From: Oryzias latipes
Taxonomy: Eukaryota > Chordata > Actinopteri > Beloniformes > Adrianichthyidae
Reading direction: 5' to 3'
Assembly (NCBI RefSeq): GCF_002234675.1
Contig: NC_019862.2
Location: 18,499,514-18,563,513, forward strand
DNA: 64,000 bases
The stretch's first letter is position 1, and each line of letters opens with the position of its first letter. The translations under genes and the position numbers were made by a program. Positions 1 to 64,000 of this stretch are shown one piece after another. The notes beneath the pieces were generated by a model that saw nothing but the letters and a program-made list of their open reading frames with translations, did not search any database and was not told the DNA's origin.

Positions 1-1735
1 AATAAAAAAAGAACCAATAAATAAAAAGTTGGAAACAGTAGGACATAGAACACTATCCAGGTAAAAAAAATAAATAAAAAAACTATTGAAGATCCATTGA
101 TCCATTTGCACTGCTACTACAGTGCAAATAGCCATTAAAAAGGCTGTACCTCTTACCTTAATAAATTAAATACTCCACATATTGTCAGTCTCATCAAGTC
201 TGAATGAAAAGTGGTAAAAAAAATAAGCAAATTATTTTTTTCTTTTTTAGTGTTTGAATCTCTTAAAACCCCACATGTCATGTTTACATGTATTTTTCCT
301 TCCTTAAAGATTTATTTTATCGCCAACACTCCACAGGTAAGTCATTTTTAAATGAATGAAGTGCAGGATAAATGACCAGGTATCATATAATACAGATAAA
401 TTACAACACTGAAAGAAAATTGGATTTAAATACAAATGTATGTTAAATACAGTAGCGACATCTCTAATAATTACTGATTTAAAACCATTTAAATCCATGT
501 TTTGAGACCAGTTTTCTGCACTTTTTTTTATTCCCGGTTATATAACAGTAACAGGTGGGCATGAAAGGGGAGCCCACAGGGACAGTATGATGGATGGATG
601 GAGGCCACGCTGATGCCAGCTTCTCTTTGAAAGGAAGAGGCAGCTGAAACAGACATTCCCCTCCCTTTAATTTGTGTGTGCTGAGGTTGCTACACTGCTT
701 TGGCAGGGGTGGCACAACCATCTGCATGGTCAGGATGGCGTTTATGTGTGCGCCTGGGGGAAGACGGGCCTGGATAGATTGGTGATTGAGTGTTCAAGGC
801 TGCCTGCGGTAAGTGAATGAAACACTGGTCCTGGCAGCACAACACACACACACACGCACGCACACACACACACGATGCTGAATGAATGACACATTAGGCT
901 ACAGTTGACCTGCTTGGAGACAGACTGGTCGCCATGTTTGTTTACAGCTTAGTCTATTTGTATACCAGCAGGCTGCTAGGCCTTTTTTTTTGGTAATCAT
1001 TCTCATAATTATGAGGGATAAAACTGTTCATTTCATTCTCTTGGATGTGTGCCTGCAGGGTTGTGTTCTAGTACTGGATTTGAACGGTGTGACAAGTGTG
1101 TGTATCAAGGAGCCCCTCCATCTCTGTCTCTTCCAAGACCTTTCATGGTAAATAAATATTCTTTTTATAAAGTAACGTTTTTTGTTGCAACACTAAAAGT
1201 GTATGTGGGTAACGAGTGCAGAACCAGAAAAAATGTTTCAAAAGATGCTTATTTTAGTTTGTGTTTAAATCTGTATTCCTTCAACAGTGAACTTGATGCT
1301 GAACTTAACCTAGAGAGTTTTCAGATAACAATGTAGACTGTTAAGAGTGCATCTCCAAAATAATTCCAAAGTGCCTACATTTAAAAAACAAAAACAGAAT
1401 CCAGTTTAATTTCTTTAGTTTGTTTAGCTGTTCTTAAAGAACAGATTAGACCACAGAACTTTTTAACAATTAAAGGAGGAAATGAGCACAACTGTCTTTT
1501 TTAAATGTGAAATACACTTTTTGTTGAAATAAAGAGACGGGTAAATTAGAAAATAAACATGTCCATGTTGTATGTTTTGCAAAGGTAACAGGGTAACTTG
1601 CTATGCAGTTTGCAAAGTTTTTGTATAAATCCTTGCATTAAAAAACTTGACATTTTGGTTTATTTGGGGTTCTAAGTTTTCATTGAAATGAATGCAAAAC
1701 TGTGAGGGTAATATGGGGTCTATTTATGCAAATGT
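1..1735. other. Gene-free AT-rich stretch
   Basis: I see no coding exon here. It holds A/T-rich tracts and a CA-type microsatellite at about 842-874. No transposon termini were recognised. Short open frames occur on both strands but have no recognisable domain. Confidence 0.6.
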
Positions 1736-1882
1736 TTAAAGACTAACTCTGATGGCAATAGTGTTTTTGGTGTTTCTAACATGTCCTTGTGCCATTTTCT
1801 CATGATGGATGACATATGTAAAGAAAATGAAGCTCAAAGTAGCATTCCTATTCCGCTCTATTCTAATGTACTCGACTAGATC

Positions 1883-2186
1883 AGGGGTCAGAATGCAACC
1901 TGAGGCTCTGAAGCAACATGCAGCTCTTTTCTCCCTGCATTGTGGCTCTTCAGGTTTTGCTGGTAAGAGTAATAAAAAAGTCAAAGTTGTTATTTGTAGA
2001 AAAATTATACACTGTTAAATTTAATAATTGTAAATATTTAAAAGCTATATTTTGTAAACAATATACTTAATGATCAGAAATCATGGTTCTAAAAATGAAA
2101 TGGGACTTTGCGGACCTTGCTGGGTTTCGGTCAGTAAGAAACTGGACCAAATGGCTCTTTTAGTGATAAAGCTTGCAGATCCCAAG
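1883..2186. mobile_element. Small hAT-type non-autonomous element
   Basis: The left end starts AGGGGTCAGAATGCAACC. The right end, read in reverse complement, starts CTTGGGATCTGCAAGC and continues into a segment matching AAAAGAGCCATTT, which is typical of hAT/Charlie-type termini. The flanking 8-mers are actagatc (1875-1882) and actatatc (2187-2194), a target duplication with one mismatch. It sits inside element X copy B, so it is the younger insertion. There is no internal coding capacity. Confidence 0.7.
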
Positions 2187-2538
2187 ACTATATCCATGTG
2201 CATCTTCGTTTTCCTCGTCCAAACTGGCACCTGGCTCAAAACTGTACGGCTTGCTTTTTGTTTTGTTTTGGGGGCTGTAAACTAGTGGGCGAGTATGTAA
2301 ACAGAGAGCTCTCAGCAATAGCTTCAAAAATTGTTTCAAATTAAAGGCAAAACCATTTTTTCTGTTATTGCTTTTTCCTGAATGTGTCTTTACCTGGGAT
2401 TGACTAAAATCGAAACTATAGAGACACTACTACATTAAGAAAAAAATGGGAGGAGATTTTTAAAGAAACTTTCACCTACATTCAAATCCTATTTATTCTG
2501 AAGACTTAACCTCAGAAATTTTAGGTGAGGGGAAAGGG

Positions 2539-2586
2539 GGGGTCGGGGTTGCTTTGCGCCAATGGTCGTGAAGCAACTGCGACCCC
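2539..2586. repeat. Short inverted repeat inside element X copy B
   Basis: The 16-nt arms at 2539-2554 and 2571-2586 match at 14 of 16 positions around a 16-nt loop. The corresponding segment seems to be missing from copy A. It is probably an internal palindrome of the transposon and not a host regulatory structure. Confidence 0.6.
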
Positions 2587-2703
2587 TACTACTGTCGCTC
2601 TGCAGAAATTAGAAAATGATTTTGGCTAAGAGCAGCATAATAATTATTTAATTTAGGGAATGCTTTTAAAATAGATCAAAAGATGATTGGAGTGGGTCTT
2701 TAA

Positions 2704-5700
2704 TTAACCAGCTTGAGTTAAAATACGTTACAGGTTCAATCCTGCAGATTTGGCATAGACTACAAGCATATTTTGAGCATTTACAGACAACCTCTTTAAG
2801 AAGGCCACTTTAGGTGGATGAGATGTTCTGAGGAAGATATGTTGCCTTTTTATCTTTCTTTTCATTTTTATTTTATTTTATTTTTACAAATGTTGGTCTT
2901 TCTTTGACAAGAGTCTTTCTTTGCCTCTCACCAATTAATCTTTAAAGATGCAATTTATTTGTCTACAAAGACATAAGATGGAACTAAAAATCTGCCAAGA
3001 CTGATCCCAGAAAATTTGTTTTTGCTTTGGTCCTTTTTTATAACCAAAATATAAGAAACACCAGGATCGAAAAACAGATTTATGTTGTCTACAAACTTAA
3101 AACAGTCAATTTGAGCACTTTTCTTACTGCTTGACTTCAATGTTTCTTTCATCTTTGCACCCTCTCTATTTCTCCTTTCACTTCTCTTTCAGAGACACAG
3201 AGAAACTGCAGAGCAGTAACAGCAACAGTATCTGCTGTAATCACACTTATCTGTCTGCAGGCTATTGACTCTGGTTAACTGAGACCTGCTGTGTGTGTCG
3301 GTTCTGTTTCTGTGTGTTTGGCTGTCTGAGGTTTACCTGCAATAGAAAGAAATTTAACTTCAGCAACAATTTTCTTTGATTTGACTTGCTTTTTTGTGTC
3401 TATGTCGTATGTAGACACTTGTAGAACTTCTTTGCAACTTTCTGTTAACTTTCTTCTGACTGGGAAACTGAAAAGATCAACACTGAAACCTGTTTAGCTG
3501 CTTTAAATACAAACATAAAAAGTTCCAGTTTCAACTTAATTTTTCACATCAAGGTGCAATAGACTAAACATATTATTTTTGTTGGCAGCAATCTCTTGTG
3601 TCTTTCTGTCTCTCTTACCTCCTCTCAGTCACCTTTCCACTGCTCCTTTCTGGATAACTCATCTTGCCCCTCACAGCTTCCTACCCGCCCTCCCTCTTCT
3701 CCTACCTGCCAGCTGCTGCTCAGGGCCTCCTGGCTCCTACAGTCCTCCCTCGGACAAAAGAATAGCTGAAACCCCAAAAAAAGAAAACAAAAAAGGAAAA
3801 TGAAAGACGACTATGAGCTCCTTTGTTCCCCACATCCCTCTGCATCATTACCTTGCTCCCTTCATGTTGTCTATCTCTTTGCCCCCGAGGGAGTCTCTGG
3901 AGACTCTGGTGCCGCTGTCTTGTCCAACTCCAATACATCTAAACTTCAAACAATGAGCAACCAAACTACAAGATTTAAAAAAAAAACCCTGAAACCCAAA
4001 AAGTCTTCCAAAGGAACATACTTTAAGAACCCGTTTTCTTTGTGACACTAGCTTCTAACCTCAAATCAAATCATTTTAGTGGGTTTCTTCAGCTACTTTC
4101 TTATTTTTTCCATCAATATCCAAACATTACAAATATTGCTTACATTTCTTGATGTAAAAGAATTAATATTTGATGATTTTAGTAACTAAAATCAGGTCAC
4201 TGATCATTTCAGTGACCTGATTTTAGTTTTGTCCTGCAGAGTATGAAAAGCTTAAAGGAGCTCTTTTAAATCGGTTTACCTTCTCCCCTATTGCTTTTAT
4301 TTATTTATTTGGTTTTTCAAAATGTATGAACTACTGTCCTTAAACTTTACCCCTACATTGCAAAAAACATAATAAAAAAATTTGTTAGTATAAATTACGC
4401 ACAACAGCTCTGTTTTTTTTCCTGTTTCTCCATCTTAATCAGGGGCAGATTTAATTTAACTGCCCAGTAATTGAAACACTTGTTCAACTTTGTTAAAATG
4501 ATGGAGATATTTAACATCGGGACAAGCCTGTTCAGCCTGTTTGAGACTGTGTGTAAGGCTGAAGATCCATCACCTCGTATGAATATGCTTGTTACATAAA
4601 CACTAAAGAAAGATTTTTAAATTATAGAAAAATCTTGAAATTCCTTGTCATTAGATGCTAAATTATTAAACGTTTTTCCCTAAATATGTCACATTTTGTG
4701 AATATACCCGGTCTTTGAAAAAAAAAAAGAATAAATAAATCAATAAATTAAATAATTCATATGTTTCAAAACTCTGTTTAAAAAGTAAAAGTTCCTAACC
4801 CTTTCTTTAAATTGATGGCTTTAATAGATATAATTTGGTAAAATTATACAATTGTTATCTTCTTTGACATACATAATTAACACTGTGATTTTTATTGTAT
4901 TGCAATCAGTTTCAGTCCCTTTCTGAGTGAACGTCTCTTATGTTCTCAGCCCTGACACATTCGAAAAGAGGTGGGTGTACTTCAGCTTTTCAGTGTTGTC
5001 ATGTTGCAGTTTCTCTCTGTCTATAGTTACAGAGTTCCTCTCAATAACCTATTGCCCTCAAGGACATTAATAATAAAGGAGGAACTAATTTTGAATTTGA
5101 CACCGAGGATTACTGGCCTTTAGCTTTACAAAATACCTCCTCCATCAATTATTAAGAGCAAATCCAATAAGGGAGCACAGGCTGCAAGAGCAAACCGTTG
5201 GAGGGGCAGAATGAAAGGCCGATGTGGAAACATACTGATTCATAAAGAGAAGAACAGGCGAGTAAAGGCAGTGCAAACAAGTACAGTAAAAGAAGTTTGT
5301 TTTTGAGTCCCATGGTGCTGAGATCATTTTTTGATAAACAAAGATGGGTGATGGGACTTGTAGGACCACACAGACTGGAAACTTAAGCTTCAACCTCCAG
5401 TTTGAAAAAGAAAACCAGATTATAACTGAATGTCTAAGCAAATATTTCTTGTAAAACTTTGATTTTACTTTTTTATCAGACAAATGTAGGAATACATATT
5501 GTTTGGCTTCTGACCTATAGTCTGTCTCAGGACTTTCAGACATATTTACATGTTATGTTGTTAAACTTTTAAAATATAAAGAAATGTGGCAGTTTTAAAA
5601 AGTCCTTTAAGACAAAACTTTCTTAATATTAAGTGTAAGTCATTTCTTAAAATATATATATACATATATAAATCTGATGGCAGTGGTTTTAAAAAGTGTT

Positions 5701-6198
5701 TGTGTAGAGGTATATAGGAAAAGCCATTTAAAGCTTACAGGTGTAAATTCGCTCTCCAACACCTATGATTGCCTGGTGATTACCAGATTGGGAAAACTGA
5801 GAGGCTCAAGGATCTATAAATGAAATAAGTATCAAATGTCACTTGGATTGACGTCTAAAATCAGATGTGGCATCAAATGGCTGCCTTATGGTACTCTATC
5901 CCTCTGCCTGGTCCATATCCAAGCACGCCTGACAAGGCATCCATTCAATCGGAGAACATCATCAAGATTTTAGCATATTGCTTAGATAGTTTCACTTTTT
6001 TTAGCCTGATTCTTGTCATCACATACCTTTGTTAATACTTTAACTAGTCTTTTTTTTTTTTTTGCTTTTTATTGTGGTTTAACTTTGTTTCTATTTGTCT
6101 CATAAGGACATGCATGGTTGTTTTGTAGATTGAATGTCAACTTTGGGTGTGTTCTGCCTTGGTGTTAGCTGGGCTAAGCACCAACCCTTCAACATATA
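2704..6198. other. Gene-free stretch, mostly unique-looking
   Basis: No exon or transposon was recognised apart from the hairpin at 4184-4228. Segments near 5040-5330 and 5740-5960 have balanced composition, no simple repeats and no similarity to other parts of the window. They could be conserved non-coding elements, but that cannot be tested here. The 132-codon minus-strand ORF at 5145-5543 has no recognisable features. Confidence 0.5.
4184..4228. repeat. Perfect 20-bp-arm hairpin
   Basis: The arms at 4184-4203 and 4209-4228 are exact reverse complements around a 5-nt loop, tcatt. The arm reads AACTAAAATCAGGTCACTGA. The stem is short for a microRNA precursor. It could be the remains of a small MITE or a templated inversion. 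No T-run follows that would mark a bacterial-type terminator. Confidence 0.85.
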
Positions 6199-7530
6199 GA
6201 GTGGAGGAAAAAAGTATTTGATCCTTTGCTGATTTTGTAGGTTTATCTACTTAAAAAGAAAATGACAGTCTGTCATCCTAATGGTAGGTTCATTTAAAAA
6301 GTGAAAGATAGAAAACCACTAAGAAAAATCAACTTATAATTTTTATAATTTACATAAACTTATTTGTGTTTATTGAGGGAAATTATTTCAAAGTATTTGA
6401 ACTTACTTGGCAGAAAGACTTGGTGGCAAAGCCCTTAAGCAGACGTTTCTTGTAGTTGATGAGCAGGTATCTGCACATATCCGGAGGAGTTTTGGTCCAC
6501 TCTTCTTTGGAAATGACTTCTAAACAAAGATTTGGTTTTCTTCTTCTTCATTGGTTTTCTATAGGTCCATAGACTGGCTGGGCCACTCCATCAGCCTTGC
6601 TTTGACTGTTTGTTTTGGGTCATTATCCTGTTGGAAGACCCATCTCCTGGTGGAAAGAAAGAGGTTCTCACTGAAGATTTGACATGGTTCCCATGGACAA
6701 GGTAAAGTAGTTCTATGCCCTGTGCAGGAAAACGCCTTCAAAGCATAATATTTCCACCTCTTCCTTCAAACACACAGGTTGAGTTGTTGCCAAAGAGCTC
6801 AATTGGTCTCATCTGACCACAGCACTTTCTCTCAGTCACTCTTGAAATCATGAAGATGTTCACTGGCAAACTTCATATGGGCTGGCACATGTGCCTTCTT
6901 AGGCAGTAGCATTTTGCAAACACTGCATGATGTTTAACCACTGCAGCATAAAGTATTACCAATGGTTTTCTTGGTGACTGTGGTTCCGGCTGCTTTGAAA
7001 TCATCAACTAACTCCTGCAGAGATGTTTTAGGTCGATTTCTCACTGTTCCCATGATCATGGAAACCCCAACAGGGGAGATCTTGTTTGGAGCCCCAGACC
7101 TGTAGGTGGATTGATGGTCATGTTCCACGAACAGTTGTCACCTTAATTTCTGAATTTCTTGCTGATGGTTCTGTAGTCCATTCTAGTCTTGTGCTGGTCT
7201 ACAATCTTCTCCCTTAAATCCACTGAAAGCTCTTTAGTCTTTCCCATGATAGAGAGTTTGCAGTCTGACTGACTGATTCTGTGAACAGGTGTCTTTCACA
7301 GGTGAATAATTCAAACAGGTGTCCTCAATTCAGGTTGATTGGGAGAGTCTGAGTGAACTAGAACTCTTAATAATTACAAGACGATTAAATACTTATTTAC
7401 TTCAATGAAATGCAAAAAAGTTGATATAATTTCAATAAAGCTGATTTCTTGATTTTCTCTTTTTGCAAAATTGACAAGACAAGACACATTTATTTTACTG
7501 TAGGGTTCAAATGTAAGTAAAGTCTATTAG
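6199..7530 (-). mobile_element. Decayed Tc1/mariner transposon
   Basis: A TA dinucleotide at 6197-6198 precedes a terminus reading GAGTGGAGGAAAAAAGTATT, close to the common fish Tc1 terminus ('agtggaggaaataagtatttgatcc'). The right terminus is eroded, with AAATACTTATTT-like sequence near 7385 and a further trace at about 7510-7530, so the right boundary is approximate. It encodes the transposase relic on the minus strand. Confidence 0.85.
6540..7128 (-). pseudogene. Tc1-like transposase pseudogene
   Basis: Two blocks are readable on the minus strand. The N-terminal block (7128-6934) looks like the helix-turn-helix DNA-binding half, with a run like [20 protein letters not shown]. The C-terminal block (6741-6559) contains [11 protein letters not shown], which matches the Tc1 motif around the second catalytic Asp of the DDE triad, followed by EWPSQSMDL. 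In family members this continues DLNPIEN; here the DNA goes straight from the DL codons into TAG, consistent with a deletion of about 7 bp that shifts the frame just before the final catalytic Glu. Because the blocks are in different frames and shorter than the usual roughly 340 residues, it is non-functional. Confidence 0.85.
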
Positions 7531-8598
7531 AAATTAAACTGTGAGGTCAAAACTCAAACAATTCAAGTTATAACAGGCAAATATCTGCTTGTTGAGCATC
7601 TTTAATTAATCAAAAATAGCCTTGATTTACCATTTTCTTAAAAAACTGAAAATGCTAAAGTGAGTTTATGGGGAGTTGTGTTTAACCTGGAAGTTTTTAA
7701 CCAACTTTACTTCTCTTTAAATAGCATGCCGCCCTTTCCTTCAATATCTGCCCCTACCAACTTCTCTGATGGTTGTGAAACTCCTTGAAGCAGCACACTG
7801 GAGAAGCTAAATGTGATCTGCATGGGACTGGTGCGTGAGTATGATGTGGTGTGAGGATTACTGGAGCTAATACCAGGTGTTAGAGGGCAATCACCCTACC
7901 TACACACACACACACACACACATACACAAAAAGGAACGCGTCACAGCTCGTCTCTAAGCACCTCAGCACACAGATAAAACAAACAACATCCAGGCATGAC
8001 CATGTGACTCAGTGTGCACGCCCACACAATCAGGTATGCACAAACACACACACGCTTTTGGGCTCGCAGAAACACATTTAAAGGGGAAAAACGTGTATAC
8101 ATCATCATCCGTTTGCATATACACACACACGCAGCACAGTACATTCACTGAACTGGATGGCTGCCTAAGCTGCTAATTACAGCTGTGTGTGTGAACTCTC
8201 ACTCTCACTGACGAAACAACCCAATATTAAAGACATGAGAGAGAAAGAGACAGAGAGAGGGTAGTTCCCCTTTAATCCATATTTAATGGCTTATTATGGT
8301 GCAGCTTGTGGTTGTGTTCTGCTTGTGTTTTCATTGCACTGCTTAAAAAGGATATTTACTTCTCTCTAAATAGTTTTTGTGAGTGAAAAGTGAGCATTTC
8401 TGGAGAGATACATCCTGTGACCTCAATGTCTTTAATGATCCTAAAAGTATCCAAAGATAGAAGAGCTCAAACACCTTTATAGACTTGAGTTGCAAAGAAA
8501 TTACTGATCTAAATTAAGATAATTAAAGTAAGCTTAAATCTTTATCACTGGAACTGTTCCCAGCAACACAAAATAACACACACTCTTTGAACTCTTAA
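7531..8598. other. Gene-free stretch with CA repeats
   Basis: It contains a CA microsatellite at about 7902-7925 and dispersed CA-rich sequence around 8040-8130. No exon or mobile-element end was recognised. Minus-strand ORFs at 7941-8148 come from CA-rich sequence read as Cys/Val repeats. Confidence 0.55.
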
Positions 8599-9420
8599 GC
8601 TACGTTCACACCACCTTCGGCAACGCTCGCTCAGGCAACCACTTCCATTAAAAAGTCTATGTTCATGCGCCTAAATGGTCTTCCGCGTTCAAAACTCATG
8701 TTCACTTTGGCAACTCTGCACTTGTATTCCCTCATTCCCCCACCCCCTCTATTTTTAATTTTTTCTGTTCCTCAAACCCCCCCCCCCCCCGTTTCACATT
8801 TTCCTTTCTCTCTTCCCTCTGTTTAAAGAAAAAATAAAATATACATTTAAAACATAAAATGTAACAAATAAATAAATAAAATAATTAACAAAAAAAGGGT
8901 TTTATACAAATATACACCCTGGTTATCTGATGATATAATACCTCTTTTTGTAATAGTAAAACTTGTCCGACGCAAAAGGCTTTCAGCTCTCGTCTGTTTG
9001 CTCAGTTGTTGGACTGAACAAGTTAGAAAAAAAACAAAAACAACTCGTGTTACCTGTTATCGGGCTTTGAGTGCAAAATGCATGTCTATTGAACTCGCTT
9101 TGAAAGCTAAACTCGGTCGACTGACTCGGATTTGGCAGTGACTTATGGAGCGTCTCTTTTAATTCACAGAAGTGCCAAGCATTTAAAAATGGATCAAATT
9201 GATTGGAATTTAGAATTGCGATTTGTGACCGGCTGGAATTACATGACACTAAGTCTTTCATATATTGTAATAGAGCTGTGAAAAAAAAGCCAGTGGCAAC
9301 TTTGATGTTTGCACAACTTCAACATTTCCCTCCAAACTTCTTCTAACTGTAGGTGGCGGGCATGCGCTAGGAAACTGTAGAAAAAGCCCCTACCGGCTTA
9401 TCCAGAGGGAACACCATGGG
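8599..9420. mobile_element. Harbinger-like non-autonomous element, copy 1
   Basis: It begins GCTACGTTCACACCACC directly after TTAA and is collinear with the sequence at 41909-42366. Shared blocks include AAGTCTATGTTCATG-like sequence near the left end, TTCAAAACTC, and ATGACACTAAGYCTTTCATATATTG in the right half. The left terminus resembles those at 48627 and 55721. It contains a 14-C homopolymer (8777-8790). The right end (about 9420) is set by where similarity to the other copy fades. No transposase is present; the superfamily is inferred from the TAA/TTA target and the GTTCACA terminus. Confidence 0.55.
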
Positions 9421-11521
9421 CATATATGCCAGTTCTTGAACATGTGTCAAATGTCTGTTGTGTACATGGCTTTGGACCATTTACGCAATGACATGAACTA
9501 ACTATCTGAAGCTGATAAAAGCAACACTTATCTTTTGTAAAGCGTTGCATATCAGCGCAAAGCTGCTTTTCCCTGCACCAGAATCCACTGGAATTATGTT
9601 AACTGCCTATACAGTCGAAGCTTCTAGTAATACAGAATGTCAACACTGGAGCCAAAGCTCTGCTGTTAAAGGGTTAATAATAACATTTGTGTATCTTGTC
9701 ATGGTGAGGAACACTTGATATGTTTGCATTTTAAATTTTCTGCCATCTTTTGTCTTTCTCTTAAAAGTTTCTGGTGCTTGTTTAAATTCAGCGCTTACTT
9801 TGGTGGATTAACATTCTCTTCGGTCACATGATAAGATCACTTTCTGGTTCCTCCCCACTTTCTGATTGGTTAACAGTGCTTTTAGTCACACCCTTGTGGC
9901 TATAGTGCTGTTCCTTCTCTTTTTGGAAACATTTGAAACAAAATTTATTACAAAGTGATTTTTTTCTCAGCATAGAAAAAAAATATATCCTGCAATGGAC
10001 AGTCTTGTGTAGAGATTTGTGTGTGCAGCAAAAATTTACGAACATTTGTGGATTTTTTTCAAACACGCAAGTATGTTTTTTATGCAGATTCTTAAGTTGT
10101 TTGTTTTGCAGAGGTGAAACAAGAACACGTTTCAAATATCTTGCTTCTGACTCAGCATCAAAGTCTTTGGAGATAAATCATGTGCATGACCATCAATCTA
10201 CACATGTGACTGAAGCAGTGACTTTGAAGTGTAGTCACATGCGTGACTTTCACGTTGTGTTTGTGTCACACACAGATGCACACCTACAATCTAATATTTA
10301 CCAACATACCGGTATTTCGGTGCCAGTTTTGTATGATAATGTTAGACTGTAAAGCACTTTTAGCCTTTGAAGAAGCAAGAATAGCTTTAATAAATAAATA
10401 TTAGTCATTTTGTTATGAGTGCTGTGGTCTGACAATTTTTTTTCTTGACAGGTCAAAATGACACTCAGGAGGAAAACGAGTCTGGCTTAAAGGCAAAGCA
10501 ATTGGTTATTGTGTCTCCTATGCATCTAGATTTGTTGTTTCTGTACAGGAGATACTGCATAGAAGAGATTGATTGACAAGATCAACAGCCAATCAGGACG
10601 CAGAACACAGTGCACTGTTTAAAAATGAAAAATAAAGTTGCACTGAAAAAAAAACCATGAATCAACGAAATGTGAAAGGTGATCCATAATATATTGGATC
10701 ACTGTACTGGTAAGAATTTATTACGTATGAGTGATGCTGTATGTTCCTCCTACACCACACTCTGGTAAGTTATTGTAAGTACTGGTCACTTACTGACCAC
10801 TGCTTGAATCCATAAGTACCCATGTAATAAACACACAAACTACTGTATTGCTGAATTTTTTCATTTATAACAGTAAGGCTGCACACAGGGAATATGGAAG
10901 GGGAGCACACTTATTCCATGAACATGATAACGGGCGCAGGACTTTTATCCAAAAACGAAAAATACCCCACACTTACTTAGTTTTGCGTGTTGTATATGTG
11001 CTCACTTCCACCTGTCGCCCGCAGAATGCTTGTATAAAAAAACATTGTGTGAATATTTTGCTCTCCGAGCAGTCCACAACTTTGACTTTTTCTGTGGGGC
11101 ATCTGTGTGCCCCTTACAGGTTTGGTCACTTTTCACTTTTCACATATTGCTGGATATGTGCTTTTCACTGAACAGCCCATATCCACCCCTAAGGGGAGTT
11201 GTGACTATGGCTAAAGTTGTAATACTGTAATAATTTGAGTTACCTGCCCTCAAACTTAGTTTATTATTTTTAAATGACTTTGTCAATGTTCTGATTATCT
11301 GCTAAATAAGTTTTTTTTGCTCTCCTTTAGGATAGGTTTGGCACTTAAGTGATCCAACCAAGCCTTCACCTTATCTCAGACCTATGAAAATTTACCAACT
11401 CTCCTGCTCCTTATCCTGTGGTCCTCCTCAGAACTATCTTATTTATTAGGAAAAACACGTTTCACTGTTTATGCACATTTTACAGGCTTTTGTTTAAATC
11501 TTACTGTCAACAAATCTTTCT
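9421..11521. other. Gene-free stretch with possible old repeats
   Basis: I see no supported gene. The sequence at about 10575-10625 resembles a dispersed fish repeat, but I cannot define its ends. Around 10870-11210 there are inverted-looking AATATGGAAGGGGAG / CATATCCACCCCTAAGG segments that may be ends of another decayed element. ORFs of 103-139 codons at 9824-10352 overlap on opposite strands and show no domain. Confidence 0.45.
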
Positions 11522-11579
11522 ACTTTTTTGCCGGCTCCCATAGGGGTCGGCACAGTTAATAATCTGCCTCCATCTAAAG

Positions 11580-12125
11580 CAGGAGAGGGCAAATTTTTGA
11601 CTCTTGGGCTACAAAGGGTTCTAGAACTTGAACAGATATGTGGCATCTTCTGGTAATCCGACTCATAAGAGAAAGAAATACCTTAATATCTGGGGAATAA
11701 TATGCTTGCATTTTAAATGAAAATTAATTGATAAGTTTTAAAGCAGAAGATTTTTGGGTTATTTTCAAAACTATGGCTTTTGTTCTCATTTATTTGCCAA
11801 TTGCACTGATGGGTTGATGTCTTTCAGGTTAAAACGTAAACTTAGATATATGTTTATATATATACGTTCATGTGGTGTTGAAATGATCGGAAAAATGAAA
11901 TCAGAAAGACAACAAAATCTTCCAAAAGCACATGAATGCAGAATAAATTTCTACACCTAAACAATCATTGGTGTCTTTAGCGTACCATTTATGGATACAT
12001 CAGAACTACAGGGGGGGGGGGGGAAGAAAAAGGCATATCAATATAATTTATTCAAGTTTAGCAGGAAAGATTAAATAGTTTAACTGGCCGCATATGGCCC
12101 CTGGGCCGCTGTTTGCCCACCCCTG
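11580..12125. mobile_element. hAT-type non-autonomous element inserted in the LINE
   Basis: The left end is CAGGAGAGGGCAAA and the right end is TTTGCCCACCCCTG, inverted repeats of hAT/Charlie type. The target duplication is atctaaag (11572-11579) and atctaagg (12126-12133), 7 of 8 identical. Internal sequence has no transposase. It contains a 13-G run at 12011-12023. The LINE sequence resumes at once on the right, which confirms the boundaries. Confidence 0.8.
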
Positions 12126-12723
12126 ATCTAAGGTTACCTTCTTCCTCCTCCTCACCTACACCAACTATCCTCATATACTTTTATTACATTGATGATTTTC
12201 CTCTTTAGTGTTCTTCTTGGCCTCTTTTCTGGTAGCTCCAACCTCAGCATCTTTTTACCAACACAATTACTGTCCCAGTTCATCACCTCTTTCTGTCAGC
12301 CTTAAGTACCTAAGGTCATCCACCTTCTTCACTTGTACCTTCACTGTTTCACTTTAGTCCCTCTCAGTTACACACAGATACTCTCTCTTGCTGCAACTGC
12401 TCTTCATTTCTCTACTTTCCAGAGCAAACCTCCACCTCCACCTGCTCTCACTACAGATCACAATGTCATCTTCAAATAGCTTGATCCACTGAGAAAGGTT
12501 CCTGTCTAACCTCATCTGCCAGTCTGTCCATCACCACCACAAACTAGAAGGATCTCAAAGCAGATCTTTGGTGCAGCCCTACTCCTCTGTTGCACCTATG
12601 GCACATCCCATCTCTGTCTAACATCTCTCTTACATGTTCTACACAACTTCACTACCTCCCCAGACCTTCTGACAAAAATCCCCAACTCCTCTTTTTGTAC
12701 ACTGTCATAGACTGTCTCCAGAT

Positions 12724-13376
12724 CAGGAGTGTCCAAACGTTTTGCATAGTGGGCCAGATTTGGTGAGGTAATTCTTTGCATTCTTTAAACCCATATAATT
12801 ATATTAATACTAATAATATTAATAACCCAAATAATAACATTAAATATGAATAAAGTAATTTATGAAAATTTTGTTGCAATGGGATGCTTTTTGTTACTTC
12901 GCACAGAACAGAAATACATCTAAATGTGTTTCCCACAACTACAGTGAAACTGTGATTTAAAAACCTGAAATAAAGTGTAAAAAAACTGTTTGGAAAAAAA
13001 AACGTGTCAATATTAAATCTGGGCTCACATGAAAAGTAACATGTTACTGACTTTTTCAAAAATAGAAACCACAGACACAATTGTTTTGTAGTTCACAAAA
13101 AAAGGAAAAAAAATATCTTAATTTTTACTTGTTATGGCGACTTTTGCTGTCAACTTTCCGTTTCAGTATTTTCAGGGGACATTTTAGAGGTGAGCTAGAA
13201 AGTAACAGAAAGGACAACAATGGATTAAGATAAAATTTAGCCAATCACTACCAAAAAATCATACAATTCAAGCAGATTTTTAAAAGTGGTTGGGGCCGCA
13301 TATTGTTTATTTTACAATGGTGGAAATTTTTAGCTGTGCCACATTTGGCCCATGGGCCAGTCTCTGGACATGCCTG
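12724..13376. mobile_element. Second hAT-type non-autonomous element in the same LINE
   Basis: The left end is CAGGAGTGTCCAAACG and the right end, read inverted, is CAGGCATGTCCAGAGACTGG. Both continue into GGGCC-rich subterminal sequence typical of this hAT group. The flanking 8-mers ctccagat and ctttacat agree at only 5 of 8 positions, so the duplication is decayed. No transposase reading frame was recognised. Confidence 0.7.
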
Positions 13377-13690
13377 CTTTACATCTACAAAAAACAGTGG
13401 ATCTCCAAAGCAAGTATCACGTCTGTGATTTTCTTTTTTGGCGCAAAACCTATGACCTCATCTAATAGCTTCCACTACTCTTTGTCATAACTTTCATTGT
13501 GCAACTTATCATTGTTTCTCTGTAGTTTCCACAACATTACAAGTTTCTCTTATTCTTAAGAATGGGAACCAGGGCACACTTCTTCTAAATTTCTTAGGAA
13601 TCCTCTCACAGCCCAGTCAAAAACTCTACTGTCACCGCTTTAAAATACTTCTATATCGTCACTTTTCTACCTCACTGTCAACAAAAGTGG

Positions 13691-14573
13691 CCTTTAATAA
13701 AACACAAAATGGATAGGTGAGGGAACAGATGTTAAAAATGTTTGACAAAAGTGTGTCATGTAGGGGTACAGTCCTCTGATCTGTTTCCCAAAAAGTTCAA
13801 TATCATTTGATATGTTTATACATCAGCAATTAAATTAAATACACGTAGTTTTAATGCAGTTCAAGTCATTTTAAGATATGCTCCAACAAGGAAAACCAAC
13901 TTTAAATGCATCTTTTAGCCAGAGGGACTCATGTAACATATCATTTAAAAAGGTTTGCACGATGAGATGTCTTCCTTCCTCTCTCTGATGTTCCATACTG
14001 TGTGTTTGTGTGCAAGCATGCATGTCCCCCAATTATTCCCATTTTCTCTGTTCACATGCTTCTAAAGGTTTCTGACTTAGTGAATGTATGTGTGTGCTTG
14101 TTGGGGGGTTGAACCAACAATAATGTTGGCCTGAGGTGATGACAGAGAAGGAAGGTAACAGTCGTAGAGTTCCAGATGACTGCATGAGACTGATGGCTCA
14201 GACTGATATAATACAGTAATTACCAGACTGAAGAGGTTATCTGTAGTTATGACAGAAGTAACAAGACTCCCACTTGTAGAGACTGCTAGATAGACAGGAC
14301 GGACGTTCCTAGAAACACCTGCCCCCTGTTAGCCGTTGTTTCTTCCTTCTTTCTTTTCTTCTTGTAATCGTTTTTTGTGAATTCATCAGATATTGACATT
14401 TTCTCTGCAGTATGTAAAATTAAAAGAATACAATCATTTGGTCATTAACTTACTATCATAGACTCCCTTTTACTTCTCATTGCATATTTTTTATTATTGT
14501 TTCTAATTTACCTTTTTTTCACCCAATGATCAGAAACAAGGCTTTTTTCCCCCTTAAGGACTGTTTTTATCTA
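13691..14573. other. Gene-free stretch
   Basis: No transposon end or exon was recognised. The portion at about 14110-14290 is balanced in composition and looks non-repetitive, so it could be conserved non-coding sequence, but nothing in the sequence proves that. Confidence 0.5.
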
Positions 14574-14576
14574 GTT

Positions 14577-15112
14577 AGTCACACTCCAATCATCATAGAT
14601 CTATTGATTTTCAGTGTTCTCAACTGTGTTTAAGTAGATGTTCATCAGAAATCCCCCCCACGTTGTTGGCAAGGAGCAATACCACCCTCCCTTCCAGTTG
14701 CTGAGAGCTCTCTGTTTACAGGCTCTCCTGCTAGCTTGCAGCCCTTTTCACCCCCAACCTAACATTAGAGGTTCAACAAAATTGGCGAACAATATCAGAG
14801 CCATCCACCTGTACAGTTTTGAACCAGATGCCAGTTCACACGAGGAAAACGAAGACTTACGTGGATTCTAAGAGTGGATGTAACAGAATGAAGTGGAGCA
14901 GGGAGCTTGTGACCCATCCAGTCTATCCTCTACATCACAACTATTCTCTTTTTCAATTGAATTTTTTGTCTGCTCCTGTTTCACAATGATCTAAATAAAG
15001 AAATACTCAGAAATGCAATTTTTAGCGTAATTTTTTTAATATATGCCTTCCATCATCAGAAAATGCCACAAAAACACCAAAAAACAAGATTTTCATCCGA
15101 GTGAGTCTTTTA
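14577..15112 (+). mobile_element. TTAA-target element 'X', copy A
   Basis: It is collinear with the reverse complement of 1740-2699. Shared landmarks are a left end like CACACTCCAATCATC, then GCTGAGAGCTCTCTGTTTACA, then GAGGAAAACGAAGA, then CCATCATCAGAAAATG, and a right end GAGTGAGTCT followed by TTTAAC. It is shorter than copy B without its hAT because the left-end segment holding the 2539-2586 palindrome is missing. The ORF at 14638-14871 lies wholly inside it and is not a host gene. Confidence 0.65.
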
Positions 15113-15153
15113 ACTAATAGTTTTTGAACCCTTGTAAATTAATATATACTTCA

Positions 15154-15723
15154 TGTCATGGCCTGGCAGCTACTCCCTCCTCCCCCCTCCTTCCTGTGTT
15201 GCACGCGACCAGCTGGATCCACTCACCTCATCTACACCTTCCTTCATAAGCTCCTCCTGGATCATCAGCCGGTGCCAGTTCGTTGTTCCTCCTATGGTGC
15301 ATAGTCTGGTCAGCTCATGTTTTTGTCTCAAGTCTAGTAGACTCAAGCTCATGATTTTTCTCGCTCTGCCTCAGGACGTTAACTTTCTGGATCCTCACCT
15401 GGTCGCAGTCCTCCTACGCTGCAGTCACGCCGAACCCAGAAACCTCCTGCCAGCCGCCTTGGTTCAAGCTTCGCCACGCCGTCTCAAGAAGCCTCCAGCC
15501 AGCGCCTCGCCTCGTCGTGGTTCAAGCCTCGCTCCCACCGCTGTTTTCCCCTCAAGGAGATTCCAGTTCAAGATCCCTCCAGCCTGCTCACGCTCACTCT
15601 TACTGGAAGGAAGCTCTGTCAAGTTCCGGTTTAAATTAAACCTCTGAATTCTACCCGTTGTGTCAGTCTCCTTCCGGGTTCCAGCATCTGGGTCATTTTT
15701 GAACTCACGTTCGTATCATGACA
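15154..15723 (+). mobile_element. Solo LTR (retrotransposon) with exact 5-bp duplication
   Basis: The 570-bp unit begins TGTCATGGCC and ends TATCATGACA, the TG...CA ends of an LTR. It is flanked by cttca on both sides (15149-15153 and 15724-15728), a perfect 5-bp target duplication. No internal retroelement sequence adjoins it, so it is a solo LTR left by recombination between two LTRs. It is GC-richer than its surroundings. A 5-bp duplication fits Ty3/Gypsy-like or ERV-like elements; I cannot decide which. The 164-codon ORF at 15153-15647 is an accident of this GC-rich LTR. Confidence 0.85.
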
Positions 15724-15728
15724 CTTCA

Positions 15729-17488
15729 GCAGTTTTTAGTTATGCTTTTTTTTGTTAAAAGCAAAAAAAAAAAAATTCCGCCAAAAATTATTACAGCTTT
15801 GCATTTTGTAATTATTTTTCCAACATTTGCTTTAGTGAAAAGGTTACTTTTAGATTTGTATGACCTGAACAGTGGAGCATAGGATTTAAGTCCAGCCAGA
15901 AGAATAAGAAAATACCTTTTTAGGTTTAGCTTCCACCCAGTTCAGCTTCTCTAATGAACTTGCTTCTCTGGCATCATCATGGCAGCTTTCTATATACACA
16001 AATGTTGTACGTTGCAGAGATACAACATGCAATCACCCACAGGAATGTATTTTTCCTATAGTGAAGAGTAATTTTTCACACTGTTGAACATCAGAAAAAC
16101 AAACCTCAAAACATGTCGGTGTCACAGGAATTTTTCAACTCCACAAAAGTGCAAACTGCCAATTAAGGATCAAACCTTTTATGTCAGCCTGAGTCCAGCT
16201 GCTGAGACTGTGTATTTGTGTGATGGCCTGTGCATGTGTGTGTGCTTATGAGGAAACAGTGGGGATGAAGCTCTGTCAGCAGGTGGGATTAGACGCAGAG
16301 CAGCTTCAAGAACAACCTTTTCAGTTTTTCCCATCAAAGAATCCCAGCAGAGGCTTGCGCGGTACGTGCAAACATGCGAAAACAACCCTCCTGCACTGTA
16401 AGACACTGCGTCAAATCAGTGCTCACGCTGGGCACAACACACCTGTCGGCATTTGTGTGTTTGCATCAGTCAAATACACGAGTGTGAGCCGTCCTTCCAG
16501 CAGCAGGGTTTTAGCGCGTCCATTTAGAGATCAGTGGTTTCTCAGGGCGATAATACAGCAAACTCCACTCCCTCCCTCCCACCCAAACCAAACTAAATAC
16601 ACCTGAAAACACTAACACAGGTGTGTGTCTGTGAGTGACAAGGGGTTGGTGAGGAAAGGGGAGGAGAACGGGTGTGGAGGGGAGGGGAAAGTGAACAAAC
16701 AAGCACTTGCTCTAATATACAAACACAAAACCTTAGTCTCATATCTCATATTCTGTCTCCAACAAACCCACACAGACACACAATCTCACACACATTGATC
16801 CAGGGCTTGCAGGCACAGGATTACAGCTCTCAGGTGCAGCTTAACTTCCATGTGAAATGTGAGTTTCCTCGGACTAAACTTTCAGACTAATTCAGTAATT
16901 ACAGCTGTTAAGAGTGAGGTCCTAAGACAGTCTTTCTCTGATGCTGTCTGTCTCACAAAACCTGTCTAACAGCTCCCTTTCTGTCTGTAGATAATCATGT
17001 CTATCTGAACTAAAACACATCTACATCTCTCACTTGGTTTTTATTATTTTGTCCGTTCTTATTGGTTTTTTGTTGTTTTTTTTCCAAAAACACTTGCTCT
17101 AATGGGCAGCTTTATCTTAAAACAGTTTGGAAACCCAGACTTGTGTACTTACTGGGAAATGTTTTGTTCACATGAACCTGCTGTGTGGTGATGCATGACC
17201 CGCCAGTTACTTCAACAAAGAATGTGGACAAGGCACAAAGAAGGGCAACACTGGATTGGGGATTTTGTGTTCTTTTTTTTTTACATGTGGCTTTTCAAGT
17301 TTGGCCACGTGTTTAAAATAGTTGATATTTCTACAAATTAAAAAAAAGACCTGATAGTCTTTTTGTCAACCACTCGACAGACTGAAGTGGCTCCAGTTTA
17401 GCTTTATGCAGTAGTTGTCTTGGCGCAATAAGATAAAAAGGATAATCCAGCCTTTTTTATTTGGCTATTCTATGCATAATCTGACTAA
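15729..17488. other. Gene-free stretch
   Basis: It holds T- and A-runs and TG/CA-rich patches near 16220-16250 and 16740-16800. No mobile-element termini, splice-flanked coding blocks or domains were recognised. The 128-codon ORF at 16220-16606 has an opposite-strand ORF over its left part and no recognisable protein signature. Confidence 0.5.
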
Positions 17489-18362
17489 GAGTGTATTCAG
17501 AATGGACACATCTGGTTCGCTTAAAGTGAACCAAAGTTCGGTTTCCCCGATAATCCGGAACAAATTTTCAGTCGAAATACACAAAAAATGGACCCTGTGG
17601 ACACTGAGTTTCCTCAGTCTGACTAGGCTCCATGCTCAGAGCAGAACAACTGGACCAAAATGACCACCATAGCCAGGCATTACGGGATGTAAACAGAAAG
17701 ATAGCAACCAATGAGCCACAGACAAATGTAAAGCAATAAGACACAGCAACTTATTGAAACTTGGTCGAATGAATGCAGGCTCATTTAAATAAATCGTAAC
17801 ATTTGCTTCTCACACTGTTTTCCTGACAATCTATATACCATAAACATTTATCAGCATACCTTCTTAGCCATCTTCTTGCTAGTAACCACCTTGCAGCATG
17901 CCTCCGCCATACCAAAGTAGTAAGTACCAAAGTATTCTTTCTCCCATTGCTTTTCCCTGACCTCGTAATTACTGGCCAATGACTGACGTGATCTTCAGTA
18001 ACGTGGTTTTGTTTACAAGCTTTTTTTTCACAGCAGAAATCGCTGGTTGAATTCAGTCTGAATACAGATCAAACGTAAGGTTCAGAACTCAATCCATATC
18101 AAATTAACCCTTGTGCTGTCTTAGATGACCCCACCCTTACATTGACGTGTTCTCCCTACCATGACAAAGGTGGATAAAGGTGGAAAGATTTCATGTAATC
18201 CATGGACACCAGTGGAGATCACAAATCATTGAAGAAAAAAGGTTCAGAGCACTGTCTAGTGGGTCTAGATGACCCAAATCCCAATGTTAAAGTGTCTAGG
18301 ATAGCACAAGGGTTACGCGGATTCCTTCCGTACCAATGGACTTTTCCAGTCTGAATACATCC
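17489..18362. mobile_element. PIF/Harbinger-like non-autonomous element
   Basis: The left end is GAGTGTATTCAGAATGG and the inverted right end is GGATGTATTCAGACTGG. Both are flanked by TAA (17486-17488 and 18363-18365), the usual Harbinger 3-bp target. There is no transposase. MITE copy 1 (18104-18316) is inserted inside, and an internal repeat of the end motif (CAGTCTGAATACAG) occurs near 18055. Confidence 0.7.
18104..18316 (+). mobile_element. TTAA MITE family, copy 1
   Basis: It begins TTAACCCTTGTGCTGTC and ends GATAGCACAAGGGTTA followed by C, so the right TTAA has one change. The terminal inverted repeat CCCTTGTGCTATC fits a piggyBac-type MITE. It is about 95% similar by eye to copies at 24972 and 32514. 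It is nested in the Harbinger-like element at 17489-18362. Confidence 0.85.
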
Positions 18363-18365
18363 TAA

Positions 18366-20907
18366 CAAGAACAAAAATATATATAACACAACAGTTGAGA
18401 CACTAAAATTGATTATTTTAGCTCATCAGTTTTTCAAATGAAGGCACAGTGAACCAAGTCCAACGTGCGTTAAAGCATGTCCTTAATCACCTGGATGTGG
18501 ATCAAATGTCAAAGCCAGCTTTTATGTGATCATGACATCTGTGCCCAAAGACAGGTGTGACTCAAAGGCCTATATAGGAAAATGATGATTTAGCATCTAC
18601 ACTGCCCCATGTCAAGTCACAGTTCAATGCCAAATGTGGACCAATAAATCGTGCACATCTGGGGCACTTTGGTCTGAGTCGTCCAATTTATCGGCCTGTC
18701 TTTGTGTTTTAAATTAGCGTTTTTTATACCTGTAAACTTTGATAACTAAAAAGAGGTATTTTCCCTCCTTATCAGCTGAAGGTATTGCATGGCCTCTGAT
18801 CACCCTTTTTTCTCTTGTGCATGTGTGTGTCTGTGTGTGGAGCCTGATAATTATCAGGTCACACAGGGTTTAGTGTTGGCCTGGTAGAAACCTGGGACCA
18901 CAGTAGTTGCTGTGGCAACATAATATGTAGAACATACTCAGGGTTTTAAGCACCGCCTGCACAGGGCTTACCTGATGTCTCCTTTTGAGAAAGTCCGTAG
19001 GTTGATTTCTGGCCAATCAGGTTTAAATGACATTTACTAATTACTTTTACGGTTTAGTCATGCCTTATGTGTTTACTGCAAATATAATACATGGCAAAAA
19101 GGAATGTGACAGTCCAGGGCTTTTGAAAATAACTGATGGCTTGTCTAACTTTATCTGATGTGTAAAAGGTCACAAACTGTGGCATCAGGAGATGTGGGTA
19201 GGTCGTAAAACTTATACTAGAGTGTAGAGCAAAGTTTAGAGCAAATAGAGTATAGTTTTGTCACGTCATGTGGCCTTTTTTTCTGCACACTTCAAAGAAC
19301 AAAATATCCTGACATATCAGAATAGTAAAAAGAATTGCAAAATATTTTTTTAGAAAGTTGACAAACTGCATAAAGTAGCACAGTAATTTCTATTGAAAAA
19401 ATTGAAATGAAAAATGAATAAAGGTGTTCAGATATGATATGAAATTGCAATAATAGTAAAAATTGAAACGTCTGCAGAGTGCCTTAATTAATGGTTTCTT
19501 TTCTTAAGTGGCAAAACTTTTTTGCATTTTTTAATAGAAAGTGTGTAAAAATGTTGAGAATTTTATTGATTGTCCTACATTTCTTTTGCATTGTTGCTCT
19601 GCCTCTTTAGTGTTGCGACATTAGCCAATGCATGATATAAAAAAGGACTGTAAATGTCAATTTTCCATTCTGTAAAACCACAGCCATTGTGGTCCACCTA
19701 TTAACACCAGGTAGTGGCAGTTAGCTTCAGCAAGAGTCAATGAACTGACAATGAACATGATAAACAATTTTATTTATTGATATTTTTAATTTACAAAAAA
19801 AATTTTTCCTCTTTTGTTATTTTCTTTGATTAAAAAGGTTTATAGGACCAGTGTTGGTCTATTTCTATTAGTAGAAGTTCAATATATATATAAATATTTA
19901 TAGCCTAAGCGGTTGGTGAATTGAAAATCTTCCTGCTAATATCAAGTTGTCCATGATATTTTCCAAAACTACAAGGATGTGTGGTGTAGATGTGTTACTA
20001 TCATGAGCCATAAAAAAATGAAAAACTGCACCAATCAGGACAAAAGTGAGGTAAGCTATGATATTATCCAGCTGTGCAAAGTGCTCTGTGATTTTTTCTA
20101 AACCTGCATTAGATAATAACTCCATTCTGCTCCACAAGTCAGACTACAGTAACTGATTGAGCTTGAACTGAGCTCATGCAAGACACTAAACAAAAGTGTA
20201 AGTTAGCCCGCACTGTTTGTGTTTTTGCAGCAGCTTCGCGGTTTGTGCATGTGCACAGTATGTGTGTTTATGTAATTGATTTCATTCACGTGCACCGCCT
20301 GCATTCATGCCCAGTTAAGGTAAGTGCACGGACTTCGTAAATGTTGTGTGAATGCATATGTGAGGGTGTTTGTGTATGAAATCAGATGAGCTCATTGTAG
20401 CACCATGAATGGTAATCATCATACGCTCTCCTCTCAGCATCCATGTGTAACCTACTGAAACCCAAACAAAAGATAAAGTGGGATCCACACTCTTACTCAC
20501 ACACAAACATGCACACAGACTCTGTATGATAGGAAATGCCCAATTGTGGAACTTGAACCCTCATGTTTCACCAGCAGGTGAGCTCATGTTTTGGCCCAAA
20601 TACAGGCAAGGGGTGTGCTGATGGTGGGGAAGCAAAATACCAAAAAAAAAATTAAAAAACACATGGGAGGGGTAGGGCTGTGATCTAATGGTCCCTTTTT
20701 CTGCTGATTCTTTACTGCATAGTACACAACTGTAACATGCATGAAAAATGTGCAGCAATTGATTTTCTTCGATATGTTTTGCTTTCACTTGTAGGTTTAT
20801 GAACACGGGATTGGGACTTTTTTTTGTTTACCTCAGGTATTAGTTAAAGGGAAATTTAATCCTAAACATTGCAATCATATTGAGTAAAAAATGAACAATA
20901 TGCAGAT
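18366..20907. other. Gene-free stretch
   Basis: No exon was recognised. Sequence at about 19900-20190 (with a minus-strand ORF at 19898-20137) has the look of a decayed dispersed repeat, but I could not find its ends or family. The rest is AT-rich with TG/CA patches near 18815-18840. Confidence 0.45.
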
Positions 20908-20998
20908 TTACCCTATGAAATTCTGATTCTAGCAGCTGGCTTTGCTACAGCAGCCTATGACCCTGAAAAGGGATTCACTAGGTTCAGAAGATGGATGG
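20908..20998 (+). repeat. 3' tail of a fish LINE/SINE-type repeat
   Basis: Sequence reading CTACAGCAGCCTATGACCCTGAAAAGGGATTCACTAGGTTCAGAAGATGGATGGATG matches the familiar fish repeat tail 'ccatgaccctgaaaaggattaagcgggttcagaaaatggatgg' (from memory), ending in ATGG units. The upstream part is absent or too diverged to see. Confidence 0.55.
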
Positions 20999-23175
20999 AT
21001 GGGTGGACATATTTTAATTAAAAGCACATTTTGGACTTTTTGTGAAATATTTTTGAAACTAACAAAAAAAAAAAAATAATGATAAAGAATGATAAAACTT
21101 TGTGGCATTTTAATGGAATTGTTTAAAAGTGTTTGTCCTCTTTGCTGTTTTTTTGTCCAAAATATATGTCTGACTTTAAAGAAGTGTATGTCACCACTTT
21201 AATCTTAACAGGAGTGAAGATGAACTAGACCTTGACATTTTATTTGTTACTTGAAAAAAAAAAGGTACATCACATTTATCAGAAAAGGAAGCTCTGCTTA
21301 CTTTGGCTTCAAAAAAAGATGAATTCTTATAGTAGACTGAAAATCATAATTAAAAATGTAAATAAAATATTTTTTGAAAATATAATTCTATTAATGTTTA
21401 TCTAGTTTAATATGTCACAACTCTATATCTTCCTTGTTTTATTTCTGTTCACTTTTTGTTTCTACTCATATTCAAGTAATATTATAACTCTAACTAAAAC
21501 ATGAAAGGCAGTTATGTCTGGAAAATTTTAGTTCATTTTTTTGTCTCTTTGCTTGTTTACACTTTCAGGGATTGCTTTATGTTTATTAGTTTTAAACTTT
21601 TTTCCAGCATTTTAATTTTTGCTTAGCTGAAGATTAGAGAAAAGCACTGGGGTGAGGTAAAATGACTGAGGGAAGACTGTGGGGAAAAAAAAGAGACGGG
21701 GTGGAGGGCAGTCACCTGTGGTGTGGGAATGGAGCAGTACTCTCCACAGGGGTTGGTTGCCCCCCCCCCCCCCTCCCCCCACACACACACCTACACACTC
21801 TGGTTTTATTACTTTATTCCCCCTTGAACCTCCTTTTTTTAACCTTTTCGTGTCTTTTGGATACAGCTGCAGAATGGGAGCCTTGAGGGATGGATGATAG
21901 GGATAGAGTGTCAGGAAAGTAAAGAGACAAAGAAAAGACAGAGCAGGAGGGATGAACAATGAAAAATATGAATGAAACAGGGGCTTAACAACTAAACTTT
22001 AACAAAAAAAAGAACTAATGACAGTCTTTCATGTCATTATTATGTAGAACAACTTATTCCACAGTAATAGCACATGCTATTTACACGAATAAGCTAAAAT
22101 GTATTGATTTATGCCAAGTTTAAAAAAATTGTATTACTGTCAATGTTATGTAATTTGGTGTGGAACACTATAAAAACTGCAATACAAGTCATTATCTTTG
22201 TCTTTACTCTGTCCATGTAAAAACCCCATTAAATCAGAAAATATATTACTTAAATGTTTCTTTTAATAATCCCCACTTTTTGCAATGATTCTGGTAAAAA
22301 AAACAACAACAACAATTTAGTTGACGACAAGTGTTCCAGTGCCGACCTTTGTCCCCAAGGCAGCTGCTTCCAGATGACCCCCGGCAGAGAGCTGTCACTG
22401 GACATCTGCATCACGCGCACATGCTTTCCTGTGACTTCGCATGGACTCACGAGTGTGGTGGCCTCTTTTCTGCTTGGTTGGGATCCTGTCACAAGTATTT
22501 GAGCCATCTCATGGCGACACAGGCTTTGACAAGCACCAACACTAACTGCAAGAGATGGACAGAAGATGGGAATGTGAGTGTATGCTGCTGATGGTAATGA
22601 TGAGAAAGGGTTGATGCACCGTGAGTCAGGTGCACCTCACCAAGCAACCACAGGGGGTTTGTTACAAAAGCAAGGTCAGTCCTTCCCCATCCCCATGAAA
22701 ATAAAAATGTTTCAAAAGTTGGTTTAAAAAAACTGATGTCTCTGACAAAAAATTGTCCTCACACTGGATGTTTACAAAGCAGATTCTATAGCTTGTTCAT
22801 TGGGTAAACTCAATAAAAAAGGTTGAGAAATACTAGGTTACATGACCACCTATGGTTTTCCACTACCACAAACAAACACTGATGTCAGTTTACTTTGGAA
22901 GCCAAATTTTCTAATTTCTTACCTAAATCACACATTGTACCATCTATAAAAATCTATATATCTGAGTTAATGCGTAACATTCAGCTAAATTTGAGATCAC
23001 TTTTTGTAAAGTTAAGGAAAAGCAATGCCTGCAATGTTGCTTTGAAAGGGATTTCTTAAAATGTACAATAAAAGTTCATCAATAAAATTATTTTCTTAGA
23101 AGCTAGGTGGTTGGAACTGTTTTTGAAAGTCCTGTCTGTGCTTCCAAAAACACACATGAAGTCGTTCAATGGCCT
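20999..23175. other. Gene-free stretch with one GC-richer island
   Basis: It is mostly AT-rich, with a 14-C run at 21760-21773 and CA repeats after it. The interval 22319-22507 is notably richer in GC than its neighbours and open on both strands (ORFs 22254-22502 + and 22250-22507 -). I recognise no protein in either frame. Confidence 0.45.
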
Positions 23176-23289
23176 TTAACCCTTGTGCTATCTTAGATGA
23201 CCCCACCCTTACATTGACGTGTTCTCCCTACCTAGGTGGATGAAGGTGGAAAGATTTCATGTAATCCATGAATACCAGTGAAGATCACA
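23176..23289 (+). mobile_element. TTAA MITE family, copy 2 (truncated)
   Basis: The left half is present from TTAACCCTTGTGCTATC through CATGTAATCCATGAATACCAG to AAGATCACAC. The sequence then changes abruptly into LINE sequence at about 23290. The right half of the MITE was not found downstream of the LINE, so it was lost by deletion or rearrangement. Confidence 0.8.
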
Positions 23290-23886
23290 CATCCACACGG
23301 CAATTATCCAAGCCGTCCTGACCACATCCATCACGGTCTGGTTTGGATCAGCAACTACACACGACAGGAACAGACTACAGAGAATCATCAGATCTGCTGA
23401 AAGGATTACTGGTTCCACTCTTCCCTACATTCAGGACCTGCACTGGTCAAGGGTCAGGAAGCGGAATGGCAGAATTGCAAAGGACACCTCTCATCCCGGA
23501 CATTGCCTTTTCAGCCTTCTCCCGTCAGGGCGGCGTTTTAGGACTATGCGCACCAAAACCACTCGCCACAAGGACAGCTTCTTCCCCCGAGCTGTCACTC
23601 TAATGAACTCCTGACTCCAGACCACTCAAGAACACTGAATAAAACCACAGAAACTGTGACACCAGAACTACTGTTGCATTTTTACTGTTGAACTTTTTAT
23701 TTTGTAATGTTTAAAAATACCTATATCTACCTCAGAGTACTTTCTTTTTTATTATTTATCCTCTCCTGTCTTAGACCTTTAAACTTTCTTCATATCTTTC
23801 TAGTTTGCACGAGAGCACAAGACACCAAAGCCAAATTCCTTGTACATGCACTATACTTGGCCAATAAAGCTGATTCTGATTCTGAT
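23290..23886 (+). mobile_element. 5'-truncated LINE (L2/CR1-like), 3' end
   Basis: The coding part (23290-23614) translates, with a small change of frame, into the C-terminal tail of fish L2/CR1-type reverse transcriptases. Visible landmarks are VWFGSATTHDRNRLQRIIR, then ERITGSTLPYIQDLH, then SHPGHCLFSLLPSGRRFR, then FFPRAVTLMNS and a stop at 23612-23614. A 3' UTR of about 270 bp follows and ends in TGGCCAATAAAGC with (TTCTGA)n-like repeats, the usual tail. The 5' end is truncated. Its left side cuts MITE copy 2 and its right side abuts a Tc1 fragment. Confidence 0.8.
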
Positions 23887-24780
23887 TCATGGACTTTACT
23901 TTGTGCACTGGTGCACAGTCATGTTGGAAGAGGAAGGGGCTGCCCCAAACTGTTCCCACAAAGTTAGGAGCATGGAATTCTCCAAAATGAAGAAGCATTC
24001 AGATTTCCTTTCACTGGAACTAAGGGGGCCAAGCCCACGTCCTAAAAAAAACTCACACCTCCTCCACCAAATTCACACTTGGCGCAATGTAGTCCCAAAT
24101 GTACTGTTCTCCTTACAACCTCCAAAACAAGACTTGTTCATCATCTGTTCATCTGACAGACGGAAAAGCGTGATTCATCACTACAGAGAAGGCATCAACA
24201 CTGCTCTAGAGTCCAGTGGCAGCGCGCTTTACACCACTGTATCCAACGCTTTTGCATTGTACTTGGTGATGTGTGGCTTGGATGCAGCTGCTCGGCCATG
24301 GACACCCATTCCATGAAGCTCTCTAGTCTCTGAATTTAGGCTAATCTGAAGGTCACATGAAGTTTGGAGCTCTGTAGCAATTGACTGTGCAGAAAGTCGG
24401 TGACCTCTTTGCACTAGGCGCTTCAGCATCTACTGACCGCTGTCTGTCAGTTTACATGGCCTACCACTTTATGGCTGAATTACTGTTGTTCCCAAACTCT
24501 TCCATTTTGTCATGATAGAGCTGACAGTTGACTGTGGAATATTTAGGAGTGAGGAAATTTCGACTGAATTTGTTGCACGAGTGCCACCCTAAAACACTAC
24601 CACGCTGGAATTCACTGAGATTGAGAAAGTGGCCCATTCTTTCATAAATGTTTGTGAAAACAGTCTGAATGCTCTGAGTGCTTGATTTTATACACCTGTG
24701 GCCAGGCCAAGTTATTAGGAAACCTGATTCTGATCATTTGGATAGGTCAGAGAGTACTTTTGGTAATATACATTAGTGTA
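23887..24780 (-). mobile_element. Tc1-like transposon fragment with transposase relic
   Basis: The right end retains GAGTACTTTTGGTAATATA, close to the fish Tc1 terminus 'gaatacttttggcaatata'. The left terminus is missing where the LINE tail begins. On the minus strand, 24429-24229 encodes a piece of the DNA-binding domain (RLVQRGHRLSAQSIATELQ and HGMGVHGRAAASKP), and 23998-23885 encodes the catalytic-domain piece LFQHDCAPVHK. The coding order is correct, but the frames are broken and much of the middle is lost, so it is a dead element. Confidence 0.8.
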
Positions 24781-24971
24781 CTTTGTAGATTTATGTATTT
24801 CACATTTACAAAGACACTTTACTTAGTGAGCATCCAAAGAGCACCTGGGAGAAATGACAAAAAACAAAGGAAATCTATGTTTGACATACAAGCAACTATT
24901 AAGGGCTAGAGGCGAAAAGAGTAAAAAAGGTGTACTTGAGTGAAAAATATGTTTCATTGCTTAAATATTAC

Positions 24972-25184
24972 TTAACCCTTGTGCTAGCTTAGATGACCCC
25001 ACCCTTACATTGACGTGTTCTCTCTACCATGACAAAGGTGGATAAAGGTGGAAAGATTTCATGTAATCCATGGACACCAGTGAGGTTCACAAATCATTGA
25101 AGAAAAAAGGTTCAGCACACTGTCTAGTGGGTCTAGATGACCCAACTTCCAATGTTAAAGTGCCTAGGATAGCACAAGGGTTAA
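24972..25184 (+). mobile_element. TTAA MITE family, copy 3 (best preserved)
   Basis: It has intact TTAA on both sides (24972-24975 and 25181-25184), CCCTTGTGCTAGC at the left and GATAGCACAAGGG at the right. It is 213 bp long including both TTAAs. It is the best reference copy for the family in this window. No ORF is present, so it must have been moved by a transposase supplied elsewhere. Confidence 0.9.
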
Positions 25185-26034
25185 ATACAACCAAAAGCTG
25201 TTGAAAGTTTGTAAACTAAAGGTAAAGATTGTCTCCAAAACTCATCAAACTAATTCGGTACTGCTTCATTGTCTTCACAATTATTTTGTGAGATAACTGA
25301 GATATAATGAGATGTCATAGGAAAGATGTCCTTATAAAGCAAGAGGGCTTTCTATCATAAAGTAGTTTATATGTCTTGTTCTGGTTTTTGGTTCTTTGAT
25401 TAAAGCATTGTTTTGTTTTTTTTAGATGGGAGAATTCTGGTGATGTTACATACAGGTCTGAATGTCTCTTGTGGTGATACGTGGTGTGTGCCAATTAACC
25501 AAGAGAATAGCTTAAATAAAACAGGGAGCAGGGTTGAGACATGGGGGACCCCACAGATCAAGAGAATTTGGTCTGAGGTACAGTTATTGATATCATACTT
25601 CCTGTCTTTACGACATGACTTAAACTATTCAAGGGCTGCACTGCAGATGCATTCTCAGTCCTCTAGTCTCTGCAGTGGGATCATAGTCAACTGAGTCAAA
25701 ACCAGCACTGAGATCGATCAAAACCTAAAACAGAGTTTCCCTACCTCTGTATTTAAATGAATATAATTTTTTTCACCCATTTATTTTCGGCTGTTTAGTG
25801 GCGGCGCTTAAAACACAACTCTAAAACTCTCAAAACAATTGCTAAGTAGGAGATATTTATTGAGCTTGTGATAAACTTTATCAAGGACTCAAACAAATGG
25901 CAAGTTTGGAGTGAGCCTTCTTTTTTTTTCAGTACTGCGGCATCAAGACTGCTCTTAATTAGGAGTGGTTTGAAGAGCCTTACCTTAGGAAATGTCTCAG
26001 ACTGCTGCAGGTCCTTGACCATATGAGGGAATTG
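25185..26034. other. Gene-free stretch, possible old repeat at 25413-25740
   Basis: The segment 25413-25740 contains phrases such as GGGGGACCCCACAGATCAAGAG and GCACTGAGATCGATCAAAA that remind me of a dispersed fish repeat, but I cannot name the family or set its ends. A 93-codon ORF (25413-25694) covers most of it without a recognisable domain. Confidence 0.4.
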
Positions 26035-27139
26035 CCATAGCAAAGCAAAACTGAAGATGAGATCTCGTTTCTGTCACATTTACGTCTCCTAGACATAAAT
26101 GAGAACTGTTTGAGACTAAACTGCTTTTCTCATTCTTCTCAAACATTTCTCCTGAGAAATAAGTCTCACAGTGAGCACTGTTTGAGATCTCAAAATTCTC
26201 TCACAACTGTCTCTTCTCCAGATCTCAATTGAGAGAAAAATGAGCCATATTATGTTGCGCTCAAGTATGTCTCAATTTGATATCCTTACTTCAAATTCCT
26301 ATCTCAGTTATGTCTCAGTGAAAGACATCAATGGTTCTGTCTCTCGTTGCTCAATAATTTAGATCTTGTTTTAGCCTTTTTTTTATTGTCTCAGCAAAAA
26401 GAAAAATTAGAGTAGTACAAGCCCTAAAATGAGTCTCATGATGACACCATTACAGTTCATCTCTAGAAAATAATATTTTTTATTTTATTTATGTTCAACT
26501 TAAAAAAGTTGTTTATTGCTTACATATTTATATAACTTAATTACAATTTCAAGAAAAAAAAGTTAAATCATTAAGACGGTCATGTCCTCAAAAGACATAT
26601 TTTTGAAACTTTTTAAAAAACATGAAATTTCAAGACAACGTTGCAGTGTCGATTTAATAAACTCTTTTTTTGACTGCTTAGATAAACATAAATGAACAAG
26701 AATGTATGTTGGGTTAATGATGCTAGGTTTAGTTAAACACAAACACACGCATGCACTGGCACACATGCATACACGCACAAGTGCATATACGCACACTTAT
26801 ATGTTGGTGGGTATAAAACATTTAACACATTGATGTCTGAACTAAATAAAGGACATTTGGGATCATATTTGGATCACCTTAAAGTGAACAAAAAATAGAT
26901 TTTACATTTGAAACAAACAAATAAAATACACAAATAAAAATAATCAAATTAATAAATCAACTTTAGGGCGGTACAGATTTATGGGGTTCAGTTTGAGTTA
27001 ATTTATCTTTGTCTTTAAAAATCACCCTTCATGCAGCCTTACAAGCTGAAAATATTTTCTGTTTTCTTGATTTTAGTCTGCATCATATTGAACAAACAGA
27101 AGCCTGGAGTAACCCGATTTGAATTTTAAACTGTATCAC

Positions 27140-27370
27140 AGCCTCACTTGACACAGATTTCTGATTGGCTGATCACGGTGGGAGGGAAAACTCTGTGGTT
27201 GACGTCACCAACGGGCCGGAATCTGCAAGCGGGAGAAGTGCAGAGAACGAGAGACTTTTGACGACCGTTTGTCGTATTTTTTCTTCGTTTTAACAATCCG
27301 TGGGATGAATCTCCAACATTTTTTTTGCTTGTCTGGAAAAGATTCAAGTAAAATCTTTGAAGTTTGCACG
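27140..27370 (+). promoter_or_regulatory. CpG-rich promoter-like region and first non-coding exon of the relic gene
   Basis: This segment is far richer in CG dinucleotides than its surroundings. It has an inverted CCAAT box (ATTGG, 27164-27168) and a full CRE palindrome TGACGTCA (27200-27207). A presumed transcribed part runs to CACG at 27370, followed by an excellent splice donor GTAAGT (27371-27376). There is no TATA box at a convincing distance. The layout, with CCAAT and CRE about 30 bp apart, a short untranslated exon and a long first intron to the acceptor at 28117, matches an expressed vertebrate gene or transposon promoter. Activity is not shown. Confidence 0.55.
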
Positions 27371-28116
27371 GTAAGTTTGCGATTTCTTCCCTCCAACTCT
27401 GAACTCAGTTGAATGCTAAAGGTGTTTTAAGCTAGCTCCGCCAGTAATGCAGACGTCTGGGCTACTCGCGGTGGCTTTGGCTGTATAAGTAATTATTACT
27501 TTTTACAAAGGTTTACTTGTGCTTTTTGTAATAAAAAATAGAGACATTGAAGAGTTATTTGCAGTGCAGAGTTTACAGAATGAGCCTCGATATTTTTCCA
27601 AACGCGTGAGTGCTCAGTAACTGTTGGAAGACATTTTGCTCTTCAGTTAAGGGTCTGCAGGGTTCGTCCCATCACAGTGTGACGACACCACAGTCCATTA
27701 TTCCAAACTTCAAAATGTGCAGTTTCACTGTATGTTCAATTTTTACGCTGTAAAAAGCTTTTATCTTGTTTAAAAGATCATCTTGCAGACGTTTGGCCTG
27801 GCATGCCATCTTTTGAAACTGGTTATGGACATGTGTTTAAAGTAAAGTCATCATTAACTGCTCACATGTCTAGAAAGCATAATCTGAAAATGTAAGTATG
27901 CATATTAGGGAAACATGTTCTCAGCCCTCTGTCAGTGGTGGAGATGTTTAGAGAGCACAGATGTAGCTAAGGCTAATGCTCAACTAACAAATGTCAACAC
28001 TGATATGTACGAGGATTTTAGTGAATCATAAATCATATTTAAAAACCTTTCCAGATCTTACTTTGTGCTGTATAAAATGTGTGTACATGATGTTTTTTTC
28101 CCCTCTCTGATTCAAG

Positions 28117-29176
28117 GTGATCTAAATACACGTGAAAATGAGTGAATCAGAACCCATGTTCCTCCACACTGCCATTATGGAGGTCCTACCAGAGCCACAA
28201 AAGACATCCTGGAAGAACACTTGCAGTCCATTGGAATAAATGGAGTTGTATGAGGATCTACGATTCATAGAAGAGGCTGACTTGCTGCCAGCTTTGAGAC
28301 CTGTTCAAGCCCGGAAACGTCTTGCTCTTTGGAAATTGAAATGTGAGTCTCAAACATTACAAATGAGTTTTTGTAATGCACAGAAGTGGATATGAATATG
28401 AATGGGTAACACACTGAGAGTACAGTGTAAACTTAATACACTTATACTGTTTTTGTTTTTTGTTGCAGACCAAACGCCAGAGAACAGCACATCATCATCT
28501 GTTGAGACCTCACCAACACAATCATCATCACTTTTGTTATAGTCACCGAGGAGTTCGTCATCCACATCTTCCAGAAGCCGAGGACTGTACATACATTGAC
28601 TGGGAGGACAGCTTTGAAATTCCATGGAGTAAGTTTTCTGAGGAATTTGTGCAGTCTTTGGAAAGAGACCTGGCCCAAGACTAAGGAAGGAAATGGTTTG
28701 CACTCTTGTTGCAGAAATGATGAAAGCAAGACGTTTTTCCAAACTCTAAAAGGCTGCAGATGATGCGGGGAGAGCAGAGTGGCTGCTCAGAAGAGATGAG
28801 ATGTTAAAGAGATGCTCTTTCTTCTGCTCTGCTACTTTGAGGAGGATGCCATGTTCTTGTAGAAGATGCAGACGAGGTCCAGCTGCAGCAGGTGCCGTTG
28901 ACTCCAACTGTTATTGTATGTGGTAAGTAAAGTTTCCAGTGTTAAATTATTCTAAAGGTTTTGTCTTTGTACACTGTACATGAGTGACATGTTTACTTAA
29001 TCCATTGTTCTGTCTTTAGGACAGTCTTGCTTTTCCCCAAGGAGGTTCATGCTCATTTGGAACCGCTCCATCGTACACAACAACATTGCAGCACTGTGCC
29101 TGATGTTCAGAAGCTACTTCTGCTTTAACAGTCATTATCCAACTGAGCTGGCTTCAACCCTGGAGTTTCTGCAAAG
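28117..29176 (+). pseudogene. SAMD3-like family gene relic (three recognisable exons)
   Basis: Exon A (28117-28342) follows a pyrimidine-rich acceptor, starts at ATG 28138 and encodes ILEEHLQSIGINGV, then after a frameshift YEDLRFIEEADLLPALRPVQ, a SAM-like segment; donor GTGAGT. Exon B (28469-28922) gives QTPENSTSSSVETSPTQSSS, an in-frame TAG, a second frameshift, DWEDSFEIPWSKFSEE, then LRKEMVCTLVAEMMKAR; then, after an apparent internal deletion, RLQMMRGEQSGCSEE and VQLQQVPLTPTVIVCG; donor GTAAGT. Exon C (29020-29176) is clean: QSCFSPRRFML ... ALCLMFRSYFCFNSHYP ... STLEFLQR. I recall this order in the multicopy fish family labelled SAM-domain-containing protein 3-like, function unknown. Introns are kept, so it is not a processed copy. 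It is disabled. Confidence 0.7.
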
Positions 29177-29277
29177 GTACATATTTATGAGTGCTGTCAT
29201 GCGATTCATTTTTGGGTGTGGTTAGTTAATCATGACCTGCAGTTAATTATTCTTATTAATCTTGTATTAATCTAACT

Positions 29278-29467
29278 CAGGGCTGCTCATCCCTGGTCCT
29301 TGAGATCTACCAGCCTGCCTGATTTCCAGCTGATTACCTGGACCAGGTGTGTTCATTCAATCAGTATGTGGAGACATCTGGTTGAGCTGATCAACAGCTA
29401 GCAGGGCTTGGGGATCTGGAAAACAGTCAGGGTGATGGATCCCAAGGACCAGGAATGAGCAGCCCTG
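29278..29467. mobile_element. Palindromic hAT-type MITE in an intron of the relic gene
   Basis: The left terminus CAGGGCTGCTCATCCCTGG is matched by the inverted right terminus CAGGGCTGCTCATTCCTGG, differing by one base, and both continue into TCCTTG. The 190-bp element has no coding capacity. The target duplication is not clean. The CAGGG start fits hAT elements. Confidence 0.75.
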
Positions 29468-30187
29468 GCTAACCTAAAATGTAGCTTTGGAAATCCTTAT
29501 TTTGGGGTAATTTGATTTAGATAGTAAGATTGTGTCACATTAAAAGAAATAAAATACAATTTAAAGGGTGGCTTTATGAAGTTTTCCAAGTATAACAGAC
29601 TTTTTTCCAATCTTTACTTTTGTACCACTAAGGGATAATTCTTCAGTCTCAAACAGAACAAAGACCTAAGCCAAAGTGCTCTAATTTAAAAAACTAATGG
29701 AAATATTCTGAACAATCCAAAAAATATTGACCACAAAATTCTTAATGATACCATAATATATATTCGTTGAAATATCTTATTCCACAGTTTGCTGTCTGAC
29801 ACGATCAGCCCTCAGCGTCCCAATTAAGACATGGGTATTATTTTTCCCTTGTTAAGAGCCAACCATGCAAAATGTGACTTGATCATTTCTTAAATGTTTG
29901 ATCTGGACTGTATCATGAAAAATGAAATGAAACAGATTTGAACCTTATTTGTTAAATAGTTAATGCCCATAGAATGCTGCATTTCAATTCTTTTAACTGA
30001 AACAGATGTCCTCTCAAGCGACGTGTGGCTGCTTTTAGGGATGACAGAAACGTAATCTTATGGTAGCATTATGCAGCTGCTTTTATAAAACTACAGTTTG
30101 CTTCTAGCTTGAAGTGTTATCTTTGTTTGTTATGTGCGGTCTATTATCAATTTGTTCATGCCAGATTTTAATGTTCTTGTCTTACAG

Positions 30188-30303
30188 CTTATGTCCTGAG
30201 ATGTGCCACTCTACCTGGTTGGGAACAAATTGAAGAGGCCAAGCTCAAGAAAGCCGTTGTCAACAAATGTAGGGCAGAGCAGGTTCTAAGGCCACTGCTA
30301 TGA
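30188..30303 (+). other. Possible terminal exon of the relic gene
   Basis: A good acceptor (CTTGTCTTACAG ending at 30187) precedes 38 open codons (counted with the G at 30187) that run to TGA at 30301-30303: AYVLRCATLPGWEQ, then IEEAKLKKAVVNKCRAEQV. A polyadenylation signal AATAAA follows at 30639-30644. The phase does not join the preceding recognised exon (29020-29176), so an exon may be missing, or this may belong to another transcript. I do not recognise the peptide. Confidence 0.4.
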
Positions 30304-30690
30304 TCTACAGTATGCGGACTGGTTTCTCTTCCATCTTTTTTCTTATTTTTTATCTTAATTTGGTTCTCAAATTGGTCCATGGATTTGGTAGGCTGCAAGT
30401 TTAGGAGAATGTTTTTATCAGGTACTTTTTTATGTGGTTACATAATCTTGTTTTTTTCCTTGTACCTCAGCAGTGATGTCAGTGTGTTTGTTGTTTAAAA
30501 TATGGAAGTTTTCTTTACCATCATGTCAGCCACATTTAGTACGCCACAGTTCATGTACTTAATGCATTTAATATTTTAAAAAGTGTTTAATACTGCTACC
30601 ACAATTCAAATGCTGTACTGATGATGGTGCTGCCCAAATAAAGTGTAAAGCATTTACATTTCTAGTATTGTTTTTACTGTTACTGTATAT

Positions 30691-30898
30691 CAGTGGTCTC
30701 CCATCCTGGTCCTTGAAGGTCACTGTTATGGATGTTTTAGCTGTTTTCCTGCTCCAACAGATCTGCTGCAGTGGTTGAATTGCCTCCTCAAGTTCTGCAG
30801 GAGGTGGTTAATCACCTGTTGATTCACATCTGGGGAGCAAAGAAACATCTAAACCCTACTGGATGGTGGCCCTGAGGACCAGGATTGGCTACCACTGC
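30691..30898. mobile_element. hAT-type MITE downstream of the relic gene
   Basis: The left end CAGTGGTCTCCCATCCTGG and the inverted right end CAGTGGTAGCCAATCCTGG form terminal inverted repeats, both followed by TCCT. It is 208 bp, with no ORF. It is distinct in sequence from the MITE at 29278 but has the same general design. The target duplication is unclear. Confidence 0.75.
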
Positions 30899-31160
30899 TA
30901 TAAAAATAACTTCTCTTTTCTTTCTCAAATACATCTCAAATATCATTCTCATTAACGGCTTTGGTAAGACATTTAAGAGAAATGATTAAGACATGAAAGA
31001 GACATCAGACAGACAACGATGAGATCTCTTTTAGGACTCATTCTTCTCAGATTTGTCTCATGAACGTCTTAGGTTCGTCTCTCCCACTTCTTAATTATTG
31101 CTCTAACAGTTGTCTCAACTCAACCTCATTTGTCTCAGTGATGTCTTTTCTCATTATAGC

Positions 31161-31201
31161 TTAACTCTTGCTCCTAAGGGACCCTTAGGAGCAAGAGTTA
31201 A
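31161..31201. repeat. Perfect 20-bp hairpin with 1-nt centre near the right end of the candidate transposon
   Basis: The arms 31161-31180 and 31182-31201 are exact reverse complements around a single A at 31181; the arm is TTAACTCTTGCTCCTAAGGG. Perfect near-palindromes decay quickly, so either it is young or it is kept for a reason. It sits among the GTCTC/GAGAC motifs, 97 bp from the CTATGG end. Confidence 0.9.
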
Positions 31202-31502
31202 AAAGCAAATGATCACAGAATGATACGAATATGAGACGCTCAAACTGATCTCAAGAGACGAGATCAAGCAACATATGAGCAACAGATTTTTCCTATGGGT
31301 GTGCTAACTGCTCAACACAGGTTTTAGACTTACCTGGATGGATGATACCATGATCAAGCATGTGAGGCTCTGTCATTGCACTCTGACTGTTCTGCACCTT
31401 GAAAATTCCCCAAATGTGTGAATCTCAACTGCGCAATTTGTGGTAGTGGGTGACTCCGTTTGTGCTCTCCCGTGTTTTTTATTTTATTTCTTTTTAAGAA
31501 GC

Positions 31503-31765
31503 TTAGTAGCAATGTGATAGAGAGTCTGCCTTGAGACTGGATGGCCATGAGTTCAAATCCACAGCTGAGTCATATCAAAGACTCTGAAAAATGGGACCCA
31601 ATGCCTCCCTGTTTGGCACTCAGCATTAAGGTGTTGGATTGGGGGGTTAAAACCACCAGATGGTTCCCAAGCCCGGCTGGTCCCCCAGGGGTCGGGTCAA
31701 ATGTGGAGGGCAAATTTCACACACCGAGGTGTCACACACCTAGCAGTTACAAATCTAGTGATAAT
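31503..31765 (+). repeat. tRNA-derived SINE
   Basis: The head keeps an RNA polymerase III B-box-like segment (GAGTTCAAATCC at about 31550). The body includes AAAAATGGGACCCAATGC and CTTGGCACTCAGCATTAAGG-like sequence, and the tail has CAGGGGTCGGGTCAAATG. This is the common fish SINE body that ends 'gggatgggtcaaatgcagaggacaaatttc' as I remember it. The element at 38665-38916 shares the tail region. Confidence 0.7.
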
Positions 31766-32271
31766 CGCACCAAGACACCATGTGGATGAACTTAGAACAG
31801 AGATGGTTTCTTTGACTGTTTTTTTTTTCCAGCAACAAGTGTTAAGGATTCTAGCTCTAGCTGTCTTTGGCTCCAAAGGCTTTATTTGTTTAGGACATGT
31901 TAAGAGATTAAGATTAAGATTTTTTTCAAAAACTGTCATAAACTTGTTGCACTCGAACATGAAAATGAGTTCTGACGAAAAAGAGTAGGATGTTTTATTA
32001 ACCTATTTACATGTAGCTAACAGGACACAGGAGTTGATTTAATAGAAACACATTGTCCTTGTTTTACACAAAATCCAGTTGAACACAATTAACACTCCTT
32101 TGTATGTGTCATTATAAATCTGGGGCATCATCCCATCGTAATTACCTTTTTTTTTTACCGTGACCGCATCCCCATATTTCCACAGTTTCTTTTGCTAAGT
32201 TCTAAGGATACTACTTAACAAGATTGAGACACATGCAGGCCAAAGTGGGCCAAAGAGATGATGCTAAGAAA
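31766..32271. other. Gene-free stretch
   Basis: It is AT-rich with T-runs. Overlapping ORFs on opposite strands (31697-31988) extend out of the SINE and have no recognisable product. Confidence 0.5.
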
Positions 32272-33320
32272 CACATGTCAAACTCAACACCTGCAGGCTG
32301 AACATGGCCTGTGATATTATCATGTTAGACCCACGTGATAATATCTGATCACTTTTAAAGCTGACCCACATGTGCAACTAATGCACAGCAAGTCCCACAA
32401 TGCACTGTCAACACATTTGAAAGCCCAAAAGAGTGTCTAAGTCTTTGAAGATAAACAAATTACCAACACGCAAGTCATTTTACTAACGAAAACTTCAAAA
32501 GTAAGATGATCATTTAACCCTTGTGCTATCTTAGATGACCCCACCCTTACATTGATGTGTTCTCCCTTTCATGACAAAGGTAGATTAAGGTGGAAAGATT
32601 TCATGTAATCTATGGACACCAGTGAGGTTCACAAATCATTGAAGAAAAAAGGTTCAGAGCACTGTCTAGTGGGTCTAGATGACCCACTAGACAGTGGAAA
32701 AGGGGTGTCAAAGGGGTGCCTAGGATAGCACAAGGGTTAATTCTGAAGACTACCTGGGCTCAAAGCTTAAGTCCTAAAATTGATGAACTTGTTTATAAGA
32801 TGACATGCCAAGGATCTAATTCGGAGCAGCAAAATTACATTTAATGCACTTTTTTTAGTGCTGCTGCAAGAAATATCAATTTTAATAAAATAGTAGATTT
32901 TGTCTCTAGTTTTCCACAAAAAAAAGTAGTCAGTTAAAAGCGAATCCAGAAAAGTTGAAGAAAAAGCTTCAGAGAAAAAAATGCATTGGATTTTCCTTGT
33001 ATTTAATGTGAAATGATGTTGTTTTCAGGTGCAAACTGTTTTATAAGCTTTGACAGTTCTAGTTTAAGGAGCAATGATTGTTGATCAGCGGGAACATTTT
33101 TAATTGGACAAGACAATGGACATTTCTCAAAAAATAGTGAAAGCACCTAATTTTTTATGACTAATATTGCTAAGTTTTGCATGCTTTGTCAATGTTAGTT
33201 GAATTCAGACTACAAGGTCATACCCAAGTTCTTATTAAACATTGAATCAGTCCGGTGCTGATCTTGTACAATGTTTTTATTTTATTTTGGCTAATAGTGT
33301 ATTTGAGTTTGACACCCCTT
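32272..33320. mobile_element. hAT-type element of the GTGTCAAACTCAA group
   Basis: The left end contains ATGTCAAACTCAACACCTGC and the right end, inverted, reads AGGGGTGTCAAACTCAAATAC. Both are typical hAT/Charlie subtermini. No transposase is visible. The flanks do not give a clean 8-bp duplication. It contains MITE copy 4 at 32514-32740. The left boundary is approximate because the first bases have diverged. Confidence 0.55.
32514..32740 (+). mobile_element. TTAA MITE family, copy 4, with a local inverted duplication
   Basis: TTAA is intact on both sides (32514-32517, 32737-32740), with CCCTTGTGCTATC termini. Unlike the sister copies, the right part carries a perfect 15-bp-arm hairpin: 32661-32675 is repeated in inverse at 32681-32695 around TAGAT. 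The next bases, GGAAAAGGGGTGTCAAAGGGGTG, replace the usual CCAATGTTAAAGTG. Confidence 0.9.
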
Positions 33321-33880
33321 TTCTAATGAAAAATGGAATCAACTGGCAGAGAGTACAATTGTTTCTCCTCATGTCCCAAATGTCTTCTGCAAAGAAGCTG
33401 CAACTCTGACAGAGTTTCCAGCAATCTTCTCTAATCTGCTGAAACAATGTGCTGAGGTGTAAGTGAGTGCATGTTAGTAGTGCAAGGTAGGGCAGGGTTT
33501 CCTACCACTGTGATTGGGGTTAGAGGTCATTGGGGAACCAGGGAGCTGTCATGCTCCATTAGGTTGTGCTGTGGGACAGAACTAAAACCAAACTAAGAAA
33601 GGCTATTTTTTTTTCTTCCTAGTCTACTTGACCACCCTATTCTGCACTCATCTGGACACTTACAGTGCAGTGAATGCATGACCACACAGCCACACACACA
33701 CAGGCTTGTACTGTAATCGAATGCTTCGTTAGGTTTTAGAGAAAAACTTTGAGGATTCCATATTAGTGGTGACAACCAGGACCACACATGAGTGAAAAGG
33801 ATTAACTCAGTCGTATGCTTGCAGTAAAAATGGTATTTTAATTAAATCTTAAAACAATAATTGAATAATTATCAAATCTT

Positions 33881-33882
<2 letters not shown>
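33321..33882. other. Gene-free stretch
   Basis: No exon, TIR or repeat family was recognised between the hAT-type element and the AT array. Confidence 0.5.

Positions 33883-33947
<65 letters not shown>
33883..33947. repeat. (AT)n microsatellite
   Basis: About 65 bp of uninterrupted AT dinucleotides. It lies shortly before MITE copy 5. Confidence 0.97.
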
Positions 33948-33953
<6 letters not shown>

Positions 33954-34037
33954 TACAACATTCTAACATGACTTATACAGAAACAATCCCTATTCAATTT
34001 TATCACTAACCTTAAGGTTGTGGCCAAGACTTACATC

Positions 34038-34256
34038 AGTAACCCTTGTGCTATCCTAGGCACTAGGCACTTTAATGTTGGGAGTTGGGTCATCTAGACC
34101 CACTAGACAGTGCTCTGAACCTTTTTTCTTTAATGATTTGTGAACCTCACTGGTGTCCATGGATTACATGAAATCTTTCCTCCTTTATCCACCTTTGTCA
34201 TGGCAGGGAGAACACGTCAATGTAAGGGTGGGTTCATCTAAGATAGCACAAAGGTC
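34038..34256 (-). mobile_element. TTAA MITE family, copy 5 (inverted orientation)
   Basis: The low-coordinate end is AACCCTTGTGCTATCCTAGG, the right terminus of the family, and the other end is AGATAGCACAAAGG, so it lies opposite to copies 1-4. The TTAA flanks have decayed (GTAA and an altered right side). It carries a small tandem duplication, GGCACTAGGCAC, absent from sister copies. Confidence 0.85.
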
Positions 34257-34279
34257 TAAGGAAACGTGTAACCCTAATC

Positions 34280-35278
34280 CAGTGCCTCCCTATAATTTTT
34301 TGCCAGGCCCCCCCTAGGAAAAAGAAAATGTTGTGCGCCCCCCTAACCCCCCACACACACTCGCGCGGTGACAATATATTATGTTAGTATCTATAAAAAT
34401 TGTGTAAGTATACATAAAATTGTATCTTTTAACATTAACAAAAGAAAAATGCAACATAAACCCACTTTTCAAAAAAAATATTACCTCCATTTTGCCACAC
34501 AAAAACTGTGCTATTGTCTAAAACAGAAAAGTAGCTTAAAGTGCCTGAAATAAAAAATTTGTAATCCTTTATCTAAACTAGAAACATTTTTGACCAACCG
34601 AACCATTTGATGCTGAGAAAATGTTTTAATTCAATAAATATTAAATGTAAATTGGTCTGAAACATTAACAAAGCAGAATCAATATATTTAACGTTTTTAG
34701 TCTGAAATAGGTAAAAAAAAAACGTTGTGCTAATTTTTTTTCTAAATGATGGATTGTTTATTTATGATCTCATAAAGTCCAGCTGTTTTCCTGCATTACC
34801 TACTGTCTTTATGTCAAATACTGATACCAACTAAATGACAGGCAGACAAAGAAAACATTTATGGAAATAAAGACACGTCATCAAAATGTCTACAATAGTT
34901 CATAAAGAATGATATTATTAGCATGAGTTGAGAAATCTAAAGGCACCGAAGATCCTGGTGCTGCGCAATCCAGGCTGGGCTTGCAGCTCTCCGCGTGCGC
35001 CATTCCACCTGGCAGCCTGAGCCCACTACCCCTCCCCTTTCTATCTCACACACGCAGCCGCATGTGACAGGACACAGGAGCAGCTGCAGGGACGGCAATT
35101 CACAGTTTTCAGGCTGTTCCAAACTCTGTGATATGACAGATAATAGTAAATCAATAGTGGTGCAGATTTTATTCCAAGCACTGACCCGCTGTCACCACAG
35201 CCCCCCGTTAAATTTGCGCCCCGGACAATTGCCTGTATTACCTGTGCCTAAAGCCGCCCCTCTATTTGTGAAGCACTG
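34280..35278. mobile_element. hAT-type element with perfect 8-bp target duplication
   Basis: It is flanked by ccctaatc on both sides (34272-34279 and 35279-35286), exact. The left end is CAGTGCCTCCCTATAATTTT and the inverted right end is CAGTGCTTCACAAATAG. It is 999 bp. There is a GC-rich patch at 34950-35110. No transposase motif was recognised, so it is probably non-autonomous. The ORFs at 34937-35413 lie within or overlap its right end. Confidence 0.85.
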
Positions 35279-35472
35279 CCCTAATCCGCCCTTCCCAGGC
35301 TGGTGGCAAAAAGTGTGTCTCTTCAACTGCAAAACTGACACTAGAGGTGCAGTCTGAGATTCACCTATTAGAGCTATAAGTCTGAAAAGAACGCCTGAGA
35401 CATTTTCTGACATTTAGCATTGAAGCAAAGTTTATTAAACTTGCTTCCTATGTGCTTTGTTTTCCTTTGGCT

Positions 35473-35915
35473 GCTCTTTTAAACCTCTCTTTTAGCACGT
35501 CTGAACTTCCCTTGGCTTGGAAACGCGCAAAAGTTATACCTTTTCACAAAGGAGGGAATCCCAATGGTATGACCAATTATAAACCAATTTCAATCATTAA
35601 CAGTATTGTCAAAGTATATGAAAAATGATGTTCAATCATCTTTTGGAATACATATCACTTAATAATATTTTATCTCCTTTCCAATCCGCTCTTCAAAAGC
35701 ACTTCTCAACTACTTCAGCCTTGTTAAAATTTACCAATGATATTTTCTCTGGTTTTGATAACATGTTAACTGGCGCCTTATTTATCGATCTTACCAAAGC
35801 TTTTGACATAGTGGATCACTATCTGTTATTGGACAAACTTCAATTTCATTGGCCTTGATAGATCCTCTCTCCTTTGGTTCAACTCATTCCTTCATCATCG
35901 TCAGAAGTGTGTTCT
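35473..35915 (+). pseudogene. LINE reverse-transcriptase fragment, nearly readable
   Basis: Translation gives LPLAWKRAKVIPFHKGGNP, then NYKPISIINSIVKVYEK, a single small frameshift near 35622, then NNILSPFQSALQKHFSTTSA and FIDLTKAFDIVDH at 35782-35819. These match the order of RT blocks in non-LTR retrotransposons: the finger region with PISI, the F-Q-S block, and the palm block D-L-[ST]-KAFD-VDH. The piece ends before the FADD catalytic box. With one frameshift and a stop after HWP it looks younger than the LINE at 11522. The clade (Jockey/CR1/Rex-like) is not certain. Confidence 0.75.
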
Positions 35916-37031
35916 TTGTAAAGGTTAAATTGGGATTTAAAAAATCAGTCATTGAATATATTTAGATACCCTGCTCATCCAAGGTAATGAAGTGAAAGCA
36001 GGTGATTAAAACTGCTTACAAAATTGAACGCATGGTTCTTTATTCAAATTAAGAAAGAAAATAATAATAAAAACACTGTTTTCTTTCACTGAATTGAATT
36101 GAGGTGAGCTTAAAACCTTGCATGACGTAGCTCACTGAGATCATTCATCTGCACTTAGATCTTGTATGAATAGTAGTTGTTTACTCCTAGTTTTCTCTCT
36201 AGGGAGTTCTCTCACCTTTCTTTTCAGTTTCCTTCTGTATGAAATCTGCAAACTGATCTTTGGATGGTTTATTCATGTTATCCTTCCCATGTGTTTGGTA
36301 TTGTTGAGTCTATTTCTGTTTTTTTTTCACTCCTTGCACCCAAATCAAGCATTGTTCTATGTTTTTTTTTCTGCTTGTGGGTTTGAAACTTGTAATATAA
36401 CTTGAGGACTACTATCCAGAATACGATGCATGAAGTCATGACTCTATTATGTAACGAACAAAGAGTGATGTTAATCATTGAACCAGGCAGAGGGGAAGTC
36501 AGATTGGAGAAGATTTGTACCAGTATTTAGTCTCTGTGTTAACCGTGACCACCTGACAGGTGTTACCATGTTGCCTTGACAACAAGTTTTTTTTTTTTTT
36601 ACCTGAAAGTAAACGCTGTTATGCATCAAACAGCAACATTCTTTAGAGTTTTTGGTTTTAATTCAAAGAAAAAGTAAGGCCTCATGTAGTCTTAGACCAG
36701 TCAAGAGCTTTGTGTGCAGGATGTCACAAGATCTCAAAATTGAAGAGTGAAGCTTACAAAAAGGTAAAAAAAAAAAGTAAACAGAGTGCTGTAATTTTGA
36801 GCAATTAGACCTAGAGACCAACAAGAAGTGATAGCACTGATCGAAGAAGGAAAAAAAAACAGTTGCCGGGTTAGGAGTCAGGAGTCTAATAATACTTTTC
36901 AGTAACAAATCTCTTGGACATCATTTTTTTTCAGGGTCAAACATTGATAATGACCAGTACACCCCTGAGGTTTCTTCTTTTTTTTTCCGGCATCTGTTTT
37001 TTTAGAATTTTTTTCCTAACTGAGAAGGAAG
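35916..37031. other. Gene-free stretch
   Basis: AT-rich, with poly-T runs (for example near 36585-36600 and 36365). No transposon end or exon was recognised. ORFs at 36166-36478 and 36663-36908 are T-rich hydrophobic translations. Confidence 0.5.
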
Positions 37032-37039
37032 GTCTAAGG

Positions 37040-38057
37040 CAGGGGTCGGGACATTTTTTTTTGTTATCTGGTTCTTTTGATAGCCACATCTGGCTCGCAG
37101 ACAAATCTTTAATTATACAAAAAAAAATGTCATTAGACTAGTCCTTCTCGGGCGCGATGCATTGCCAGTTTGTACTAGCCTGAAACCTGTGAATTGCCAT
37201 CTTTGAGAAAGAAAAGGGGAGGGTAGTGGGCTCACGCAGCAAGCTGAAACGGGGCACTGATTAGAACACGCTGGCCGTCACATACCACACTGCAGTGTGT
37301 GAGTTTTGCTGTACTGACAATGTTTGTCTCCACGTATGCATGTGAGCAGTCTTTCTCACATCTAAAGAACAGCAAGACCAACCTACGATCACGTTTAACA
37401 GATGGAAGTCTCAACGCCTGCATGATGCTTAAACTCACCATGTATCAACCAGACAAGACCATCGGCAAAACCATGCAGCACCAGAAGTCACATTAATGGT
37501 AAGAAATACTCATCATTTATTAGCAACAGCATAATGTAGCATCCCTTTCCCACACTGTGGCACAGAGACTTAACGTCTTTTAAGGTTCCTATTTTGGTTA
37601 CTGCAGGCTGTAACCAACGCTGTACAACTTATTCTGCATCTCCTGAATCTCTCCCGCCGAGAGCGCTCCCCCCAACTTTTTTTTACCCTGCTCCCGCACC
37701 AGCCCTCCAATATATCCTTATTAAGCCCATAGCTGAACACCATTGGTCCAAACTCCCCAACGACAGGCTGAGCCACAGAACTGAGGGCTAACCAGCATCT
37801 CTGCTTGATGCGTTCAATGAACTCCGGAACTTAGAACGCGACCCAACAGCCACCCAATCCAACTCAGTCCGCTACAATAACAATGTTATTAAAAATAATC
37901 CACAGACTTATGGTACTTTAAAACTGTTGAAATTACATAAAATACACACATTAACTTGTATTTTTCGTTTTGAACATATTGTATGGCCCTCACGAAATTA
38001 CATTTAAAGATGTGTGGTGTTCATGGCTCTCTCGACCAAAAAGGTTCCCGACCCCTG
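37040..38057 (+). mobile_element. hAT transposon deletion derivative with perfect 8-bp target duplication
   Basis: It is flanked on both sides by gtctaagg (37032-37039 and 38058-38065), exact. The termini CAGGGGTCGGGACA and inverted CAGGGGTCGGGAACC are hAT/Charlie type. It retains the end of a transposase gene (37299-37496) but not the rest, so a long internal deletion has occurred. At 1018 bp it is well short of a full hAT of about 3 kb. Confidence 0.9.
37299..37496 (+). pseudogene. hAT transposase C-terminal fragment
   Basis: The translation includes MFVSTYACEQSFSHLKNSKT, then RSRLTDGSLNACMML, matching the C-terminal dimerisation (hATC) region of hAT transposases, where family members read FGSTYxCEQ.FS.M...KS..RSRLTD..L. 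The stop is at 37494-37496. The upstream catalytic core is deleted. It is fossil coding sequence inside the hAT at 37040-38057. Confidence 0.85.
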
Positions 38058-38079
38058 GTCTAAGGGCAGGGATCCCCAG

Positions 38080-38237
38080 CTTAGTTTAGTCTGTTTAGTT
38101 TAGCCATTACCTATCGGATTCTATGACTTCTATTTCATTATGATTTCATTTTTATTATACAATTACGGGTATGAAGCCCATTGAGACAACTATTGTGGTA
38201 ATATTGGGCTTTATAAATGAAATTGAATTGAATTGAC
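38080..38237 (+). repeat. LINE 3' tail ending in AATTG units
   Basis: Sequence near the end, GAAGCCCATTGAGACAACTATTGTGGTAATATTGGGCTTTATAAATG followed by AATTGAATTGAATTG, matches the usual 3' end of a fish LINE whose copies end in AATTG repeats. No coding part is attached. Confidence 0.65.
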
Positions 38238-38344
38238 TCAAATCACACTGAAATTAGAATCAACTTGTTCTGACAATGAAACTGGAATAAACAACATTTA
38301 AATAAAACTAAACTTTACCAAACTGAGTGGGACCATATAAGTTA

Positions 38345-38600
38345 AATGTAGGACTGGCACATGAGAAGTCAGGGTTCAATTCCCAGGGAGCTCAATGAGC
38401 TTTATTCAGTGTGGGCTCTTGGGCAAGACCAAATTATGTAGCCACAAGGGGGCGCAAGTCTGGATCTCACTGTGCCGGAAAAAAATACTGGGTTGTGTCA
38501 GGAAGGACATCCGACCTACAAATCTCTGCCAAACCATCTTGGCCAATGAGTGAAAGCTGATTTAGTGTGGCAACTCCTGTTTAGGGATCTGCCTAAACCA
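38345..38600 (+). repeat. Probable SINE
   Basis: A B-box-like GGGTTCAATTCC occurs near 38370, followed by AATGAGCTTTATTCAGTGTGGG, CACAAGGGGGCGCAAG and GTGTCAGGAAGGACATCCGAC. This is a phrase order I know from a dispersed fish SINE. The polymerase III A box is not clear, and the ends are approximate. Confidence 0.6.
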
Positions 38601-38664
38601 TACTGTAAGTGGACTTGTTTATGTTGCTTTTAACAGTCTTGTGGAAATAACATTACTTTCAAAA

Positions 38665-38916
38665 CGGCTGGGTAGCTCGGTTGGTAAGGTAAAGGGCTGC
38701 CACGAAGGAATCTAGGGTTTCAGGTAAACAATGGTACTGGGGGCAATTACCACACCAATGGCGAGCAATTAACATCACCCATTGGGGGTCCTTGGGCAAG
38801 ATCCTTAACGCTACTGCCTCCCGAGCGCGGTTCAGCTGCAGCTCACTGCTCCCCCAGGGGATGGGTCAAATGCGGAGAAGAATTTCCCATTGTGGGATAA
38901 ATAAATAAATTTTATT
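38665..38916 (+). repeat. tRNA-derived SINE with A and B boxes
   Basis: The head reads GGTAGCTCGGTTGGTAAGG (A-box-like) and GGGTTTCAGG (diverged B box), as in a tRNA gene. The body ends CTCCCCCAGGGGATGGGTC, and the tail is (TAAA)n. The tail region resembles that of the SINE at 31503, so the two share a 3' module. It sits right after another SINE in the same orientation. Confidence 0.75.
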
Positions 38917-41908
38917 AAAACTATTCTAAGCAATGAAATGTGATGCTTGAAATCTGGGTTTGGGCTGCCTTTGAATCCCTTTAAATTAGAATCAATGCAG
39001 ATAAATATGACATCTCCAAGTACAAATAGTTCAGTGAGAGGTTTCCTGCCAAAATAATGCACATTTTGCCAGGTGAAACGCTCCTTAACACTTCACTTTC
39101 TTTTAGAAGGTAAAAACAATTTCAGCACTGAATTACCAGTCAGTGTTAAAAAACTAAGCAGATTTTATGAATCTACATATCGTGGAGTTGTTGATTGACA
39201 TTTATGCTTGAGAAGTACTTTTTAAGGGTTTAAAAAGGAACTGCTTTACCTCTTCTTCATGGGGAAATGAATAGATGCTCAATTAAATGGACTTCACCAG
39301 TGCTGGTTCAGAGCAGTCATATTTGTTTGTTTTTAAATAAAACTGATTAAATGAACCCTCAGCCACACTAGGCTTCCCAATGTGCTGCATTTACAGACTA
39401 AATGTGTGTAGGAAATTATAACATTATTTATAAGAGTGTTTATTAGAGATGTTTAAAGTTATTGTGCCACCCAGAAGTTGTTCCTGGACCAGATGTGGCC
39501 TGTGGCCGCCATTCAAATGTCCTTGGTTTACAAGCTTGCAGTCATTATGTCATGTTAGGTGTTTAAGATCTTTAGGGTTATGAGAAGAAGAGGGTTGTGT
39601 AGCTTAGCATGTGACAGAAAGAAATGGAAAATGGGGTATAAAGGGGGGGGGGGGGGGGGGGGGGTTACAAAAGATCCAGCAGTTGGACCAAAGAATAAAG
39701 ATCAGAATTTGGAACTAAAGTGATTGCAACCACTGTGGATCTATCTTTTATGGAAAAAAAAAAAAATCTGACAGTGCTGTTATGCACAAATGAAAATTAA
39801 GGGGACAAACCACTACAATAAAATAACTTTAGACACATCCTTTGTAATCAGAACATGATTTTTACAATTTGCAGTAAAAATATAGTAAGACTGTCAAAAC
39901 AACAAGCAAATTTTGATTTTTTTTTTGCAGAAAAATGTTCTTATATATCCTAAATTGAAGAAAAAAAACATATAGACCCTTCATGTTTTTGACGCTTTTT
40001 GACACCTTTTTATAACAGACATATTTAGAAGTGACATTAGTCTTAAACCAAATTTGACGTATTATATGTGTGACCTCTTCTAGCCCCTCATATGACTCCA
40101 TTCAAAGAACAACAGACGGCTCGGGGGATCAGGACTGGATAACAAGGTCTTTCATTTTTTACCAATGCAACAATTGGATTTTATGTCTATATTTTCCACC
40201 TATGTGTGTTGTACCATATTTTTTAATTTGTAGAGCGTGTGACAGGTTTGTCCTTTCTGTCCCAATTCAACTTTTCACCTTCTACTTGCAGACTGTTTCC
40301 TTGACAGAGAGTGCTCTCAGCTGTCTGCAGCCTATTTATCAGTGCAACAGGGTGGATGACTTTATGTCTGCCAACTCTGCAAAGAGGTGCATGTGATGAC
40401 TGAGGAGACGGTGACCCAGGCAGCAGATCAGTGCAGGTGTGTGTGCAGAGAAACACAGGCAGGCAGACTTTTATCTTTCATTCCATCTATCTGAGTCAAA
40501 CTCTGATCGATTAGCTGAGGGAGTATATTTACTATTAATAATTGGAGGAGATTGGTGTCTTTTTTAAGTGAAGTCTTGCTAAGGTTGTGATTTGTGTACC
40601 TGGAAGATCTGCAGGATCAGGTCTGAACCAAAGCTGCACGCATATGGTCCGCTCAGAAGAGACTGCAGTGCAGAGGTGTGAGCATTTTGCTGCAGCCATA
40701 CATATCAATTAATTTTAAGAACTTTGACATGTTTCTAGGTTGGGTTGAGTGCGTGTTTGCAGTTCGTGTGTGTGTCTTCGTGTGGGTGTGGGATATTAAT
40801 CTTTCTTACGTTAACCTCTACGTCACTGTCAACATTCACATACTTTTGCACTTGCGAAAAATGTTGCCATGTTGAGCAACTTTTTGCCTGTCGATAAGGA
40901 GACACAGAGGCCACCTGTGAGAGCTGCAAGATATGTTGGGATTTCCAGCAAATCTATGTGAACTAGCTGGTGAGGGCTGCTCCTGCGCAAGTACTGCGTG
41001 TTTGGCCCCAGTCTGGTGGAAAAAAACCTGCCTAACCTGTCCCCTCTCCTCTTCCCTGCTGTGTCTGTGTGTGTGTTTGTGTGTGTGGGCTACTTACCTC
41101 ACCAGATGCTTTTGGAAAAACATCCGAACATTCATCAAAACAGCAAAACAGCAATGACGATAAGATTTCATTGTTTTTGTATGACTGCTCTGTTTTGGAG
41201 CGTGTTCTCCCCCTTCAAGACGCAAGCAAGGGATTCCTTCATGTGCATGCCAAGGGAAGGGAGCGACAAGAAACGGGACATGCAAACTAAAAGCAGGCTG
41301 CAACTAGTTCCAAAGCCATATGATGCCATCAAGTTTCTGTCTCTGATTGGAGCTTCCCTGCACCTGAGATAAGGAAAAACAGGATTCTGTTTGTTTAAAT
41401 GTGTGTCTGCCTTTTTAAGGTGCAACTTTAATGGCTTTGACTTTTTCCACAATAAAACATTTTAGAGTTTATTGCCCACTAAAAAAATGACACGAGAAAG
41501 ATGTTACCAGTGCATTTTCATAGCATTGGCCACAAGCTAACTTTTTACAACCTTAAACCATAAATAGTTTTTTTTTAAGTTATATTTGACACAAAATTAG
41601 TTCTCCTGATGATAATGTTTTTCAGAAGTACATATAAATGTATTCTCCAAATGAACAGATCTACCAGGAGGTGGTTGTTAAATGATCAAAGAAGGGGAAA
41701 ATTTTCAGACAAAAGCTCACTATACTAAAAGTATCAAATAATACACCGCACTTCAGTCAAACTAATATTAATACAACTTGGAGTGATGCTGAAACGCATA
41801 CTCTTTTTGAAAATTGGATTAAAAAAAAGTGAAATATAACAACTTAGTTTTCTGTAATTTTAACAAAAAAACAACAAAAGAAGACAAAACTCCCGAATCA
41901 TCTCTTAA
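38917..41908. other. Gene-free stretch
   Basis: It includes a 22-G run (39643-39664), a few lines resembling a hAT subterminus at 39470-39520, and non-repetitive sequence at 40080-40460 and 41100-41380. No splice-flanked exon with a recognisable protein was found. The 124-codon ORF at 40998-41372 overlaps ORFs in two other frames. Confidence 0.45.
39643..39664. repeat. 22-G homopolymer
   Basis: An uninterrupted run of 22 G. It can form a G-quadruplex on the + strand, but the length call in a homopolymer may also be an assembly artefact. Confidence 0.9.
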
Positions 41909-42366
41909 GCTATGTTCACATTGCTCTCGACACTACCCAGTCAAGTGACCACTACCGATGACAAGTCTATGTGCATGTAAATGTACATAGATTTCAGGGA
42001 TCCGTGTTCAAAACTCTTGCCTTCATACGTAGCTATGCACATTTTTAAGAAAGTTTTCAGGCTCTATGTAGGCGGGTCGCAAGTTAAACCAGGTTGAACT
42101 TTGGCTAATCAGGGACTTGAATTTGGTAGTGACACATGGAGGGCAATCCTTTTCATTCTCGGAAAAGCCAACCATTTAAAAATTGATCATGGAGGAGAAA
42201 TTAATAATTGTGGTTTTGGACGGAATTATATGACACTAAGCCTTTCATATATTGAAATAGAGCTGATTCACAAGATTTGCACCACTTCAAAATTTCTCAC
42301 CAAGCCTCTTCCAACAGTAAGTGACGGACATGCTCTAGTTCCAAGTAGCGACAGCCCAGTGTGAAT
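41909..42366. mobile_element. Harbinger-like non-autonomous element, copy 2
   Basis: The left end is GCTATGTTCACATTGC, and the right end inverts to AGTATTCACACTGGGC. It is collinear with 8599-9420 but shorter, and both copies are preceded by CTCTTAA. It has no transposase. Confidence 0.6.
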
Positions 42367-43974
42367 ACTATGGGCGAAATGTGATTCAGGAATACGCGTC
42401 ACCTGTCCAGTGAGCAATCATTTCATACTTAAAAAGGTCAGACAATAACTATAAACTTGTTAACTTTTTGAGAATTCTATATTTCTATTAAAACAGGGTC
42501 TTGTAATGCACTAGCTGTGTTAATTAAAAAAGGTAAGCATTTTTACAAACATCTTGTATCTTATTCTTAAATAATTCAATGATGACAGACTGTTTTCAGT
42601 GAATAATTATATTTTTTTTAAATTAGAAATATTTTTTTCCCTATAAATCTATGTGAAGCCATGGTTCATTTAAGAAAGCTATAAACTTAAGAGTGTGACA
42701 GTGTTAGGTTCCAGGCCTAAGACTTTAAAATGTTTAAGTCTTTCATCCCTCCCTCCATCCCAGTTTCATTTTTTAATGTGCTAGACTTAAGCAGTAGATA
42801 TGTTGTCAGAGGCAATGGAGCAGCATTTGTGTGGCACTGGCGTGTAATTCCGCCATCACTCGACTCCCGCAGTTTGTTTTCTGGCTGGTTAATGATTAAA
42901 GCTGATAAAACAAACCTCTAAATATAAAGTTGAGGAATCATTAGAACCATGTAAATATTCCCCTCCAATCCCCTTAAACTAATCCTCACCATGGCCAATG
43001 ACACTATTCATTAGAAAATCATCAGCTTTGCAACATTCCAGGATTTTTGACTTCAGTCATCTGCACATGTGTGTGTGTGTAGGGAGGGTTGTGTGTGTGT
43101 GTGTAGGGAGGGTTGTGTGTGTATATGTTCATTCTGATTTCTAAAGTGTGTGAAACAGTCTTTTTTACATGTCTGCACAGGTAAGAAATTCACCTTGTAG
43201 AAGTTTAAACGGCTTACATAGGCAAATCACTACAGTGGTTTTCTTTTTGGTGTAACATCATGGTCTAATTCAGTTATGAAAAGATTGCATCAAAGATTGT
43301 TCATGACCTCTATACAGGTTTGTAATCCATGAAAATTACAGAGGCCTTTTTTGACCAACGCAATTACACCAGATTTTGTTTGGTGACCAGTTTAGTTTTA
43401 TCATTGTTGGCCGTTTCTTTCTTAATAATTGTGTAAAATAACAATAAATTAAATTAAAAATATGTATATTAAATGTTATTCAAGACTTTTTCGGAATTGG
43501 ACAAAATTCTGCAGTATAGGATCGTAGCCTTACGTCTTCATTATGTCCTCAGAGGTCCTGCTTGCTAAAAGGTGATGCAGTCAAAGGCTGGGCCACCCTG
43601 AGGACTGAAGGTGTAAAAATATCAATTATTTTTGAATTTTGCATTTGATATTTCATATATTTTAACTGTTCTAAAGGTTAGTAAAACATTTTTAATCATC
43701 ACTCTGACATCTTGACAGTTGGTTAGCATTTAGCTGCCGTCTCACTTCTAAATTAAAAAATAGTTAATTGGCAATATTGAATTGATTTTTAATGTCCAAC
43801 TTTAGGAGTAAAACAAATATGTTTTGGGTTAATGTTAGTTGGATGGGTTCATTTTAAAATTCTCAGGACCTTCAGAACTTGTATCAGCTTTTCTAAATGT
43901 CCCCAGATGTCTGCTTAGTAATAGTCAAGTTCCAAAAATCTGCCTTTTAGACAATTTTTCTGAATAAAATTTTT
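42367..43974. other. Gene-free stretch with a TG minisatellite
   Basis: 43069-43128 holds TG runs broken twice by TAGGGAGGGT. The segment at about 42770-42920 is non-repetitive with balanced composition. No exon was recognised. Confidence 0.5.
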
Positions 43975-43982
43975 TCTTTAGC

Positions 43983-44429
43983 CATTGACTGTATGAGACC
44001 TGGACTAAGTGACCCCTTCCCCCTTGTGTTCCAAATAGGAAGTACCTGCTGGTTCCAAGAAGCCAAAATCCCATAGAGTGAAATTGAGAAATAAACAGCT
44101 ATTGCTATGTTCTGTCTTATATTTTCCATTATATTTTTACTGTAGTGCATTTTATTCAAGTTGTAAACTAACCAATCAGATGCCTCAATAAAAGTATGTG
44201 GTCTCAAGTTAAAAATTAGAAACGTTTCATCTACAGAATTGGCCTGCTTTCAAGTTAAAGGGCTGTGGACTTTCAACAAGCTCAGCCCTGATTGGCGAGA
44301 GTAGTTGCTATAGAAAAGTTGAATCAAAATTAGCAACTGAATTGACTTAATTTCGTTGGAGCCGGAAGTAAGTCTTTTTCAATGGGTGACATCAAACGTA
44401 CTCAATGCAGGTATCTTATACGGTCAATG
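43983..44429. mobile_element. 447-bp TIR element with perfect 8-bp target duplication
   Basis: The left end CATTGACTGTATGAGACC and the inverted right end CATTGACCGTATAAGATACC form the terminal repeats. It is flanked by tctttagc on both sides (43975-43982 and 44430-44437), exact. An 8-bp duplication and CA start fit hAT or P superfamily elements. Internal sequence such as GGTTCCAAGAAGCC AAAATCCC is a familiar fish repeat. It is non-autonomous. Confidence 0.85.
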
Positions 44430-44437
44430 TCTTTAGC

Positions 44438-46629
44438 ACAGTAAAATGTATTTTAGTCTCAATTATTTTTGATCAAATATATTAACCTATTTAGCCATTT
44501 TAAACCTGCCAAGACAGTATGTCAGATGCAAAAAAAAAGAACTTTTTTATAAACTAAATGAATTTCACACACAATGACAATGAAAGAGACACAGTCATCT
44601 CCGTCACCTAACTGCTCCAAATGAAACAAGATCCAATGTACACAAAGTAACACAAACATGACCACTGGTGCAATGGTGTGGAAAAACCCAACTATACTTT
44701 CCATAGCATCTATCTTTTATAATTTGAACATCTTTATATGGCGGTTTTACTGAAAAGTTAACAGCATTCTAAGAAACTGAATGAATTTGGTTTGTTTAAC
44801 AAGTAAATGTGGTTAGCAGTTAAGCATATTCAACTAAAAACTTATATTGTTTAAAAAAACAACATTAAGTGTGTTCAGAAAAACACATATGTAAACACTT
44901 GCATGTATCTGACTTGTCTTGAAGTTCCAGATCATGTTTTACAATTTGGAAACATTTCTAGCGTTGACCAACTGAACCACTTACAAAGAGAACGAGGTCC
45001 ATTTAATTGTAAGAATTGGCTGGTGAAATATTTAAATGTTTTTCTGTTTTGCAAAGCAAACTATATTAAAGTTTTTTTCCTTTAAAACAAAGACATGAGT
45101 TTGTGACAAACTTATTTAACAAGATACCTGCCAGCAAGATGGGGGAGAGGGCCTTCATTACAGACCAAGCAGTGGGTATCAGTGATCTTTCCCCCAGGTG
45201 TGTGTGTGTGTGGGTAGCCATAAGAGCAATGAGGCACCCTTCTGCGCAGCCGGTTTGAGGAAAGATTATCATGACAAATTGGATAAACATCTCGTCTGTG
45301 ACAGGATGCTGATGGAGGGTCCGCCTGCCCACACACACACTCGCACTCACACATCTAGGACGGTTGGTTTGTTTAGTCACAGACGAACCGTGCGTATTTG
45401 CGTTTGTGTGAACCCAGCCTAAAGGCAGGTAACAACAGGTCTTCCTCCGCAAACAGAGAATGCAGGTTCTCAGGTGTATCTGCCAGCTCTGCCTCAAATA
45501 CTTCTTGCGTGAAGTGTTACTCAACGAGGAGTTAAAACTGACCTCACCTGTGTTTCCATCTTACATAAGTTTACTTTAAATTTCTCACGCTAGCATAGTA
45601 AATATGTTTTAAAAAAGTGTAAATACCATGAAAATGGTTTAAGATGCAGCTAATAATGATGTTTTGTTGAACTTTCTTAAATCTACAAAAACACATTAGC
45701 TTGTTAAGCTTTACTGGTTATCAGAAATAGGGTACTGGGAGTGCTGTAATAGGTCAGGTTTTGGGCCACCGTCAACTTCTTTCCAATATAATTTCCAGGG
45801 ACTAAAGTCTCATCTGCAGCCTGGCTTGTTAAACTACTCTGAGTAGGTTTGAGTTGCATTTGCCAAAACTACACCTTCTGAGACTAAGCTATATGTAAAG
45901 GTCTTTCTGCAGTGTCATCAGCATAAACTGCGAAAATCCTGTGTTGATTGAAAATATGCAAAGCAAGGATCCCGACTCCAAAGAAGTGCAATCAAAATAA
46001 GTATAAATTATGAAGCTAGATACACAGAGAGTTTAGCATTTCCACTTTGATCATTTCTAATGACCCTTGATAAGTTCAAGGATTTTACATGTTGTCTTTA
46101 CAACTCATCTCTTTTAATCATTCCATTTCCACTCAGCTCCACGGGGTTCATGCTGTCATATTTGCAGGATTTTCAAGGCCAGTTTTGTCTTAATTAAACT
46201 AACACTAAATCTAAAGTTCAAACTGATGACATGGACCCAGTGAGATGCACTGAAACACTTCAGAGTATGTTTATGTTTTTTTTTTTTTGTGTTGGGGTGG
46301 CACTGAGAGGTCACAGGCTGTGCAGTTTGCCTTGCCACCCTTGACTCTTTGAATTTAGGACCGTTATCCACAGAGGTTTTAAGTTAGATCAAACATTACA
46401 TCTAACATTTCAGAACATTTTAACAAGTTAGACCATCCAACCAGCAGGGTGTTCCCCTTAAAATTGAAAAGCTAGGAGGGAATAAAAACTTTCAGGGTCA
46501 AATCTTTCTTAATCACCTTTTTCTAAGATCAACTGTTAAGGTTTTAGTCACTAAGTTAAAAAAATATGTATTGTAGTAAACTCTTCTTTAGCAACCAAAA
46601 TTTCCCTGTACACAAAATATCAACAACAC
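44438..46629. other. Gene-free stretch
   Basis: It contains CA/TG patches at 45198-45215 and 45330-45350. The 152-codon minus-strand ORF at 45066-45524 overlaps ORFs on the other strand and reads CA repeats as His-Thr. The segments around 45110-45310 look non-repetitive. No exon was recognised. Confidence 0.45.
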
Positions 46630-46844
46630 CAGGGGGGTATTCCAGGAAGCATGTTTAAACTACCCTGACTAACCTTGAATTCCGGCTGAAATCCGCCTGA
46701 ACTTGCTTACTCGGGGTATGTCGGTTCCAAAAGACCGGATATGAGTTGGCGTAATTATGCTCGACTTGGTAACCCTGGGTTAATGCACGTGTGCGGCATG
46801 TACATAAAGACATTCTCAATGGATCGCCGATTTACGGAGTCACC

Positions 46845-46945
46845 ATGGAAACGGGTGGAGAAAAAAAGAGAGCGCGACACTTCAGTGAGACGGAGTTGGA
46901 GATTTAAATGACGGCGTATGAAGATTATACGTCCATCAAGAAGTA
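46845..46945 (+). pseudogene. MYB/SANT-like DNA-binding domain relic, copy 1
   Basis: The frame from ATG 46845 reads METGGEKKRARHFSETELEI, then a TAA in place of a Leu codon, then MTAYEDYTSIKK and another stop. The pattern KRAR.FSETELEIL..AYE.Y matches the start of the MYB/SANT-like DNA-binding proteins encoded by Harbinger-type transposons. It is inactive because of in-frame stops. Confidence 0.65.
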
Positions 46946-47499
46946 ATACGGCTGCATTAGCAAAAGAAAGAGTTTCTGTTTGTAGTAGAAGAACAGACAA
47001 AGTAAACACACGAGTTTCTGATCTTATTTCCATTTTCCTTGTGACGCATATGTATATAACTTAAATGAATTACTTCTATTGGTAACAAGTAATTGAGTTA
47101 AATTTATTCAACCTCATTTCTATAAAACTCAGTAATTTTTTGTACAACTCAAATTTACGTTTTATCTAACTAAATGTCACATTACTCCAATTCAATTTAT
47201 CTTTTTTCCATCTTAATTATGATTCTTGAACTCTCATGTGTCTAAGATTGAGCCGGCAGATATGCTCATTTTTTTGACAATTAAAAGGACGAGGAAAAAG
47301 AATTCTCTGTCATTATGATTACATACAAAGAAGGTAGGAGTGCTATATAAACTCATCATCCTCTCCTTCACACTCACTCATGGTGCAGAGACGTAGGCAT
47401 AGTAGGACAAAGTAACTCGGCAAAACACGGTAAAACACAGTAAAATAGCTAAACAACTAAACACATTTGGTCAAAAACCTACGGTGGCCCAGAAGGGTC

Positions 47500-47860
47500 A
47501 CAACACAACACATTAACTTTATACACAACACACTAACTTTACACACAACACATTAACTTTACACACAACACATTAACTTTATACACAACAAACTAACTTT
47601 ACACACAACAAACTAACTTTACACACAACACATTAACTTAACACACAACACAATAACTCACAACACAACACAATAGCTCACAACACAACACATTAACTCA
47701 CAACACAACACATTAACTCACAACACAACATAATAACTCACAACACAACACATTAACTCACAACACAACACATTAACTCACAACACAACACATTAACTCA
47801 TGGCCCAGAAGGGTCACAACACAACACATTAACTTACCTCACAACACATTAACTCACAAC
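47500..47860. repeat. Minisatellite of about 21-bp CACAACACATTAACT units
   Basis: About 17 imperfect units vary between ACTTTACA, ACTTAACA and ACTCACAA endings. The phrase GGCCCAGAAGGGTCACAACA occurs at both the start (47486) and near the end (47802). It is absent from the equivalent place in the second copy of the element, so it arose after the copies split. Confidence 0.9.
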
Positions 47861-47935
47861 GGAAGTAAAGCAGCAATTGAAGTGCTTTTATTCTGAAATT
47901 TCTACTGGGCTGAGCAGCTAACTACCTAACAGAAA

Positions 47936-48249
47936 GTAATGTCACAGTGAGCTGTGGAGGGAGCATGTTATTGCTACAAGAGAAGCTAGCAGCAGTGTTG
48001 CAAGAAACTTTGTCTTTACTACGGTTCTCCTTCCTCTAAACACACACAATATGAACGCACACTCCTCCCTCCGCTCTGACACCCCCCTCTGTCGCTGCAC
48101 GCGCGCTCCTCTCCTCTCCTTTTTTCCGCTCAGTCTTCTCACACAGGCACGTGCAGTCCCCAATACACACGCACACACAGGACGGAGCGGAAAAAAGGAG
48201 AGGAGAGGAGCGCGCGTGCAGCTCCCTCCACAGCTCACTGTGACATTAC
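47936..48249. repeat. Nested palindromic element with 29- and 36-bp perfect arms
   Basis: The outer arms 47936-47964 and 48221-48249 are exact inverse repeats of 29 bp starting GTAATGTCACAGTG. Inner arms 48096-48131 and 48185-48220 are exact over 36 bp. On the right the inner and outer arms adjoin; on the left they are separated by 131 bp. The ORFs at 47942-48272 on both strands arise from this palindrome. Confidence 0.9.
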
Positions 48250-48463
48250 CTCAAACTTATCGTGGGAGCTAGCATAACCTGCTTTCTGGAATACCCCCCG
48301 GAGAATTTCTTTGTGTTGATATTTTGTGACCCATCTAAAAAACAACAGTAATTCTAACTAGAAATAGAACAATACCTTACCCAGAGAAGCCTTTAATCAC
48401 CAATTCACCGCTTTTTTCCCCTCAAACCTTGTGCTGTATGCTGTTTGTGTGGAACTAAGTAAG

Positions 48464-49168
48464 ACGGTATTTTCTGGAGTATAAGTCACATCAGAGTAAA
48501 ATTAGAGGAGCCAAAAAATGTAAAGATAAAGAAGAAAAAAAACATAAATAAGTAGCTCCGAAGTACAAGGTGCACTTTTAGGAGAAAGGTTTGACGCTTC
48601 TGAACAAATCTGCCAAGCCCGGTCTAATGCTGCGTTCACACCAAATGTGTTTCATGTCCCTAATTTGTCTCCACTGCCTCTTTTGACATGCTTCAAATTT
48701 GATGCTCAATGCTTGTCCAAAAATGTTACAAACAAGATGCTTCTGTCCTGTGTGGGAGAAGCTACCATCAAGTTTTTAGCCTCATCGCTGAATTGATGAC
48801 TTGCTGTCCCACTATAGTCCATGGAAGTAGGGAAAAAAACAAAATAAAAATAATTTCTCTATGCTTAAAAGAAAAATACCATAAAGTTCAGGAGGAGAAC
48901 AATCACATTCTCCTTCATGTTTGTTTTGGACAGTGCTTCTTCTTTTGCGTTTCTGTCAACAGTAAATACTGACACACCACCCTACAGTGCCCTCTAGCTG
49001 TTGTTAGCAGGAAAAAACCACTGAAAGGCAACCATTAGGGAGAAAATAACAACTATATGGCTAAATATTTATTTATTTAAAATCACACAAAAATTGCTCC
49101 TGAGTATAAGTCACTCCCCCTGGCCAAACTTTGCAAAAAATTGCAACTTATACTCGGTAAAATACCGT
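48464..49168. mobile_element. TIR element of the ACGGTATTTTC type, with an insertion
   Basis: The left end ACGGTATTTTCTGGAGTATA and the inverted right end ACGGTATTTTACCGAGTATAAGT are terminal repeats of a widely dispersed vertebrate MITE type. Sequence from about 48627 (after TAA, starting TGCTGCGTTCACACC) to about 48970 looks like a Harbinger-like piece inserted inside, but I could not find its right end. Flanks are taag and aaag. Confidence 0.6.
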
Positions 49169-51789
49169 AAAGGTAGTTTTTTTATTAGGCGAAATGGTTC
49201 AGTAGAGCTTATTAGAGGTTGAAACAAAAAAAGCTCTGATTATGCTTGGATTCTGATTATTTAATGAATGTTAAGAATGAGATTTAAATTAAAAAGGATA
49301 AATCAGTTTGTTTGCCTTCTTTTCAAAAATGGTTCAAAAGCAATGCTTAATATAAGAGACCTGACCTCAAGAGTTCAAGGGAACTTGTGAAATTCCATTG
49401 ATTTAATATTCTTTTGTTTTGTTTTTTCCACAGTAGATAGAAAGGTAAAATCTAAAAGAACCGTTGCTGCTTATGAATAACAGTAATGAATTAAAATATA
49501 AATGCAATATGAAATACCTAAAAACACTCAATTGTACAAAGTGAGTTTTAATATCCTAACTGTAATTAACTTATTTTAACAAAGACAAAACTGTAATCTA
49601 AGTTTAAGCTGAAACAAAAGTTTCCATGTTCACCTTGGAGATAAAGTCTGTCTATTGATGTTTACAGAGAAATTCAAACAGCATGAAGATGACTGATAAA
49701 ATGTGAAATTTACTAAACTAAAAATGTTTATGAAAATTGATTAGATCACTAAGTGAAGAAATTGTGCCTGCACATTATCTATGAGACTGAGATGGACACT
49801 GATTTGCACAAACCCTAACATTTTCAATTCAAGCACAATTGATAAAAATACAAATAGATTTGTCTAACAGATGACTTGGGCATTTTTCTAAAGGGTCAAT
49901 TGCTAGATCTCTTTCATTGAGTCTGTAAATCAATGACTTGCCTTCAGTTTGTTATTTTTTCGTGTCAACAATGTAAATAGTTTTCATTAAAAAATTATGA
50001 AGCACCTAAACAGCTCTCTGAGACTATTCATATTAAAATTACTCTACAATCAATCTTAACATTTAAATATAAAAGAAAAATATATAAATTGTGTGGGTGT
50101 TCTTTGACAAACTAATCACAATCTTTTAATCTTGAAACTCTCTTCAAGATATACTTGAAAGATAATCAACAAATTTTGTTTAATTTTAGATTGCAAACCT
50201 GCATGGTTATTAAACATTTTCATCAATGCCAATAAATAATTGTACAGAACATATTTGGAGTTAATATTTTTGACTTTTTTATTTAAATGAAGAATTCCCA
50301 GAAAGGCGTCCAGTGCACTTGGGAAACTGTTGCCAATTTTACTAGGATCAAAATTAGGAAAAATCTGTGTAGAAAAATGTACACAAAACTTCAAAAATTT
50401 GTCTAGATCAGGGAGATAAAGCCAGAGCTTAGTATGCAGTGTACTAAAAGCTGAAGCTGTTTGCGAATGCGTCTTCAAAAATGTTGTTTTCCTTGCATTT
50501 TGACAGAGCCAGACTCCACTTCTTGTTGGTGGGAGCTGCAGAGTGGTGGCGACAGTCTCTAACAGGCCACAGAAGGGAGCTGTCTTTACAAAAAACAGAG
50601 CTGTCCATTTGGGTTTTGGTAAACAGTAGTGAATGCAAATCCTCAACACAACAAAATACTCGCACATCCCCTATGCATAATAAATATTTCACAAGTTTCT
50701 AACTTTGTCTCCCTTGCACATAAATAATACCATTGTAGTTAAAACCTACTCAATACAACGTTGTCAGTCTGCACCCTGCTAAAAATACCTCACACAACAA
50801 ACAAGGCTGTTTAGACTGTGTACGCAAGTAAAAGAGGCCACTAATCAACCAACAAAGAGCTTATGGAGGAGAAGAGAGGAGAAAAGACAGTGTGAGAATA
50901 CTGAGAAGAAAGAAAACGAGATACTTCAGGACACACATGGTATGCAGGGAGTTAACCGAGACAGGAGATAAACATGAACAGACTAAAACAGCAAAGTCAT
51001 GACGAGACAGAAAAACAGAAGTTAGTACAGACAGCCTGAGCTTGGTAGACTCAGTTTGAAGCTGTTTAGTACAAGAAATCATCTGTTTTATAATGGAAAA
51101 AAAATGTTGCTTTGTTTGCCACATTTGTCGATGCAGTTTTTCTAATTCTGGGTCGATCAAAATAATGCAATAAATTGTACAAAGTAATTTTCTTTAATTA
51201 CATTTTTAATAAATGTAACCAGAGCCTTTAATTTGTGTTAATATTAAATCCTGGAGCACAATTTCAAAGCAAGTCAACATAAAGAGTAACCAAACTCTGA
51301 AACCAAACACCAATGTTTGAAACTTACCCCAACTCTTTCGTTCCTCTCTTGTTCTTTACTTTTCAGCCGAACTACATTGGACGCTCGTGCACAGATGTTA
51401 TGCAATAAAGCTGCAACCGAGGCCCTTCTTTTTTCCTGGCCCCTGGATTTACAATGTTAATTCTCATAGTGCACATAAGGACAAATGCTTAAGTGCAACA
51501 AACCACTCCAGAAAAAAAAAAAAAAAAGATGTGGCAAACAGAATTGATGTGTTTACAACAATATTAACAGACATAAAAAAAAAGGTGTTTGTACATTTTT
51601 GGTTGCAAGACGCAACAAACGTATACTCCATTCATAACTATTCTGACAGTCAGTCAGGATGATGCAAACATTTTCATGATTTTGACAAGTGCTAACCTGT
51701 AGTCATGATTTTTTTCATGGACAATAAAGCTTCAAGCAACTTTTAAAGGTGTGCAAAACTGTGCCATCAAACACAAGAGCATTAGTTTG
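49169..51789. other. AT-rich stretch, one long ORF, otherwise nothing recognised
   Basis: Apart from the ORF at 50116-50667, I see no coding signal, TIR or SINE. There is a poly-A run at 51513-51527. Confidence 0.5.
50116..50667 (-). CDS. Unrecognised 183-codon ORF
   Basis: This is the longest open frame in the window, from ATG at 50667 to a stop at 50116-50118. I recognise no domain. The N-terminal 50 residues are rich in Cys, Phe and Leu (MCEYFVVLRICIHYC), followed by QLPPTRSGVWLCQNARK and, near residue 105, IFPNFDPSKIGNSFPSALDAF; the C-terminal part is Leu/Lys/Asn-rich and could form helices. At 65% AT a frame this long is unlikely by chance (about 0.01 expected in 64 kb by my rough estimate). 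No promoter, Kozak context or splice partner was identified. It may be a single exon, a fossil of a mobile element, or chance. Confidence 0.2.
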   Translation of the reverse strand: MCEYFVVLRICIHYCLPKPKWTALFFVKTAPFCGLLETVATTLQLPPTRSGVWLCQNARKTTFLKTHSQTASAFSTLHTKLWLYLPDLDKFLKFCVHFSTQIFPNFDPSKIGNSFPSALDAFLGILHLNKKVKNINSKYVLYNYLLALMKMFNNHAGLQSKIKQNLLIIFQVYLEESFKIKRL

Positions 51790-51844
51790 GTGTCTAGATG
51801 ACCCAACTCCCAATGATAAAGTGCCTAGGATAGCACAAGGGTTA
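51790..51844 (+). mobile_element. TTAA MITE family, copy 6 (right end only)
   Basis: Only the right 55 bp remains: GTCTAGATGACCCAACTCCC, then GTGCCTAGGATAGCACAAGGGTTA followed by C. The left part is replaced by unrelated sequence ending GTTTG. Confidence 0.85.
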
Positions 51845-51923
51845 CGTCCTTTTATGGATCTGTGCTGCTCTGTGTATAACCAGTGGAAGGAGGATTGGCA
51901 ACAACATGTCCTATACACTGGCA

Positions 51924-52041
51924 CATAGCTGTGGCACCTTGGACATGCCCAATTTCAGCCAAAGCCAAAACCTAAGCAAGAATGGGCCTTTTAGTCTTTG
52001 GATGAAAGACCACCTGAAAGTATCAGGTGCTCTAAGCTACT
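51924..52041 (+). pseudogene. 5S rRNA-like sequence (5S pseudogene or head of a 5S-derived SINE)
   Basis: About 118 nt align by eye with vertebrate 5S rRNA along its whole length: GGCACCTTGGACATGCCC (5S: CCACCCTGAACACGCCC), CTAAGCAAGAATGGGCC (5S: CTAAGCAGGGTCGGGCC), and TTGGATGAAAGACCACCTGA then GTATCAGGTGCTCTAAGC (5S: TTGGATGGGAGACCGCCTGG, ATACCGGGTGCTGTAAGC). The internal control regions (A box about 51968-51982, C box about 51998-52017) are changed at several positions, so it is probably not transcribed. LINE-like sequence follows within 90 bp, as in 5S-derived SINE3 elements, but a 5S pseudogene next to a LINE is equally possible. Confidence 0.7.
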
Positions 52042-52127
52042 GTAACCAGTCACTCAGTGTTTTCATGTGCCAGTCGGTCAAAAGGGACATCCGTTATTAA
52101 ACTCAAGCCAAATCACTCTGGTTCTTC

Positions 52128-52245
52128 TGGGGGACACCACAGGGGTGTGTTCTGAGCCCTCTGCTGAATTCCTTGTTCACAGAAGTGAACCATGACACTG
52201 GCTGAAGTCTATTGTTAAGCTGGGTGAAAACAACCACATAGTATT
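52128..52245 (+). pseudogene. LINE reverse-transcriptase fragment next to the 5S-like unit
   Basis: Translation reads TPQGCVLSPLLNSLFTEVNH, matching the RT block GVPQGCVLSPLLYSLFT of fish non-LTR elements. It is followed by SIVKLGENN where the family has TIVKFADDTT, so the catalytic FADD box is destroyed. It is very short, with no other RT blocks next to it. Confidence 0.65.
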
Positions 52246-54193
52246 CTGAAGAAAAAAGAAAAACATGGTTAAAAGTTTTTGTGAAATGAATTGAGATCAA
52301 ACCGGGTTTACAATAAAATACATAATAGAATGAGACAGCTAGAGTTGGAGAAGAACTATTGACATTCGTGGCGCCACAATGTAAAGTAACAGATGGAAAG
52401 TTAAAACCTACTTAATGCAAAAATGTAGTTAGCATTAAAAAAAAATTCCATGGTAAAGTTTTATTCATAGTAATACTGCAATTTGTTGCATCTTTTATAA
52501 TTCAGTGCCGCTTTTCTGATAATCACCGTATATGTAAAAAGTATGTTTAAACTAATTTTCTTCTTTGAATGTCTCAGACATTTACATGTCAAGCAAGCTC
52601 ATCAATTGTGCATATGCAAAACCATAAAACATTTAAAAAAAGGCTTAATTAAATGTCTAAAGAGAGAGATGATACATAATGTATCAGAGAGGGGTTGTTC
52701 TGAATATTGATTTCATTTGAAAAAGGAACAATATTGAAACCACTGACAGTGTTAAGAGGAAACTGTTGATTTAACCTTACACTGCTTTTACTTTCTTACC
52801 TGAAGTTTAAATTAAGCACTTAAGACGTTTTTAGAAATTTGGGGAACTCAGATTGCTGGATTTAAAAACAACAGTGCTCCCCATTACACTTATTTTTGTC
52901 ATTTTTATCTGCAAAAGTTCAAACAAATCTAGAAATGGTCAAAAGATTAAGGAAATTAACATTAAAATCACCCTAAGGTAAAACAAAAAGTGATGATGAA
53001 GAGGTAAAAATCTAAATTATATGCAAAGGTCAAAACTGGTAGTGGAAGCTGGAAAGCTCTGGCTAGGTGAACAATAGCAGGGCAGTGACCTGTCCTGGGT
53101 CATACTGTATGCATATTATGGGGACCAAAATGGAAATAGGATCAAGTAAACAAGAACCTGTGTATGGAACTGGGTGTTACAATGTTTTAACTGCAAAGAC
53201 ATGCTCCACCTTAGCAATCATGAAAACAGCCTTTAAACTTAGTTTTGTGTCTTTTTGAAAACAGGTTGTGTAAGTTGCATTTTGTAGGATGGTCGTACTT
53301 TATGTTTTTCCCCATGGTGTGACAGGGCTAATTTAGAGCTTGAACACAGGAAATGACCTTAATCCCTTGAGCTTTCTCTAATCTGCAAACTCTCTGTTCT
53401 TCATGCTCCAAAAGATTGAACAACGCACATATGATTGTGCAGCCACACACATAGCCTTCAGTCGGTCAGTGGTCAATGGCAAAGGGGATCTCTTTCAAGG
53501 TGATTAAACTTTCTTCTCAAGACAACAAAGAAAGCACTAACAATAATCTTTGTGGCTGCTGTTAAACCCCCATGCTCTACTGAAGAGGCTGTCTCGCAGC
53601 ATGAGGATCAAATATTTATTTTCATGTCTGTTTTTGTGAGCTTTTTGCCAGGAGAGATACCATGTTCTGGGAATTTGCAGGTCCAGCTTCCATCCATCTT
53701 CTTGTATGTTTTTGCCATGCAGTTGAGGAATATCCTCGTTTATTCAACTGCACATGAACCTCACTCATAAAGAATAATGCTCTGGCCATGCCTCTGGAAT
53801 CAAAAGTGCCAATTTCTGGTTGCAAGCCAGCTGATTCTTTTATGTGTGGGTCCTTTCACCTTGGTGATGATGTGAGAAATGCAGTTGGGGCCAACAACGC
53901 TTAGCTCCAAGTGCTGCCAAGGCACACAGTGCTCTGTCAAATGTCTTTTGGCCTCTGGCTTACTGGTTATTACAGCCCGTTACCAAGTCAACCAAGCACC
54001 TTCCAAATTTATGATATTAATTTTTGTCGGGAAGTCTAAGTACCGTTTTTTATATTAAAACAATTATCTGCATTATTGATGCAACTCTGTTACAACATTT
54101 TTTTCACATTTATGCAAAAATAAAAATTATGTAACTATACAGAAATGTTGAAAGTTCTGAAAATGTCTACTTCTTGACTTCCTAAACTAATGA
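52246..54193. other. Gene-free stretch
   Basis: Non-repetitive segments with balanced composition occur at about 53040-53260 and 53540-53980; these may be conserved non-coding DNA. I found no recognisable exon, TIR or SINE. Confidence 0.45.
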
Positions 54194-54305
54194 AATACCA
54201 CCCTCCAGGCTCATAGGGTTGCTGGAGCTTGTCCCGGCTACTGTTGGGCGAAGGCGAGGAACAGCCTGAGCAGGTCGCCAGTCTGTTGCAGGGGCACACA
54301 CTCAG
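54194..54305 (+). repeat. Fragment of a common fish LINE/SINE 3' region
   Basis: The phrase GGAGCTTGTCCCGGCTACTGTTGGGCGAAGGCGAGGAACAGCCTGAGCAGGTCGCCAGTCTG matches the dispersed fish repeat 'cctatcccagctgtcattgggcgagaggcggggtacaccctggacaggtcgccagtc' as I remember it. The ends are approximate, and the ATGG tail is lost. Confidence 0.65.
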
Positions 54306-55717
54306 TAGTCAGAAAATAAAAAAGATCATTTTTCTTTTATAAAATAATTTTATCATTTATGTCTTCACTCTATTATGAGGCCTAACTGGCATTTATACCT
54401 TGTTCTGACATTAAACTAATCAAAGTACTATCAGGATGGTTTTAAATGTGTATATGGTTGATCCCAAACATAGCCTTTACATATCCTATTTAAATTACAA
54501 CACAACATCACCTTTTACAAGCGTAGTACTTCATGACCAACGTGAGTTCTGAATTTTTCTGCATTTTTTTATTTAGGGTTTTTTTTTAGTTTGTAAAAGA
54601 TACTCATTTATTTATGATATTACTAAGTAAATATTATTTAATGTTCACATGATAAACATTGAGGGTATTTTAGGGTAAAAAAACGTCTTTTTTAACTACA
54701 GTACATCGCGTGTAGGGCATAGGTACATTTTTTTTAATTGTTGACTGGAGCACACATATGCAGACTGTTTTGTCACAGTTAACTGATTTCCATAATATAA
54801 AGAAATGAAATTTGTTTTTCTGTTTTTTTTTTTTTTTTAATTAAAATGATAAAATACATTTTCACATTTTACAAAAGCTTAAAAATCTTTCCAGGGACGC
54901 TTTAATAACATTGACAAAAATAGAAATACAGTTCCACACATCAATTCTCTATATCCTGAGTGTGAAAAAAAGACATTGTTTAAAATATAGTAGTATGCAA
55001 TCAAAAGCAGAGATTGTGATGTTAAAGAGCAGATGATGGAGACTCTTGGGTATGGAAGGAGAAATTCATGACTGAGTTCATTCTCTGTGAGGAGAACATT
55101 AACTGTTCTCTTCACAGAGGAGAAAAGCCTCTTGTCTGCTGTTCTCACACTGAGAATGTATTGTTATTTGTTTTAGTGGGTATTAACCACCATTAGCATG
55201 CACTTCAATGCACTTCATTAGGACTCTGTGTTATCATCACTGAGAAGAAAATGAGGAAGGATACAGTCGGAGAGATGAGAAGAGGCTTGATGATGATAGT
55301 TTGACATTAAAAAGTGACTAAGAAAACTCAAAGATCAAACTGTATAATGATGGGAGAAAATGTTTTTAAAAGGCTAAGATATGATCTTCATCTGCATGTA
55401 CATCAATCATGTTATCGGGTTAAGTCCATAACAGCACTGTTCAACAAAGTATGGCACTGCTAACGTGGAAGAAAACATGTGTACTAGCTTTAAACTTGTA
55501 GAACTTGTACAGTTGAACAGTTTGGACAAAATGCTGACTGGTCATATTTTAATCTACCATGTGTTGTGAAAAAGTCACAAAATATTAAACATAAGCATCT
55601 CTTGTAAGCAATCAAGCACAGGGGTGAAGGTCTCTTGGTATGGGCTTCTTTTGTATTAGAAGGACCAAGTGAACCATGAGCTCCTCCAACTGCAGATATA
55701 TTTGAAAGTCAACAACG
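54306..55717. other. Gene-free stretch
   Basis: AT-rich with long T and A runs (for example 54824-54838). The ORF at 54879-55148 on the minus strand has no recognisable product. Confidence 0.5.
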
Positions 55718-55720
55718 TAA

Positions 55721-56941
55721 AGCTGTGTTCACAATCAGGAGCATCCACGTTTAATGTTAAGTCAATGTACAGATAGGATCAGAGGTCCTGGGGCACAATT
55801 TGAGCGTTGGGCGTAGACGGTTGGGCTGGCAGCTGCCCATTTTGGGCGTTCCTGCTCTTCTACAGTAAAAAAAAAAAAAACTTTGGCAAAGACGCTGAAT
55901 TGCGTCAACCAAATAGAAACTCAGGTTTGGAACATGACGTGTTGACGCAATCAGCGGGTGGAGTCCAAATCCAGCATGCAGGAGAATTTGATCATTCTAC
56001 TCCTAAACTGTTTCTATCAAGACCATAATAAAAAGATTAATTTAATTTTTTTCATGTTTAGATATTTTCCCTCTTCTGACTAATGCAGGACAGCAAGTCA
56101 TCAAACTTGGTCACAGACAGATAGACACAAGTACCGCTGAAAGGGGCCGTCATTCTGACACAGCTCCTGGAGTAGATGGGCTATATCCAAATCCCCTCTG
56201 TACTCCCTAACTACTAAAAAAAACTATACAGTGCGGGACTATTTAAGTGCCCTGAATTTTATAAGCAGTTCCGACACCACGCTCACAATTTCTTTCTTTT
56301 TTTTAAACGGGATATATTACATCACAGATTTCACAAAGTGAAAATCCAATCGATACAAGCATTTTACGACAACTCTGAATCTACAATAAATCCAATACAT
56401 TTAAAGCTTTTTTTTGCAAAAATCGTTCAAATGCAATGCTTTGTGGTCTATATTCGCCAATCTAGTGAGCATCAATGTACAATGTTTTTTCGCAGAGACT
56501 TCTGGAAAATTTGTAGGGCACTGGATTTTAAAATTGTAGATTCGGACAGCAACAACAAATGGTGAATGGACTATATAGTGCATTATGTAGTGAGTAATGA
56601 AGGAATTTGGACATAACCATGGTGAAATTCACTGCACTGGAATCTGAGCGATCTTTCAAACCCAGAAATGGAGACGTTATTACCAATGCTTTTGTAGAGC
56701 TCTTCAAAATAAATAAACCTGATTTCTCAACATCCTCTGAGTCTTCCATGAATTGTAAATCATATATACAGTCAAGGTTTTCATTTCAATGAGGCCAAAA
56801 ACCTCCAGCACACATGTCTCAAGTGTCAAGTTTATGAACACATTTTTTGGACAAGCCTCAAGCAGTGAATTTGACGCATGTGAAAAGAGAGGCGTTCGAC
56901 ACCAATACGATGCGCAACTTGTGTTAGGTGTGAACACAGAA
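55721..56941. mobile_element. PIF/Harbinger-like element with nested MITE
   Basis: The left end AGCTGTGTTCACA and the inverted right end TTCTGTGTTCACA are flanked by TAA (55718-55720 and 56942-56944). The left terminus resembles those at 8599 and 41909, and all three have AAGTC.ATGT about 40-90 bp in. A second, smaller element (56179-56618) is inserted within. No transposase was recognised. The overlapping ORFs at 55807-56937 on both strands lie within it. Confidence 0.65.
56179..56618. mobile_element. 440-bp MITE with ATG target duplication
   Basis: The left end GGCTATATCCAAATCCCC and the inverted right end GGTTATGTCCAAATTCC are terminal repeats. It is flanked by ATG on both sides (56176-56178 and 56619-56621). 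The internal phrases CTCTGTACTCCCTAACTAC and GCATTATGTAGTGAGTAATG are also near-inverted. This matches a common fish MITE with 3-bp target duplications. It is nested in the element at 55721-56941. Confidence 0.7.
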
Positions 56942-56944
56942 TAA

Positions 56945-58057
56945 GATTGATTGAAATAAACAATAAACTACCACTACTACACTACCACCTATTTGTGCAT
57001 TTATTACAAGGTTTTATCTGGTGCTACTGAATTTGACATTAGCTTATTCTCTTATTTACATGATTAAATATATAATGTTTAGAAGTGTTTATACTCCTTA
57101 AACCCTTAAAGCCGTTATCCTGCAAAGGTTCAGTGCAGCAGTAAATTTTAATAGCAGAACAGGAGATTTCTTCTCAAAATACCTTTGATCCATTTTTTTT
57201 CTAATCTGTGTGTGTGTGTGGCCCTAAGTGTGATAAAGGCTCTTTTTGTTTTTTATCTTCAATCACACAGTGATGAACAATGTAGGGTTTCAGTTTCTTG
57301 CCTAAGGACAGTTCAACTAATGGAGAGTTTAAACCAGAAAAAATTGGAGCTGCTTTCTTTATTGGCTTGACTGCTAATTCTTTAATATAATTTGTTCCAT
57401 ACTCACAAATGTTTTGGGGGTTTTTTTCTTCACATTTTTGGTATCCAAAGCCATGTTTGCCTCACTTTCTAGAAACTAAATGCAGCAGAAAGTTTCAAAA
57501 ATACTAAAAACTGCAAACGTTTTTAGATTTTTTCAGCCTGTAAAATTGCAAACTTTAATACATTAACATCTTTTGGAGACTATATCCCTCTTAACTGGTC
57601 AAAAACACTTTTAACTGTAACTGACAGGCTAATATGCTTCAATGTTTGTTTTCTACTAAGTGTTACAAAAGATTTGAAGGATCTGAGACATCGGTGTGAT
57701 TACAGTAAACAGAGCTGAAGTGCTGCTCTTTTCTGCTGTCTGTGACATCAGAAGTCAACTGAAACCTAATGCCTCAGAGAGACAGTCTTTTTTTTTTTGT
57801 CCAAAGATTGGTAAAAAAAAAATGGTCATGTTTTATCATCTTGATTTTTGTCAAGTTTGTTCAAAAACGAACATGGGTTCAGTCTGACAAATGCAGAACA
57901 CTGCTTCTTTTATCTATCAATCACATTATTCATAGAGCAACTTTCATCAGCATGCTGTAGAACGCAAGGTGCTTGACATATATTTAGGTTAAAACCATAA
58001 AAAGTCATAAAACACAATAGATCAAAAACAACAACAACAACAAAAGATGAACAAAAA
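56945..58057. other. Gene-free stretch
   Basis: A short TG run at 57209-57220 and A/T runs are present. No exon, TIR or SINE was recognised. Confidence 0.5.
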
Positions 58058-58274
58058 CTGGGGGTTATTCCAGAAGGCCCTGTTAAACTACCCTGACTTT
58101 AACCCTGAACTCTGGCTGAAATCCGCCTGAACTTGCTTACTCTGGGTATGTCTGTTTCTAAAGACCGGATATGAATTAGCGTAATTACGCTCGACTTGGT
58201 AACCCTGGGTTAATGCGCGTGCACGGCAAGTTCATAAAGACATTCTCAATGGATCGACGATGTCCAGAGTCGCC

Positions 58275-58436
58275 TCGGAAACGTGTGGAGAGAAAAAGAG
58301 AGCGCTATACTTCAGTGAGACGGAGTCTAAGATTTTAATGACGGCGTATGAAGATTATAAGACCATCAAAAAAGTAATACAGCTGCATCAGCAAAAGAAA
58401 AAGTTTCTGCTTGGAGAAAAAGAACGGACAGAGTAA
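58275..58436 (+). pseudogene. MYB/SANT-like DNA-binding domain relic, copy 2
   Basis: This frame stays open for 53 codons to TAA 58434-58436: ETCGEKKRALYFSETESKIL, then [19 protein letters not shown] and [13 protein letters not shown]. It matches copy 1 and, at its first 40 residues, the MYB/SANT-like domain of Harbinger-type elements (FSETELEIL..AYE.YK.II). After this the family usually continues with K.NTAAAAKER, where copy 2 is shifted out of frame. It lacks the start Met that copy 1 keeps. Confidence 0.6.
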
Positions 58437-58473
58437 ACGCAAGAGTTTCTTATCTTGTTTCCAATTACATTGT

Positions 58474-58661
<188 letters not shown>

Positions 58662-59670
58662 ACTTATAACAATTACATGAATTGATTCAATTGGTAACAA
58701 GTAACTGAGTTAAATTTATTCAACCTAATTTCTTGTCTATCCAACTCAATAGTTGTTTATACAACTCAAATTTACATGTTCATCTTACTAAATGTCATAT
58801 TACTCCAATTCAATTAAATGTTTTTCCATATTAATTTATTGAACTTCTTGAACTCTCATATGTCTTAGATAGAGGCTGCAGATTTTCTTTTATATAAACT
58901 TAAAATAAATGATACAATGTGGATTTACAATATATACTTGCGTTTAATTATTATAACTCTGACTGTAACTTCAGTACTTACACTATAGCATTGCACTAGG
59001 GTTTTTAAATAATCTCATCCTCTCCCTACCTCTCACTCATGGTGCAGAAAGAATTAAACTTAGAATTAAATTTAACAGGGTAAAATAAACAATACACAGT
59101 AAAACAGCTACAACTAAACATATTTAGACAAAAACCTATTCTTGTAACCAAATCCGTCCAGACAGGCAAAGGGAATGGTATCCCACAATTCCTTGCGCTG
59201 TCGATCTAACAATCTAACAGCAGCACCAAAGTTACACCTACTTAATTGAATTAATTTGAATGAAAGTAAAATAACTGTCAGAAAACTATGTGTTATTTTT
59301 AAGTTGACTGAACTCAAAAAAAATATTTATCTTAACTGAAGCAAATAATTAAGTTAGATTAATGTAAAAAAGTGTATCTCTACAACATCCATACGTGGTC
59401 TTATCACCCTTTCACGGTGGAAAAAAGTATAATCTGAGCTTCTTCATCCACTAAATCATCTTCAAATGGACACGCAATGCTGCTTCACCTCTCACCCTCA
59501 ACTATACCTGCTCCAGACCAGGTTATGTTCAGAGCATGAGTTGCTATGGGAACTAAGCAGACCCTGAAACATACCTCTGTTTTTGGAACCAAAAGCTGAG
59601 GTTATCCGCTTCCTTAGCCTCAAACTTACCGTGGTAACTAGCATAACCTGCTTTTTGGAATAACCCCCAG

Positions 59671-62600
59671 GAAATGCTGTGGCTGAGGAGGCACTGTCCA
59701 GATTAAAAGATAAAAATGCTACAATTTTTACAAATGATAAACAAGAACAACCATACAATACTTCAAAGCCAAATAAATAAATTTGGCTGAATAAATGCTT
59801 AAGCTAAAAAAAAATGTGTTTTTAATGTACATTTAAAAAAGAGATGCAGCAACTTTACTTAGGTAATCAAAGTCCAAATAAAACTCTTTGCTCAAGAGTT
59901 GCTATTGTCAAACAATCAACCTTAATCAATATTTTAAAAGAAACTCACCTCTCTTCAGTGATAAAAGTGAAAAAGGTAAACGTATTTCACATAATTTCAC
60001 TTTTGATCGGGTTCATAAAAATAGTTTCCATGCTATGTCTCCCCATAGCATAACCTGACTATGTGGAGTTTGTTGTGGTCAATCTTAAAAAGCATATGCA
60101 GTCTGTTACAACCAACTCTGTTAAACACAGCATGAAGATTTTTTAATTACTTTACAAACATTATTGTTACATATGCAAATATGTGTCAGAAAGTGGAGGC
60201 ATAGGACCCAATAATGCAAGAGATCAAGCTAGGTGGGAGAAACACTACATAAACTTGAACAGGGCCAAAACCCATGGAAAACCAAAAGGGAGACAAAGCA
60301 GAGCTCTGAAATCCAGACACTTAAATACACTGGGGGTTCATTAACACAAATCAAGACAGCTGTGGATGATTTACAACCTAAATCTGCTGTGACTGACAAG
60401 GAAAACACAACATGGCAAAAACCAAGAAACATCCCAAAATCCAAGTGCAGACTTCTCACAACCGTGGCTTTTAGTTTAGTTTACTTGAGTGTTTGTACTC
60501 ATGTTTAATTTGAATCTTGTACAAGTTGCTGCTTCTCTTTGCCTCCATAGCATATGAACACATACGTGAAAGACAGTGGAGACACAGAAATGTTCAATTT
60601 GGTTACAAATTTTGTTTTTGTGTTCTTTTACAAACAACTTTACTTAGCAGATCACTCCACCACAGAGTGGTAAAAATGGGAAGTTCTGTTTTTCCTCATA
60701 AAGCCATTTATAGCCAAAAAATAACCTAAAAAATTAAAGTTGTTCACTCTGCAGTTTCTTTAACTGATGTTACCTGTAAATTTGTTAAAAAGCCATGTGA
60801 TTTCAAACATCACAGATTTTTGTCATATTAACACATAATGAAACACTTATTTACCTTAGGAACTCTTAAAAGCCTTGATTTTTTTTTCTAAAAAGTGACA
60901 GAGGGCCTTATAATTTGAAGCTCCTCATAAATGGATTATTTTCTGGTTTTCCTCACCAAGGTTATGAGGATCTTACAATTTTGAGATCTACACGGCAATC
61001 TGTCAAAATGTCAGAATGTCAAAAATGTTGCAATATTGCAAGCTAACGTGTAGCGATATCTGACTTTTTTTTACTTATTACTAACAAGGATGGGAGTTAG
61101 TGTAGTCCCTGTAACGTTTGTTTTAGCAGTATTATCCTGATTTTTAGGAGTCGAAAACAAGGTTGGGAGTTACTGGTATTGTCAATACACTAACATGTAG
61201 CATGCCACAGAAAAGTTCTGGAATTATATTGAATGCAGAGTATAAAGTCTGACTAACTAATGGACTCATCTCTGATTCTTTTGTCTGACTCAATACACCC
61301 TGTGGTTCGGTGCGCCTTAAGTAAAAAAATTGATAATTCATTGTCGTGCGACCTATTGAACGGAAAATACGGCACGTCTCCTAAACTTTAGCAACCACTT
61401 CCGAAAGTATAGTAGGCTATACACTTATTCTTTATTAGCTTTGAATAAAGACAGGATTAATTAGAAGTTGTTTTAAATTTAGCAGTTGCTTAACTTTTTT
61501 TCTATGGCAACCTCACACAAAAAGCTCAAATGATGAAAACGTAGTTAGAAAAAAAAAGTGTTTTTAAGCTTTTTTACAAGATCAAGATAATCTTTTAGTG
61601 AATAACAGGATATGACAAAATAGAAATCGCTCAAGTGGAATTCAAAAAATGCAGCGTCATCAGTTGCCCACCAACATCAGCAAGCAGAATCCAGGTTAAA
61701 CTACACTAAACTGTGTGCATGTTTGAAAAGGTTGAGGGCTTTCGTGCTTTTCCATTGAGAACAATGACTTTGTTTATGTTTTTGACAGCTTGACCTTCTT
61801 CCCTTTTACGCACACGCATGTGCACACACACAGGGGATGGTTCCTGAATGGGGTTGGAGGTTAGCAGCCGGTTACACGTGACAAGTCATGGTTAATTCCA
61901 GCAACACAAAGGATGCACTGGGCGCCGGCAAATTCTTTTTCTAAAACTCTCACACATCGGATCATCCCATCACTCCACTGGTTCATTGACTGGACCGAAA
62001 ACAATTACAGAAGTATAAAAGTCCTCTGCACTTTAAGTCACAAAAGCTTCAGCTAAATCTGCAAACAATTAGTTTTAAATCATCTTAGATTTTACAAGTG
62101 GATGTGGATTAGCTATTATTCTGCGCTGTCTTGATTTTCTAAACACTACTAACTGATTGCCTGTTCTGTGATGATGCATTTTTATTATTAAATTATGTAG
62201 AACACACTACAAACCAAGGGGACCACTAAACATATTTCTGATATTTTTATGTTACACTAATGTCACCGTGGGTTCTTCTGGGTAAACTTGATTCATGTCA
62301 GAATAATGCTCCATATACATGCACAGTTGAGACTTTATTAGCTCAGATGCATAACAAAGGGTGAATTTAAGATTACAAGCACTTGTTCCAAAATTAAAAT
62401 GTTTCTTTATAGACATGTAAAGAAACCTAAAACAAGAAAAAAAAATAGCAATTGGAACATAAAGAAAGAAGAGCTCTAGAATTACAGTCTGTGTTAAGGA
62501 TAGATGCTTTGAACTAAATCTAAAATATTGTATTATACTACAAATATGTTGATATGTGCTGAGATTTAGTCTTGATTTTGAACCTATTGAGTTTTTTAGA

Positions 62601-64000
62601 ATGTACTTTTTTTGCATCTTATTTTGACATTTATGTATGAATTTTTTCTTTCTTTCTCAAGTTTGTAATTACCATTTAATTGCTGCGAGGACAGAAAATG
62701 TGTCGCTTTTTGAATATTTTTTTCTAAATCATTATATTTTTGCTTGGCCTATGTTTTTAGGTCTTTGACAGTGGTGTCATCAAATCAATATCTTAGGAAA
62801 ACGGATTTTTCTTGTCCACTAAATGAAACATAAGGTAACAAATTACAAATAATTTCTTAGATTCGACAATATGTTGTCAATAATTTTTTTTTTTTATTCC
62901 TATGAATTATTTGCATCTCTTTAAAGTGGTTTGAGTTTAACCGTGGCATCTGTGTGTCTTTTTAAGTGTGTCTTAATGCTCTTTAGTTCGCTATGTTTAC
63001 TGATTAATCTGACATCCATCACTATCAACTTATGTCCGCCCCCTAAACAGAGTCATCAGTGATGGATCATCCTGATTTGTATCAATAGAAAACACTTAAT
63101 CAATAAGGTTAAACACACAGATGTGGTTCTAGAATGTGGGCAAACACTTGTGTGTACGCATGTGTGTGTATATTCGTGTGGAAGAGAGAAGGCTGAGGAT
63201 GGGCGGGGGCAAGGGTTGTTTGGTCTGATGTAACTGAGCCAGTTTCATCACCCGAGGCATGGAAGATGAAGTGGAGGAAGAGACAGAAATGACATGAAGA
63301 GTGTAAAATAGCTCACACACACACACTTGTGCTGGGTGTCAGCTTCCTCAGGCTCCCTATATGACTGTGAGTTATGACCATAGCCATGAGATCATTTACA
63401 CTCAGCTAAATAGATAGCCAGCGGCTACTCTTCTCTGCTGGAGAGGTTTTGTGTTTGAGTGTACGCTTGTGTAAAAAGTGTGGGAAGCATTTTTACAGCT
63501 GATATAAATAAATAGAAGACTTCATGATTTTTGTTTACAACTTCCTTCTTTATTAAAGAAAAGTGTTATGTATCTTATAGTACAGGAGACATGGGGGGGG
63601 GGGGGGGGGTTCTGAAAACATTTAAAATTTCACATGAAAATTCAACATGTTCCGTTATACAGACTTGGACAAAATAAGTTATTGCAGGCCTGAGACAATA
63701 CTTTGCTGAGTCTTCAAAAAAGACATAAAATAGTTATCTTTAAGTAAGCATGTGATTTCACAGTAAAGATAAAGGCGTGAAGCAAAGGGTTTTAGTATGA
63801 CGTGAAACAAAAATAACTTCAATAGTTTCCTGATTTATTGTTCACATTTTTGTGTTTAACATTGCAAAAATAGTTAGCATAACATTCAAAATGGTGGCAA
63901 ATTAGGATTTCTTTATTTTTTAAACAGAAAATAAATCACAAGAAATGTGACAAATGACTCATTCTTATTCAAACATTTCTACAATCATATTCTAAACACC
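59671..64000. other. Gene-free stretch with two possible decayed element pieces
   Basis: 60186-60460 (GTGTCAGAAAGTGGAGGC, then GGACCCAATAATGCAAG) resembles internal-border sequence of an LTR retrotransposon on the minus strand. 61110-61374 ends GAACGGAAAATACGGCAC, like a terminus of the ACGGTATTTTC element type at 48464. Both are weak calls. 63593-63609 is a 17-G run. The remainder is AT-rich with CA/TG patches near 63150 and 63315. No exon was recognised. Confidence 0.4.

Follow-up and report, generated by a model that had tools for sequence, protein, structure and literature searches.

A non-autonomous medaka DNA transposon, probably of CACTA/EnSpm type, that carries the relic of a SAMD3-like gene

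Positions 26035-31298 of the window (the whole 64,000-nucleotide stretch of DNA that was analysed) are a single copy of a ~5.3 kb DNA transposon of medaka (Oryzias latipes). With a probability of roughly 0.83, the unit is a non-autonomous CACTA/EnSpm-type element, resembling the animal 'TRC' elements, that has two-gene relatives and spread recently in trans. In these relatives a DDE transposase is encoded first and a SAM-domain protein directly behind it, in one direction. The window copy has kept both ends and a SAMD3-like relic and has lost nearly the whole transposase; its movement would have depended on proteins made elsewhere. The label SAMD3-like is carried over from the initial annotation of this DNA. 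The features are collected in Table 1.

Table 1. Features of the transposon copy, in window positions
Feature	Position	Strand	Basis
Left target-site duplication TG, 2 bp	26033..26034		Window flanks; 16/16 other two-ended copies duplicated exactly
Left terminal inverted repeat (C)CCATAGCAAA	26035..26044	+	20/20 retrieved copies read C followed by CCATAGCAAAGC
Left subterminal zone, 9 GTCTC/GAGAC	26035..26460	+	Motif count; 40/40 scored genomic copies full-length at 98-100%
Transposase N-terminus relic, C2H2 zinc-finger part (P0055 residues 10-142)	27535..27955	+	tblastn; remainder of transposase missing
SAMD3-like relic, SAM-domain exon to C-terminal exon	28138..29186	+	Frame shifts, in-frame stop in first exon
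hAT-like MITE, partly exon in the P0020 model	29278..29468		Ends by eye; P0020 match 29279-29344
Last exon of NCBI model LOC105356804 (P0020)	30186..30230	+	100% over 15 aa
Second hAT-like MITE	30691..30897		Ends by eye
Right subterminal zone, 7 GTCTC/GAGAC	30980..31298	+	Motif count; 40/40 scored genomic copies full-length at 97-100%
TTAA-bounded 41-bp palindrome inside right zone	31161..31201		Sequence
Right terminal inverted repeat TTTCCTATGGG (CCCATAGGAAA)	31289..31299	-	Copy alignments and duplication survey
Right target-site duplication TG, 2 bp	31300..31301		Window flanks; copy survey

The boundaries first proposed, 26035 and 31298, are correct to within one base. The match starts at 26035 in 20/20 retrieved copies (in two of these it extends another three bases outward); the right end CTATGG is likewise present in 16 of the 20. 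One further base belongs to the unit on each side (C...G), and in two-ended copies the ends CCCATAG and CTATGGG are bordered by a 2-bp duplication. CCCATAG is the left end of all 20 retrieved copies; read against the aligned copies and flanks, the window copy itself lacks one left terminal C, which leaves TG/TG as its duplication. The outer CCATAG/CTATGG pair and the inner GATCTCGTYTCT pair singled out earlier are present, but on their own they do not rise above chance level: 6 of 60 random region pairs yield an inverted match as good as the best one here.

The medaka genome holds 70 left-end and 59 right-end candidates, and all 80 matches scored (40 of each) are full-length at 97-100% identity. 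The expectation that the ends occur as pairs at similar spacing is borne out: for 31 of the 40 left ends listed, the listed right ends include a same-strand partner no more than 15 kb away, and 26 of these 31 pairs span 5041-5273 bp. Both ends are found in 16/20 retrieved copies, with lengths of 5.18-5.29 kb. Each of these 16 is flanked by an exact 2-bp target duplication (3 bp in 0/16), at varied sites comprising TA, CT, TG, GA, AT, CA, TT, TC and AA. Copies are spread across 22 contigs, and for 3 of the 17 insertions compared uninterrupted related sequence marks an empty site. Constant spacing, 2-bp duplications and empty related sites uphold the earlier idea that both ends delimit a single mobile unit. 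The best reading is a recent spread of the family through cut-and-paste transposition that left 2-bp duplications. The matches listed from a transposase search of the medaka genome (130 candidates, 88 scored) include none at the 51 listed copies and reveal no autonomous element with the same ends.

The 16 GTCTC or GAGAC motifs noted in the two end zones lie far above chance. Against expectations derived from the window outside the unit, 9 are observed versus 0.69 in the left zone (Poisson P 5e-8), 7 versus 0.52 in the right zone (P 1e-6) and 9 versus 7.3 in the interior. Other subterminal motifs are GAGATC (5 left, 4 right) and TCTCA (17 and 8). Mere chance as the origin of the motif clusters and the short inverted ends would agree with inverted ends that by themselves lie within chance level; the motif excess and the genomic copies refute this and make it the least credible of all explanations. 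Hardly more credible is the multiplication of a host gene family through segmental duplications, with unrelated repeats on either side. The SAMD3-like gene is indeed multicopy, with 249 candidates in medaka, but the exact boundaries and the target duplications in 16/16 copies refute such an origin, and the 22 contigs and empty sites also count against it.

The initial annotation saw no known transposase in this copy. Loss of nearly the whole gene stands, complete absence does not, as the N-terminal relic remains (by tblastn, joint E 2e-10 with the unit and E 7e-8 with the window). The SAMD3-like gene relic and polyadenylation signal described earlier are both in place: four stretches of the NCBI medaka gene model LOC105356804 (P0020) match at 95-100%, and AATAAA lies at 30637. 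Of the nested elements, the first MITE (29275-29468) and the second (30690-30895) are each whole or partial in 18/20 retrieved copies, and in the 40 right-zone copies the palindrome matches its own inverted sequence.

The transposase of the relatives comprises N-terminal C2H2 zinc fingers and a DDE core with a C-C/H-H motif, a core absent from the window copy. Among relatives covering each site, D196 (19/19), D286 (26/28) and E538 (21/21) are conserved, as are C307 and C310 (28/29 each), H513 (20/21) and H518 (21/21); these are the putative catalytic residues. The core is predicted to fold like RAG1/Transib, from a structural model of low confidence (pLDDT 57.9) similar to RAG1, RAGL and Transib; a PDB profile search with the transposase gave no match. 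Pfam Transposase_21 (PF02992, tnp2) matches 10 of 30 relatives' transposases at E<=0.1 (best 4.8e-5). The three transposases with listed scores reach 15.7-17.6 bits, below the 28.6-bit cut-off; the database itself annotates P0192 with PF02992.21.

In the relatives the zinc-finger transposase is followed by the SAMD3-like gene on the same strand, in medaka with the SAMD3-like frame starting no more than 60 nt from the transposase stop. Both parts lie within one protein in 22 of 200 homologous proteins. SAMD3-like homologues occur across many fishes, and a single frog protein is also among them. CACTG ends are seen in two medaka relatives of the two-gene kind. Intact SAMD3-like loci without GTCTC-rich flanks had been named in advance as evidence against the idea, and such loci exist: C10 and C20, the best-preserved SAMD3-like loci of medaka, have no such flanks. 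They belong to a different family with CACTG ends and subterminal repeats of its own, so the idea itself is not refuted.

Since the transposase core of the window family is lost, its placement relies on what the two relic genes are related to, on the ends and on the duplication. Transib duplicates 5 bp, hAT 8 bp and piggyBac TTAA, and all three are rejected by the varied 2-bp sites duplicated in 16/16 copies. Mirage elements do make 2-bp duplications, and with the family's own core missing a Mirage-like or other superfamily of this kind might be considered; it is improbable, as both relics match the gene-pair type of the CACTG-ended medaka family and CCC ends with a 2-bp duplication are known from animal CACTA elements in the available text of PMC1636069. 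Short inverted repeats starting with CCC (animal) or CAC, 2-bp duplications and short motifs repeated in both subterminal zones are all found here, and the DDE core with its C-C and H-H motif in the relatives; CCC ends, duplication and subterminal repeats together fit the animal CACTA ('TRC') type.

The predicted core fold and the conserved acids with a C-C/H-H pair recall RAG1/RAG2, ProtoRAG and Transib, as does, for RAG, a second protein beside the nuclease. These systems duplicate 5 bp, whereas the medaka family duplicates 2 bp and its relatives pair the transposase with a SAM-domain protein. According to the parts of PMC1636069 at hand, SmTRC1 of Schistosoma mansoni has a CCC core at its ends, a tnp2-related transposase and a 2-bp duplication in 7/14 copies, and a Danio transposase is reported too. 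The medaka family shares the CCC ends and 2-bp duplication, but for the second proteins SmTRC-PrA/PrB that text records no relatives detectable in other animals, while the medaka-type second gene is SAMD3-like and widespread in fishes. Plant CACTA elements (En/Spm of maize, Tgmt* of soybean) combine a tnp2 transposase with a partner that binds family-specific short motifs, repeated in the outermost few hundred bp on either side, and their defective copies are moved in trans (PMC2613891, in excerpt). Two element proteins and family-specific motifs near both ends are common to the medaka type, as movement of defective copies in trans would be; plant ends start with CACTA, however, and Tgmt* duplicates 3 bp (PMC2613891, in excerpt). 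EnSpm-N6_DR (Repbase, zebrafish) is likewise a non-autonomous EnSpm-class element in a fish; its description in the accessible text of PMC3485254, 346 bp and zebrafish-specific, sets it apart.

The SAMD3-like gene had been thought to be either cargo or part of a transposition machine. The second is better supported because relatives pair the gene with a transposase, although such pairing at every medaka locus is not what was found. The rather unlikely alternative is a passenger, a captured host gene that gives no help in transposition. Among the matches listed, many of them fragments or distant relatives, 61 of 66 medaka transposase loci (in most cases at ~30-40% identity with the query) lack a SAMD3-like neighbour within 20 kb. 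Beyond the window family, 12 of the 18 SAMD3-like loci lack a listed transposase over that distance; the two can thus occur apart. A same-strand transposase adjoins four of the 18, transposase pieces lie at one more (C17), and another has a 32% match ~5 kb off on the opposite strand. Transposase and SAMD3-like identities correlate weakly (rho 0.27, P 0.067; 13 elements, 50 pairs). The relic is also dead in the window copy and the family amplified nonetheless, but a dead copy can borrow proteins from other copies. Against a passenger stand the order and strand of the two genes, kept across gene models of several deep fish clades, and long homologous protein models in the carp-like, perch-like, cod and elephant-fish lineages. 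The SAMD3-like gene is probably not chance cargo; it seems to represent the second gene of those fish transposons whose transposase has a predicted RAG1 fold.

As second gene, the SAMD3-like protein may bind the GTCTC-type subterminal repeats and help the transposase assemble, by analogy with TNPA in plants, and its SAM domain might aid oligomer formation. Tentatively, at somewhat less than even odds, it could fill the long-missing role of TNPA in vertebrate CACTA elements, as a SAM-domain coat on family-specific subterminal repeats, here of GTCTC type, and as a loader of the RAG1-fold transposase. It would then be a candidate animal counterpart of TNPA, of which the SmTRC1 authors, in the available text, report none outside their species (PMC1636069). 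If this is true, a large uncharacterised fish 'gene family' would supply one of the two proteins of a transposition machine, in parallel to the pairing of RAG1, which rearranges human antibody genes, with RAG2, and it would move among distantly related fishes and a frog. This multicopy protein family of fishes would gain a concrete role, which would explain its recurrence in fish annotations. As two-gene elements exist in a laboratory fish, the role of the partner protein is accessible to testing.

The medaka genome (G000; 734 Mb in 25 contigs, with the window at G000:C4:18499514-18563513) was searched with both end zones of the candidate transposon and with its interior. The left zone gave 70 genomic candidates, and all 40 scored match its full 426 bases at 98-100% identity; the right zone gave 59, with 40 of 40 scored being full length at 97-100%; and the interior gave 60, of which 40 were scored. 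The listed matches to the three represent at least 51 distinct loci. Pairing at similar spacing, the check suggested in the initial annotation, was seen: for 31 of the 40 left ends listed, a right end is also listed less than 15 kb away and in the same orientation, and 26 of these spans measure 5041-5273 bp (the rest being 1576, 5511, 6132, 6532 and 10558 bp). Nine left ends have no listed partner. Six of these were fetched, and three (L024, L026 and L027) have a right end at ~5.2-5.3 kb, while none was seen within the stretch fetched for L009, L017 and L028. Twenty of the 40 scored left-end copies were fetched for end analysis; 14 match positions 26035-31299 in a single piece at 95-99.7%, and L013 and L024 match them in pieces. 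The two ends almost certainly delimit one mobile unit.

The short inverted ends CCATAG and CTATGG, taken alone, do not exceed chance expectation. A C precedes CCATAG in 20 of 20 fetched copies and a G follows CTATGG in all 16 that have a right end, so that the true ends are CCCATAGcAAA and CCCATAGgAAA. Outside these extended ends lies an exact 2-bp target duplication in 16 of 16 copies and a 3-bp one in none (L009, L012, L017 and L028, with no intact right end in the fetched stretch, were excluded). The window copy has lost one C, leaving TG on both sides. When the joined flanks of 17 insertions were compared with available sequence, those of L013, L014 and L026 matched empty related sites, uninterrupted across the junction (82-85%).

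A recount of the 16 GTCTC/GAGAC motifs first noticed in the end zones gives nine on the left and seven on the right, against 0.69 and 0.52 expected. GAGATC (5 left, 4 right), TCTCA (17, 8) and AGATCTC (5, 2) are enriched as well, and the actual subterminal motif is therefore probably longer or composite. The right zone also holds a 41-bp palindrome bounded by TTAA, common to the listed right-end copies, an arm of which looks by eye like the termini of the TTAACCCTTGTGCT repeats found in other parts of the window.

Two relics lie on the same strand between the ends. The initial annotation saw no known transposase in this copy; an N-terminal zinc-finger relic of one is present, shown neither there nor in the NCBI model, and ties the unit to a transposase family. 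A search of the unit for the remainder of the transposase gave no match. The NCBI protein LOC105356804 (P0020) matches the spliced gene relic in four stretches at 95-100%. A hAT-like MITE supplies one exon of that gene model, and the annotated 175-aa protein is thus a chimera of transposon pieces.

Features of the unit and other repeats in the window
Feature	Position	Strand	Remarks
Left end zone	26035-26460		
Transposase N-terminal zinc-finger relic	27535-27955		matches residues 10-142 of transposase P0055; joint E 2e-10
SAMD3-like relic	28138-29186		
hAT-like MITE	29278-29468		
Right end zone	30980-31298		
Palindrome in right zone	31161-31201		
Repeat starting TTAACCCTTGTGCT	18104-18315, 23176-23293, 24972-25183, 32510-32725, 34063-34262, 51792-51846		83-98% alike in pieces; probably a TTAA-type MITE family
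Two related ~1.65-kb repeats	46612-48306, 58040-59675		inverted ends resembling GGTATTCCAG / CTGGAATACC; most pieces 80-88% alike
Candidate LINE reverse transcriptase relic	25680-25735	-	by eye, LIDLSAGFDSVD

Fourteen copies, including that of the window, differ pairwise by 0.9% on average (0.3-1.4%), with the older L024, L026 and L027 (3.3% average difference from the rest) set aside, and the spread of the family is therefore recent. Across the 18 fetched copies holding relics, identity to the SAMD3-like relic of the window is 98-100% in the first exon and 96-100% in the last, and the transposase relic is 97-100% identical in 14 and 88-92% in four older copies. The same 18 of 20 fetched copies contain two nested MITEs, whole or partial, and the older copy L043 has the same in-frame stop. 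The family would thus have multiplied after the death of its genes, and its proteins would therefore have come from elsewhere.

A protein search with the SAMD3-like relic returned 39 homologues, and every named one is from a fish. Several bear N-terminal stretches unlike SAMD3-like proteins, and a search with one such stretch led to the transposase family. In three protein searches taken together, both parts occur in 22 of 200 proteins, which is no frequency since the searches were targeted, some transposase parts are of 35-70 residues and several models come from one species. The transposase stands first in 21 of the 22, and in P0011 the order is scrambled. Models from Triplophysa and Misgurnus (P0098-P0100) join 500-700 transposase residues to the SAMD3-like part, and in Mugil cephalus the two have neighbouring locus numbers on contigs of equal length. 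In medaka, an open transposase frame of 877 aa at C20:3.68 Mb is followed, in another frame, by a SAMD3-like frame whose ATGs lie 8 and 56 nt past the transposase stop. The arrangement recurs at C10:23.25 Mb with the transposase interrupted, and in more decayed form at C20:0.49 Mb. The C10 and C20:3.68 copies are ~99% alike across most of their length, with ends CACTGTAAAAA, duplications TG and AA (read by eye) and a 44-bp tandem array close to the right end. They have no DNA match in common with the window family; ends and subterminal repeats therefore vary between families, as they do in plant CACTA elements according to the available text of PMC2613891. A copy of the window family on C10 is interrupted at L029:1512-6779, where 5.27 kb have been inserted and the two parts overlap by ~15 bp.

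Other observations speak against a fixed pairing. Co-occurrence was assessed among the SAMD3-like and transposase matches listed for medaka, where 45 of 63 SAMD3-like loci belong to the window family. Four of the 18 others (C10, C20 twice and C21) adjoin a listed transposase on the same strand, the C17 locus has transposase pieces immediately upstream, one has a 32% transposase ~5 kb away on the opposite strand, and 12 have none within 20 kb among the matches listed (e.g., C1:15001436-15020222, C9:29778701-29781561, C5:21459567-21461134 and C24:9722412-9725268). These last are either decayed elements or genes apart from a transposon. Conversely, the matches listed place no SAMD3-like sequence within 20 kb of 61 of 66 transposase loci; almost all of these 61 share only ~30-50% identity with the query. 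Decay, divergence and the scope of the matches listed may explain much of the separation, and the two genes can evidently lie apart. Many long open transposase frames of ~500-930 codons with ~35% identity to transposase P0071 have no listed SAMD3-like match nearby (e.g., C6:10104024-10112695, C1:25412311-25426581 and C3:28270234); they represent another lineage of the same transposase class. The frog protein P0111 (Leptobrachium leishanense, 528 aa, SAMD3-like) is 74-77% identical to its best fish matches, nearer than many copies inside one fish species, reflecting either transfer or contamination.

The animal CACTA elements termed TRC are marked by CCC ends, a 2-bp duplication and a tnp2-related transposase, and their authors reported no TNPA-like protein common to animals (PMC1636069). 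The window family is accordingly classed as a non-autonomous member of this known kind, very probably CACTA/EnSpm. The literature search found no description of a SAMD3-like partner gene of such elements, and the pairing may already be on record in Repbase. A pufferfish BAC paper names 'similar to sterile alpha motif domain containing 3' among its genes (PMC2996927). We put at roughly 85% the probability that the SAMD3-like gene is a regular component of one branch of CACTA/EnSpm-type elements. A putative requirement for it in transposition is slightly favored, and binding of its product to the GTCTC-type repeats is a tentative suggestion.
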